From contig CM067064.1 in NCBI GenBank assembly GCA_033980235.1, positions 32,953,497 to 33,017,496 of the forward strand: 64,000 nucleotides of DNA, written 5' to 3'. Shown one piece after another: positions 1-64,000 of the stretch. The notes beneath the pieces were generated by a model. It had not been told where the DNA came from, ran no database searches, and saw only the letters and a list, made by a program, of their open reading frames with translations. Made by a program: the position numbers and the translations under genes. The stretch's first letter is position 1, and each line of letters begins with the position of its first letter. Source of the stretch: Diadema setosum (lineage: Eukaryota > Echinodermata > Echinoidea > Diadematoida > Diadematidae).

Positions 1-3000
1 TTTCCCAGCTGAAGAGAGCATTGCCATGCTCTTCAGTGAGATTGAGGGGGAAAAATGTTTTCAAGTTTGTTTGTCTTTTTTTTTTTCCTCAGCAATTTCA
101 CAGAAGGTCTCGGACACAAATAGGTCTCAAATAACATTACAAGAGACCGAAACAGGAAGGGGAATGATAGTAAAAAAAAGAAATTTATTTCCTTGAAATT
201 TGTGTTCTAGAACAAACATTCCTGATTACACTTTGTAGCCGAGGTGAATCAAGGGGGGGGGGGGGGAGGGCGCCGTCTTTGTTGTTGTTGTTGTTGTTGG
301 TTAAAAAAAAAATTGGGGACGTGACCTTTCAATGTTATGAAGGAGCCTTCCCTTCACGGAATTCCTCGATCACCCCTTTTTTGTAGCAAATAAAAAACAC
401 CCAATCAAAATTATACTGTGAGAGAACCGCCGTTTGTTTTGGGTCATTAATTCCCTTTCCTGTACTGGGGACTTTGTTCCTCTGTTAAGTTTTGTTGTTT
501 TTGTTATATGACTACAATAATGAATTCACAGTTCATGCTGTTCTAAATATCTGTTGTATAAGGGGCCCTATCGGTTCCCCAATAGCGAGCAGATGCACGC
601 AATACGTTGCGCTCTCTGCATTTTCGACAAGATGATCAGAAGAAATCCTCAAATGAATTGAACAAGAATGCGCACAAACATTTTGAGCCATCGCTCTTAC
701 AATAATACCAGGTAATATACATTTTATTTCAAATGACAGTTGAGCGTTTTCTGATTTGTTTTTTAACGTTCTTGTAAAATTTTAATAATCGCCATGGCCT
801 TGTTGTACACCTTATACAATGGTGCTAACACTTGTATTCAAATTTACTTTTAGCTTTCATGTTTCCTTCGCTGTTCATGTTATTCTGAATGTCTGTCTAT
901 TTAGCAACGTGTTCTTTTCTTTCTTTTTTTTTTTCTCGCAGTACGGTTGCGAGCAGATGCACTCAATTGCGCTGTGTCGCTCCCTGCCTCTTCTCAGTTT
1001 GAGAAGAAAGTATTACACGAAGTTAGTAAACAAGAATCAACATTTGCAACGACGTTCTGATGTTACTGTACATATTCTTTTGTATGACAATTGTTTTTAC
1101 ATTATAATTTTAGCGTTCATGTTTTTTCATGTTTATGTTATGCCGACTATATTTCGCTAACCCATATATAGGCCTGTGTGCTGTTCCGCGCAGTACGGTT
1201 GCGAGCAGATGCGCGCAATTGCGTTCGCTACCAGATTCATTTCAATTGTTCACATTATAATCTTACTTCTCCTTCTGAATTGCTTGAAACTTTATTGCCA
1301 GTCATGAATGTTAGTCACTTTTGAGAGTAATCACTAGAAAGACCCAATTCTTTTGGATATGACAGTTACTGTTAACAACACACAGGCAACTCAAGTACTC
1401 TGATGTTAACTATTTTATGTGCATTCATTTGTTTCCTAATTGCTATAAATTTCAAAATTTGTGTTGTTTTCTTTCAGTTCTTACCTGTCATTTTGTTTAG
1501 CTATTCTCTTCCATGATAGCGGATGGTTCATAGTTTCCTATACTAATCATTACCAGATTTTTACAGTTTTCTGGAGACCATGCACTTTGTGTTTCCCAGC
1601 TGAAGAGAGCATTGCCATGCTCTTCAGTGAGATTGAGGGGGAAAATGTTTTCAAGTTTGTTTGTCTTTTTTTTTTTCCTCAGCAATTTCACAGAAGGTCT
1701 CGGACACAAATAGGTCTCAAATAACATTACAAGAGACCGAAACAGGAAGGGGAATGATAGTAAAAAAGAAATTTATTTCCTTGAAATTTGTGTTCTAGAA
1801 CAAACATTTCTGATTACACTTTGTAGCAGAGGTGAATCAAGGGGGGGGGGGGAGGGCGCCGTCTTTTTTGTTGTTGTTGTTGTTGGTTAAAAAAAAAAAA
1901 ATTGGGGACGTGACCTTTCAATGTTATGAAGGAGCCTTCCCTTCACGGAATTCCTCGATCACACCATTTTTGTATCAAATAAAAAACACCCAATCAAAAT
2001 TATACTGTGAGAGAACCGCCGTTTGTTTTGGGTCATTAATTCCCTTTCCTGTACTGGGGACGTTGTTCCTCTGTTAAGTTTTGTTGTTTTTGTTATATGA
2101 CTACAATAATGAATTCACAGTTCACGCTGTTCTAAATATCTGTTGTATAAGGGGCCCTATCGGTTCCCCAATAGCGAGCAGATGCACGCAATACGTTGCG
2201 CTCTCTGCATTTTCGACAAGATGATCAGAAGAAATCCTCAAATGAATTGAACAAGAATGCGCACAAACATTTTGAGCCATCGCTCTTACAATAATACCAG
2301 GTAATATACATTTTATTTCAAATGACAGTTGAGCGTTTTCTGATTTGTTTTTTAACTTTCTTGTAAAATTTCAATAATCGGCATGACCTTGTTGTACACC
2401 TTAATCAATGGTGCATAACACTTGTATTCATATTTAGTTTTAGCTTTCATGTTTCCTTCGCTGTTCATGTTATTCTGAATGTCTGTCTATTTAGCCACGT
2501 GTTCTTTTTTTTTTTTTTTTCTCTCGCAGTACGGTTGCGAGCAGATGCACTCAATTGCGCTGTGTCGCTCCCTGCCTCTTCTCAGTTTGAGAAGAAAGTA
2601 TTACACGAAGTTAGTAAACAAGAATCAACATTTGCAATGACGTTCTGATCTTACTGTACATATCATTTTGTATGACACTTGTTTTTACATTATAATTTTA
2701 GCGTTCAGGTTTCTTCATGTTCATGTTATGCCGACTATATTTCGCTAACCCATATAGGCCTGTGTGCTGTTCCGCGCAGTACGGTTGCGAGCAGATGCGC
2801 GCAATTGCGTTCGCTACCAGATTCATTTCAATTGTTCACATTATAATCTTACTTCTCCTTCTGAATTGCTTGAAACTTTATTGCCAGTCATGAATGTTAG
2901 TCACTTTTGAGAGTAATCACTAGAAAGACCCAATTCTTTTGGATATGACAGTTACTGTTAACAACACACAGGCAACTGAAGTACCCTGCTGTTAACTATT

Positions 3001-5100
3001 TTATGTGCATTCATTGTTTCTTATTTGCTATAACATTCAAAATTTGTGTTGTTTTCTTTCAGTTCTTACCTGTCATTTTGTTTAGCTATTCTCTTCCATG
3101 ATAGCGGATGGTTCATAGTTTCCTATACTAATCATTACCAGATTTTTACAGTTCTCTGGAGACCATGCACTTTGTGTTTCCCAGCTGAAGAGAGCATTGC
3201 CATGCTCTTCAGTGAGATTGAGGGGGAAAATGTTTTCAAGTTTGTTTGTCTTTTTTTTCCTCAGCAATTTCACAGAAGGTCTCGGACACAAATAGGTCTC
3301 AAATAACATTACAAGAGACCGAAACAGGAAGGGGAATGATAGTAAAAAAGAAATTTATTTCCTTGGAATTTGTTTGCTAGAACCAACATCTCTGAATCAA
3401 TGGGGGAGGGCGTCGTCTTTTTTTTTTTTTTTTTTTTTTTTTTGGTTTAAACAAAAGAAACCAAATTTGGGGACGTGACCTTTCAATGTTATGAAGGAGC
3501 CTTCCCTTCACGGAATTCCTCGATCACCCATTTTTGTAGCAAATAAAAAACACCCAATCAAAATTATACTGTGAGAGAACCGCCGTTTGTTTGGGCTTAT
3601 GAATTCCCTTTCCTGTACTGGGGACTTTGTTCCTCTGTTAAGTTTTGTTGTTTTTGTTACATGACTTCAATAATGAATTTACAGTTCATGCTGTTCTAAA
3701 TATCTGTTGTATAAGGGGCCCTATCGGTTCCCCAATAGCGAGCAGATGCACGCAATACGTTGCGCTCTCTGCATTTTCGACAAGATGATCAGAAGAAATC
3801 CTCAAATGAATTGAACAAGAATGCGCAGAAACACTTTGAGCCATCGCTCTTACAGTAATACCAGGTAATATACATTTTATTTCAAATGACAGTTGAGCGT
3901 TTTCTGATTTGTTTTTTAACGTTCTTGTAAAATTTCAATAATCGCCATGACCTTCAATGTTGTACACCTTATACAATGGTGCATAACACTTGTATTCAAA
4001 TTTAGTTTTAGCTTTCATGTTTCCTTCGCTGTTCATGTTATTCTGAATGTCTGTCTATTTAGTCACGTGTTCTTTTTTTTCTCGCAGTACGGTTGCGAGC
4101 AGATGCACTCAATAAACATTGCGCTGTGTCGCTCCCTGCCTCTTCTCTGTTCATTGCTGTTTGAGAAGAAAGTATTACACGAAGTTAGTAAACAAGAATC
4201 AACATTTGCAATGACTTTCTGATCTTACTGTGCATATTCTTTTGTATGACACTTGTTTTTACATTGTAATTTTAGCGTTCATGTTTCTTCATGTTTATGT
4301 TATGCCGACTATATTTCGCTAACCCATATAGGCCTGTGTGCTGTTCCGCGCAGTACGGTTGCGAGCAGATGCGCGCAATTGCGTTCGCTACCAGATTCAT
4401 TTCAATTGTTCACATTATAATCTTACTTCTCCTTCTGAATTGCTTGAAACTTTTATTGCCAGTCATGAATGTTACTCACTTTTGAGAGTAATCACTAGAA
4501 AGACCCAATTCTTTTGGATATGACAGTTACTGTTAACAACACACAGGCAACTCAAGTACACTGATGTTAACTATTCTATTCATCTGTTTCCTAATGGCTA
4601 TAACTTTCAAAATGTGTGTTGTTTTCTTTCAGTTCTTACCTGTCATTTTGTTTAGCTATTCTCTTCCATGATAGCGGATGGTTCATAGTTTCCTATACTA
4701 ATCATTACCAGATTTTTACAGTTTTCTGGAGACCATGCACTTTGTGTTTCCCAGCTGAAGAGAGCATTGCCATGCTCTTCAGTGAGATTGAGGGGGAAAA
4801 ATGTTTTCAAGTTTGTTTGTCTTTTTTGTTCCTCAGTAATTTCACAGAAGGTCTCGGACACAAATAGGTCTCAAATAACACTACAACAAGAGACCGAAAC
4901 AGGAAGGGGAATGATGATAAAAAAAGAAATTTATTTCATTGCAATTTGCTTGCTGGAACCAACATCTATACACATTGTAGCAGAGGTGAATCAAAGAGGG
5001 GTGGGGGCGTCTTTTTTTTTTTTTTTATACAAAAGAAATCACATTTGGGGACGTGGCCTTTCAATGTTATAAAGGTGCCTTCCCTTCACGGAATTCCTCG
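1..5100 (+). repeat. Left-arm tandem array of ~1.58 kb units
   Basis: Head-to-tail repeat seen directly. The landmark TTTCCCAGCTGAAGAGAGC recurs at 1, 1592, 3177 and 4747, giving periods of 1591, 1585 and 1570 bp, with a final partial unit. Each full unit contains three internal sub-repeats around GCGAGCAGATGC followed by CAATnnG, so the unit itself grew by internal duplication. Units differ by small indels and by homopolymer length (poly-G near 1840, poly-T near 3420). A short frame (for example 1461-1724, with an antisense frame at 1497-1727) is preserved in most units. It has no recognisable domain and probably reflects sequence identity between units rather than coding selection. The same unit occurs inverted at 58690-64000. 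Confidence 0.95.
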
Positions 5101-5825
5101 ATCACCCCCTGTTTTGTAGTACGCACTTTGTCTGCGCGCAAAGCACTTAAAAATGGATTGCCTTTGAATGTAGATGAGGATGGTGTGGGAAAACGCGATA
5201 ATTCACTGTTCATTAATGGTTTTAATCAAGGAGAAAATTTCGAATGAATATTTTCACTGAATTGTAATGACAGCACAATGTAATATCTATGGAAGTTTCT
5301 AAAAAGCTTCGTTGACGTTTTCTACAACACGGTGTTCAATACAACTCGGTTTGCGTGCATTGTCAATGCAAAAACAGCGGTCGATCCTAATAACGCGATT
5401 TACCGCGGGGAGCTGAAACGAGGCCACGCTAGTTCGTTGGCGATATTTTTGCACTGAAACTTCGAATCAAAAAGGGAACAACGGCATTTGATAGAGCTGG
5501 ACTTTCTCAATCACGTAGGTCAAGTTTTTTACGTGAATTTCAGTGTGAGATATTCTTATCAAGCAAATAAACATTAGGCGGTCGATGAGTAGTAGGTCCA
5601 ACCCTACTTGTTATAAAAGCACAGTAAGAACTGAATTTGTCCCTCGCTTATATAGAAAACAATAAAAATTGAAAGTCTTGTCGAGTAAAAATCATAGTGT
5701 GGCAATTTGAGATACGTGCATGCGCTCCCAGGTATTATTAGATAAATTACTCAGCGATGTATACAGTGGGTTAATAAGGAATAATTATTCTAATACCAAA
5801 TAGAGAGCCCCAGAGAACTCATGGG
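5101..5825 (+). repeat. Inner part of left inverted-repeat arm
   Basis: Single-copy continuation of the left arm, matched in inverse orientation by about 57605-58690. Shared landmarks include GTACGCACTTTGTCTGCGCGC (5129) and GCGGTCGATGAGTAGTAGG (5578). From about 5600 to 5825 the sequence also belongs to a dispersed family found at 25400-25640, 37715-37990 and 38760-38990. Homology to the right arm stops at about 5825/57605. No gene recognised. Confidence 0.85.
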
Positions 5826-6790
5826 TATATGTGTGTCTTGCCTTCTCTTTTGTAAGTTTATTCTCCTCGTCTTTTTCTTTTCCTTGCTCTGCTCTTCTCT
5901 ACCTATCTCTGATTATTGTTGACTCTCACTGTACCAGTTCGGTAAATGATTTTCATGATATTTTTCTTATTTTTTTTTATATACAGTGTTTACTATTCTC
6001 GTATTGTACTGTAAATTAGGGACCCTGTGGAAGAAGAGACATATTTTGATCATTAACATGACTGAACAGGAAATCACCCGTTTCTTCTGTACGTATATGC
6101 AATGTATATGCAACTTGTAATGTGTGTATTTTTATATGAAGACGGAAATAAACAAACAAACATTAATTCCCTTTCCTGTATACTGGGGACTTTGTTCCTC
6201 TGTTTACGTTGGCTGTTATTGTTACGTGCCTACACTAATCTTGCAAAATACAACTTTATTAGTAGTTTGTACAGTTTTGCAAATGCGTTGATGGCCGTAT
6301 TCAAAAAAATCACACGAAGTACTAGTACAGTGTATGTGCAGCTCATTAACATGTTTAACCCCAGACGTATACAGCTGTACTATCCCATAAGTTTCACAAG
6401 TCCCACACAGTCATATTGCACAGACAAAAAAAAAAAAGAAAAAAAAAGAAAAAAAAAAAAAGAATGGCGGTGGAAAACTACAAGGATTACATGAATCCGG
6501 TCGACATTTCACCGTGATGGAAAGTCGGCTTAATACTTGTATGAAGATGACATTGCTGCGAAAAACCAGTGGAGGAGGCAAACTGCGACGAGGAACTTTA
6601 CGGAGAAAACACGTGGCCCCAAGACGAATGGCGAAGACACCATCCGGTTAGGGACATTACACAGAAAGATACGAGCGTGTGCAATGGTACGATCTTCAAT
6701 TAGCTTTTCTTTCGCACACAAAATTCATTCGAATCAGCCAACACTCGAACAAAAAGTACCTTGGAAGTGTTGCAAATGAGATATTCACTA
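5826..6790. other. No gene recognised; fragment of arm repeat
   Basis: AT-rich sequence with no recognisable coding region. Positions about 6164-6240 are a diverged fragment of the arm unit (CCCTTTCCTGTA followed by CTGGGGACTTTGTTCCTCTG). An A-rich tract lies at 6425-6462. Confidence 0.6.
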
Positions 6791-6791
6791 T

Positions 6792-6846
6792 CACACACAC
6801 ACACACACACACACACACTTACACACACAAAAATACACACACACAC
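6792..6846. repeat. (CA)n microsatellite
   Basis: Runs of CA interrupted by a few T and A bases. The antisense short ORFs here are microsatellite artefacts. Confidence 0.9.
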
Positions 6847-7924
6847 ATAATAATAATGATAATAAAGACAATATCAAAATTAGGAATGAGGTGAAACAAA
6901 GCAAAAGACAGAAACAGAAACGAGAGAAATGGAGAGGAATCTTAAAACGTAATATGACATACAATTCGTAATGTACAAAGATATCGCCACACACTGGACA
7001 GTACTCTTCTGCATTAATATCGATACGATGTATCGATATGTTGGTGATAATATATTGTTTGGTGTATAAGAGTCCATTGACCTTCCGGTTCTCTTGGAAT
7101 TGATAGCAAAGTAGCTTGTATTATTATGGCCTTCTGAATGAAAACCTTTACACCTGAACAAGTATGCAGGTTGTGAATACATGGACACTTTGTATCATGT
7201 TAAGAGAGCTGCATTGTAGTAGTTTACAAGATAGACACAGTGAAAAGTATTATTGTGTACATATTTAGAGTGCAGATGTAGAGATGGAGGTCCAATGCTA
7301 ACACAATTTGGATGACTCACAGCAACCTCCACACCTTATCGGCAGGAGCGCTGACCACTATCTTTCTCGATGGTGTTTTCATATTTGTGGTCAGTACTTC
7401 TCTCACATTCGCAGCTCCTCAGTTTCTCGCCTATAGCCAGATCCTCACTTTGTGATAAAGAATGTAAAAAGAAATTAGTCAGAGATCGTACCCAAAGTTC
7501 CGTCTTCAGAGCGACTGTCGTGAAATTCCCGAAATACTTATGCTTTTGCCTGACGGCAGGGATCATCTCAAATGCTGTAAAAGTTTATATGGCAAAAATC
7601 GTACAGAAGTGGAGGAATGAAATACAGAATCGAGCAGGGAAGATAGAGAAAAGCTTGCATTTTGGGAGATAAAGGAAAACTAAAGAAGTTAGGGTTGTTC
7701 TGTAGCATATTAGGACATTCAATTTTACGTTTGTTTTAAACTACCTACCAAAGAAGTGGATGTTTGTCATATTCATGTTGGACAAATATTGTATCTAAGC
7801 ACATTCAGTAGTTTCAGTTTAAAAAATATACAGAGTAATCGAGCCATTTGTAGCTGTGTTTAAATTGGCTGATTTTTATTTTTCTATTTAACATGAATGG
7901 TTTAACTTAAGCTGTATGATTTTA
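6847..7924. other. No gene or repeat recognised
   Basis: About 1.1 kb of AT-rich DNA. ORFs on both strands at 7336-7672 overlap each other and show no domain, signal peptide or splice context. I see nothing else supportable. Confidence 0.5.
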
Positions 7925-8415
7925 TTAAAGAACTAGAAAAGCACTCTGAAAGCGAATACCTCCGCCAAGCATGCAGCTCATTTCCACCACTGATCTTGTT
8001 CTTCCACAGAGATATCCTTTCCATCCATATGTACTTTTAGTAATTATGTGCTGAAAGTCGCCAGATTTCCCAATATAGAAGCCTTTGTTACGTCATAAAC
8101 CCTCAGCTGCACGGCACGCCTCGCCCTAACAAAAACTAGAGCACGCACTTTGGTGTGCGAATGCAAACTTCAAATACGCGCTGCCTGAACTCCCAAGTTC
8201 ATTGACCCTACCTGGCTAAATACCGAAAATCCTTCATAAATTCCCAAAAAATTGTCGGATCACTACCAAAAGTTAATCGTTTGTTACTTGTGTCATTCTC
8301 GACCTTTCCTGCAAGTGCATCCCAATCTGTAACTACTTTTTGAGTTATTTTGTACACGGAGAAACTAAGAAACCAACGGTAACGAAAACAAAACCTCCCC
8401 CCCCCCCCCTTGGCG
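7925..8415 (-). mobile_element. Dispersed ~470 bp repeat, copy 1
   Basis: Matches 40530-41110 in inverse orientation. Shared landmarks are AAACTAGAGCACGCACTTT (8132) against its complement near 40806, and ACTACCAAAAGTTAATCGTTT (8261) against AACTTTTGGTAGTGATCCGG (40681). A further fragment lies at 39628-39720 (AAAGCACTCTGAGAGCGCAG). This copy has the uninterrupted (empty) site CGCCCTAACAAAAACTAGAG, where the copy at 40.8 kb carries a MITE. It ends in a poly-C run at 8399-8410. It is non-coding and its family is not identified. Confidence 0.8.
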
Positions 8416-8828
8416 GATGTAATAAACTGACAGTTGATTACGATAATTATGAGAAAATATTGCCAGCAATGCTCGGACTGTTTTTGATTAGCAAGTGTTA
8501 TAACTTTCAATATTATAATCAAACTCTTTGAGGTATTTTAATCAAGTGCTATGATGAAGAGATGGCTTATCAAGAACACTGAAGAAGAATGAGGTGTGAT
8601 ATCGGCAATTTGTATGTGTCATTTACATTGAGTTGATAATCGCATGATTGTGATTTATCTGATCACTGGAAATCAGTATTATATATACTGAGAATAAAAA
8701 CACTTTCATCCCTGCATCTAACTTGACTGCACGTTTTATCTTTTACTGCCTACAGATAAAGCAATATACACCCTCCCCCCCCCCCCCCCCCGTTATTGCG
8801 GGATGGGTGATTTAAAAAAAAAAATATA

Positions 8829-8830
<2 letters not shown>
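8416..8830. other. No gene; poly-C tract
   Basis: AT-rich spacer with a poly-C run at about 8775-8791. No coding signal. Confidence 0.5.

Positions 8831-8832
<2 letters not shown>

Positions 8833-8874
<42 letters not shown>
8833..8874. repeat. (TA)n microsatellite
   Basis: Uninterrupted alternating TA, about 20 units, immediately before a long hairpin. Confidence 0.95.
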
Positions 8875-8877
<3 letters not shown>

Positions 8878-8904
8878 GCAAATAATCAACGTTGGTGAAG
8901 TTGA

Positions 8905-9020
8905 TGGGACAAAACTATCACTTCCGAGGCGATCTGGATGTAGCTATCTTTCCGAAGCGCAGCTGAGGAAAGATAGCGTACACATTCAGATCGCCGAGGA
9001 AGTGATAGTTTGTCTCATTG
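8905..9020. mobile_element. Near-perfect hairpin (foldback MITE) between (TA)n tracts
   Basis: Arms of about 50 nt pair across a short loop. GGGACAAAACTATCACTTCC at 8907 pairs with GGAAGTGATAGTTTGTCTCA ending near 9018, and AGCTATCTTTCC pairs with GGAAAGATAGC around the loop at about 8956-8968. The hairpin is bracketed by (TA)n at 8833-8874 and 9053-9119. That is consistent with a TA-targeting MITE inserted in, or expanding, an AT microsatellite. Confidence 0.8.
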
Positions 9021-9050
9021 CCTGAAACTGAAAGTTTCATAACTAAAACA

Positions 9051-9052
<2 letters not shown>

Positions 9053-9119
<67 letters not shown>
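9053..9119. repeat. (TA)n microsatellite
   Basis: Alternating TA with one phase slip near 9083, downstream partner of the tract at 8833. Confidence 0.95.
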
Positions 9120-9121
<2 letters not shown>

Positions 9122-10122
9122 TGCATGTGTGTGTCAATGGAGCAGTATGCATTGAGGAGACATATCAAGAGTTATCTCTATATTTCATCGCTAATTCTAA
9201 TGTAAAATAATATTGCTAATAATCAGTATTCTGAGTGTAACTTGTGCACTGTGATGTAATTCATGGTTCCAATTTCGTACATTGGCATGCTGTTACATAA
9301 TAATATACACACATCTTACACCTGTATACCTACCTGCAACTCGATGTCAACACACATACACACACAAACACAGACACACAACATATATATATATTGCAGA
9401 AACCCCGCAGGTAATTTTATTAAACGGGAAATCCATTCAAAATAAAATTTAGTCTGACAAAAAAAAGAGTAAAATCTTATGAGTTCAGCGGTAAAAATCT
9501 TAATGAAATTGGATGACTGAAAAATAAACAAATTATATTTTGAATTAATGCTAATTTCTGCCAAAAAAAATAATTGTACAGTGGATATGAATATGCAAAT
9601 GAGTGAGCTAATCATGTCATACCCTTACACTACATTGTATTGCATTGGTCGTGTGCATACCAAAAAAAAAAAAAAAAAAAACGCCTTAAATTCAATGTTC
9701 ATGTCATTGAAATCGGAAACATGATGTTATTCCTGGTTGACCAACTTCTATGATCACTGTGTAGACATACACTGCACAACATGACAGTGTTTGAGAATCT
9801 GAGCCTCGGGCATAAATGCGTTTGAATGAAAAATCGGCAATTTTACAATTGTATGTGCAAACTATCTGACAATTTGTCAGGGAAAGACATGCTCACTTTC
9901 CCAATTGAATATTCATACTCACTGTTCAAGAACTGTTTCCCCAAAAATAGCGGAACTTCAAGATGCTTAAGTCCTTTTATTTCATCAAATTTCAATCAAA
10001 ATCATACCGTTTAACTCGTACTATTTTACTCTTTTTCTCAGACTAACTTACATTTTGACTGGATTTCCACTTAAGGATGTGAAGGTGGTCATACAGAAAT
10101 GTGGATCGTTGTAAAGGGACTA
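9120..10122. other. No gene recognised; short (CA)n
   Basis: AT-rich. A degenerate CA run lies at about 9349-9382 and a poly-A run at 9663-9681. ORFs are short and featureless. Confidence 0.5.
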
Positions 10123-10311
10123 GGGCAATTACCCCCTGGGCAATTACCCCGCACCCTTCCCCTAGCCCTAATCCTAATCCTAATCCTGAACCTAACCCTA
10201 ATTTTAACCATAACCTAAATCCCTAACCCTAACCCTAACCCTAATTTTTACTCCAACCTTACCACCAACCAGTATTGGCCGGGGGTAATTGCCCTCTGGG
10301 GGTAATTGCCC
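10123..10311. mobile_element. MITE with telomere-like core
   Basis: Terminal inverted repeats contain GGGCAATTACCCC twice on the left (10123 and about 10139) and GGGGTAATTGCCC twice on the right (ending about 10311). The core holds degenerate CCCTAA/CCTAAT repeats (10161-10243), resembling interstitial telomeric sequence inside an inverted-repeat element. It has no coding capacity. Confidence 0.8.
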
Positions 10312-11130
10312 GGATACGCGTTGTAAAGCATGTCGTGGATCCATCTCTTGCAAGATTACCACTCACGCTGCTCTTAGAATTGCAGTTGAATCTGTAAACA
10401 CAATGGACAGACTGTAGTAGTCCTTTTAAAGGGATCACTGACGTGCTCTACAAAAATCATTTCTCTTTGACCACTGAAGCTAATACAATGGCGTGTTCTG
10501 TAAGATGTGAGAAATGAATTGTAATTCGAGTTGTTTTTGTACTGATTCACTTTTTATAAGTTTTCGTTGCAGATGGTCCCTTTACATTTGTCTCTTTTTT
10601 GTTTAGTTTTTTACTCAGGCTATTTGTTTTCCATTTAAATACAGTAATAGCACATCTTTGTACTATAGTCTTTAGCTATCGCTTGTCCCATTGTTCTTCC
10701 CACGGGAATGTCAAATACACTCACCCCATTCAGCTCTTTTAAGCAATGATGGCATTATGAGACAATATCTGAAAAGTTGTACGTGACAATTCATCTACTT
10801 CACTTCCCTTTTCATGAAAAGATTTCGCCACTGGATCCCCCTTCCTAACGGTGCCAACGATCTTTGCCATTCTGTAAGTGATTGCATGACTATAGTGTGA
10901 ATGACTGAATTGCACTCCAATGCATTTATCCTCATATTACATTTTGAAACGCAGAAAAGACTTCCATTTATTAAGGTTTTTGTATACAAAAGCTTCAATT
11001 CATTTTATTCCAACACTCGACTACAAACATGTTAACTACCGGCCATACCACACACATATCACTTACCAACATACAACACTGCTTTTCGAATATCGGTCTT
11101 TAAAGAAAGGGTGAAAAAAAAAAAATCAGG
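10312..11130. other. No gene recognised
   Basis: About 800 bp of unique-looking AT-rich DNA. Short ORFs at 10795-11114 are featureless. Confidence 0.5.
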
Positions 11131-11220
11131 CTATTGTTATACAGTGTACCATCTCCGGGAGGTCCCCCTGCAGCTTCGGGTTTCAGTGTCCATAAAGATC
11201 CACCAATGACACATTTTCCT
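11130..11220 (-). repeat. Inverted copy of the transposase promoter-proximal module
   Basis: The reverse complement of about 11130-11205 aligns with 18011-18090, the DNA directly upstream of the transposase gene. Both contain CATTGGTGGATCTTT, GGACACTGAA, CCCGAAGCTGCAG and CTCCCGGAG in the same order, with roughly 85% identity by eye. Here the TATAAATA box is replaced by a sequence with a small insertion. The similarity is confined to this module, so it is a dispersed sequence and not a duplicated gene. Confidence 0.75.
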
Positions 11221-11322
11221 TTGATAGCAGTTACACATGCCAACGGGTTAACAGCTCAAAAGATGACAGAGTTATTCGATCCAACAGTTTTTGTGAAAAT
11301 AGTTGCCATGGCAACGCAATTG

Positions 11323-11324
<2 letters not shown>

Positions 11325-11362
<38 letters not shown>
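11325..11362. repeat. Poly-T tract
   Basis: A run of more than 30 T, likely a retro-element tail or slippage tract. Confidence 0.9.
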
Positions 11363-11364
<2 letters not shown>

Positions 11365-11394
11365 AACGGACCGCCCGACATCAGAGTGATTCCT

Positions 11395-11996
11395 ATACCC
11401 CCATGCACACTATGTGTGGGTGGTGTATGATAGATTACAAGTAGTACACATGTCATGCACTGTACTTCGGGGAAAGTCGGGTTTTCATCATGTAATTTCT
11501 AAATGAACACATAGACGATGTACAGCTGCTTTAAAGTGACTTGCAGCTACAGGAATCTAAAAATGCAATAAATGTTACTAAACATTGCTGAGGAAACTTT
11601 CTCTTTTCTTTTTCTTTTATTTATTTATTTATTTTTTTTTTTGCATGGCAATATCGCAGGAGTTTTCATTGATATCCCGGTTCCTTCCAATAACATCTGG
11701 CAATATGGGCTCCCCTTTCCTTTCCAGAGGACCCTACCATTACAATTATCCTACCGTTGCCAGGTAACCATTTATACACCTTTGCCTGTGTATAAAACAA
11801 AACAATGTTTACAAGCTTTATTCGTGGTTAAAGACTATCTATTAATCCACATGTTTATTAGCGTGTGTGTGTGTGTGTTTGTGTTTCCCTTTTTATGATT
11901 GGGACGTGAATTACCAGCTATACCACCCGCATATCACTAAATATAAACAGGGAGGTGCCCACCTCCCTGAAATAAACTTCTAACTCTAAACCACGA
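11395..11996 (+). repeat. ~600 bp duplicated segment, copy 1
   Basis: Near-identical direct copy at 50020-50615. Shared landmarks are CATGCACTGTACTTCGGGG, GGCAATATCGCAGGAGTTT, and ATTACCAGCTATACCACCCG followed by CATATCACTAAATATAAACA. The (TTTC/TTTA)n-like tract in the middle differs in length. A third, inverted and diverged fragment lies at 44085-44269. Both main copies lead straight into the satellite sequence, so the satellite edge was duplicated with them. The ORFs inside (11572-11898; 50184-50402) are conserved only as DNA and show no known domain. Confidence 0.85.
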
Positions 11997-13209
11997 ATGA
12001 GCGCAGGTGAATGGGATTGAGCGAGGTATCTCATTGCATCACCACAGTGAGATACGATAAAACTGAGCACTCTCGTGGTGAGTTTTAATGCGCTCTGCGT
12101 TTTAATTGTACGTAACTTCTAGCTCTCTTAAAACCTCAAGTGAGCGCAGATTTGTGCCAATGCACGCGAGGTATACACCATCACAGTGACATGAGTGTTG
12201 AGATGAGATAAAATGCGCTCTGGATTATAGTTATACAAACTAAATCGACGATGATATTGAATACTCCGTGCACATGCGCACTATGCGTTACTTTGTCTAG
12301 CTCTTTTCACATTAGGGAGCTTTAGATTTTAGACGCGCGGACGTTCAAAGAGAAAAAAAAACATGATCTGAGCGTGCGCAGTAACTTGACGTGCGCTACT
12401 GCGCACGCTCAGACCATGTTTTTTCCCCTTTGAACGTCCGCGTGTCTAAAATCTAAAGCTCCCTAATAATGCGCTCTGCGCGTATACGGTAGGTAACTTC
12501 CAGCTCTCGAAACCTCAAGTGATGAGCGCAGATGAGTGCCATTGCATGCGAAGTACAGTGTATCTCTGTGCACCATGACAGTGACATACTTGGTACATAA
12601 GGTAAAATTGTATGTTTAGATGAGGTTCAATGCGCTCTGGATTATAGTTATACGTCACTTTACATCTTGAAACCTCGAGTGAGCGTAGATGAGTGCCTAG
12701 GCACGAGAGATACCTCATTGCAATATAATAGTGACACAATTAGTGAATTTGCAATAATGTTGGAAGCTCTCTGCACGAAACCTGTAACTTTAACTCCCAA
12801 CCTCAAAAGAGCGCAGGTGAGTGGTATTGAGCGAGGTATATCATTGCACCATGACAGTGACATAGGATAAAACTGAGTACTCTCGTGGTGAGACGAGTTT
12901 TAATGTGCTCTGCGTTTAAATTGTACGGAACTTCTAGCTCTCTATAGAAACCTCAAGTGAGCGCAGATTTGTGCCAATGCACACGAGGTACAGTGTATCT
13001 CTTTGCACCATCACAGTGACATGTTGATAAAATTGAGTGTTAAGATGATATTGCGCTCTGGATTATAGTTAAACGTTACTTTACCTCTTAAAACCTCAAG
13101 TGAGCGCAGATGAGTGCCAATGCACGCGAAGTACAGTGTATCTCTGTGCACCATGACATAATTGAGTGTTGAGATGAGATAGATTGAGTGCTAAGATGAG
13201 ATTGCGCTC
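11997..13209. repeat. Satellite-like array, diverged monomers (part 1)
   Basis: Irregular tandem monomers of roughly 150-220 bp built around GAGCGCAGATGAGTGCCAAT, GCACGCGAAGTA, TCTCATTGCACCAT and CAGTGACAT boxes. They are divided by a 149 bp MITE at 12315 and end at an insertion at 13210. Non-coding. Confidence 0.9.
12315..12463. mobile_element. 149 bp near-perfect palindromic MITE
   Basis: Left arm GGGAGCTTTAGATTTTAGAC pairs with right arm GTCTAAAATCTAAAGCTCCC. The pairing continues inward through CGGACGTTC/GAACGTCCG and TGATCTGAGCGTGCGCAGTA. It is flanked by TTA/TAA, and satellite monomers without the insert (for example near 15465) show the empty site. A relative lies at 40827-40984. Confidence 0.9.
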
Positions 13210-14031
13210 AGGGGTGGTATTCTGAGACTGGTTTATCTCTGTTGTAAGTCTGTTGTAACAAATCGGTATTCTGAACACCGTTTTATCTCTGTTGTAACTT
13301 CTGTTGTAACTTCTGTTGTAACTTGTGTTTTATCTTGCGCACTCTTTGCATGCGCATACCATTGTCTTAGGGTATGCGCAAGCGCGTAACAGTGGGCGCA
13401 AACCTGAACACCCATTAGATTACACGGTATTCTGAAAACTGTTTTATCTTCTGTTGTAAGTCATGCCCCGTGCAAATTCATGCTTCTGAGATAAAACAGG
13501 GTGGAAGGTGTTTTAACTCCGTTGTAACTTTCGCTTTAACTTATGTTAGATAGTGAGATAATTCATTAACTCAATATTGTCGTATGCGAGTTCAAAATAA
13601 AAAGGATAAACAAAAAATAAAAACAATGTATGTAAAGAAAGGCAAAAGATAGCAGTTTGACAAAATGTAAACTCATTCCACGATACAAAATTTGGTAACA
13701 GTAACATTCCAAGTACATACGCGTAGCATAATTATGCACATAGATAAAACACAAACGCATGAACAGAAAGGTTACCGGCACCGTCGGCAGTTTGTTTTAA
13801 GCACTATTCATTTCAAAAATATCTTTCAAAATATTAAACATTTTTTATATGATTTCACTATCTTCACCAATACGAATTCATTATCAGTACCTTTGGGTGT
13901 TTCAAAAGTATTTATTGCTGGGTAGGGCGCGAATCCTTGGAAAAGTATTAGAAGTCTAAGGTTCCATGATGGAATTTAACGTGATATTGATCTCCAAGAG
14001 ATATCTCATGAAGATAGTGACAACAACAACA

Positions 14032-14075
<44 letters not shown>

Positions 14076-15092
14076 TGGCATTGCAAGGGCTTAACTTAAT
14101 TAAGAAGCGTCTAGTTTCCCATAAACCATGAAATTTGGGTTCCTCTTATGAACGCCAGATATCTTCCTATTTTTGAAACAAAATTTAAAATAAAAAGACT
14201 CAATCTGCGTTGCGAATCCTCTACCGCACCAACTATACGTCAAAACCGGTAAAAAGGCATAATCGTCAAGCTTCTGTTGTAACTTTATTTTATCTCTTGC
14301 TCAGCTCTTTACCTGCGCATGTCATTGTCCTATTTGTGCGCACGCCAGGGAATGAGCGCTTGTTAAAACGCGCAGTGTTCAGCAAGGCGCATTTGCCCAA
14401 GGGAGCAATCTTATGGGTGGAAATATCCTTAAGGGTGCATTTATAAGATTGTTCTTCTGGCCAGAAACAGTGTTTTGAAACACTGTTTCTGGCCAAACAG
14501 TGATTCTAGCTCGAAAAAAAAAAAAAATCTTATAAACGCTCGCCGTGATTTCAAAACACTGTAAACGCACAAAATAGTGCGTTTACAAACAGTGTTTCTG
14601 TAGAATCAGTGTTTCAAAAGTCTTATAAACGCACCCTTATAAACGCAACCGCGATCGCAAACACTGTTTATAATGACGTCACATTGCCTTGCGCGCACCC
14701 TGTTTGATCTTTTGCCGAGGAAAAACTGCGCAGAGTTGCGCAATGGCACAGTAGTCTGAGCGAGAGCCCCAACACGCTCGGAGAAAAAATCTTATAAACG
14801 CTCTCCTGACGAAAGTGTGATTTGAAACAGTGTTTCAAAACAGTGTTTCAAAACAGTGATTCTAGGCACGCAAAATCTTATAAACGTACCCTAAGATGCT
14901 ACTTCTAACAATATTTCCTATTGGGTATGATTATTGCGATGGGCGTGGTTATCATGACTTACAACACCGTGAAAACAGTTTTCAGAATACCGATTTACAA
15001 CTGTTTTAGCGGTGTTGCAACTCACAGACTTACAACACAAGTTACAACACAAGTTACAACAGAGATAAAACGGTGTTCAGAATACCACCCCT
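13210..15092. mobile_element. 1.88 kb inverted-repeat element inserted in satellite
   Basis: Termini AGGGGTGGTATTCTGA (13210) and TCAGAATACCACCCCT (ending 15092) are inverted repeats. They are followed inside by multiple direct and inverted copies of GTTTTATCTCTGTTGTAAC-like sequence at both ends. Satellite sequence (GCGCTC, then TGGATTATAGTTAAACGTTAC) resumes exactly at the right end. No transposase ORF is present, so it is non-autonomous. A second element is nested at 14433-14892, and a (TAA)n tract lies at 14031-14074. Confidence 0.85.
14433..14892. mobile_element. Nested ~460 bp MITE with AAACAGTGTTT palindromes
   Basis: Ends GGGTGCATTTATAAGATT (14433) and AATCTTATAAACGTACCC (ending about 14891) are inverted. 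The interior repeats TCTTATAAACGC and the palindrome AAACAGTGTTT or AACACTGTTT at least eight times in both orientations. It is inserted within the 13210-15092 element. Confidence 0.75.
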
Positions 15093-16792
15093 GGATTATA
15101 GTTAAACGTTACTTAACCTCTTAAAACCTCAAGTGAGCGCAGATGAGTGCCAATGCACGCGAAGTACAGTGTATCTCTGTGCACCATGACAGTGACATAA
15201 TTGAGTGTTGAGATGAGATAAAATGCGCTCTGGATTATAGTTATACAAACTGTACCACTTAACCTCTTAAAACCTCGAGTGAGCGCAGATGAGTGCCAAT
15301 GCACGCGACGTATCTCATTGAAACATGATATATCATAGTGACATCAATTGCAATGAGGTTGGACGCTCTCTGTGTGTAACTTCCAGCTCTATCGTCCAAA
15401 TCGATGACGAGGTTTAATACGCCGTGCACATGCGCACTCTTCGTTACTTTGGCTTCCTCTTTTCACATAAATGCGCTCTACTGCGCGTTATTCTGTAGGT
15501 AACTTCCAGCTCTCTCGAAACCTCAAGTGATGAGCGCAGATGAGTGCCATTGCACGCGAAACTGTACAGTGTATCTCTGTGCACCATGACAGTGACATAC
15601 ATTAGATATCATTGAGTGTTGAGATGAGGGGTTTATTGCGCTCTGGATTATAGTTATACGTCAATTTACATCTTAAAACCTCAAGTGAGCGCAGGTGAGT
15701 GCCTAAGCACGAGAGGTATCTAACTGCAATACAATAGTGACGTGATTAATGAATTTGCAATAAGGTTAGACGCTCTCTGCACGAAACCTTAACTTTTAAC
15801 TCCTAACTTTAAAAAAGCGCAGGTGAGTGGTATTGAGCGAGGTATGTCATTGCACCAGGACAGTGACATAGTATAGGATAAAACTGAGTACTCTCGTGGT
15901 GAGACGAGTTTTAATGCGCTCTGCATTTAAATTGTACTGAACTTCTACCTCTCTTGAAAACTCAAGTGAGCGCAAATTTGTGCCAATGCACGCGAGGTAT
16001 ATCTTTACACCATCACAGTGACATACATCCAATTTAGTGTTGAGATGAGGTTTAATGCGCTCTGGATTATAACTATACGTCACTTAACCTCTTAAAACCT
16101 CAAGTGAGCGCAGATGAGTGCCAATGCACGCGCCGTATTTCATTGCACCATCATAGTGACATTATCGTATATTACTGTATAATTTGCCAGGAGGTTGGAC
16201 GCACCCTGAGGGTAACTTCCAGCTCTATCGACCAAATCGATGACGAGGTTTAATACGCCCTCCGCATGCGCGCTAAGCGTTACTTTTGACCAGCTCTCTT
16301 TTCATTAATGCGCTCTGCACGTTTAATACTGTGGGTAACTTCCAGCTCTCTCGAAACTTCTAGTGAGCCCAGATGAGCGCCAATGCACGCGAAGTATCTC
16401 ATTTAATTGCATCATCAGTGTCTTAAAAGATAACACTGAGTACGCTGGTGGGGAGATAAATGCGCCTCTATTATTATGTATTACGTAACTTCAAACATCC
16501 TTGAGACCTCAAGTGAGCGCAGATGAATGCCAATGCACGTGAAGTACTACAGTATCTCATTGCACCATCACCGTGACATAGTGAGTACGGTAGTGGTTAG
16601 ATGAGGTTAAATGCGCTCTGCATTATTATCATGTATAACGTGACTTCAATCTCCTCGAAACCTCATGTGAGCGCTGATGAGTGCCAATCCACGCAAAGTG
16701 TCTCATTGCACCATCACAGTGGCATAAAAGATAAAACTGAGTACGCTAGTGGTGAGATGAGGTTATGATGCGCTCTCGTAAAACTCTCTTGA
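15093..16792. repeat. Satellite-like array, diverged monomers (part 2)
   Basis: Continuation of the array interrupted at 13210, with the same boxes (CCTCAAGTGAGCGCAGATGA and CCAATGCACGCG) at irregular spacing. Some monomers carry an extra block with CGATGACGAGGTTTAATACG and CATGCGCRCT. Confidence 0.9.
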
Positions 16793-17770
16793 GACCTCAA
16801 ATGAGCGCAGATGAGTGCCAATGCACGCGAAGTATCTCATTGCACCATCAAAGTGTGAGTACGCTAGTGGTGAGAGATGAGGTTAATGCACTCTCGTAAA
16901 ACTCTCTTGAGACCTCAAGTGAGCGCAGATGAGTGCCAATACACGCGAAGTATCTCATGGCACCATCATAGTATTATTAGAGTGTTTTTGAGTACGCTAG
17001 TGGTGAGATGAGGTTATGATGCGCTCTCGTAAAACTCTCTTGAGACCTCAAATGAGCGCAGATGAGTGCCAATGCACGCGAAGTATCTCATTGTACCATC
17101 AAAGTGTGAGAACGCTAGTGGTGAGAGATGAGGTTAATGCACTCTCGTAAAACTCTCTTGAGACCTCAAGTGAGCGCAGATGAGTGCCAATACACGCGAA
17201 GTATCTCATGGCACCATCATAGTATTATTAGAGTGTTTTTGAGTACGCTAGTGGTGAGATGAGGTTATGATGCGCTCTCGTCAAACTCTCTTGAGACCTC
17301 AAGTGAGCGCAAATGAGTGCCAATGCACGCGAAGTACCTCATTGTACCATCAAAGTGTGAGTACGCTAGTGGTGAGAGATGAGGTTAATGCGCTCTCGTA
17401 AAACTCTCTTGAGACCTAAAGTGAGCGCAGATGAGTGCCAATACACGACAAGTATCTCATGGCACCATCATAGTATTATTAGAGTGTTTTTGAGTACGCT
17501 AGTGGTGAGATGAGGTTATGATGCGCTCTCGTAAAACTCTCTTGAGACCTCAAGTGAGCGCAGATGAGTGCCAATGCACGCGAAGTATCTCATTGCACCA
17601 TCAAAGTGTGAGTACGCTAGTGGTGAGAGATGAGGTTAATGCGCTCTCGTAAAAATCTCTTGAGACCTCAAGTGAGCGCATGTGAGTGCCAATACACGCG
17701 AAGTATCTCATGGCACCATCATAGTATTATTAGAGTGTTTTTGAGTACGCTAGTGGTGAGATGAGGTTAG
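16793..17770 (+). repeat. Dimeric higher-order satellite (~251 bp HOR)
   Basis: GAGACCTCAARTGAGCGCA recurs with GACC at 16793, 16911, 17043, 17162, 17295, 17413, 17546 and 17664. The spacing alternates 118/132/119/133/118/133/118, so two monomer types form a dimer repeated nearly identically about four times. The longer type carries ATAGTATTATTAGAGTGTTT; the shorter lacks it. This homogenised block abuts the transposase promoter region. Confidence 0.92.
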
Positions 17771-17785
17771 AGCTAGCCAGAAGCA

Positions 17786-17850
17786 TACAATAGAGTAACG
17801 CACATCGCGCATGCGCAGGGCGTATTAAACCTCGTCATCAATTCGGTTGA
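17786..17850 (-). repeat. Inverted satellite fragment upstream of transposase gene
   Basis: The reverse complement contains GATGACGAGGTTTAATACGC followed by CTGCGCATGCGCGATGTGCG, matching satellite blocks at about 15400 and 16240. Orientation therefore flips between the array and the gene. Confidence 0.7.
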
Positions 17851-17869
17851 TTTTGGTTGGTGGCTCTTT

Positions 17870-18083
17870 ATGCAAATAAGGCTCCAGCGCTAGATCACCT
17901 AGATATGCAAGGCCAAAGGCGGGTTCTCAGCAGTCTTAAGCTCGTATGCAAATTAGAAGTCATGTCGGGGGAAAATATCCAATCACATACACAAAAAATC
18001 GCGCGAAATTCTGACATTGGTGGATCTTTTACGGACACTGAATCCCGAAGCTGCAGACGGAGCTCCCGGAGTTGGTATAAATA
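17870..18083 (+). promoter_or_regulatory. Histone-like promoter of the transposase gene
   Basis: Two octamers ATGCAAAT (17870-17877 and 17946-17953), a partial one (ATATGCAAG, 17903), a CCAAT box within ATCCAATCA (17979-17983) and a TATAAATA box (18076-18083) are visible. The box lies 47 nt upstream of the ATG, implying a very short 5' UTR. Octamer plus CCAAT plus TATA is the known arrangement of metazoan H2B-type histone promoters. That the boxes act this way here is inference, supported by the histone-type 3' end of the same transcription unit. Confidence 0.7.
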
Positions 18084-18129
18084 GCCTGAGTTTTCTGAGT
18101 TCTACGTTGTTGTCAACTAAGTTAACAAG

Positions 18130-19161
18130 ATGGGCCGCATGTCTATTGAGACACGCCAGAAGATTGTGCATTTGCACATCATCGAGAAGCTGGGACCATC
18201 AGCGATAGCCAGACGGCTGAAGAAAGAAGATATCCAGGTTAGAAGAGAATCCATTTCAAGGTTTCTTGGTCGATACAGGGAGACGAACGAAATCACGCCG
18301 AGGCCGAGACCACGTCCAGCTAGCAAACTGGACCAATACGCCGATCTAATCGACAAGGCTTATGAGAACGACAGTGAGCTGAGCGCGTCCAAGCTTCGGC
18401 GGATTTTGTTCGAGCTGCACGGCGTGAGCGTATCTACCTCCACGATCAAGAGCTACCGTCGTAATAAGCTTGGGTGGATCACTTGTCGACCGAAAGTGGT
18501 ACACATGGTTCGGGAAGTCAACCGTCAACTACGGGTGGCCCACTGTACGGCATTGATGAACACGTCCTTAACGCGGGTTGAAGAGCGATTCAACGACGTC
18601 ATATTCTCTGATGAATGCACCGCTCAGCTCTTCCGAAATGGCCGTGTTAGCTTCCGGAAGAGGGGTCACCCGAGAAAATTCGTCCAGCGCCCGAAACACC
18701 CCGGGAAAGTGCACGTGTGGGGTGCAATTTCTCGTCGTGGGGCATCGCAATTCTTGACGTTCACAGGCAACATGAACGCTGACTTTTATTGTGACCACAT
18801 CCTCGAGGGAACATTGAAGCCTTTCATCACAGCAAAATTCCCAGACAGCCACCGCTTCATGCAGGATAATGACCCGAAACATACGTCGAGGGCTGCGAGA
18901 TCCTGCATGGAGCGGAATGGCATCGTCTGGTGGAAAACGCCACCAGAATCCCCTGATCTAAATCCGATAGAAATGATGTGGGCCCACATGAAGTCGTGGG
19001 TCCAGAGCCGGGGGCCCACTTCTGTCCAGCAACTATCAGACTGCATCCACGAATACAGGCGAACCGAAGTATCCACCACACTTTGCAACAGGTTCATTAA
19101 TCACCTGGACAAGGTGGTGCCTGCAGTCATCGCAAACGAGGGCAGACAGACAGGATACTAA
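18130..19161 (+). CDS. Tc1/mariner-family (DD34E) transposase, intact, possibly domesticated
   Basis: Uninterrupted 343-codon frame starting at the first ATG after the TATA box (AACAAGATGG). Residues 1-50 form a helix-turn-helix (IVHLHIIEKLGPSAIARRLK). A second HTH-like region follows (about 85-118), with a basic RPRPRP tract at 58-63 resembling an AT-hook. The DDE catalytic triad is present: D161 in FSDECT, D246 in MQDNDPKHTS and E281 in PDLNPIEMMW, with 34 residues between the last two, as in Tc1 transposases (usual length about 340 aa). These enzymes cut and paste DNA at TA sites. I find no terminal inverted repeats flanking the ORF. Instead there is a histone-like promoter upstream, and three histone 3' stem-loops begin 17 nt after the TAA. 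That context suggests a captured or domesticated gene with S-phase-type expression. It could alternatively be a Tc1 lineage that carries such UTRs. Base composition is richer in GC than the neighbours. Confidence 0.93.
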   Translation: MGRMSIETRQKIVHLHIIEKLGPSAIARRLKKEDIQVRRESISRFLGRYRETNEITPRPRPRPASKLDQYADLIDKAYENDSELSASKLRRILFELHGVSVSTSTIKSYRRNKLGWITCRPKVVHMVREVNRQLRVAHCTALMNTSLTRVEERFNDVIFSDECTAQLFRNGRVSFRKRGHPRKFVQRPKHPGKVHVWGAISRRGASQFLTFTGNMNADFYCDHILEGTLKPFITAKFPDSHRFMQDNDPKHTSRAARSCMERNGIVWWKTPPESPDLNPIEMMWAHMKSWVQSRGPTSVQQLSDCIHEYRRTEVSTTLCNRFINHLDKVVPAVIANEGRQTGY

Positions 19162-19177
19162 CTGCTAAGACACAAAC

Positions 19178-19282
19178 GGCTCTTTTCAGAGCCCACAACC
19201 CAAACGGCTCTTTTCAGAGCCAAAACACCCCAACGGCTCTTTTCAGAGCCAACACATTACCAAAATTGAATTCTAAAGAAAC
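19178..19282 (+). terminator. Three tandem histone-mRNA 3' stem-loops plus HDE-like element
   Basis: The exact 16-mer GGCTCTTTTCAGAGCC occurs at 19178-19193, 19206-19221 and 19235-19250, each preceded by AAC or AAAC. It folds as a 6-bp stem with a TTTC-type loop, identical to the canonical stem-loop of replication-dependent histone mRNAs bound by SLBP. A purine-rich AAAGAAAC (19275-19282) lies 24 nt after the last loop, where the U7 snRNA target (histone downstream element) normally sits. Real histone genes carry one loop; three in tandem is unusual. No AATAAA lies between the stop codon and the loops. Confidence 0.88.
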
Positions 19283-19730
19283 TCACTCAATGGGTCTTAT
19301 CTAAGCAACTTAGCGTAAGTTAGAGCTATAACTTGTTAGAAGCCACTTTTCCAGTTCCTTGAAAGTTGATGTCTAACGTTAGAATCTAGCGTTAACAGTT
19401 AGATTATATTTTTCATAATGATAACATTGACTAAGAGCAGCATTTTTCGTGTGTAACATTAACAAAGTCCGTTCCGTCACAGTCGCGTCCATTGATGCGG
19501 AGATGTGATTTTTTTTTCTTTTTTTTTTGGGTCTATCTGAAGACGAAACGCGTTAACGTTTAACGTTATAGCGTTAACAGTTAACAAAGAATCTGGTTTC
19601 CTGGTTTCGTGCCTTCTGACATAGCGTTGCTTTCCGTCAAATCGTTGAAAAGACGTCTCTTGAAATGTCGCAACCTGGTAGAAAAGTGAAGATAGAAAAG
19701 AAACGAAAAATCTGAATTAAGATTTTTTTT
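19251..19730 (+). repeat. Duplicated 3'-flank block, copy 1
   Basis: Downstream flank of the transposase gene, paralogous to 21739-22515. Shared landmarks are TTCTAAAGAAACTCA, GCATTTTTCGTGTGTAAC, GCGTCCATTG followed by GCGGAGATGT, and CTGGTTTCCTGGTTTCGTGC (about 19591). The two copies flank exon 1 of the BEN-like gene. Confidence 0.88.
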
Positions 19731-20133
19731 TTAAAACTGAATATTAGTGACGAAGACACGTCAGTCAAAGGTCCAACATATTTATCGTGTTTATGTTCAC
19801 ACTTGTCTTAGTGTTAAGCGTTGTTAGGCTACACACGCTCCATCGTTTTAACAAAACTGTTACAGCCCTTTGTACAGGATTTCACTTTTTTCCCTTCATG
19901 TTTCACATGGCAACACGCATGCGCTCGATGATTTGTAGTTTTTGGCATGCCGGCAATTACAACAACAGGGGCCGGCCAGGGTCTCGTGATCTCAACTGCC
20001 GCGCTTTTAATAGCTTTTCTACCACATGTGCACGTACACACGCTGGAAAACCTCTAACGTTTAGAACGGTGTCTACGTACAGGCCCTAACCAGTCGATGT
20101 TCTAGATTCTAAGTTACATCCCCAAGGGCAAAA
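19731..20133 (+). promoter_or_regulatory. Upstream region of the BEN-like gene
   Basis: About 400 bp between the duplicated block and the ATG at 20134. No clear TATA box is placed at a useful distance. Sequence just before the ATG is CAAGGGCAAAAATGTC, with A at -3, an acceptable start context. The exact promoter is not resolvable from sequence alone. Confidence 0.3.
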
Positions 20134-20326
20134 ATGTCATCCAGGAGAAGCTCTAGGACAAGCTCAAAGAAATATCGTGAGTGCTTAGTATTTTTCGAGG
20201 AAAACTCGTCGGCAATTGTCCCCTCAAAACTTGTGAACGTCCCAGCCGTGAAGGATAATGTTCAGAAACATGTGCGAGTACAGTTTGACGGCGAAGAGGT
20301 TGAAGGAACTCTCATGTACGTGAGTG
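20134..20326 (+). CDS. BEN-like gene, exon 1 (N-terminal module)
   Basis: Starts at ATG 20134 and ends at a perfect donor G|GTAAGT (20327), phase 1. It encodes about 64 residues: a basic Ser/Arg/Lys start (MSSRRSSRTSSKK) and then a compact module with FFEENSSAIVPSKLV and VRVQFDGEEVEGTLMYVS. Short beta-rich N-terminal modules of this type occur in several invertebrate BEN-domain proteins (family knowledge). The open frame runs past the donor to 20391 only by chance. The leftover G plus AT from exon 2 makes GAT, so the join reads VS-DDHSELL. The exon lies between two copies of the histone stem-loop block. The gene model is mine, based on splice phase and residue character, with no transcript evidence. 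Confidence 0.72.
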
Positions 20327-20708
20327 GTAAGTACAAATTTCAGCTCATACAATCCCAACTTCGAAATGCAACTCTCCACTTTAGACCTTAATCTAGACTT
20401 AACTGTATTTTCTATCCCACTATTGTTATACTATTTGAAAGAAAGAAACTGGGTAGGGCCTACGCTAACAATAGTTAGTGGTGCCACTTTCGCGTAGACC
20501 GAGAATTTCAGGCTAAACATGCACTAACGAGTTATGTAGGCCTACTCAGAGTAAATCAGTAACGTTAAATTCAATCAAGGGTTACTAATACTAGATCTAG
20601 TATTAAAACGCGCACTAGTGTCTATGCTAGCGTTTATAGAGAGTAGAGCCGGCCGGCCAAGGTCGAGGGAGAGTGTGCCAAAACCATACCCATACGCGCA
20701 TGGGCATG

Positions 20709-20742
<34 letters not shown>

Positions 20743-21692
20743 ATGCCTCCGGCCGGCGCGGCGCGAACAGAACCGAGCGTCTACCGCCGGGTACGGGTGC
20801 GGTACGCGGCTAGGCTGTAGCGCATCCAATAGCGAGGACGTTGTCGATCTCGTGTGTTGCGATACAACCCCAAACGAGTTTAGACCCGAGGGTAACACTA
20901 GGTTTTCTAACAGTTAGAGTGATCCCAAGTCTGTTACACATTTATCGACCATGTACCATCGATTATCGCCGATGAAGAAGTTAATAAGATATGCCTAGCT
21001 ACTGGCGTACATAGTCAGGTTAGACTCTACTTCTAGATCTTGGCCTAGGCCTATCTAGATTCTACAATATGTAACTGGTTAGATCTAGGTATAGAGTATA
21101 GTCTAACGTTAGTATTCTCTGCATAGGCCTAGACAACCGTCTAAAAATAGCTGAAATACTATAGGGTCTAGGTTGGGCCTGCACTAACAATGTTAGACCT
21201 AACTTAAATTTACTCTTAACTCTGCATAGAATCTACACTCTATAGATCTAGTCTAGCTGTTAGACAAATTTTGGGTCGGTGTTTGTAGCACACATGTAGG
21301 TCTACTGATCTAACAAAAGGAACACTTTTTAGGGCTTTCTAATAGAATCTAGAATCTACTGTACAATATATTGTACTGAAACGTTACAGTAGACACTTCT
21401 AACGTTACGTTACCGTTAGTTGTGTGCGGCTACACATTTGCAAGTTTCCATCTCTCACTTTGACGTAGGCCTATCGTATCATAACTGTTTGTAAAATTGT
21501 AGTAGGCCTAGGCCTATTGTGTTGTTAGCCGATTACGTTAGGCCCATTACTACTGGAAACTAGGCCATAGAACACCTATGCCTACTTGAAAGTTGAACGA
21601 AGTCTCGAAGAACTTCTGCAAAAGAAACACTGCGCGTTCAGACTCCATCATAGCCAACAAAATAAAGAAAAAATTTCTGAAAGCCAACAAAG

Positions 21693-21772
21693 GGCTCTTT
21701 TTGGAGCCAACAAACCCACAACGGCTCTTTTGAGAGCCATCACATTCTACCAAATTTGAATTATAAAGAAAC
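21693..21772 (+). terminator. Second histone-type stem-loop pair (degenerate) plus HDE
   Basis: GGCTCTTTTTGGAGCC (21693-21708) and GGCTCTTTTGAGAGCC (21723-21738) are variant histone 3' stem-loops. AAAGAAAC follows at 21765-21772, 26 nt after the second loop, the same arrangement as downstream of the transposase. No intact ORF precedes them, so this is either a relic of a duplicated gene or a truncated duplication. It lies within intron 1 of the BEN-like gene on the same strand, where a functional 3' processing signal could truncate pre-mRNA. Confidence 0.75.
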
Positions 21773-22515
21773 TCATTTAGGGCCTAATAATTATTACTCT
21801 CTTTAAGGTCTTTGCATTATATTACGGGTCTCAGTAATACGTTCTTAGCATTTCTATTTCTAACGTTAGGCCTAGCGTCTGGTCTATATTAGGCCTATTT
21901 TTCTACTGTCTATCTGTATTTAACGATAACGTTGTCATTAGGCCTATCTCTAGAGCGGCTAGTGTCTAATTTATTGCTAATTGGTTATCTGTATCTGTAT
22001 GGTTTATTTAGTCAGCAAAATTTCCATGAACACACATCCACGCTAACTTGTCAAGGAGCACTTGGTGGACTGAGCGCGACCAAGAAAAAAAAATACGTAG
22101 GACCCCTAATGCTAGGCCCTAAATAATAAAATTAATTCAGATTTTGCTTGAACAGAGACAATGACGGTCAGGGTTCAGACAGAGTTCTGATTATGTTTCA
22201 TAACTTCATGATAATTATACGATGCTGATAGAGCAGGATTTTTCGTGTGTAACGAACTAAAAGAGTCTAGAGTCCATTCTGTTCGCAGCCATAGCGTCCA
22301 TTGCATTGGTGCGGAGATGTTATTTTTTTGGTTGTCCATTCAATACAGGTAAACGAGATTAGTGTAGACTGAAGACTGAATTAGAATAGAAAGATTTAAA
22401 ACCTTTGATATCTGGTTTCCTGGTTTCGTGCCTTCTAGTGTTGCTTTCCGTCAAATCGTTGTAAAGACGTCTCTTGAAATTTCGCAACCTGTAGTTAAGA
22501 TAGAAAACAAAGGAA
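21739..22515 (+). repeat. Duplicated 3'-flank block, copy 2
   Basis: Paralogue of 19251-19730 in direct orientation, about 2.5 kb away, expanded by indels and TAGGCCTA-rich insertions. Landmark CTGGTTTCCTGGTTTCGTGC recurs at about 22412, followed by GCTTTCCGTCAAATCGTTG. Homology ends before the T-run/G-run at 22533. Confidence 0.88.
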
Positions 22516-22532
22516 AAGTCAAAACTTAGGTG

Positions 22533-22554
22533 TTTTTTTTTTTTTTGGGGGGGG
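22533..22554. repeat. Poly-T/poly-G junction
   Basis: T(14)G(8) direct junction, one of seven such T-run/G-run or C-run/A-run junctions in this window. Confidence 0.9.
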
Positions 22555-22559
22555 AGGGT

Positions 22560-23692
22560 CTAAAGACTATCCCATAGGCACTAAATAAGAAAATATCTAG
22601 AGCAGAGGAGAGTAGAAAAATTAAGGAGACAAAGCGCTCATTCTACGTAAAGATACTCATGACGCTCACGTTACAACCTTACCACAGAAGATGAAACAAT
22701 GGAACAACAAACAATAGGCCCTATACCATACGTACACACAAATTATACATAGGGCCTACTAGTACAGGTAAACAATAACAGATTGTCAATTTCCATTAAA
22801 AAAATAGGTCCAGAGGTTCTTTTTCAAACCATCAATAGAAACTGTTCGTTGAAGAGATTTTTGCAGGCTATTCAATAGTTTGGGGCCCGTGTATGAAAGA
22901 GGACGATCCCCCCAATACAGTACTAAGGATTATTATGCTTCACACGAGATAGGGCCTACCTGTAATTTTAGCGGGTTTGATGAACGGAGATTTCGGCGTG
23001 GTTGATGAAGATGGAGAGTATTTTGGAAGTAGGCAGGGGCAAATTTGTGCGATGTACGGCAAAAAAAGAAAAAGAATCTTGAAGTTAAATACTTTTCTTT
23101 TTTACAGGGATTTTTTACAGGGAGCCAGTGCAGAGATCGAAGTATTGGGGTACGTTAGTATGCACAGTTTTTTTTCGTGAAAGTAAATAATCTAGCGGCA
23201 CAATTCTGAAGACGTTCCAGTTTCATATACTGACTAACAGATCTTTTTGTGGAAGGCTGCACAACAGAGAATTGCAGAAATCTAAACGAGACGAAATAAC
23301 ACTCTAAAGTCTAAGAGCATGCATCAGTTTTTCTGATGCTGATTGGTTAAATATCTCCGAATTGAGCCCAGGTTTTAATACGCAAATGATATCTTAGTTA
23401 ATTCTTACACCACAGATTGGGATACATATGAAACGTGGTATTTGAATGTCAGATTTGCATAAAAAACAACACCAACAGTACCAACACGATTACGAAGGCT
23501 TGATAATGATATTAATATTGCCAATTCTATATAGTAGACCTCGTCAGATTTCACTTTAGACATCTTGTTGGATCTTATCAGAATAAATTCTGAATTCCTG
23601 TCATTAAATTTCAGAACAATTCTTTCCATCCATGTCTTAACATCACCAATACATAATTCTAATCGTTTTAAAGCTGCAGAGAGTTCAGTCCC
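22560..23692. other. Intronic DNA, no recognised feature
   Basis: No coding domain or repeat with another copy in the window was recognised. ORFs at 22977-23180 (+) and 23405-23629 (-) lack motifs. Confidence 0.45.
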
Positions 23693-23815
23693 GCGGGGTG
23701 TTTCATAAAGCTGTTCGTAAAGTTACGAATGACTTACGAGCGACTGGTGATCAGTTCTTGTGCTGAATTATGGAAATTCTGATAAGTATAGCACATCAGA
23801 ACTGATCACCAGTCT
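23693..23815. mobile_element. MITE, left portion (GGGGTGTTTCATAAAGCTG end)
   Basis: Begins GGGGTGTTTCATAAAGCTGTT (23696) and includes GACTGGTGATCAGTTCTTGT, answered by ATCAGAACTGATCACCAGTC (23788-23808). The expected matching terminus is absent here, but a sequence ending CAGCTTTTATGAAACAGG is found at 27634-27653. Related ends occur at 50808-50966. Confidence 0.6.
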
Positions 23816-24960
23816 GGAAAGACAAACTTTGATAATTTTAGTGGAATTCGATGCCTGGGCTCTAAAGGGTTGAGTAGAATGAGAGATCAAACACGGTAAA
23901 ATCTAAAATATTACAGCGAGCGTAAATAAAACCCCTCTAGTTGACTATTGTAATAGTGAAAATTGTTGTGTGTTCGAACAGTTTACCGGTATGCATAATA
24001 GAAGTTTGATTAAACAATGTTAAACAGCCTTAAGAAAAAGTAAACATGCAAAATCACCCAATTTTAGCGGCAGAATCGTTAGACAATACCATGGATAACA
24101 ATAACTAATTACTAATGATGACCATTAGCACTAACAATTGCAAAGTTCTTGTTCACTCTAATTGAAGACAAAAAAAGAAAAAGAAAAAAAGGAGGCCTCC
24201 TTTTGATTAGCGGTACTTGTTCCCGTACCCTTTAACGCCATGCTTAGGTTTGATAGAAATCTACATTAAATGTGAAGGGTGAAACACATTATTTACTTTT
24301 ACGGATCATTCGGCCATAGAAATAATGATAATCGTGTTGTTAGTTTGGTATAGCTATAATATTCATAGATTTACTAATGATTCTTTGCAGAAATTTCGTT
24401 CTATTTAATATTGTATGAGCTTGTTTTGGTGTAACACCAGAGGTAAGTGAAAGTACAGGTCACCTGGAAACTTTATCCGCTAAACGCTCGTTGGCGCCCT
24501 CGATAGCATTTCATTTTTCGACCGAGAGTTGGCCATCTCATGTAGTGTAGGATCTTGGGGCTTTGGTCCGCTTCCTTCTCACCAATTTCTTACATTGATA
24601 ACCTGTAGGAGAAAACGGGATTATTTTCAAGATTCCGTTATTTGTATGGAACCTAAATCATGCACTTCACTTTTGACTCATGGTATACCTATGTGACTAT
24701 GTTCAAAAAGAAAGAAAGAAAGAATAAAAAGAAGGAACCTCTACACGTTTTTTGACCTGTGTTCATCATCACATGCATTTTGTTACCCAGAGTTTAAACA
24801 TGGATGGGGTGATCGCGCTTTCTCCGTTCTGGGACCAAAAATTGTGAAATCAGCTACCTTGACATTTTAAGGTGACTGTCATGTACAGAAACATTCAAAT
24901 CAAAACTTAAAAAGATATGTGTTCCTATTAAAGTTACACTTGGCTCTGTAATTGGAATAT
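23816..24960. other. Intronic DNA, no recognised feature
   Basis: AT-rich. A (GAAA)n stretch lies at 24708-24725. No gene signal. Confidence 0.45.
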
Positions 24961-24969
24961 ATAATGTCC

Positions 24970-27140
24970 CGAACAATTGCTAATTTTTATTCTTTATCTA
25001 GTATGCACTTGTTTGTCGTTTGACACTTTCTTGTCTATTGTTAGTGCAGTAACATTTAACAGTAAGCGCAGATTTTTGCGCATGCCCTTATCTCAGCACC
25101 CGAGATTTTGCGAGATACTAAGTAATTCAGAGACAAAGTGCATGTTCTACGAGATTCATTTATTGACGACATGAAAATCTACTATCCGTAAGTAATTGAC
25201 ATGGTTTGTGAATATTTGAAATAAATCACACCTTTTAATGCTTACATTTTATAAAATGAGCCACTATTCATATCTCTGCATTACATCGATGTTTTCCAAA
25301 CGACCCTGAGACAAATTAGAACAAGGCTTTCTATTTATTGCCAACCCGACCCGTTCATAGGTTGAATCACCACATTAATGATAGTCAACGTGTTAGATAT
25401 AATAGTATAGCACAGTAAGAACTGAATTGGTCTCTCGCTTAGAAAACAAAAAAGATTGAAAGTCTCGTCGAGTGCAAAAATGATCATGCGTTCCCAGGGT
25501 ATCATTAGATACATTACTCAGCGATGTATAAAGTGGATTAATAAGAAATAATAATTCTGATACCAAATAGAGAGGCCCAAAGAACTCATGTGCCTAAACT
25601 TTGTGCTAGATCTTTTATTATCGACGTGTACTATATAATAGTATACATGTAATTTATAAATGCACGCCACTCTATCTAGTTTTGCAAACTATTAAGTTCA
25701 AGCCAAAGTTGAGCTAGCTGTCGATCAGAGTGGAGTTTCTTAGCTACAGTTGCCTGAGCCCGAGCGTGTATGCTGCACGCACACGCACACACACACACAC
25801 ACACACACACCATTAGTCCTACAATGTCATCAACACACAGTGGGTGATTTCAAGTTCGGTGCTAGTGCTAGTGCTAGCCCCCAAATAACAGCGTTAAATC
25901 GAGCTCCAACACCGACGGTCAGATTAACGAGGCGATTCCGATCAAAATTATCGATCACGAGCACTAGGTGTTAATAGAATCACAGCTCCGCGGTAATTGC
26001 GCGACGAAAAAAAGTGATTGCGCGTGATTACAGTAAAATATTAAAAGATGTAGACAAAATTACTCAGTTTTAGAGACATAGTGAGGAAGACAGATTAAAA
26101 TTCCACAAATTTCATCCACTCCCCTATTAGAATACAACTATCTTAAATTTGCTCCCAGGCTCGGATTTAGAAAGCCATGTCGAGAGTGTTTGTGTACGTT
26201 ACGTGGGCGACCACTACATAATTAGCATAGACTTTGCACGTAAAACGTACATAAGAGTCTCGTACGGCAACGCTAACACCAGCACCGAACTTGAAATGAC
26301 GAAAATGATAATCCCTAGGGGCTAGTGTTAGTCAATGGCGAAAAAGCACGTAGGTAAATCGCTAACACAAACGGCGGAGCTCGGTTCAGCAGACGACATT
26401 TAACACCGAGCCCAGCACCAACTACCGGAAATACGTCATAATTTTGAGGTCAACTCCCAACACCGACGTGATTTCAAGTTCGGTTTTATCGCCGGTGTTA
26501 GTGCTGAGATAGCACTAGCACTAACGCTGGCACCGAACTTGAAATCACCCAATGTATTACTGTTATGTACAGTCCTAGTACACGTTTGCTGTCATTCCGC
26601 GAAGTTTATTCAACTCTCCACCAATCTTTGCTCAAATGGAATTAACCAATCAGGTAGGCGTATTCGCGGCAAACTGAAATCTCGTCAAAAATTAACGGTA
26701 CAACGCAATGATTTATCCTGCTACCTGACCCGTTCATAGAATCAATCCACATGAAACTATCATATTTTCATGGAATAATATATTCCCTTTCATTTCATAC
26801 CTCTTCTGTTACTGTTTGGTCCACGTTTATTTCATTCGTCTATTGTACCACCCCAATAAAAGTGAATAATATGCAAATTTTATATTTTATGAATCCCTTG
26901 TTAAGTATATTTAATAAGTCATAACTTTTAAAGTGGTCAAATGTCATCAAAGTACAACTCTTCAGCTTTTTTATCGATGTATAAGTCGTGTAGATTAATG
27001 AAGTCGTTTAGATTTACAGACACTCTAAAAATGTGGTCTCCCAGCTAATTACGTATTCATGTCCGCGAGGTCCATGCTTATAATACATTATACGCGTACG
27101 ATAAATGCGAAGGCTTTTCAGGGTGTTGCGGTAGACTGTA
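24970..27140 (+). mobile_element. CAGTC-ended element family, copy A (non-coding)
   Basis: Shares a long ordered set of blocks with 36080-39565 and with 50791-57835. These blocks include GACGACATGAARATCTACTATCC, two copies of ACCCGTTCATAG, CACAGTAAGAACTGAATTGG, TGCTAGATCTTTTATTAT, a (CA)n tract, TTACTGTCATTCCGCG, and GATAAATGCGAAGGCTTTTCAG before the right end near GTAGACTG (27135). Its left end is diverged. A 709 bp MITE is inserted at 25842. No ORF looks coding. Confidence 0.75.
25842..26550. mobile_element. ~709 bp inverted-repeat element inserted in copy A
   Basis: Ends TGGGTGATTTCAAGTTCGGT and ACCGAACTTGAAATCACCCA are inverted. Internal GCACCGAACTTGAAATGACG (26283) and GTGATTTCAAGTTCGGTT (26468) suggest two partial copies joined head to head. 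GCTAGTGCTAGTGCTAG-type repeats sit at both ends. The uninterrupted site (ACACACAGTGTATTACTG) is seen at 38157-38175. Confidence 0.85.
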
Positions 27141-27582
27141 AAGTTTATTATTATTATCATCACCATTATTATCATTACTATCATCATTATGATTATTACG
27201 AATTACTAGGCCTATAAACGAATCATATTTCCACACTTTGCGTGTACCCTGTATTAGTATATCATTGGTGGGATGTGTATTGTCAATACCCAGTGCCACG
27301 AGCGGCATCCCTGAAAACTAAAGTATGGTACCTTTTTACTGTCAGAACGCACTCATGTATGTGTGTCTCCGGGGAAGAATACACACCCGTTTACTTAGCT
27401 ATCTCATGTGTGTATCTATCTCAATCCCAGTTATTTTCTATGATATACATACAGATTGATACAATATACCATAACAACATAATTATGCGCTTTTTTCGAC
27501 CTTTTATGAAAGTGAGCCTTTTGGGGGCAAAATGGTAAAACGGGAATATATATGACCACAAGCCAGCAATTATGTGCATGTA
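27141..27582. other. Intronic DNA, no recognised feature
   Basis: (TTA/ATC)n-like simple sequence at 27148-27200. No gene signal. Confidence 0.45.
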
Positions 27583-27655
27583 TCAGAACTGATCAACAGT
27601 CGTTCATATTAAATCCTTTCGTATCTGTCTAAACAGCTTTTATGAAACAGGGCAC
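27583..27655. mobile_element. MITE, right portion
   Basis: ATCAGAACTGATCAACAGTCG and a terminal CAGCTTTTATGAAACAGGGC are inverse matches of the 23693-23815 fragment. The two could be halves of one element separated by later insertions, or two truncated copies. Confidence 0.5.
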
Positions 27656-28223
27656 GGATTTCTCGCAGGTATGCCAAGTTCTAAGAATTTTTATGAGTGA
27701 GATTTTCATGACTCAACGTCTTCGCGGGTGAGGGTGTGGGAGGGGTAATAGTAGAGAGCTTTTTCATTAATTTCAATTTTTAGCTCTTAATGGTGCGATC
27801 AGGTGCATACTTGAGTGACTATTTTTGTACTTATTTTGAAAGACAAAAGGGAAATATGCCTTCAATTTCAACTATCACTTTAATCCTCTGAGCTATGCTC
27901 ATTATTAATTGGCCCAAGTTGCAGACTTCACCCAATGCGTGAGATCGTGAGACGGACCCTAAATGCTTGAGTCTCACGCGGAATCCGTGAGACTTGGTAG
28001 CCCTAGATTTGATGAACTATAACTAGTATGATGAATAATCATGGCATACATCAGTAGGACCAATAGAAACCCTTGGTAAAAATTCATGATGTATAAGAAT
28101 ACGTTTACAATAAAATTGTAATGATCTTTAATGAAAAGTGACAAAGATGAAGTACCTCTATTTATCATTATTATTATTATTTTTTTTTTTTTTTTTGCTT
28201 TTGCTTTCTTTTTCCTCCCACAG
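27656..28223. other. End of intron 1, no separate feature
   Basis: AT-rich, ending in the T-rich polypyrimidine tract and acceptor for exon 2. No additional gene signal. Confidence 0.5.
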
Positions 28224-28294
28224 ATGATCACTCAGAACTACTTCAACATGACTTACAGCTGCGCGTTAGAGATCATGCGTCTAAACAGCAACCG
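28224..28294 (+). CDS. BEN-like gene, exon 2
   Basis: 71 nt between a strong acceptor (TTTTTCCTCCCACAG|AT) and donor (ACCG|GTACGT). Entering in phase 1 from exon 1 it reads DDHSELLQHDLQLRVRDHA then SKQQP, and leaves in phase 0, exactly what exon 3 needs. The alternative frame beginning at its own ATG hits a stop (TGA) in exon 3, so that ATG is not the start. The segment is charged and possibly helical. No domain recognised. Confidence 0.68.
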
Positions 28295-28958
28295 GTACGT
28301 TGGTAAACAAGGCAGCATAATTTTATTATTAAGTCGTTCTTTATGATAAGAAAATATTCCTATACTAGTATAACAACAAAGGGTTGTGATACAAGTACGT
28401 ACAGTACTAGTATTTGCAGATCTATTGAGTATAATATCCCACATCACTCATGTGTAATGCGATAAGAAGTATGGTAGGTGTCCACACATCGACACTTTAC
28501 AATGCTATCGACACCGCTCTATTTATAGCACTGCTCGTAAGGAATATACTAGTAAAGAACTTTTACGCATGTGAATTCAGAGTGTTGTTTTTTGTTAGTG
28601 AAAAGTCACGCACACTGAGATATTTTTAGTCTTTAAAAATATTACGACGTAGATGTATTGGACACCAATGACCATGCAAGGGTACCACGTATCGGCAGTG
28701 TATTTATCTTCAAGGCACATAGACGATATTTAGTCTTTCGCAAATAGGCAGTCCTAAGATGACTTGCCCGCGGAAAAATGGAATATTATCGTTATAATTC
28801 GTTGAAAAAAAAATGCGGTTGACCTTATCATATAAATATCTACAAAAGAAAAACAGTATTGAATTGCCCTTAACACTATTGTGTGCATAGAATAAACACA
28901 TAGATACAACTGTATAAGTATATGTTTATTGATCAATTTGCATGCATTTTTATTTCAG
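28295..28958. other. Intron 2; start of duplicated unit
   Basis: Intron of 664 bp. From about 28762 it belongs to the 2.6 kb exon-bearing duplication. The intact target site CCCTTAACACTATTGTG (28867) is the empty-site counterpart of the 31495-32370 insertion. Confidence 0.6.
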
Positions 28959-29007
28959 GAAAAGCAGTCGAAAGTGACCAAAAAGAAAAGCAACAAAGAA
29001 TCAGAAG
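28959..29007 (+). CDS. BEN-like gene, exon 3 (lysine-rich exon A)
   Basis: 49 nt, acceptor TTTTTATTTCAG|GAA, donor GAAG|GTAAGA. Phase 0 in, phase 1 out. Encodes EKQSKVTKKKSNKESE(G), a lysine/serine-rich linker likely to be disordered and nuclear-localising. Duplicated as exon 5 (32441-32489), where VTK becomes ENK. Confidence 0.7.
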
Positions 29008-29489
29008 GTAAGACTTATGATTCACAGTTCACATGTAAATCCGAGGACGATATCCCCTCCCCCTCCTTTCCATTTGAAAGAAATTGGCCCTAGGCCTACT
29101 GTATGTTTTTTTTTTTTTTTTTTATAAGATCTCCTATACAATGGATTAGCTGTACAGCTTGTACATAGGGGCCTGTAAAAGCGGAAACGTGTATTGTTAG
29201 AAATATCTAGCACCAATACATTTCAGATTCATTCTTGTGATAGGGAAAACATGAAGTGCAACCTCCTGTTATTGTTGGTTTTGCACCACCACAACACAAT
29301 TTGCCTTCACTTTTAAACCCTAAGTTCAATAAAGTGTGTAGCCAAAATGTTTTTCTATCATACTGAAACGTCAATTTTTTGCTCCAAAAATGATCACGTA
29401 CGTATATAATAGGAGAGAGCTGTAATTGCAGTCGGTTAACAACAAAAACTAAAATGCAACAACAACAAAAAAAAAAAAACGAATTAAAG

Positions 29490-29920
29490 AACTTACCCAA
29501 ATCGGTCCACAGCTATCTCCCGCAAAGCGGTGAATCGCTTGAACCTCCATGGCAGAGAAATCATTTGGAAGGGCACAATCGATTATCACGGAAGGTTGCT
29601 TTCCCACAATGCTGAACGGGGAGGACTATTCTGGAATGAAAGTCGTAGTACAAGCGATCATCTAAGAACCCTACTACTTTATCTTAAAATACGGAGACCA
29701 TTGCAAATGGTGTCAGCAATTAATTTTTTGGGATGGTAGACCCTTTCAATGTTCACCAATTTTGCTAGCAAATCCGAAAGGGACGTAGACAAGTTTAAAT
29801 CCCGTGTAAATAGCTGTATAATTTAAAACTGCCTTCTCTTACACGGAAGGGTCTATAGCGAACTTCTGCCCGAGGTGGAAAAATCAAATTCAATCAAATC
29901 AAATCAGAACAGAATGAATG
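29490..29920 (+). pseudogene. Possible non-LTR retrotransposon 3' end (copy 1)
   Basis: A broken frame at 29530-29739 (MNRLNLHGREIIWKGTIDYH...FLGW) is followed after a stop by codons reading TNFASKSERDVDKFKSRVN. That resembles the C-terminal tail of CR1/L2-type reverse transcriptases. It is followed by a 3' end with AATCAAATTCAATCAAATCA repeats (29881-29906). It is duplicated with its host unit at 32960-33385. The family assignment is tentative. Confidence 0.45.
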
Positions 29921-30257
29921 AAAAAGGGTCGAATATCTCAACACAAAATGGCATTTCATAATGCGGATTTCGAGAATTTGTACAAATGTATGAAAATTAT
30001 TTACACCTTAAGTCAGTAGTAACAAAGTAGACCGTGCCTAGCGGTAGAGTCTGTGTCGTTACAACTCAGTGCTGAAGAGTTTTCAATTACTATAGTACCA
30101 TGCAATTGGACGGTCAATTCTGAGGAAAATATGCTTTACAGTCTTAAACCTGCATCATACAAAATCGATTGGGGATAAGGGTTAGAAACTTGGCAAGTTG
30201 TCAAGTTGTTGCGAGTTCTACAAGATTCCATACCTCATTCATTTATTATTATTATTA

Positions 30258-30286
30258 TTTTTTTTTGGGGGGGGGGGGGGGGGGGG
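30258..30286. repeat. Poly-T/poly-G junction (copy 1)
   Basis: T(9)G(20) junction in the duplicated unit. The corresponding site in copy 2 is 33741-33771, with different run lengths. Confidence 0.9.
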
Positions 30287-30988
30287 AGGGGGCGTAATTA
30301 CTAGTATACTCCTAGTAACCATATCCCCTGTACGTCTTACCTAGAGAACCGCAAGATTGTCTGCTGCCAAGCAGCGTCGTTGAGGATCTTCTGCCAGATG
30401 CCTTAGCAACCAAGGTTTAGCAAAGAATATGATGCGCGTGGAAGCGCGGTAAAGCTACTTGGCGCAGTATGGTACGCTACAATACTCCTCCAATCCCCTG
30501 TTCCACTATGCGCATGAGCACGTTCCACTATGCGCATGAGCAGAAAAAGTGCCATTCGTTCCATCAGGCGCATTTGTTTTTAAATTCACTGAGATAAGCA
30601 TTTGTGATGGAAGAATTATTCATGCAATCCTTATTAATGGCCTATGAGGTAACTCCGAACTGGCTAATTCCTCTGTAATCAACCAAAGCACACGCTCACC
30701 TCACTCCACCGCACCACCCCCTACGCACATACACACATAGTATACACACACACACGGTATCATTACCTCTTCTTCAACTTCTTTAACCTGTTTCATATTT
30801 ACTTTCTTGTTGTAAATGCGAAGTTTGAGACATAACATCTGGAAACGCACTTCAGAATGGATAATCGCTTTAAAATTCATCGAAATAGAGAATACTATTA
30901 ATGTAATCACGATGACAAATGCGTCGATATTGGCAATTTATGATCCTACTTTTATTTTCTATAGATAATGTCTATTTCATTCATTTAG

Positions 30989-31023
30989 ACATAAGTAATG
31001 ATGGAAAGACAAAGAAAGGAGTG
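30989..31023 (+). pseudogene. Dead exon B of copy 1
   Basis: Has the acceptor (CATTCATTTAG|AC) and the same 35 nt as exon B of copy 2, but the donor GTAAGG is replaced by AAAAGG. It can no longer be spliced as an internal exon. Confidence 0.65.
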
Positions 31024-31260
31024 AAAAGGAAAAGATGAGACACATACATATCTCGGTATCGCCAATATATATATTTTGTTCCTGTCTATTTTAAGGGGTG
31101 AGGGGCCATATTTATTTATTTATTTTATTTTATTTTTTTTTGTAATTAGACTGTTTGAAATTGCAGTCACTAGTGTCTGACAGGAGAAAGGCTCTTGAAC
31201 TAGCACTTTTCTGCATGTTAACCAATATTCGTCACTTTTTCTTTTTCTTGACATTTGCAG

Positions 31261-31310
31261 GACCGGATAAACAATCAAAGAAGAAAAAAACAACGACAAA
31301 GAAAGGAGTG
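31261..31310 (+). CDS. BEN-like gene, exon 4 (lysine-rich exon C)
   Basis: 50 nt, acceptor TTGACATTTGCAG|GA, donor GTG|GTAAGG. Phase 1 in, phase 0 out. With the carried G it reads GPDKQSKKKKTTTKKGV. Highly basic, with KKKK suited to a nuclear localisation signal. Paralogue of exon 6, and of exon B by an older internal duplication sharing GACAAAGAAAGGAGTG and the following intron start. Confidence 0.7.
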
Positions 31311-31494
31311 GTAAGGACAAGATGAGACGCATACATATGAAAAATTATGTATGCTTATATGTTTTTATGATTAAAAGTGCCCATTTGCCCGCGGAAAAAT
31401 GGAATATTATCATTATAATTCGTTGAAAAAATATGCGGTTGACCTTATATAAATATCTACAAAAGAAAAACAGTATTGAATTGCCCTTGACACT

Positions 31495-32370
31495 GGGCCG
31501 AATGCATAAAACAAGCAATTGCTTGTAAGCAATTGCTTCAAGCAAAAGCACAAGCTCGTCTAGTAAAAGGTGTAGCTCAAGCAATTGCTTAAATACATAT
31601 GCATAATCTTTTGCTTGTGCACATACCTTTTGCTTGCATTCAGCAAGCAATTGCTTAGGGTTCGAACAATAGCGTCACGCTTGTGCGAACACAAGAACAA
31701 AGGCGAGTGTGGCAGCATGCATTTGAAAGGGCATGTGTGTGCGGAAACATTTCCTGACATAGCAGAAGAGCTATGAAATGACACTCATAAATGCACACAC
31801 AGCCGCACACACAGACGCACACACACACAACTATACACACATTCGTATTACTGGCTGATTCCCACCACTGCTTACAATAGCCCGCATCTGCCAGATCGCA
31901 CGTGGAGAGACGTCTCCTTGCTCTCCACCGAAGTGAGACATCCTACCTGTTTTTCATCAAATTTTGCGTGCTAACCACTGGACATTCCCGTTGTTGAAAT
32001 GAAAAATTTCTTACTCTACTTAAGAGTTATTTCTTGTAGATTTATACCACTCCTTCACAATTGTTGTCTTTCTTCCATGAATATGAAAATGATACTTAAA
32101 AGGGAACGTCCCAGATAAGCAAAAGCTCAAGCTCATTTTGCAGAGCTTGGAAAATCGTAAGCAATTGCTAGCAAGAACTAGCAAAAGGTATGTTTTATGC
32201 ATACGTTTTTAAGCAAATGCTTGGTTTCTAAGCAATTGCTTGCGGACAGCAAGCAATTGCTTGTACTTGCTAGCAAGAGCTTCTGCTCGCAAGCAATTGC
32301 TTGTTTTTATGCATACGGATTCGAGTAAAAGGCTAGCACAAGCAATTGCTAGCGTTTATGCATCCGGCCC
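31495..32370. mobile_element. 876 bp inverted-repeat element with AAGCAATTGCTT repeats
   Basis: Termini GGGCCGAATGCATAAAAC and GTTTATGCATCCGGCCC are inverted. The insertion site duplicates ACT (31492-31494 and 32371-32373), and copy 1 of the host unit keeps the empty site at 28875-28877. The 3-bp duplication is reminiscent of PIF/Harbinger elements (inference). Both ends are packed with the palindrome AAGCAATTGCTT, more than ten copies. A CA-rich microsatellite lies at 31793-31831. No transposase. Confidence 0.9.
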
Positions 32371-32440
32371 ACTATTGTGTGCATAGAATAAACATATAGA
32401 TATATGTTTATTGATCAATTTGCATGCATTTTTATTTCAG

Positions 32441-32489
32441 GAAAAGCAGTCGAAAGAGAACAAAAAGAAAAGCAACAAAGAATCAGAAG
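32441..32489 (+). CDS. BEN-like gene, exon 5 (lysine-rich exon A')
   Basis: 49 nt, same splice sites and phases as exon 3. Encodes EKQSKENKKKSNKESE(G). Including it after exon 4 keeps the frame, so the lysine-rich module is doubled in the protein, though skipping the pair 5+6 would also be in frame. Confidence 0.68.
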
Positions 32490-32959
32490 GTAAGGCTTAT
32501 GATTCACAGTTCACATGTAAATCCGAGGACGATATCCCCTCCCCCTCCTTTCCATTTGAAAGAAATTGGCCCTAGGCCTACTGTATGTTTTTTTTTTTTT
32601 CTTTTATGATCTCCTATGGATTAGCTGTACAGCCTGTACATAGGGGCCTGTAAAAGCGGAAACGTGTATTGTTAGAAATATCTAGCACCAATACATTTCA
32701 GATTCATTCTTGTGATAGGGAAAACATGAAGTGCAACCTCCTGCTATTGTTGGTTTTGCACCACCACAACACAATTTGCCTTCACTTTTAAACCCTACGT
32801 TCTATAAAGTGTGTAGCCAAAATGTTTTTCTATCATGCTGAAACGTCAATTTTTTTGCTCCAAAAATGATCACGTACGTATAGGAGAGAGCTGCAATTGC
32901 AGTCGGTTAACAACAAAAACTAAAATGCAACCAAAAAAAAAAAATGAATTAAAGAACTT

Positions 32960-33385
32960 ACCCACATCGGTCCACAGCTATCTCCCGCAAAGCGGTGAAT
33001 CGCTTGAACCTCCATGGCAGAGAAATCATTTGGAAGGGCACAATCGATTATCACGGAAGGTTGCTTTCCCACAATGCTGAACGGGGAGGACTATTCTGGA
33101 ATGAAAGTCTTAGTACAAGCGATCATCTAAGAACCCTACTACTTTATCTTAAAATACGGAGACCATTGCAAATGGTGTCAGCAATTAAGTTTTTGGGATG
33201 GTAGACCCTTTCAAAGTTCACCAATGTTGCTAGCAAATTCCAAAGGGACGTAGACAAGTTTAACTCCTGTGTAAATAGCTGCATAATTTAAAACTGCCTT
33301 CTCTTACACGGAAGGGTCTATAGCGAACTTCTGCCCGAGGTGGAAAAATCAAATTCAATCAAATCAAATCAGAACAGAATGAATG
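32960..33385 (+). pseudogene. Possible non-LTR retrotransposon 3' end (copy 2)
   Basis: Second copy of the sequence at 29490-29920, carried by the tandem duplication, with the same stop and tail. Not an independent insertion. Confidence 0.45.
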
Positions 33386-33740
33386 AAAAAGGGTCGAATA
33401 TCTCAACACAAAATGGCATTTCATAATGCGGATTTCGAGAATTTGTACAAATGTATGAAAAGTATTTACACCTTAAGTCAGTAGTAACAAAGTAGACCGT
33501 GCCTAGAGGTAGAGTCTGTGTCGTTACAATCCAGTGCTGAGGAGTTTTTCAATTACCATGCAATTAGACGGTCATTTCTGAGGAAAATATGATTTACAGT
33601 CTTAAACCTGCATCATACAAAATCGATTGGGGATAAGGGTTAGAAACTTGGCAAGTTGTCAAGTTGTTGTGATTTCTACAAGATTCCATACCTCATTATT
33701 TTATTTTTATTTATTTATTTATTTATTTTTATTATTATTA

Positions 33741-33771
33741 TTTTTTTTTTTTTGGGGGGGGGGGGGGGGGG
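33741..33771. repeat. Poly-T/poly-G junction (copy 2)
   Basis: T(13)G(18) junction preceded by ATTT/ATT repeats. Run lengths differ from copy 1, showing slippage since duplication. Confidence 0.9.
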
Positions 33772-34437
33772 CGTAATTATACTCCTAGTAACTATATCCC
33801 CTGTACGTCTTACCTAGAGAACCGCAAGATTGTCTGCTGCCCAGCAGCGTGGTTGAGGATCTTCTGGCAGATGCCTTAGCAACCAAGGTTTAGCAAAGAA
33901 TATGATGCGCGTGGAAGCGCGGTAAAGCTACTTGGCGCAGTGGTACGCTACAATAGGCCAATCCGCTGTTCCACTTTGCGCATGAGCAGAAAAAGTGCCA
34001 TTCGTTCCATCAGGCGCATTTGTTTTTAAATTCACTGAGATAAGCATTTGTGATGGAAGAATTATTCATGCAATCCTTATTAATGGCCTATCCGATATGA
34101 GGTAACTCCGAACTGGCTAATTCCTCTGTAATCAACAAAAGCACACATTCACCTCACTCCACCGCACCACCCCCTACGCACATACACACATACATACACA
34201 CACACATGGTATCATTACCTCTTCTTCAACTTCTCCCTGTTTCATATTTACTTTCTTGTTTTTTTAAATGCGAAGTTTGAGAAACATCTGGAAACATACT
34301 TCCGAATGGATAATCGCTTTAAAATTCATCGAAATAGGGAATACTATTAATGTAATCACGATGACAAATGCGTCGATATCTGCAATTAATGAGCCTACTT
34401 TTATTTTCTATAGATAATGTCTAATTTATTCATTTAG

Positions 34438-34472
34438 ACATAAGTAATGGTGGAAAGACAAAGAAAGGATTG
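34438..34472 (+). CDS. BEN-like gene, alternative exon B (cryptic, mutually exclusive with exon 6)
   Basis: 35 nt with acceptor CATTTAG|AC and donor TTG|GTAAGG. Phase 1 in, phase 0 out, reading DISNGGKTKKGL with the carried G from exon 5. Because exon 6 also requires phase 1 entry, B and 6 cannot both be included in frame, which is mutually exclusive exon geometry. The equivalent in copy 1 has lost its donor. Whether B is used is unknown. Confidence 0.45.
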
Positions 34473-34692
34473 GTAAGGAAAAGATGAGACACATACATAT
34501 CTTGCTATCGCCAATTCTGTTCCTATCTATTTTAAGGGGTGAGGGGCCATATTTTGTTGATGTTGTTGTAATCAGACTGTTTGAAATTGCAGTCACTAGT
34601 GTCTGACAGGAGAAAGGCTCTTGAACTAGCACTTTTCTGCATGTAAACCAATATTCATCACTTTTTCTTTTTCTTTTTCTTGACATTTGCAG

Positions 34693-34745
34693 GACCGAAT
34701 GAAAAACAATCAAAGAAAGCAACAGCAAAGGCAAAGAAAGGAGTG
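34693..34745 (+). CDS. BEN-like gene, exon 6 (lysine-rich exon C')
   Basis: 53 nt, acceptor TTGACATTTGCAG|GA, donor GTG|GTAAGG. Reads GPNEKQSKKATAKAKKGV with the carried G. One codon longer than exon 4. Exits in phase 0, matching the phase 0 acceptor of the terminal exon at 44270. Confidence 0.68.
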
Positions 34746-34909
34746 GTAAGGACAAGATGAGACGCATACATATCTCGGTATCGCCAATACACATGTACAG
34801 TGTACATGTACAGTGCATGTACTGTGGAGAGAAGCCTTTTACAGCCAACGCGGTCTGGACTACTAGTAGTATACTAGTACATCCCCTTTTGTGTCTGAAT
34901 TGAGACTAA

Positions 34910-34995
34910 TCATGATAACGCATCGATCACATGCACATCACATGCATACCACATGCACACCACATGCACACCCATCACAGGCCTATCACATACAT
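34910..34995. repeat. CACATGCA minisatellite
   Basis: Irregular repeats of CATGCACACCA and CACATGCATACCA over about 80 bp. Confidence 0.75.
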
Positions 34996-35047
34996 ATCAA
35001 AAGCGACATCACATCCAGAAATCACAAGGGATGGGAAGAAGCAATCC

Positions 35048-35447
35048 CCTTAAAGGGACTGCACAGTACTGGTTGACATTAAGGATTCATGTTTTGAACA
35101 TTCCTATAGATAATGAGAAACCTCTTATGAAATATGAAGGAGCATGTAATTTTAAGAAGGATTCAAAGTTTATTTGATGAAAATTGGTTTTCAAATGGTT
35201 GAGATATCCAAAAAATGATAATAAAAGGCGACTGGTATGTGACTGGCCACAACTTTTATCAGGATCTCTTTGTTTTACCTTGTTTTTGGATATCTCAGCC
35301 ATTTCAAAACCGATTTTCATCAAATAAACTTTTGATACCCCTTAGAATTTCATGCTCTTTGACATCTAATAGAGTGGTTTCTGAATATCTCGCAAAACGT
35401 TAAAAGCTAAATCTTTGCCTCGACCAGAACTGTACACACCCTTTAAG
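35048..35447. mobile_element. ~400 bp foldback MITE
   Basis: CCTTAAAGGGACTGCACAGT at the left and ACTGTACACACCCTTTAAG at the right form termini. Inside, TTTGATGAAAATTGGTTTTC (35174) pairs with AAAACCGATTTTCATCAAAT (35308), and AGATATCCAAAAA pairs with TTTTTGGATATCT. No coding sequence. Confidence 0.8.
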
Positions 35448-36079
35448 TAAGTAAAATCTCACTATGTATAGGAATATTCAAATGCGTTTTCACTAAAAAG
35501 AGCAGCGAGACATACGAAAGCGACAATGCTCTCGAGGTTGTGCAGCTGTGACGCTGCTCTGCAACGTATGCAAAAATATACTTCGGCATTACAGGGGAGA
35601 GAGTGGGGAGAAGTGAGACAAAAAAAGAAGAAGAAGAAAGTATGTGACTTGATAAATTTTCTCGTAAAACTGTTTTGATATTTAGAATAAGGCACTAATG
35701 TCTTAGACCCAAAGACTAGTAATGCTGGGCAACATGATGAACTGTTTCTTCACAACATTAAATGAAGGGGGCAGTGGAATCGTGGTGATGTCCCAGATTA
35801 TCAGCACCCCCCCCCCCCAAAAAAAAAGAGAAAAAAAAAATCAAAATGGCGGCGACATCACAACTGTTCTAATCACTGCAAAATCCTTTATCGCAAACTA
35901 TCGAACGCCTGTACATGCCGTACTTTAGTGCCTGCTGAGGCGTTTACGATGAATTGAGAAAACCATTTCACATTGAACAAAAAACAAAAAAAAAACAACA
36001 AAAACTCAGAAATCATTCTAAATTGACACTTCCAGCAGTTGTTGCTATGAACTTACCATAATTTTTGTACTCTGATACC
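35448..36079. other. Intronic DNA; C-run/A-run junction
   Basis: Contains a C(12)A(9) junction at 35807-35827. No gene signal. The element at 36080 starts after GATACC. Confidence 0.5.
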
Positions 36080-36108
36080 CAGTCAGACCGCAACGTCCTG
36101 AAAAGCGT

Positions 36109-36876
36109 GTATCATCTAAATAACGCCCCTCTTGAATCTGTTGAATCCGTGAATTACTTTGGTGTAACCATCACTTCTGATTTGAAGTGGACCCAACACA
36201 TCAACAATACTGTCAATAAAGCCAATAACGTGCTTGCATTTCTAAAACGCAATCTTCGCATAAAATCTTCTGATGTTAAAGCCACAACTTACAAAACGTT
36301 GGTTCGACCAATTGTTGAGTATGCTTCCACAGTTTGGGACCCATCTACCAAGAACCTAATCCACCAAGTGGAAATGGTCCAGAGAAGAGCTGCGCGATTC
36401 ACTTTAAATCGCTACCATAACACCTCGAGTGTCACCAAAATGCTACAAGAACTTAATTGGACCACTCTGGAACAGCGCAGAGAAAATGACAAGCTAATTA
36501 TGATGTACAAAATACACAATAATCTCACTCCTCTTTCAGCACAGGACTATATCATCAAACAGGCTACTCAGTTAACGAGAGCCTCGCAACCACACTCCTA
36601 TCAGGTACCATATTCGAGAACTGAATCGCATCGCCATTCGTTCTTCCCAAGAACTGTAAGGAACTGGAATTCCCTGTCGTCAGAAATTGTTTCAGCGCCA
36701 TCTGTTGGATCATTTCGAAACCGTCTAACGGTTGATCACAGTGGCTAGTATTTTCGTCAAATTTTGTATGTGCTTGTAAATATCTGTAAATAAATTGTAT
36801 TATAATGTAAATAGCACCAGTCTGCAAGAATCTTCAGTCTATTGAAGGAGGCAGACTTAATCAGAAGAAGAAGAAG
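36109..36876 (+). pseudogene. 5'-truncated non-LTR retrotransposon (RT C-terminus)
   Basis: An open frame runs to 36748. The LINE-derived part encodes about 210 residues of the region after the reverse-transcriptase palm: NYFGVTITSDLKWTQHI, LVRPIVEYASTVWDP, VQRRAARFTLNRY, and the tail SFFPRTVRNWNSLSSEIV. This order is typical of CR1/jockey-type LINE polymerases. The catalytic palm is missing (5' truncation). Upstream codons belong to the host element's end. After the stop comes a 3' UTR with AATAAA (36790) and an (AGA)n tail. The insertion is flanked by AAAG on both sides, splitting the host sequence CTGAAAAGCCTTCG seen intact elsewhere. Not expected to make a functional enzyme. Confidence 0.85.
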
Positions 36877-39221
36877 AAAGCCTTCGTATTTATCTTACGC
36901 GTATGCATGGACCTCGCGGAGATGAATACAGTACGTAATGAGCTGGGAGACCACATTTTTATAGTGTCCTTCCTGTAAATCTATACGACATTCTAAATCT
37001 TCATGATTTATACATCGATAAAAAGTTGAAGAGCTGTACTTTGATGAAATTCGACCAGTTAAAAGGTTATGACATATAAAAAACACTGAACAAGGAAATT
37101 ATAAAACACAAAATTTTGCATATTTTTCAGTTTTCTTAACGGGTACACTAGACCAACGAAATAAGGGTGGACCGAAATGAAAGAGGTATAAAATGAAAGA
37201 GGAAATATCATTCTATGAAAACATAATGACGTTTTGTGGACTGATCCTATGAACGGGTCAGGTTGGCGAATAAATCATTGCGTGATACAGTTATTTTTAG
37301 ACGTTGCTGTTTGCCGCGAATAAGCGTTTCTGATTGGCTAATTAACTCTGAGTGGAGAGTTGAATAAGCCTCGCGGAATGACAGTAAACGTGTAAATTAC
37401 GTAACAGTAACAGACTGTGTGTAGATGACAGTGTAGGACCCTATGGTGTGTGTGCGCACTTATTGACGACATGAAGATCTACTATCCTTGACTAATTGAC
37501 ATGGTTTGTGAATATTTGAAATAAATCACACCTTTTGATGCTTACATTATCCAAAATGAGCTTATGATACCATTATTCATATCTCTGCATTATATCGATA
37601 TTTTCCAAACGACCCTGAGACAAATTAGAACAAGGCTTTCTATTTATTGCCAACCCGACCCGTTCATAGGTTGAATCAACACATATGAATGATGGTCAAC
37701 GTTTTAGATATACTTGTTATAATAGCACAGTAAGAACTGAATTGGTCCCTCGCTTACAAACCAACGAAAATTGAAAGTCTCGTCGAGTAAAAATCATAGT
37801 GTGGCAATTTGAGATACATGAATGATCATGCGCTCCTAAGGTATCATTAGATAAATTACTCAGCGATGATACAGTGGATTAATAAGGAATAATTATTCTA
37901 ATACCAAATAGAGAACCCCAAAGAACTCATATGCGCAAACTTAGTGCTAGATCTTTTATTATTGATTTGTATCGCTACTCTATCTAGTTGTGCAAACAAA
38001 GTTCAAGCCAAAGTTGAGTTGTCGATCAGAGTGGAGTGTTGTTCTTGTTGTTTACGTGGAGATCTTGTCGCAGCTGCAGTTGCCTGAACCTGAGCGCGTA
38101 TACATACATTGTGCGCGCGCGCACACACACACCATAGGGTCCTACACTGTCATCTACACACAGTGTATTACTGTTATGTAGAGTACACGTTTACTGTCAT
38201 TCCGCGAGGTTCGTTCAACTCGCCACTCAGAGGGAATTAACCAATCAGAAACGCTTATTCGCGGCAAACAGCAACGTCTAAAAATAACTGTATCACGCAA
38301 TGATTTATTCGCCAACCTGACCCGTTCATAGGATCAGTCCACATAAAGTCATTATGTTTTCATAGAATGATATTTCCTCTTTCATTTTATACCTCTTCCA
38401 TTTTGGTCCACCTTAATTTCGTTGGTCTAGTGTACCCCTTAAGAAAAATGAAAAATATGCAAATTTTGTGTTTTATAATTTCCTTGTTCAGTATATTTTA
38501 TATGTCATAACCTTTTAGTGGTCGAATTTCATCAAGGTACAACTCTTCAGCTTTTCATCGATGTATAAATCATGGAGATTGATAATGTCGTTTAGATTTA
38601 CAGAGACTCTAAAAATGTGGTCTCCCAGCTCATTACGTATTCATGTCCGCGAGGTCCATGCATACGCGTACGATAAATGCGAAGGCTTTTCAGGACGTTG
38701 CGGTCTGACTGTTAGTTTGCAAAACTAGATAGAGTGGCGTGCATTAATAAATTACATACACATAAATAATAAAAGATCTAGCACTAAGTTTGCGCACATG
38801 AGTTCTTTGGGGCTCTCTATTTGGTATTAGAATAATCATTTCTTATCAATCTACTGTATACATCGCTGAGTAACGTATCTAATGATACCATGGGAGCGCA
38901 TGATCATTTTACTCGACGAGACTTTCAATTTTTATTGTTTTCTAAGCGAGGGACCAATTCAGTTCTTACTGTGCCATACTATTATATCTAAAACGTTGAC
39001 TATCATTAATGTGGTGATTCAACCTATGAACGGGTCGGGTTGGCAATAAATAGAAAGCCTTGTTCTAATTTGTCTCAGGGTCGTTTGGAAAACATCGATG
39101 TAATGCAGAGATATGAATAATGGCTCATTTTATATTTCAAATATTCACAAACCATGTCAATTAGTTACGGATAGTAGATCTTAATGTCGTCAATAAGTGA
39201 ATCTCGTACAGCATGCACTTT

Positions 39222-39448
39222 GGCCCGAATTCACGAAGGTGGTTTAAATTTAAACCATGGTTTATGTAAATTTCTTATGCGCAGATACATTGACAGATTG
39301 CGTACGCTAACAAGCATCCAATTAAAAAAAAAAAAAAATCGTGCATTGATGTGCGCATGTATGGGTACGCCTATTTGACGCTTATTTTAGGCCATGGTCT
39401 AATTTTGTACCATGGTCTTAGTTTGAACCACCTTCGTGAATTCGGGCC
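39222..39448. mobile_element. 227 bp MITE
   Basis: Inverted ends GGCCCGAATTCACGAAGGTGG and CCACCTTCGTGAATTCGGGCC with internal TTTAAACCATGG-type symmetry. It interrupts copy B at a site seen uninterrupted near 25140 (AAAGTGCATGTTCTACGAG). Contains a poly-A run. Confidence 0.9.
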
Positions 39449-39593
39449 AAACGTGTCTGAAATATCTCGCAAAATCTCGGGTGCTGAGAAGGACATGCGC
39501 AAGAACCTGCGCGTACGATAAGTTTTTGATATGAGCTCATTAACAGCAGCATTGCGGTCCGACTGTACCATGATAAGTAACGTCCTCGCCCCG

Positions 39594-39614
39594 CCCCCCC
39601 CCCCCCAAAAAAAA
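39594..39614. repeat. Poly-C/poly-A junction
   Basis: C(13)A(8), complement of the T-run/G-run pattern, directly after the element end. Confidence 0.9.
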
Positions 39615-39627
39615 GTAAAATAAAATG

Positions 39628-39720
39628 ATATTAACTAGGAAAGCACTCTGAGAGCGCAGACCTGCGCCAAGCATGAAGCTTCCACCACTACACTGATCTT
39701 GTTCCTCCATAGAGATATCA
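39628..39720 (-). repeat. Fragment of the ~470 bp dispersed repeat
   Basis: AAAGCACTCTGAGAGCGCAG then CTGCGCCAAGCATGAAGCTT, matching 7930-8025. It stops at the LINE remnant boundary. Confidence 0.7.
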
Positions 39721-39724
39721 TACA

Positions 39725-40429
39725 TACACACAACATTGGACCGACAAGATGAACAGTTTCAGAAAGCATACGAGAAATAGAACAAGATGATAAAATGTTT
39801 GAAATGATGTTTTTAACTCTACAACTTCCTGTATGTACACTGGTGCTGTACCATGAATAGCTCTATATACAATTAGCAGAGTTTTAAATATGATTCTCTG
39901 CTTTACAGGCAACCAATGTAATGAACGTAGTAATGGACTACAATGAGAAAAACGAGGAGAATTACTAACTAATCTAACACATGCATTTTGCACCCTTTGT
40001 AGTTTACGTAATTGAGATGATGCACAATATATCGCTCTATAATGGACACAGAATAATTCTCATCTGCTGCAGTAGGTGAAAAAGATATGTACAGCTGTGT
40101 ATCATCCGCATGGGTATGACACATTACTTCTGGGAAATTGTGTTGGATTTCACGGAACAACCTACAAGCATACTAAGTAAAGAGAAGGGGACCCAGACAG
40201 GAGCCTTGGGGCACACCCCAGGGTACATCAAATTCCTTGGACATACTGGAATCGACATCTATCTCCTATCATTCAAATAAGGACTCAAACCATGACAATG
40301 CCCTGTCAGTTATTCCAAAATGTGTTTTGAATTCACAGGAATGTCGTGTCTAATTAAATCAAAAGCTGCACTCATGTCCAGTAGAACCAAAAATACCACC
40401 TGTTGCTTATTCATTGCTAACAGCAAATC

Positions 40430-40430
<1 letters not shown>
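39725..40430 (-). pseudogene. Degenerate non-LTR reverse transcriptase (CR1/L2-like)
   Basis: Read on the minus strand with stops and frame breaks. It shows GVPQGSCLGPLLF (about 40175-40215), then HADDTQLYISF carrying the YADD-type catalytic motif (about 40080-40112), then VRLVSNSPRFSHCSPLLRSLHWLPVKQRI (about 39880-39985). The last is the usual post-palm region of L2/CR1 polymerases. About 150 residues between the ADD motif and the C-terminal part are missing, so an internal deletion has occurred. The upstream portion also reads LLDMSAAFDLI-like on the same strand (about 40345-40400). Non-functional remnant, independent of the 36.1 kb LINE. Confidence 0.85.

Positions 40431-40471
<41 letters not shown>
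40431..40471. repeat. (TA)n microsatellite
   Basis: About 20 TA units at the edge of the LINE remnant. Confidence 0.95.
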
Positions 40472-40475
<4 letters not shown>

Positions 40476-40529
40476 TCTTATATTAAAAGATATATAATAT
40501 AAAAGACCCCCTGAATAATCATGACCTCC

Positions 40530-41110
40530 GCAAAGGGAGGCGGTTATGTTTTTGTTACCGTTGGTTTGTTCGTTAGTTTAGTTCGTTAGTTTGTCCGTGT
40601 GCAAAATAACTAAAAAAGAGTGAACGGATTGGTACGAAACTTGCAGGAAAGGTTGAGAATGACACAAGTAACAAATTATTAACTTTTGGTAGTGATCCGG
40701 GATTTGGGGGGAATTATGAAGGATTTTTGATATTGTGGCAGGTAAGCTCAATGAACATGGGAGTTCGGGCTGCGCGTATTTGAGGTTTGCATGCGCGCAC
40801 GAAAGTGCGTGCTCTAGTTTTTGTTAGAGAGCTTTAGATTTTATACGCGCGGATCGGACATTCAAAGGGAAAAAAAATAAAACATGATCTCAGCGAGCGC
40901 AGTAGAGTAGCGCGGGTCATAATACTGCGCACGCTCAGATCATTTTTTTCCCCGTTTGAACGTCCGCGCGTCTAAAATCTATGCTAGGGCGAGGCGCGCC
41001 GTGCAGCTGAGGGTATTATGACGTAACAAAGGCGTCTACTAGTATATTAGAAAATCGGGCGACTTTCAGCTCACAATGCTATGAAATACAGTGTACGTAT
41101 GGGTGGAAAT
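40530..41110 (+). mobile_element. Dispersed ~470 bp repeat, copy 2, with nested MITE
   Basis: Inverse orientation relative to 7925-8415, starting around CTCCGCAAAGGGAGGCGGTT and running through AACTTTTGGTAGTGATCCGG to GGCGACTTTCAGCTCACAAT. Interrupted by the MITE at 40827. The empty site is present in copy 1. Confidence 0.85.
40827..40984. mobile_element. ~158 bp palindromic MITE
   Basis: Same family as 12315-12463: AGAGCTTTAGATTTTATACG on the left, CGTCTAAAATCTATGC on the right, with internal ACATGATCTCAGCGAGCGCA against GCACGCTCAGATCAT. Inserted at TTAG/TAGG relative to the copy 1 site GTTTTTGTTAGGGCGAGG. Confidence 0.9.
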
Positions 41111-41458
41111 CTTTGATTTGCTTTTTTTTTTTCTTTCTTTCTTTCCTGGGACAAAAAGAGGAAAAAAAATTAAAATGGACTTCGCGCGATGCGGGTCAGC
41201 GGATACGTCGCACTCGTGATTGACAATCTTGCTGAAATGCAGAGTTGGATCAAACCCGTATACTACATGTAATAACTCAAGCGCTTAGCAAGTGACTGGG
41301 GAGAATGCGTTAGAAGGAAGCCGCAAAAATTATTTGTAAGAGAGAAAAATAGCTAAAAAGAAAGAAAAAAATAACTTCGGTAGGTAATATGTGATTCCAA
41401 TTTGTGGTATCAATAAAATTTTACAGGCCACTTAAGTTGCGACAAGACCTTATTCTTC

Positions 41459-42054
41459 GACAAAGAGTCTGCGCACGCTAAGACTACTACACGTAACACT
41501 AGCTCTGCTACAGGTGCTAATGCCAGTGGCGCGTGTAGTAGTCTTAGCGCATACAGACTTTTTAGGCGACAAACGAGAGTTTTGCCTGCAAACTAACATT
41601 TCACGCCAAGTCGGTGTAGTGTAGTTTCTAGACGTTTTTATTTCGCCTTTATTTCTCCGGGTTGAAGCAAGCAGAGTCAGAGCGCATACCCAGAGATTGC
41701 GACGCCACAACCGTTTTTGTCGCAATCACTTGGTATGCACCCTCACTTGGCTTAGCGCAATACAGCGGGCTTCTGCACAATACACAAGCTGCAACTCAAA
41801 GAAATAAAGACAAAATAAACACGGCTAGAAATTAAGACCAGGGTCAGTAATGCTTGTCGCTATTGGGGCACTGAAAATGACAAACTCATCACAGTTCTTG
41901 CACTTATTTCATGAAAAATTAATAAAAACTCCATATATGTAGGCCTACACGTTGCTAGAGATGTCAGCGTAACAGTGGAATTCATTGTAAGTTATAATAT
42001 TGTGCATTGTAACCATGGTACGGGATAGGTGATTGGTACCCCCCCCCCCCCCAA

Positions 42055-42085
<31 letters not shown>

Positions 42086-43452
42086 TGTATACATTACATA
42101 TATCTGGAATTTAGACAGATTTGTTTCTTTTGCCTTTCGTGCACATCACAAATTGTAGATCGGATCTTAAGGTACCTACCTCAACACTTAGCCTGGATAA
42201 AAGGGAAAAGACGCTCAAGAGTTTTCCCTCATTGTCTCCTTAGCATTAATTCATTACTGCACGTTTTGATACAAATTTACATATCATGATTTTTTTTTTT
42301 ACAAAAAGCTAAAAGCTTACAAAAGCTAACGAACACAAAAGTACGTTTAATTCTTTGGTGGATTATCCAGCGCACGAGTATATTCCTTCTTTACAAAAAA
42401 ATTTATCTGCATTCTTGAATAAACTTCCGTTACGAACATGAACAAGTATTGCTTTCCTCTGCTCTCTTCCAGGATTGTTTTGAATAACCATCGTTCTGTT
42501 AATGCTCAAAAGAGCTAACATTAGAATATAATTGGCTTTGCTCTCTGTACTCACCTATATTTTTAAGGGAAATTTGTGTCCATGCATTACTAAAAACTAC
42601 ATTTGCCTATGTACTTTGAAGTCAAATTTGTGTTGAAAGAACGACGGATGCAACCTTTTCATGCATTTTACTGTTAGAAAATGATATCTTTCTTTCAATG
42701 GCCGTTTATTATGCCTTTGTTTACAAACATTGCTGTAACTTGAGAATGCTTCAATATATTCTTCACATAAGTTGTACACAAAACATGCGGAAGGAAGGAC
42801 ATGCTTATTGAGCTTTATGAAATTATGGGCTTTAGTTTTTGAGTTATTGACAGCTGAATCCTGATTGGATAATACTAGTTGCCTTGGCAGCAGATTTTTT
42901 TTTTTTAACAATAGTCAATGAAAAGTGTTTTTTTTTTTTTTTTAATTGCATCTATAAAATGAAAAAAAAATCAAAGTTTGCAGCAGTAGGAGGCATTTTG
43001 GGGGGTTACCAATCACCTTTAGGCATCCGGTTACCATGGTAACCATATAAAATATTATAACTTACATTGAATCCTACTGTATTGCTGACATCTCTAGCAA
43101 CGTGTACATATAAAGTTTTATGCAGGTTTGATGAATTCTTCATGAAATAAATGCAAAAACTGATAAGTTTGGTATTTTCAATGCCCCAATAGCGACAAGC
43201 GTCACGGACCCTAGTCTTTATTTCTAGTCGTCTCTATTTCGTCTTTATTTCGCTGAGTTGCAGCTTGTGTATTGTGCAGAAGCCCGCTGTATTGCGCTAA
43301 GCCGGGTGAGGGCACATGCCAAGTAATTGCGATTCGGACGTCGCAATCACTGGGTATGCGCTAAGACTACTACACGCACCACTGCACTGGCACATTGTAG
43401 CAGTGCTAGTGGTGCGTGTAATAGTCTTGGCGTGCGCAGACCCCTTTGCGTT
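41459..43452. mobile_element. ~2 kb foldback element with 450-600 bp inverted arms
   Basis: The left arm (about 41459-42053) and right arm (about 43007-43452) are inverse copies. GTCTGCGCACGCTAAGACTA pairs with its right-end counterpart, and likewise GCTTAGCGCAATACAGCGGG, GCTTCTGCACAATACACAAG and CGTTGCTAGAGATGTCAGC. The left arm has an extra segment of about 130 bp (41552-41683). Each arm also contains a local palindrome (TAAGACTACTACACG and its complement). The spacer is AT-rich and has no recognisable ORF product. A C-run/A-run/(TA)n junction lies at 42039-42085. Confidence 0.88.
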
Positions 43453-44269
43453 TGTTCCAACGATGAAAAATGGCCAGTAAAATTCTACTGACACCACAAT
43501 TTGGAACCACATACTACCTGAGGATGTTCATGGTGGTCCCATCTGCCACCCTGTCTGGTCAAACCTTTTCTGCGGGGTGGGTTGAATGAACTCCTTAATT
43601 AAGCCATCTGCAGGAATTAGCGCCTTGACAGATACATACTTTTCCCCCGTCCAAGTTCATCCCCACATTCTCCCCCACATACCTGTAGATAAATTTTTGT
43701 CCGCCTTAGCGATACCAAGAAAACATGCTGAAACATACACGCTGATTATTCAAGTTCATTAAATTCTTCCGTCGACTTACTTTTATTGCAACTTATTGTC
43801 CTTCTTGATAGATTTTAATTTACTTTTATCACTAGCATTGAAATAAAAAATAAAATGCACATTATGATTCCCTTATTTTATGCCTCAGTGACCAAGTCAC
43901 AAAATAAAAAGGAAAGGAAATTAGCATGTTTGTTTATCATTTTCAAGCGGGTTATTCTGGTCTACACAGATATAGTAAATTTTATTAAAGATATCATTTT
44001 TTTTTTCATGTTTCAATGGAATCTCCTGCGATTTTGCCATAGAAATAAGGGTCCGTAAGCATTAGTCAGTATTATTTATCACAGTGTAGTTTTAGCTTCT
44101 AGCAGCAAATCACTGTGATGATAATCTAGCTGCATCGTCTTTTTATAATTAGTAATATGCGGGTGGTATAGCTGGTAATTCAAATCTTTAACACACACAC
44201 TAATAAACATGTGTATTAACCAGATCTTCTTTAACAGCGTATGTAAACATTGATTTGTTTTATTTACAG
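43453..44269. other. Intronic DNA; inverted repeat fragment at its end
   Basis: No gene signal to about 44084. Positions 44085-44269 are an inverted fragment of the 11395-11996 repeat (GGGTGGTATAGCTGGTAATTC), ending at the splice acceptor of the terminal BEN-like exon. Confidence 0.6.
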
Positions 44270-45583
44270 GCGAAGGTTCTTGCAAGAACCCAACTTAAAG
44301 AAAGTGACGATGACAGCAACGACAGCGAGTGGCTGGAGTGGCTTGGTGTGGGTATGGGAGGTGAGGGAGAGGAGGGAGAGGGGAAGGACGTAGTTGTGGA
44401 GGTAGAGGAGGGTAGTGTGGGAGAGGGGGAGGGGGACGTGGTTGCGGAGGGAGAGGAGGGTAGTATGGGAGAGGGGGAGGGGGACATGGTTGTGGAGGTA
44501 GAGGAGGGTAGTGTGGGAGAGGGGGAGGGGGACGTGGTTGCGGAGGGAGAGGAGGGTAGTGTGGGAGAGGGGGAGGGGGACATGATTGTGGAGGTAGAGG
44601 AGGGTAGTGTGGGAGAGGGGGAGGGGGACGTGGTTGCGGAGGGAGAGGAGGGTAGTGTGGGAGAGGGGGAGGGGGACATGGTTGTGGAGGTAGAGGAGGG
44701 TAGTGTGGGAGAGGGGGAGGGGGACGTGGTTGCGGAGGGAGAGGAGGGTAGTATGGGAGAGGGGGAGGGGGGCGTGGTTGCGGATGGAGAGGAGGGTAGT
44801 GTGGGAGAGGGGGAGGGGGACATGGTTGTGGAGGGAGAGGAGGGTAGTTTGGGAGAGGGGGAGGGGGGCGTGGTTGCGGAGGGAGAGGGGGACGTGGTTG
44901 CAGATGGAGAGGAGGGTAGTGTGGGAGAGGGGGAGGGGGACATGGTTGTGGAGGGAGAGGAGGGTAGTTTGGGAGAGGGGGAGGGGGACATGGTTGTGGA
45001 GGGAGAGGAGGGTAGTTTGGGAGAGGGAGAGGAGTCTAGTGTGGGAGAAGGAGAGGGGGATGGTGATGGGGGGGTTGCTGCAGGGAGAGTGCGGGATGGG
45101 GGCGATGTTGGGGGGAGGGAGCCGACACTTAGGGACATTTGGGGGAAAATTAAAGAGATAGAAAGGATGCTCATCGACCTGAGAACAAGATTTGACATGT
45201 CACAGCCACAGCCACAGCCACAGCCACAGCCACAGCCACAGCCACAGCCACAGCAGGAAGGGGAAAGGGATGGTCTGTCTGAGCACGAACTATTACTAAT
45301 GAAAGCTCAATCAAATTCCGGGCCCAATTTCGCCAAGAAATTGATGACCGCCCTCGTGCCCCGCGATATTTTGGCACGCTCCAATTGCACGGGGGCGCGG
45401 GTCCATAATTCGAGGAGGGGGGACGTGCAGGCAATTGATGCACATACAATGGAGTACGTCGTGCACACGACGTACAGACTATATTCTATCGAGGCGTCGG
45501 ACAGAAGGAAAATGTATTCGAAGATTGTAAACGCCATTAACATGCACTGCCGGCGCCTTCACGCTATTGGGCACAACGCGTGA
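44270..45583 (+). CDS. BEN-like gene, terminal exon: acidic repeat and BEN-like domain
   Basis: 1314 nt from acceptor TTTATTTACAG|GCG (phase 0) to TGA; residues 156-592 of the modelled protein. It starts AKVLARTQLKESDDDSNDSE. About 13-14 copies follow of a 16-residue, 48-nt acidic/glycine unit (EVEEGSVGEGEGDVVA alternating with EGEEGSMGEGEGDMVV), spanning about 44398-45060. Next come a short helical segment (IWGKIKEIERMLIDLRTRF), a QP repeat (45199-45255) and a C-terminal domain of about 90 residues (45311-45580). That domain contains FAKKLMTALVPRDILARSN and CTG, then IVNAINMHCR, matching the pattern of BEN domains (DNA/protein-binding modules of transcriptional repressors). The ATG at 44255 lies before the acceptor and is probably intronic. 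The antisense SPSP-rich ORF is a shadow. The BEN assignment is by pattern only. Confidence 0.75.
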   Translation, partial: AKVLARTQLKESDDDSNDSEWLEWLGVGMGGEGEEGEGKDVVVEVEEGSVGEGEGDVVAEGEEGSMGEGEGDMVVEVEEGSVGEGEGDVVAEGEEGSVGEGEGDMIVEVEEGSVGEGEGDVVAEGEEGSVGEGEGDMVVEVEEGSVGEGEGDVVAEGEEGSMGEGEGGVVADGEEGSVGEGEGDMVVEGEEGSLGEGEGGVVAEGEGDVVADGEEGSVGEGEGDMVVEGEEGSLGEGEGDMVVEGEEGSLGEGEESSVGEGEGDGDGGVAAGRVRDGGDVGGREPTLRDIWGKIKEIERMLIDLRTRFDMSQPQPQPQPQPQPQPQPQQEGERDGLSEHELLLMKAQSNSGPNFAKKLMTALVPRDILARSNCTGARVHNSRRGDVQAIDAHTMEYVVHTTYRLYSIEASDRRKMYSKIVNAINMHCRRLHAIGHNA

Positions 45584-45596
45584 ATGATTTTGGACA

Positions 45597-45622
45597 TTTT
45601 TTTTTTTGGGGGGGGGGGGGGG
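45597..45622. repeat. Poly-T/poly-G junction
   Basis: T(11)G(15), 14 nt after the BEN-like stop codon, probably in the 3' UTR. Confidence 0.9.
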
Positions 45623-48600
45623 TGGGATCAAAATTCAGGAAGAAAATTGTAATTAATGATAATGCTATGGCGTATTGATTTCTTCATTCCATTTTCTTGG
45701 CGAGGTTTGGCTCGGAACGTGATATTGCTTTTGTATTGTATTGCATTGTATTGTTTTGTATTGTATTGTATGATTGAAGTACACTGAATTTGTAACCATG
45801 CTTCACAAACCGAACAAATACTTGTAGTAGCACGCACCGATTTTGTGTTAGTACGGTACTGGAAATGCATTATACATGTGGGTGAAATAAGTAAACCCAG
45901 CCGATCTTGAGTTTTGCATATTATTTTCTGAAAGAGCATGTCTTCAACCACAACATTTTACGGTCATGAAAGTAACAAGAACTTGTGTTTTTAGCAGTTT
46001 TTGTAGAATATTTTTTGGTAGAATAATGTAATTGGGTGTTTCTCATACTCATAGAGTCCTCTTTTCATTTCTTATAAACCCTGTCCATACTATTCACTTT
46101 CAACTAATCATGCTATTATGCACTGGAAGTTGGCATTTATCGTCTACAGAATGTGTTGATACAGCATGCTCAATTTTAGCCGAATCTGAGAATCCCTTCA
46201 TTTTTTGTTTGTTTCTGTGATAAACATACTGTTTTTGTTACAATTATCGCATAAGCTAGCACGGCTTTGTAAAAATGTATCACTTGAATAGACCATGTAC
46301 AATAGAACGATATACTTCAGAGCCCCTTTTCTCAGTTCACTTTCCAGAGTGCGTGCTTTCTTTCCGATTGGGCAATATCGCGATAGGTTAGGAGGGTCCA
46401 TTCAAATGGAAGTACATCATTTAAAAGCTGAAAGTATGTTCTTTCTAAATCTGCTCTTAATCTAAGATGAAATGCATCTTCGAAACAATCTAAAAGAAAA
46501 CATTACTCACCATGAAACTCCTCTGTGCTTCGCGTTTCATACGGCTCGAAAGCAAGTTGTTATACAGAAGACTGGTACCCATCTAGCCCGACCAGACGCT
46601 GTTACCATGTACAGCGACTGGGCTGTGTATAGTTAATACCCATCATGGCAAATACAGTTCTAAGCATAAATGTCACAGACGTTATTATGACAACACCGAG
46701 GACATTGGCGCGTAAGATTAAATTCCATCAGTAGTAGTGCGCGATGCACGGACATATTTAAGGAAATGTTTGTTAATTGTCCGTGCTGTAATGTCGTGCA
46801 AAATAAACGGTAATTAGAAAGTTACGTAGCAACACGTCCTGAATACTAGTATTAGTAGAATCATTTCATTGAGATTATGGTTTGTTTCCGAAGACGCCAT
46901 CTTGTATATCAAAATGAGTTCATTTTTTTTTCTCTTTGTTAAACCTAATACTTTACTAGAATGCCTTTTTCATTCTAAATCTGTAGGCATGAAAGGTTTG
47001 ATTAACTTGTCTTCAATGAAAAATTGAAATCATTTTTACATCGGATCACCAAATTTGTCAGTCTTGGAAAAATTCTCGAGTTTAGTAAGAATAATTATAA
47101 TAAAGGACATTCATATTGCGCAGCTACTATGATAATAAATTTAAACTCTACTGCGTATTACAAAATAAGATACATACAAGAAATTCAGAAATAGAATACA
47201 TTACTTATAGAGATGACTCTTTAGCATGACCTTCACGTATTAATTTTAACTGCTTGTCTTATAAGAAAAGGAAGATTGATCTCGACTTATGAATTGATCT
47301 CTTTGCCACTATTTTTTTAGATATGATAATTAAATGTATGTATAATATCTTTGTTTCGTTTCTAGTAATGTACCTCTTATTTTCGCAAACCAAATTTTTG
47401 AATAAATCGACCAAGAACTATGTGTCTATTTGTGGTGAGTTGCGATATGTTATAAAAGATTTGTTTCATTCACTATGTTACATTACTTTACAAGAGATAT
47501 TATGTGTGTGTACCATTGTTATGTACATGTTTCGAAAAAGTTTCAGTGAGCTTTATTCGAAATAAAGATACGTGGGAAAAATATGTAAAGCCTACGCATT
47601 CGTCTCTTTAACATAATTACAAAACATTCGTATTCTCCTTGGTCGACTGGTAATAAAGTAATACATTGTATATTACAAGAAGTATTATAGAATGGTAATG
47701 TACTGAATATAATCAAATATAGTTGTGAAAGTTTTTATCCTCTCAGTCTTCAAGAGTGCACTTTGAATATAAAATTGCAATATAAAAATCAATGACCAGT
47801 AAAACCGGTTTAAAGGTCTTCTTCGCTCAGCTTCATTTTAACTGATGTGCATATGTCTTTATAGTTTTTTAGTTCGTTTAACTTGGAACAGGTGGTGGCC
47901 CCGCTGTGTATTAATCATTCAAGCTTTACTGCCGCAGCATATATCACATATATATATATATATATATATAATTGTGTGTGTGTGTGTGCGTGTGTGTGTG
48001 CTTAGTAAATTGCCCATGTGTTGGTGTAATGATAAAATTAAAAAAAGTGACTGAATCCAAGTGCATGCTATATAATTACCAACAAATATACAGTAAGATC
48101 ATAACTGGTACGGCACTACGCGATTGGCCATGCAAACAACACGTGTAGTGAATGAGCGTAGGCCATGGGAAAAGCACAACAACAACAGCAACACAACACC
48201 AACAGCAACAAAAACACATGAAGTAGGCCCATACTCAGCACAAAAACACAGTGAAGCAGTTTAGGCAAATTGCACAGGGTTGTCTTCAGAAAAGTCTTTT
48301 ATCAAGAGCATAATAGTAAAGGAAAACCTAAACATTGGTGGCGTAGGACTATAATCTATATAAAATGTGACAACTCGACTGCTCCCAACGGTGAACACAA
48401 TAGGGCCTATCTGTGGTTATCCATGTATTTACGGCCACCATTCGCGTATTTGCAGTATTTGCCCAAACACAAAAACAAAAAGTAAAAATCTGTATAAAAA
48501 ATCTAACCAATCACAAAACTCCTACTCGTGTTACTGATACTCTGAAAGAAATTAGGCAGAGACAATTTATTCATGAATGGCTCTTATTTGTTTAAACCTC

Positions 48601-49316
48601 TTATCAGCCATCGAGCCTGTGGAGATCAATCATGCTGATGTAACAGCGTGCGAAAACTTTACTGCAGTGGTTTGTTTTTCGTATTTTTTTGTTTTGTTTC
48701 AAACAATATTTTATTTCGATTCCATCATCAATCCTTGATTATAATTCAACATTCAGTTATTGTTGCTCGCTGTGTAACATTTGAAACATAAACCAAAGTA
48801 TTACAAAATAATTCATAGGACTGTCATTGTGTCAATTCCGCTTATTCTACTATACAATACTATAATCTTATGAACTACAATACAATACACAGTAACTGCT
48901 TCACAATAGTCATCCCCGCAATAATAAGATCAATTTTTGATAATGGGTCAGCAAAACCAATATGTATGTACTATACACTATACAAAATATACCCATTAAC
49001 TGCGTTCGTATACTTGTCACAGCAGTAATTATAAGATAATTAAATCAATTATTATTTAGGGGTCAACATAAGCCTGCATACCTATGTTCGGGGTCAAAAA
49101 AATCCTACATACCTATGTACAGATACATAATAAGTTTACAAATCTACATGATCAATGCGTGTACATAATCCATACCAATAAAACATTTCCCTTCATCGCT
49201 AACCCGTATCACCTTAACACCACTTCCCCCTCATAGGCATACTCCAGGTACTAGTATACTATAGTACCTCACTCCAGCACAGATACAACCGCATATTTTA
49301 CGCACACTGCACTCAC

Positions 49317-49355
<39 letters not shown>

Positions 49356-49925
49356 AACATCGAAACTGTTCACCAAGCAATCAGAAAAAAAAAAGTAGCA
49401 GAGGATGTGGAGTAAGAATCACCGTGTCATTGTTTGATTCCATTTCCTGCTGTGCAAGGCCAGCGTATACCTCGTTTCATTGCTAATTTCCTTTTTTCTT
49501 CTCGACTTTCCAACATTCTTTCTCTAATTTCTCTTATCAATGAGGGCCTTTTCTTTTCCTTCGAAAACACAAATATCATCCATTTTATCAGTAATATCAA
49601 ATGATTTATGAGTTGCCCTTTCCCAGTATCCTGCGTTTATATGAACAGGTTTTGCATCTGGGGTAAAACAAAAACCTCAGTACACAATTTCCAAATCTAA
49701 TTAACTTCCCCACAATAAAACCAAAAAACAAAAAACAAACAAACAAAATTTAATGTTCATACGTCTCAACCTCAGAATAACAAAACGTATATTGAATATC
49801 TCCTACGAAACCAAAAGAAAATTATTTAGCTTTGGTATATCAAACCATGCAACATTTTATATTGGAATTCACGTATAGCTTAAAATCAAGAGTAGACTTC
49901 CAAGGCCTTAGAAAAATCAATCCAT
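45623..49925. other. 4.3 kb with no recognised gene
   Basis: AT-rich. Contains a TTGTA-type simple tract (45728-45772), an AATAAA at about 46802 that could serve as a distal poly(A) signal, (TA)n then (GT)n at 47947-48001, CAACA-rich sequence (48177-48220) and (CA)n (49312-49348). ORFs such as 47323-47565 and 48270-48485 have no motif. I see no other structure. Confidence 0.5.
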
Positions 49926-50022
49926 TTTTACCTCTGCCATTTTTACCCCTGCCATTTTTACCTCTGCCATTGTTAACCCTGCCATTTTTACCCCTGCCAT
50001 TTTGACCTCTGCCATTTTTACA
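49926..50022. repeat. 15-bp minisatellite (CCTCTGCCATTTTTA)n
   Basis: Six to seven copies of CCYCTGCCATTTTTA with substitutions. The antisense ORF reading NGRGKNGRGK is a repeat artefact. Confidence 0.9.
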
Positions 50023-50615
50023 CCGAACCGTGTGGGTGGGGTGTAATAGATTAGTACACACGTCATGCACTGTACTTCGGGGAAAGTCGGGTTTTCATCA
50101 TGTTATTTCTAAATGAACACATATCGACGATGTACAGCTGCGTTAAAGTGAATTGCAGCTACAGGAATCTAAAAATGCAATAAATGTTACTAAGTATTGC
50201 TGAGGAACCTTTTTCTTTTCTTTTCTTTTCTTTTCTTTTCTTTTCTTTTTATGTATTCATTTATTTCTTTATTCATTTTTTGCATGGCAATATCGCAGGA
50301 GTTTCCATTGATATCCCGGTTCCTTCCAATAATATCTGGCAATATGGGCTCCCTTTCCTTAACATCGCCCGCCAGAGGACCCTACCATTACACTTATCCT
50401 AGCGTTGCCAGGTAACCATTTATACACCTTTGCCTGTGTATAAAACAAAACAATGTTTACAAGCTTTATCAACATGTTTATTAGCGTGTGTGTGTGTGTG
50501 TGTTTGTGTTTCCTTTTTTATGATTGGAAGACGTGAATTACCAGCTATACCACCCGCATATCACTAAATATAAACAGGGAGGTGCCCACCTCCCTGAAAT
50601 AAACTTATAACTCTA
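50020..50615 (+). repeat. ~600 bp duplicated segment, copy 2
   Basis: Direct copy of 11395-11996. Differences: the T-rich tract is (TTTTC)n, an 18-bp insert lies near 50360, and a deletion of about 18 bp near 50470. Confidence 0.85.
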
Positions 50616-50790
50616 AACCACGAATGAGCGCAGGTGAATGGGATTGAGCGAGGTATCTCATTGCATCAACACAGTGAGATACAGTGACTGTATGATAAAA
50701 CAGCACTCTAGTAGTGGGCGCAGATGAGTGCCAATGCACGCGACGGATCTCATTGCACCACGATAGCATAGTGACATTGATCAGTGTATT
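50616..50790. repeat. Satellite fragment
   Basis: ACCACGAATGAGCGCAGGTG and a second partial monomer (GCAGATGAGTGCCAATGCAC), the same family as the 12-17.8 kb array, 33 kb away and adjacent to the same 600 bp segment. Confidence 0.88.
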
Positions 50791-51522
50791 CAGTCAGACC
50801 GCAACGTGGGGGGTGTTTCATCAACGCTTGTCAGCGCCGACAATTGTCGGCACTGACCAATTTTAGCAAAATTCTTGGTTTTGATTGGCTGAGAAGCTCT
50901 GGTCACTGACTGTTACTATGGTGATTCAAGTTGTCAGCGCCGACAAACGTTGATGAAACACCCCCCAAAGCCTTCGCATTTATCGTACGCGTATGCATGG
51001 ACCTCGCGGACATGTATACGCAATGAGCTGGGAGACCACATTTTTAGAGTGTCTGTAAATCTAAACGACATTATCAATCTTCATGATTTATACATCGATA
51101 AAAAGCTGAAGAGTTATGCTTTGATAAAATTTGACCACGTAAAAGGTTATGACATATGAAATATACTGAACAAGGAAATTATAAAACACTAAATTTGCAT
51201 ATTTTTTCATTTTTCTTAAGGGGTACCAACGAAATTAAAGGTGGACCAAAATGGAAGAGGCACAAAATGAAAGAGGAAATATCATTCTATGAAAACATAA
51301 TGACTTCATGTGGACTGAATCCTATGAACGGGTCAGGTTGGCGAATAAATCATTGCCTTGTACAGTTAATTTTTGACGAGATTCCAGTTTGCCGCGAATA
51401 CTCTTACGCGTTTCTGGTCGGTTAATTCCCTCTGAGTGGAGAGTTGTACGTACGAACCTCGCGGAATGACAGTAAACGTGTACTCTACATAACAGTACCG
51501 CCTGTGTGTAGATGACAGTAGC
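50791..51522 (-). mobile_element. CAGTC-ended element family, copy C (left part)
   Basis: Starts CAGTCAGACCGCAACGT and then carries the same blocks as 36880-37450 (ACGCGTATGCATGGACCTCG, GAGCTGGGAGACCACATTTT). A MITE interrupts it at 50808, and a 4.7 kb element interrupts it at about 51523. The remainder resumes at about 56222. Confidence 0.8.
50808..50966. mobile_element. 159 bp MITE (GGGGGGTGTTTCATCAACG)
   Basis: Inverted ends GGGGGGTGTTTCATCAACG and CGTTGATGAAACACCCCCC with internal GTCAGCGCCGACAATTGTCGGC. It splits the sequence CAACGT and AAAGCC that is contiguous in other copies of the host (36097-36109). Confidence 0.92.
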
Positions 51523-54500
51523 CATGTCTACACCTATCCAAAAACTTGTAGTTATACTAACTACGAGCGCAAAAATGCGTTCCCCTAACCACGACAAAAC
51601 TTCGATGCCGTTCACACCTACATGCAGTTAGCAAAACCTCAAGGTAAAGATAACTACGATAGAAAATAAAGGGCGCCTAGTTTGTACATAGGGTTGCACA
51701 TTATTGTGGAAAAAACTGAGCGTCGTGGTTAACAAAACTCCGTTCACATCTGTCATAGTTTAAGCGCGCTGCCATGTCAGGCCCAAAACCACTATTTCGG
51801 CACAATTGGACAATCGCAAAACGCGAAAATTAAAGTTTTTAGAATAGGTTTCATTTTTATACCAATCCATGACACAAATATTCAAGTTTGTAGTTGAAAA
51901 ATATGAACACACAATCTTGCTTTATTTTTGTGGTGTGATAATTTCTTTCATAGGGCGTAGATTTCATCATGTAACATACGTTACCAATGTCATTCTATTT
52001 CAAATGCTTTAAGATTGGTGACTACAGTCTATGATTGAGATAATTATGCGTCAGATGTGAAGTATACCATCGGCTGCCATGTTTGTAAATGCTGCCTGCA
52101 GATGGGAAGGATGGCAAATGACCTGTATGCTATACTGAACACAGCATGTCATATTGTGTTAAATCTTATTTCATGTAATGTTCATTTGTTTTCTCGATAA
52201 TTTGATGTCAGACTTTCTTCAGAAAATATTTTCAACATTTATCAGTCCCGAATTGCCAGCCAATTCTCGAGTATCATCGATGAAACATGTGAATCTATGT
52301 GCGCAAAAATATATTCGTCAGATTCCACGTAACGTATGTTTCACGTTAATGTAACGTAAGTTACAAAGATAATACTACTACATGTGCAACTGATTTGGTA
52401 CTTTTTCTTTTTGGTTTTGGTATATATTCTTACATTAATTTCTCGTCAACTCTAAGTGAACGTATATTATAACAAGATGTCGCAATATCATGGTGATACA
52501 ATTCTCAAAAATTACAATTGAAATAGTTGTAAAACTGCAAGACTTTATAACATGTCCGCGTATAAACTCTGGAGTAGAACATTAATCCGTTACTGTTGAT
52601 ATTTTGAAGACAATTGGCTTCATACTTATGAATTTATGGCATTAACATGATAAGAGTTGGGAACATGCTTTCACGTGCTTTCACGGACGAAAATATTGTC
52701 ACGATGTGCGTGTAATATAAAACGAGTGGTGGGTAACGTAGGTTTCACTTCAATTTTATCACAATGGAAGTTTTCGTATGCTTGACGTCTTGTGACGTGT
52801 TATCTTCATATTGATGTCTTGTAACTTGTTATCTTCAGCTGTCACTTCATGCTGTTGAAAGATATGTTTCGAATCCATAACTTTACAGACTCCATAACTT
52901 TGCTGTCGCAACAGTTATTCTATGCAGGAACAGTTTGAAAATAGCAGTTTCAATACAATAGTATTCACATAATTTTAACACTTGTATGAAACAAGAAACG
53001 GCAGAAACGAGATGGTTACTCTATTAAGGTGCTTCATAATGAACAATAACGCCGTATTGCGTGTATTTGAAATTTCTGAACTCGGTAAACAAGAGATATG
53101 GACAGAAGGAACCAAGAAATGTTCTTTGTTAAATAAATGACCACTTTACTAAGTTGACTATGGCAAATGAGGTCGATGAAATAACGTCAAATTACATAGT
53201 TGCATTAGCACAATACTGGGTAGGATGAATGAAATTGTCATTAGTGAATAATGATGTACTCGATTGTCCTTGTTATGTATGCATAAGACAGTATAATCCA
53301 CAACGATAACAAGAATAACAAGTCTTGCATTAATAATTCTTGCCGTATCTGGAAATTGTCTCCTGCATGGAAAAATATTTTTGAATCTTTCAAAAGAAAA
53401 GTGAAAGGACAAGTTGCTATACATGCACAACAAAGGTACTGATAATGATTACAGGCAGGCCCATAAGTAGGATTTTCATGGGGTGGGGGATGGGGTCAGA
53501 GTTAGAAAAAGTCGACTACTTCCAGTTTTAATCACCTGACAGGGAGAAAAATAAAAGCTCCCGTGCCATTTTTTTCTTTTGTTTAATTTCTTTTACCGGG
53601 TTTCATCGACTGACAAGCAAGAAAAAAAAAAAAAGAAAGAAAAGAAAATTGAAGAAATATAAAGAAAGGCTTCAGCTTAATTCTATGCTGCCAGTACAAG
53701 CCAAATTTCATGTTTTTTTATTTGTTTATTTCAAACTGGGGAGGAGGATTCTGCGATTCATTTTTTTTCTTTTTATTTAATTTTGTTTATATTTTGACTG
53801 CTGGCAAAGGGGCGGGGGACCTCGAACCCCCTCCCCTATAGTTACCCTGGTAGGGTAAATAAAAAAAAAATGCGTGACTTTGCTTCTTTTTTTTTGTCAA
53901 CTACGCGACGGGTACATGTTTTTTTTTTTTTCTTGAATCTTTGCTTAGAGATATGATTTTTCGCCAATCTGATTGCATCTTATACGTTCCCTATATATGG
54001 GGTTTTAATCTTAGCACTGCTCTTCCCCATTGCAACTGCATTAACTTCAACGAGAAGGAAGAACAAAAAAAATGTTGATGTCTTAAACATATATCTTACT
54101 GAAACATACATCACTATAATTATTATTAGCATTATTATTATCATGTAGGCCTGATCTATGATGGTATACTCAGTAATAGTTAAAATTACATTTCTTTAAT
54201 GCACATGTATTTTTGTTACCTTTTCTTCATTCATAGTGTGTTTTTCTTCACTTTGAGATCATCAACGATATAACGACACAAATATGAGTTAATTTTCTCC
54301 GTTAAAAATAGTCAGGTAGCAGTAAGTCACCATATTGATTTATGATAACCGAAGATAAATATAATTGAAAAGACTTATTTCCCTATGGAATTCCTTCAAC
54401 TATAGTTCTAGAACAATTAAATGTTATTTTTATCCACGCACATTCTCTAAAATATCCTTTTTCAATCACATGAATTGATGAAACTTACGTTACCAAAACT

Positions 54501-56221
54501 AGAAACTTACGTTACTATATTAATGCAGGGACCTGATCCAATAGTTTTGAAGTAGAGATCTGCGTTATCCCTAAGTTTATTAGCTATTCATTGAATTTTC
54601 TTAAAACAATGTTAAATTCATTGTTTATACCTGGAATATGACATCATTAAAGCCAAGTTGAACATCAACGCCCACCAAACGATTTTTTTTCAAAGATACT
54701 ATGATTATGTCCCCTTTTACTGCATCCTCCTAACAAACAAGAACATACAGCTGTAAATAAATTTGATATGTTTTGACGGAGAAACTCATCAACATCATAA
54801 CTGCAACAATTAAATTGTCTCAAATTAAATGGGCTTTTCTGTGGATTGTCTGTTATCAACATGACAACATCTTGAAACTTACGTTACCAAAATTTGAAAC
54901 ATACGTTACGTAATAAATTGAGTGATTTATTTCAAAAGAATAAACCTGTACAGCAAAGCAATAACTGGATTTTTACGGTGGAATCTACTGACTTAATAAA
55001 GACACAATAAACAGAAGTAAAGCATGATTCTATGAAAAACAACAACACATTTCCAACAATCAAATACCTACTCAGTTTTTCAACACATCATGTAAAGGTA
55101 TTTTGCGCGCTGCCAATGCTCAAGATGCCATTGAAAGAAGTTGCTGAGCTATCCCATGACCTCAAATCGACGGTACAGATTCGAGAAATGTACATTTAGG
55201 TGGTAATTAATGGTGTAATTAAGCTTTCTGTCCTTTGGTGGTAACGTAAGTTACATCACGTATGTTACACGTGTGGATTAAATCGTATAAGTTAGCAACA
55301 TAATAATGAATCTTTTGCCACCCATGGGTATGACGACAATCTACTCCATTAGTCTCAACTCTGGAACAATCATTCAGAGCCATGCACCTTCATACTTTTT
55401 ACAAAGATGGTAACGTATGTTACTTCTCTTAAATCTACCTTTTTAAAATCTATATTTGCGAGATTAGCAGTCGCGTGTCTTTTGAAGCTGAGTGATGAAA
55501 TATCTTTTAACATAAACTTACACCCCTTTTGGTCAGAAAAACAATACAATTGTGTAGTACTCACTGTAATAGCATAACCAAGTTGGCAGTACAAAGATGG
55601 TAACGTATGTTTCAGCGGATCTGGCGACACATTTCCATCAGTTATTTTGTTGATAAAGAATAGTTAGTTTAAAAAGTTGTGTTAGGTTTTCATAGAACCT
55701 TAAGCCACTTTTCTGAAACCGTGAGTAAGCTTCCTCTTTATGCTCATATTTTCCCACAAAGTTGAGAAAACATTAAAAATCATCGTTGGCGACGTGCACT
55801 TTTAAGCCTGTTGGCCGAACTTAACCCTCCACCAATGGCTTAGTGGTATAATTTCGCCTTCGAAATGATTTCAGTTTTTGTTTATATGTCCCTTGGCATC
55901 ACATAAAATCACAGGGGCATTTTGAAAGAACTTTTTATCCCTCCTAGGTGACTAGGAACATAAGCGACACGATTTTTGACCAATTGCGCCGAAATAGTGG
56001 TTTTGGGCCCACAGCGCGCTTAAACTACGCGCTTAAACCACGACAACACCCTAAGAAATCTTGTGGTGTTGTCGTGGTGTCTTCGCCTTAAGGTTTTGTC
56101 GTGGTTTTCTAAACTACATGCGTCTACATCTACGCTAACTTGGAGTTTAGTGCCTCGTAGTTTACAAAACCTCGAGGTTTAGAAAACCTTAAGGTAAAGG
56201 GACCTAGGTGTGAACCTCACT
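51523..56221. mobile_element. 4.7 kb non-coding element with long imperfect TIRs
   Basis: Terminal arms of about 300 bp are inverted: GTCTACACCTATCC against TTCACACCTAGGTCC, GGCCCAAAACCACTATTTCGG (51781) against CCGAAATAGTGGTTTTGGGCC (55991), and AAGCGCGC and CACGACAAAAC blocks. It splits copy C of the CAGTC family, whose intact site GATGACAGTGTAGG and TATGGTG is seen at 37428. The interior has no coding ORF but holds a cluster of TAACGTA motifs. Likely a non-autonomous DNA transposon. Confidence 0.8.
51971..55613. repeat. Interspersed near-palindromic motif GGTAACGTAWGTTWC (about 12 copies)
   Basis: Occurrences at about 51971, 52329, 52351, 52732, 54480, 54502, 54874, 54896, 55241, 55258 (partial), 55409 and 55599, in both orientations. 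Several are in close pairs 22 bp apart (52329/52351; 54480/54502; 54874/54896). Two share the extended context ACAAAGATGGTAACGTATGT. Fits a multi-site protein-binding array; the binder is unknown. Confidence 0.85.
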
Positions 56222-57604
56222 AGTGTTATGGTGTGTGTGTGTGCGCGCACACAATGTGTATACGCGCTAAGGTTCAGGCAACTGCAGCCAAGTTCTCCAC
56301 GTTTGCTAAACAACAAGAACAACACTCCACTCTGATCGACAGCTCAACTTTGGCTTGAACTTTGTTTGCACAACTAACTAGATACAAATGATGCACAGGA
56401 TAGAGTGCATTAGTGTAGGCGTATAGTGCACTCGAGGGTATTTACCAGTGACAGTAAATTAACATCCAAGCAGTCCATTTTCTCAATGGGTGGAATACAT
56501 ATTTTATGATTCATAATGGTTGAAAAACAGTTGTTTCCTTGCTACTTGAATGACTGCAATTGAAGGGTTTGTGTACAATTGTGAAACATGCACGAGGCGA
56601 AGCCAAGTGCATGTTGCACTACATTGTAAATACCCAAAGTGAGCTACGCCTCCACTAACGCCACGAAATAATCCTGTGCATCATTTGTTTTATAAAATGG
56701 GTCGAAAATTCCAAAACTAACAGCATTTGTCAGCGTTTTTCACGTACCTGTGTGGGTCAAGACGTCCGAAGATGTTCGTCCCAAACATTTACGCACGTCG
56801 CACTCGGAAATCCCGCACATACAGTATAAGTATAATGGGGGTTGGGTTTCCGGACACTTAAGTTCCCGCATGAAAACTTACTTATTTTACATAGAATATG
56901 CACCCTTTACCTTAAAGACTTGATATAGACTTCTCATATAGGCCTACTAGACAACATACTCTGAAAACGGCGTGAGAATTAACCTGCTAAATCGTTGGAT
57001 TTGCCCTTTAAAGTGACTCCATGTACGCGTCCGGTCCCACAACGCTTGGTCTACTGTACTGTACAAAATGTACGTATATAAGAGTATACGTACGCCACAC
57101 ATGTTATGCACAAGGGAAGAAAAGCCGGCCGGCCGGTAGCCTAAACCTAACCCTAATCCTAATCCTAACCCTAACCATCAAACCCTAACCCCAACCCTGA
57201 CCCCAACCCTAACCCTAACCCTAACCATAAACCCTAACCCAACGTTTTTCCCATAGGTTTAACACGCGCCATGCCCCAATCTGTGCCGTCTTAAAAAAAA
57301 AAAAAAAACGCAGCCCGGGCGGCAGCCCGAACTAGAAGTTGTTTACAGGATTGACAGCGCGTATGCATGCAATCAAAGACGCTTAACTATGGTATCTTTG
57401 CATAGCGCATGCAATTCAAAGGAGCCGCCGCGCGCACAGACGATCGGCAATAGGATTTAACACGCAGTGCAATGGGACTAGAATAAAGGAAGCATACGTG
57501 ACTCATTTCAGCGCTTCCTATTGGTTACATTCTTGAACCCATTTCATAACGTGCATTAATAGATAGCATACAAATCAATAAAAGATCTAGCACTAAGTTT
57601 GCGC
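56222..57604. mobile_element. Copy C continuation with nested insertions
   Basis: Positions 56222-56385 match the middle of the CAGTC-type element ((GT)n, GGTTCAGGCAACTGCAG, TGATCGACAGCTCAACTTTGG). An inverted pair CAAATGATGCACAGGAT / ATCCTGTGCATCATTTG (56385-56401 and 56671-56687) suggests a 300 bp insertion. Positions 56690-57545 have no match in the window apart from telomere-like repeats. Family sequence resumes at about 57546. Confidence 0.6.
57139..57245. repeat. Interstitial telomere-like (CCCTAA)n
   Basis: Degenerate CCTAACCCTAA and CCCAACCC repeats over about 105 bp next to GCCGGCCGGCCGG. Second telomere-like tract in the window (the other is in the MITE at 10123). Confidence 0.9.
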
Positions 57605-57925
57605 ACATGAGTTCTCTGGGGCTCTATATTTGGTATTAGAATAATTATTCCTTATTAACCCACTGTATACATCGCTGAGTAATTTATGTAATGATACCTG
57701 GGAGCGCATGCACGTATCTCAAATTGCCACACTGATTTTTACTCGACGAGACTTTCAATTTTTATTGTTTTCTAAGCGAGTGACGAATTCAGTTCTTACT
57801 GTGTTATTATAACAAGTAGGGCTAGGGTTGGACCTACCAGGGGCCGCGGAACGTTTTTCAGTGTGTGGGGGGGGGGGGGGGGGGGGCTGCGGGACCGGGG
57901 GGGAGGGGGGGGTGGCAAGGTCAAG

Positions 57926-57961
<36 letters not shown>

Positions 57962-58086
57962 CTTAGACGGGAAGAATCTAAGGGCTGAATCTTTGGGAAT
58001 TGAAATTCATGAGTGTTGTGATTTTTTTCGATTTTTTTTTTCGATTTTTTTTTATTTTTATTTTTTTTTATTTTTTACGAACCAAA

Positions 58087-58117
<31 letters not shown>

Positions 58118-58690
58118 CTGCAGCCCCCCCCCCCCCCAGCCCCCCCCCCCCCCCCCCCCGCTTCCGCGGCCCCTGCCTACTACTCATCGACCGCCTACTG
58201 TTTATTTGCTTGATAAGAATATTTAACACTGAAATTCACGTAAAAAACTTGACCTACGTGATTGAGAAAATCCAGCTCTATCAAATGCCGTTGTTCCCTT
58301 TTCGATTCGAAGTTTCAGTGCGAAAATATCGCCGACGAACTAGCGTGGCCTCGTTTCAGCTCCCCGCGGTAAATCGCATTATTAGGACAGACCGCTGTTT
58401 TTGCATTGACAATGCACGCAAACCGAGTTGTATTGAACACCGTATTGTACAAAACGTCAACGAAGCTTTTTAGAAACTTCCATAGACATTACATTGTGCA
58501 GTCATTACGATTCGGTGAAAATATTCATTCCAAATTTTGTCCTTGATTAAAACCATTAATGAACAGTGAATTATCGCGTTTTCCCACACCATCCTCATCT
58601 ACATTCAAAGCCAATTCATTTTAATGCGCTTTGCGCGCAGACGAAGTGCGTACTACAAAAAAGGGGGTGATCGATGAATTCCGTGAAGGG
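57605..58690 (-). repeat. Inner part of right inverted-repeat arm
   Basis: Inverse counterpart of 5101-5825. The frame at 58288-58473 (MPLFPFRFEVSVRKYRRRT...NVNEAF) has a diverged counterpart on the left, but no domain is recognised. Contains a 338 bp insertion absent from the left arm. Confidence 0.85.
57838..58175. mobile_element. 338 bp element with CAGGGGCCGCGGAA ends and poly-G/poly-C runs
   Basis: TIRs CAGGGGCCGCGGAA and TTCCGCGGCCCCTG, flanked by CCTAC duplications (57833-57837 and 58176-58180). The left arm has the single, empty site (GTAGG, 5592-5596, inverse). The interior is mostly G and C homopolymers (57867-57961, 58096-58159). The TIR start resembles hAT elements, but the 5-bp duplication does not fit the 8-bp hAT rule, so the class is open. 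Confidence 0.88.
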
Positions 58691-61600
58691 AAGGCACCTT
58701 TATAACATTGAAAGGCCACGTCCCCAAATTTTGTTTCTTTTGTTTTAACAAAAAAAAAAAAAAAGTCGCCCCTTCCCTCTTTCATTCACCTCTGCTACAA
58801 TGTGTAGAGATGTTGGTTCTAGCAAACAAATTGCAATGAAATAAATTTCTTTTTTTATCATCATTCCCCTTCCTGTTTCGGTCTCTTGTAGTGTTATTTG
58901 AGATCTATTTGTGTCCGAGACCTTCTGTGAAATTGCTGAGGAAAAACAAAAGACAAACAAATTTGAAAACATTTTCCCCCCTCAATCTCACTGAAGAGCA
59001 TGGCAATGCTCTCTTCAGCTGGGAAACAAAAAGTCCATGGTCTCCAGAAAATTGTAAAAATCTGGTAATGATTAGTATAGGTAGGGCTCGACACTAACGG
59101 TGGCCCGGTGGCCCGGGGCCACCAAAAATGAAAATGAAATTTAGGATTTTGGTGGCCCCATCGGGCCACCAAACAAAAAAGTTAGTGTCGAGCCATGGCA
59201 TAGGAAACTTTGAACCATCCGCTATCATGGAAGAGAATAGCTAAACAAAATGACAGGCAAGAACTGAAAGAAAACAACATACATTTTGAAAGTTATAGCA
59301 ATTAAGAAACAATGAATGCACATAAAATAGTTAACAGCAGAGTACTTGAGTTGCCTGTGTGTTGTTAACAATTACTGTCATATCCAAAAGAATTGGGTCT
59401 TTCTCGTGATTACTCTCAAAAGTGAGTAACATTCATGACTGGCAATAAAGTTTCAAGCAATTCAGAAGGAGAAGTAAGATTATAATGTGAACAATTGAAA
59501 TAAATCTGGTAGCGAACGCAACTGCGCGCATCTGCTCGCAACCGTATATACTGCGCGGAACAGCACACAGGCCTATAATAATATGGGTTAGCGAAATATA
59601 GTCGGCATGACAGAAAAACAAGTGTCATACAAAAGAATATGTACAGTAACATCAGAACGTCGTTGCAAATGTTGATTCTTGTTTACTAACTTCATGCAAC
59701 ACTTTCTTCTCAAACTGAGAAGAGGCAGGAAGCGACACAGCGCAATTGAGTGCATCTGCTCGCAACCATATGGCAACCGTACAGGCGAGGAAAAAAAGAG
59801 CATGAACTGTGAATTCATTATTGTAGTCATATAACAAAAACAGCTAAACTTAACAGAGGAACAAAGTCCCCAGTACAGGAAAGGGAATTAATGACCCCAA
59901 ACAAACAGCGGTTCTCTCACAGTATAATTTTGATTGGGTGTTTTTTATTTACTATAAAAAAGGGGTGATCGAGGAATTCCGTGAAGGGAAGTCTCCTTCA
60001 TAACATTGACAGGTCACGTCCCCAAATTTGGTTGCTTTTGTATTAACCAGAAAAAAAAAAAAAAAAAAAAGACGGCGCCCTCCCCCTTGATTCACCTCTG
60101 CTACAATGTGTAATCAGAAATGTTTGTTCTAGAACACAAATTTCAAGGAAATAAATTTCTTTCTTTTTTTATTATCATTCCCCCTCCTGTTTCGGTCTCT
60201 TGTAGTGTTATTTGAGACCTATTTGTGTCCGAGACCTTCTGTGAAATTGCTGAGGAAAAAAAAAAGACAAACAAACTTGAAAACATTTTTCCCCCTCAAT
60301 CTCACTGAAGAGCATGGCAATGCTCTCTTCAGCTGGGAAACACAAAGTGCATGGTCTCCAGAGAACTGTAAAAATCTGGTAATGATTAGTATAGGAAACT
60401 ATGAACCATCCGCTATCATGGAAGAGAATAGCTAAACAAAATGACAGGTAAGAACTGAAAGAAAACAACACACATTTTGAAACTTATAGCCATTAGGAAA
60501 CAAATGAATGCACACAAAATAGTTAACATCAGAGTACTTGAGTTGCCTCACGTGTGTTGTTTGTTAACAGTTACTGTCATATCCAAAAGAATTGGGTCTT
60601 TCTAGTGATTACTCTCAAAAGTGAGTAACATTCATGACTGGCAATAAAGTTTCAAGCAATTCAGAAGGAGAAGTAAGATTATAATGTGAACAATTGAAAT
60701 AAATCTGGTAGCGAACGCAACTGCGCGCATCTGCTCGCAACCGTATACTGCGCGGAACAGCACACAGGCCTATAATAATATGGGTTAGCGAAATATAGTC
60801 GGCATGACAGAAAAACAAGTGTCATACAAAAGAATATGTACAGTAAGATCAGAACGTCGTTGCAAATGTTGATTCTTGTTTACTAACTTCATGTAACACT
60901 TTCTTCTCAAACTGAGAAGAGGCAGGAAGCGACACAGCGCAATTGAGTGCATCTGCTCGCAACCATAATATAATGGCAACCGTACTGCGAGGAAAAAAAG
61001 AGCATGAACTGTGAATTCATTATTGTAGTCATATAACAAAAACAGCTAAACTTAACAGAGGAACAAAGTCCCCAGTACAGGAGAGGGAATTAATGACCCC
61101 AAACAAACAGCGGTTCTCTCACAGTATAATTTTGATTGGGTGTTTTTTATTTACTATAAAAAAGGGGTGATCGAGGAATTCCGTGAAGGGAATTAGGCTC
61201 CTTCATAACATTGACAGGTCACGTCCCCAAATTTGGTTGCTTTTGTATTAACCAGAAAAAAAAAAAAAAGACGGCGCCCTCCCCCTTGATTCACCTCTGC
61301 TACAATATGTAATCAGAAATGTTTGTTCTAGAACACAAATTTCAAGGAAATAAATTTCTTTCTTTTTTTATTATCATTCCCCTTCCTGTTTCGGTCTCTT
61401 GTAGTGTTATTTTAGACCTATTTGTGTCCGAGACCTTCTGTGAAATTGCTGAGGAAAAAAAAAGACAAACAAACTTGAAAACATTTTTCCCCCTCAATCT
61501 CACTGAAGAGCATGACAATGCTCTCTTCAGCTGGGAAACACAAAGTGCATGGTCTCCAGAAAACTGTAAAAAATCTGGTAATAATTAGTATAGGAAACTA

Positions 61601-64000
61601 TGAACCATCCGCTATCATGGAAGAGAATAGCTAAACAAAATGACAGGCAAGAACTGAAAGAAAACAACACACATTTTGAAACTTATAGCCATTAGGAAAC
61701 AAATGAATGCACATAAAATAGTTAACCTCAGAGTACTTGAGTTGCTTGTGTGTTGTTAACAGTTACTGTCATATCCAAAAGAATTGGGTCTTTCTAGTGA
61801 TTACTCTCAAAAGTGAGTAACATTCATGACTGGCAATAAAGTTTCAAGCAATTCAGAAGGAGAAGTAAGATTATAATGTGAACAATTGAAATAAATCTGG
61901 TAGCGAACGCAACTGCGCGCATCTGCTCGCAACCGTACTGCGCGGAACAGCACACAGGCCTATATGGGTTAGCGAAATATAGACGGCATAACATCAACAT
62001 GAAGAAACATGAACGCTAAAATTATAATGTAAAAACAATTGTCATACAAAAGAATATGTACAGTAACATCAGAACGTCGTTGCAAATGTTGATTCCTGTT
62101 TACTAACTTCATGTAATACTTTCTTCTCAAACTGAGAAGAGGCAGGGAGCGACACAGCGCAATTGAGTGCATCTGCTCGCAACCGTACTGCGAGAAAAAA
62201 AAAGGAAAGAAAAGAACACGTTGCTAAATAGACAGACATTCAGAATAACATGAACAGCGAAGGAAACATGAAAGCTAAAAGTAAATTTGAATACAAGTGT
62301 TAGCACCATTGTATAAGGTGTACAACAAGGTAATGGCGATTATTGAAATTTTACAAGAACGTTAAAAAAACAAATCAGAAAACGTTCAACTGCCATTTGA
62401 AATAAAATGTATATTACCTGGTATTTATAAGAGCGATGGCTCAAAATTTTTTTTGCGCATTCTTGTTCAATTCCTTTGAGGCTTTCTTCTGATCATCTTG
62501 TCGAAAATTCAGAGAGCGCAACGTATTGCGTGCATCTGCTCGCTATTGGGGAACCGATATGAGGACCCCTTATACAACAGATATTTAGAACAGCATGAAC
62601 TGTGAATTCATTATTGTAGTCATATAACAAAAACAACAAAACTTAACAGAGGAACAGAGTCCCCAGTACAGGAAAGGGAATTAACGACCCAAAACAAATG
62701 ACGGTTCTCTCACAGTATAGTTTTGATTGGGTGTTTTTTATTTACCACAAAAAGGGGTGATCGAAGAATTCCGTTAAGGGAAGGCTCCTTCATAACATTG
62801 AGAGGTCACGTCCCCAAATTTGGTTTCTTTTGTTTTAACCAAAAAAAAAAGAAGAAAAAGACGGCGCCCTCCCCCCCCCCCCCCCTTGATTTAGCTCTGC
62901 TACAATGTGTAATCAGAAATGTTTGTTTTAATAAACAAATTTCAAGGAAATACATTTCTTTTTCATTATAATTCCCCTTCCTGTTTCGGTCTCTTGTAGT
63001 GTTATTTGAGACCTATTTGTGTCCGAGACCTTCTGTGAAATTGCTGAGGAAAAAAAAACAACCAAACAATCTTGAAAACATTTTTCCCCCTCAATCTCAC
63101 TGAAGAGCATGGCAATGCTCTCTTCAGCTGGGAAACACAAAGTGCATGGTCTCCAGAAAACTGTAAAAATCTGGTAAAGATTAGTATAGGAAACTATGAA
63201 CCATCCGCTATCATGGAAGAGAATAGCTAAACAAAATGACAAGTAAGAACTAAAAGAAAACAACACACATTTTGAAACTTATAGCCATTAGGAAACAAAT
63301 GAATGCACATAAAATAGTTAACATCAGAGTACTTGAGTTGTCTGTGTGCTGTTACAAAATAACAGTAACTGTCATATCCAAAAGAATTGGGTCTTTCTGG
63401 TGATTACTCTCAAAAGTGACTAACATTCATGACTGGCAATAAAGTTTCAAGCAATTCAGAAGGAGAAGTAAGATTATAATGTGAACAATTGAAATGAATC
63501 TGGTAGCGAACGCAACTGCGCACATCTGCTCGCTACCGTACTGCGCGGAACAGCACACAGGCCTATGGGTTAGCGAAATATAGTCGGCATAACATAAACA
63601 TGAAGAAACATGAACGCTAAAATTATAATGTAAAAACAAGTGTCATACAAAAGAATGAGGACAGTAAGATCAGAACTTCGTTGGAAATGTTGATTCTTGT
63701 TTACTAAATTCATTTAATACTTTCTTCTCCAACTGAGAGGAGGCAGGGAGCGACACAGCGCAATTGAGTGCATCTGCTCGCAACCGTACTGCGAGAAAAA
63801 AAAAAAAAAAGAACACGTGGCTAAATAGACAGACATTCAGAATAACATGAACAGCGAAGGAAACATGAAAGCTAAAACTAAATTTGAATGCAAGTGTTAT
63901 GCACCATTGTACAGGTATAAGGAGTAATGGTTATGGCGATTATTGAAATTTTACAAGAACGTTAACAAATCTGAAAACGCTCAACTGTCATTATTTTGAA
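58691..64000 (-). repeat. Right-arm tandem array (inverse of left array)
   Basis: The landmark GCTCTCTTCAGCTGGGAAA ends at 59026, 60340, 61538 and 63135, giving periods of 1314, 1198 and 1597 bp. Two units have lost one of the three GCATCTGCTCGC sub-repeats (present at 59524/59750, 60725/60950 and 61920/62168/62532), so unit length varies more than in the left arm. The frame 60205-60435 (MLFETYLCPRPSVKLLRKKK...) is shared by several units; function unknown. Confidence 0.95.
59084..59194. mobile_element. 111 bp hairpin MITE in one right-arm unit
   Basis: GGGCTCGACACTAACGGTGG pairs with GTTAGTGTCGAGCC, and GGTGGCCCGGTGGCCC pairs with GGGCCACC. Other units read straight through ATTAGTATAGGAAACTATG, so this insertion is unit-specific. 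Confidence 0.88.

Follow-up and report, generated by a model that had tools for sequence, protein, structure and literature searches.

Introduction

Processing by SLBP and U7, and timing of expression to S phase, are established for the histone-type mRNA 3′ end, whose stem-loop (SL) signal is otherwise known from histone genes. Two further systems lie close to the gene analyzed here: the Tc1-like transposases (IS630-Tc1-mariner, DD34E; Sleeping Beauty, Mos1) and SETMAR/Metnase, a domesticated mariner transposase that is retained without its own transposon. We know of no histone-type mRNA end for SETMAR.

We analyzed a window of 64,000 nucleotides from the sea urchin Diadema setosum (C6:32953497-33017496; C-labels denote contigs of the assembly, which has 885,718,524 bases in 96 contigs). 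It contains a Tc1-like transposase gene that is followed by three histone SLs. A preliminary description of this DNA held that no transposase of this architecture had been described. Our literature searches, which covered titles and the starts of abstracts, likewise gave none: no paper was found there that describes a transposase, a transposon or a non-histone gene with a histone stem-loop end.

The protein encoded in the window resembles Tc1-like transposases in fold, catalytic triad and length, whereas the gene differs from theirs in having histone-type promoter elements and a histone-type 3′ end, and no terminal inverted repeats (TIRs) were found around it. With SETMAR it has in common a structural fold match and, apparently, the status of a retained transposase, but no fusion partner is seen. 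Like the histone genes of the same genome, the window gene is intronless and has octamers, an SL that matches at 16 of 16 positions and a short 3′ UTR, and an HDE at +10 is found among its transposase relatives as well; unlike the histone genes, it encodes a transposase and has three SLs and a degenerate HDE. An SL shortly past the stop codon, no introns and no nearby poly(A) signal are all found in the window gene, but an HDE about 10 nt behind the SL is not.

Results

A Tc1-like transposase gene with histone-type signals

The features of the window are listed by window coordinates.

16660 to 17769, no strand: 251-bp tandem satellite that adjoins the gene upstream (TRF; 4.4 copies, 95% matches).
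17870 to 17877, forward strand: octamer ATGCAAAT at -260 (motif).
17946 to 17953, forward strand: octamer ATGCAAAT at -184; TATGCAAATTAG is also present in the C13 paralogue (alignment).
17979 to 17983, forward strand: CCAAT box at -151, in the block TATCCARTCACAT aligned with C13 (alignment).
18074 to 18086, forward strand: TATA box GGTATAAATAGCC at -54, identical in C13 at -56 (alignment).
18130 to 19161, forward strand: Tc1-like DD34E transposase ORF, 343 aa (ORF, Pfam, triad, fold).
19178 to 19193, forward strand: histone SL 1, exact (motif search).
19206 to 19221, forward strand: histone SL 2, exact (motif search).
19235 to 19250, forward strand: histone SL 3, exact (motif search; with flank, 33.5 bits to RF00032).
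19261 to 19269, forward strand: canonical HDE position (+10), degenerate, CAAAATTGA (consensus score).
19275 to 19282, forward strand: AAAGAAAC, earlier proposed as HDE, starting 25 nt past the last SL.
20134 to 20328, forward strand: probable first coding exon of a neighboring gene, ending before GTAAGT (comparison across loci).
21693 to 21738, forward strand: two further SLs, an ORF-less remnant of a second 3′-end copy (motif search, Rfam).
44354 to 45583, forward strand: ORF with a BEN-domain match at its end, under the Pfam cut-off (Pfam).

An intact Tc1/mariner DD34E ORF had been claimed, and the evidence bears this out. The frame is intronless and open over all 343 codons, with 0 stops, and contains a DDE_3 match (Pfam, E 2.2e-20) and the catalytic triad D161/D246/E281, in which 34 residues separate the second D from the E. 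All three residues are invariant in an alignment of the window protein and nine relatives. Near the N-terminus, an HTH_32 match reaches 25.7 bits, under the Pfam cut-off of 33.7, and structure prediction places helices at residues 6-52 and 68-114. The predicted fold (pLDDT 84, pTM 0.61) finds Sleeping Beauty and Mos1 as its best solved-structure matches, with the Sleeping Beauty catalytic domain at the top. The best full-length relatives from outside are about 43-46% identical.

The upstream elements of the preliminary description (octamers, CCAAT and TATA) lie at the positions listed, with TATAAATA at -54 of the ORF, and are partly common to C13. The two loci have TATGCAAATTAG, TATCCARTCACAT and GGTATAAATAGCC in common at similar distances (octamer at -184 and -173), and C13 reads CCAGT where the window has CCAAT. 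These blocks are kept even though the synonymous sites of the ORF are saturated between window and C13 (pS 0.81). There is no TATAAA box at C18, which has only a reverse octamer, at -294, and the copies of the C14 array and at C14:25.27M are without the window/C13 promoter, so promoter conservation extends to two loci only.

Downstream, the 16-nt histone SL GGCTCTTTTCAGAGCC occurs exactly at 19178, 19206 and 19235, the first copy starting 17 nt past the stop codon, which is the arrangement originally reported. Near copies at 21693 (2 mismatches) and 21723 (1 mismatch) bring the SL matches with at most 3 mismatches in the window to 5, versus 0.32 expected from shuffles. Against RF00032, for which the Rfam cut-off is 34 bits, SL 3 with its flank scores 33.5 bits, and the second 3′-end copy has a match of 34.8 bits at 21718-21764. 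This second copy, at 21640-22540, comprises the 3′ end and parts of the sequence behind it, without the ORF. None of 200 shuffles folds as well as the window 3′ UTR (z -5.1). In the minimum-energy structure predicted for this UTR, SL 1 pairs with SL 2, and SL 3 alone forms its own hairpin. Because the three SLs are identical, no covariation is visible among them. From the stop codon to the next exon (19161-20137), AATAAA and ATTAAA are absent.

The purine-rich AAAGAAAC that had been put forward as the HDE was not supported in this role. It sits at +25, whereas of the 11 histone genes read in this genome 9 have a CAAGAAAGA-like HDE at +10 (one has it at 7 and another at 11), and a AAAGAAAC-like sequence in close relatives is likewise at a non-canonical distance. 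At the canonical site of the window, CAAAATTGA has 6/9 matches to CAAGAAAGA, a score equaled or exceeded by 1225 of 2000 shuffles.

SL-bearing relatives in the genome

The listed genome matches to the window transposase number 121. Flanks were obtained for the best 30 of these 121, for 8 more distant matches and for 15 further pieces; three of the pieces matched up to residue 343 and were therefore counted, and the other 12 (two without any match), which were SL-free, were left out of the counts. The SL is carried by 9 of the 12 relatives (window included) whose C-terminal end was read: the window, C13, the C14 array, C14:25.27M, the C16 array, C18:22.81M, C19, C6:11.72M and C6:7.33M. It is absent at C10, C18:22.80M and C8:7.78M, the other 3 of the 12, and in all 8 more distant Tc1 relatives (27-37% identical). 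The groups of 12 and 8 were split by listed identity (about 38% or more versus 37% or less), and over the C-terminal part by itself C8:7.78M and C6:7.33M show no more than 30-31% identity. A loose SL rule gave 0 matches in 64 control pieces of 900 bp each from elsewhere in the window.

An element of the CAAGAAAGA type (8-9/9) lies exactly at +10 at C18:22.81M, C6:11.72M, C19, C13 and C14:25.27M. The decayed relative at C6:7.33M has the SL GGTTCTTTTCAGGACC, which is fully paired with changes on both stem sides, and CAAGAAAGA with 9/9 matches at +10 behind it. The best stems of the C16 array have one mismatch, and most array copies at C14, C16 and C6:11.72M have SLs that are damaged or cut. The last of these arrays, C6:11722864-11743466, is a tandem series of transposase units, most of them cut inside the SL, with the full SL and HDE in the last unit only. 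When 10 Tc1-like loci were compared with RF00032, 7 matched at E 0.01 and 3 had no match; C19 (36.9 bits) and C6:11.72M (34.4 bits) reached the cut-off and five matched below it (C18, 33.8 bits), and an H2A gene of the same genome scored 35.4 bits.

The trees took in six of the SL carriers, which form one clade both with 70 outside and 2 distant rows (support 98/96) and with 68 outside rows (support 88/95). A single acquisition is thus the simplest history. On these comparisons, the histone-type end is a property of the transposase lineage, beyond the single window gene.

Genome-wide census of the stem-loop

Exact GGCTCTTTTCAGAGCC occurs in 109 copies in 886 Mb, and the reversed control in 0. 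Of these places, 100 were listed, and 68 of the 100 make up a tandem array on C7, where the two places read lie behind H4 and H3 ORFs. Each of the other 32 listed places was read: histone ORFs, recognized by eye, precede 9 of them, and non-histone ORFs or remnants precede 23, namely 10 Tc1-like (3 in the window, 1 at C13 and 6 at C14), 5 of family F1, 6 of family F2, 1 of family F4 and 1 pogo-like. One of the nine unlisted places, on C19, is behind a Tc1-like transposase. An octamer was present in 3 of 5 H2A/H2B genes read. The U7 snRNA model RF00066 (Rfam) found nothing here and nothing in control genomes either, and is therefore uninformative.

Other transposon-related families

A pogo/Tigger-like transposon at C8:3.68M (L072:688-4756) has a 380-aa DDE_1 ORF (E 5.8e-42), matching 26-27-bp ends (TIRs) and TA flanks. 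Two tandem SLs follow the stop codon, at 52 nt and 74 nt, GGCCCTTTTCAGGGCC with a compensated stem beside a standard SL, and the HDE is weak. As in the window gene, a transposase ORF is followed by tandem SLs and a weak HDE; unlike it, this element belongs to another transposase family (DDE_1) and has TIRs and TA flanks. The genes with tandem SLs (window subclade and pogo-like) are those without a good HDE.

Over the 447-706 bp compared, the five F1 copies have an identity of at least 99.1%. At C16 the ORF is complete, with 563 aa, and appears DDE-like by eye, with no Pfam family above the cut-off; the copy that was scored has the HDE at +10, and one of the five exact F1 SLs stands behind a short open frame only. 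F1 (L058, L059, L060, L063, L065, L070; C12, C13, C16) is dispersed and has a canonical SL and HDE. Its copies on C13 and C12 are cut at different 5′ points, and those on C13 and C16 have 3.9 kb behind the SL in common. Family F2 (L005, L052, L053, L061, L062, L066; C5, C7, C13, C16) combines an intronless ORF, 233 aa in L005 and without a Pfam family, with the SL; the HDE is at +10 in 3 of 5 copies scored, and the frame is broken near the SL in 3 of 6. F4 (L073:1115-2089, reverse strand; C16:311 kb) is an intronless 324-aa ORF with a canonical SL and HDE, no Pfam family above the cut-off and, in the scored copy, the HDE at +10. A BEN domain in F2 and F4 appeared likely by eye and was not supported by Pfam.

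Several transposon-related families here therefore seem to use histone-type ends. Transposon-related genes have probably gained the histone end more than once, unless one gene end spread by recombination. That the feature is common to relatives and to unrelated genes makes the signal more credible and the single gene less singular. We suggest, tentatively and with some doubt, that unrelated families (Tc1-like, pogo-like and F1) repeatedly acquired histone ends and so make non-polyadenylated S-phase transposase mRNA, mostly in cleavage embryos.

Selection, neighbors and mobility

The dN/dS comparison proposed earlier as a check gave an omega of 0.07 at a dS of 1.26 (Nei-Gojobori count) between the window and its nearest paralogue, C14:8.852M, and these counts indicate that the window ORF is under purifying selection.

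TIRs had been reported missing from the flanks, and a search of 6 kb to each side of the window ORF gave no TIR-like pair (best inverted matches 13 and 21 nt, E 0.44). None were found around 11 copies either (0.3-6 kb flank per side), nor when the downstream flanks of C18 and C19 were extended; mobile elements with TIRs enclosing the same ORF and loops, which would have spoken against the original proposal, were thus not seen around these copies. One long inverted match, at C6:11.74M, was read as an inverted array unit. Short inverted repeats (17-20 nt, E 0.007-0.03) do flank each of two distant Tc1 relatives, L039 and L040, which are 98% alike and SL-free.

In the window, the probable neighbor exon follows the transposase at about 0.97 kb; at C13, C14:25.27M and C16 a similar exon follows at 0.78-0.84 kb (at C16 with a stop codon). 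The C13 segment and its duplicate at C14:25.27M (91.7% identity) count as one case, so that only two of these further cases are independent. The segment common to this pair is 2.5 kb long and has an A-run immediately beyond its 5′ end, but no poly(A) at the 3′ end, for which reason we do not favor an origin of the pair by retroposition. At C18, C19 and C6:11.72M, a search of about 5-7 kb downstream did not recover the exon; the one weak match, at C19, covers 21 residues (E 0.1). We therefore rejected the exon as a trait of the whole lineage, and the link to the neighbor holds for the window subclade only.

Further along the window, the ORF at 44354-45583 is possibly the last exon of the neighboring gene, and 20134-45583 as a whole may be a BEN-domain gene that starts with the exon immediately downstream of the transposase gene. 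In the C14 array, BEN-like exons related to 44354-45583 alternate with transposase copies. A 124-aa ORF at 36374-36748 resembles, by eye, the end of a LINE reverse transcriptase, with no Pfam match.

The common neighbor exon (C13 with its duplicate, and C16) and the missing TIRs lead us to think that the window copy probably does not move. The simplest reading is that the window subclade duplicated together with its neighbor, not by transposition, and that the ORF is under selection in the window. To us the gene appears to be retained, not mobile. The preliminary description had proposed a captured or domesticated transposase; purifying selection, the failure to find TIRs, the octamer/TATA promoter partly common to C13 and the histone-type 3′ end agree with a transposase gene that was captured or retained.

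There are three other explanations to weigh. The first, a mobile Tc1 family that uses the histone-type end as an expression signal of its own and whose window TIRs are lost or remote, we consider unlikely. S-phase expression would then serve copy gain by transposition during replication. The pogo-like transposon of the same genome, with its TIRs, TA flanks and two SLs, speaks for it, as does the near identity of the five F1 copies (at least 99.1% over 447-706 bp). Tc1-like copies on several chromosomes also fit, as do C18, C19 and C6:11.72M, where the missing neighbor exon means that the gene changed place earlier. However, TIRs are missing around all 11 copies and in the longer flanks at C18 and C19, the window unit has its neighbor exon in common with C13 and C16, the nearest copy is at dS 1.26, and the relatives that do have short inverted repeats (L039/L040) have no SL.

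The second possibility, a fossil whose SLs worked in an ancestor, is more improbable still. The window gene would now be untranscribed or polyadenylated, with its ORF intact by chance or slow decay. The degenerate HDE of the window speaks for it, and among the full-length matches listed only the window and C6:11736778-11737791 are stop-free. Yet the window branch has 31 synonymous and 7 non-synonymous changes, and 7 non-synonymous of 38 has p ~4e-13 if 75% non-synonymous are expected; all 48 SL bases are intact, against a 61% difference from the nearest paralogue at synonymous sites, and promoter blocks are common to the window and C13. The third, that the hairpins are DNA sites such as transposase-binding sites or recombination hot spots and not RNA signals, recalls the likeness of the tandem triplication to subterminal repeats and the C6:11.72M array units that join inside the SL, but is very hard to reconcile with an exact histone loop and stem that, in the copies read, come directly after the ORF and in its orientation, and with an HDE at histone spacing in relatives.

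Discussion

We think it somewhat probable that the window holds a Tc1-like gene kept at one place, a member of an old lineage that took on a replication-dependent histone expression module. From what is established for the SL signal, we infer that the window gene is expressed in S phase as a non-polyadenylated mRNA. Pol II would make an intronless transcript, and its 3′ end would be cut behind the SL by SLBP and the U7 snRNP, leaving the mRNA without poly(A). Synthesis, translation and decay of the mRNA would all follow S phase and would be strongest in cleavage embryos, so that the transposase would be present mainly while DNA is copied. In the window subclade the HDE appears to have weakened, and the presence of several SLs may make up for this by bringing in more SLBP. 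As for the protein, its own mobility may be gone, and it could serve as a chromatin protein or work at other sites.

The rule by which the SL 3′ signal belongs to histone genes would be broken by a transposase lineage, and additional transposon-related genes, that have this end. If this reading is true, there is a class of non-histone stem-loop mRNAs, and such mRNAs would escape poly(A)-selected RNA-seq. The effect of a histone 3′ end alone on a foreign ORF would have a natural test in these genes. The sequences suggest that transposase production has repeatedly been tied to DNA replication. Transposition would in this way be timed to replication, when an element that leaves an already copied site gains a copy, and these genes would offer a natural test of whether transposons gain by acting during replication.
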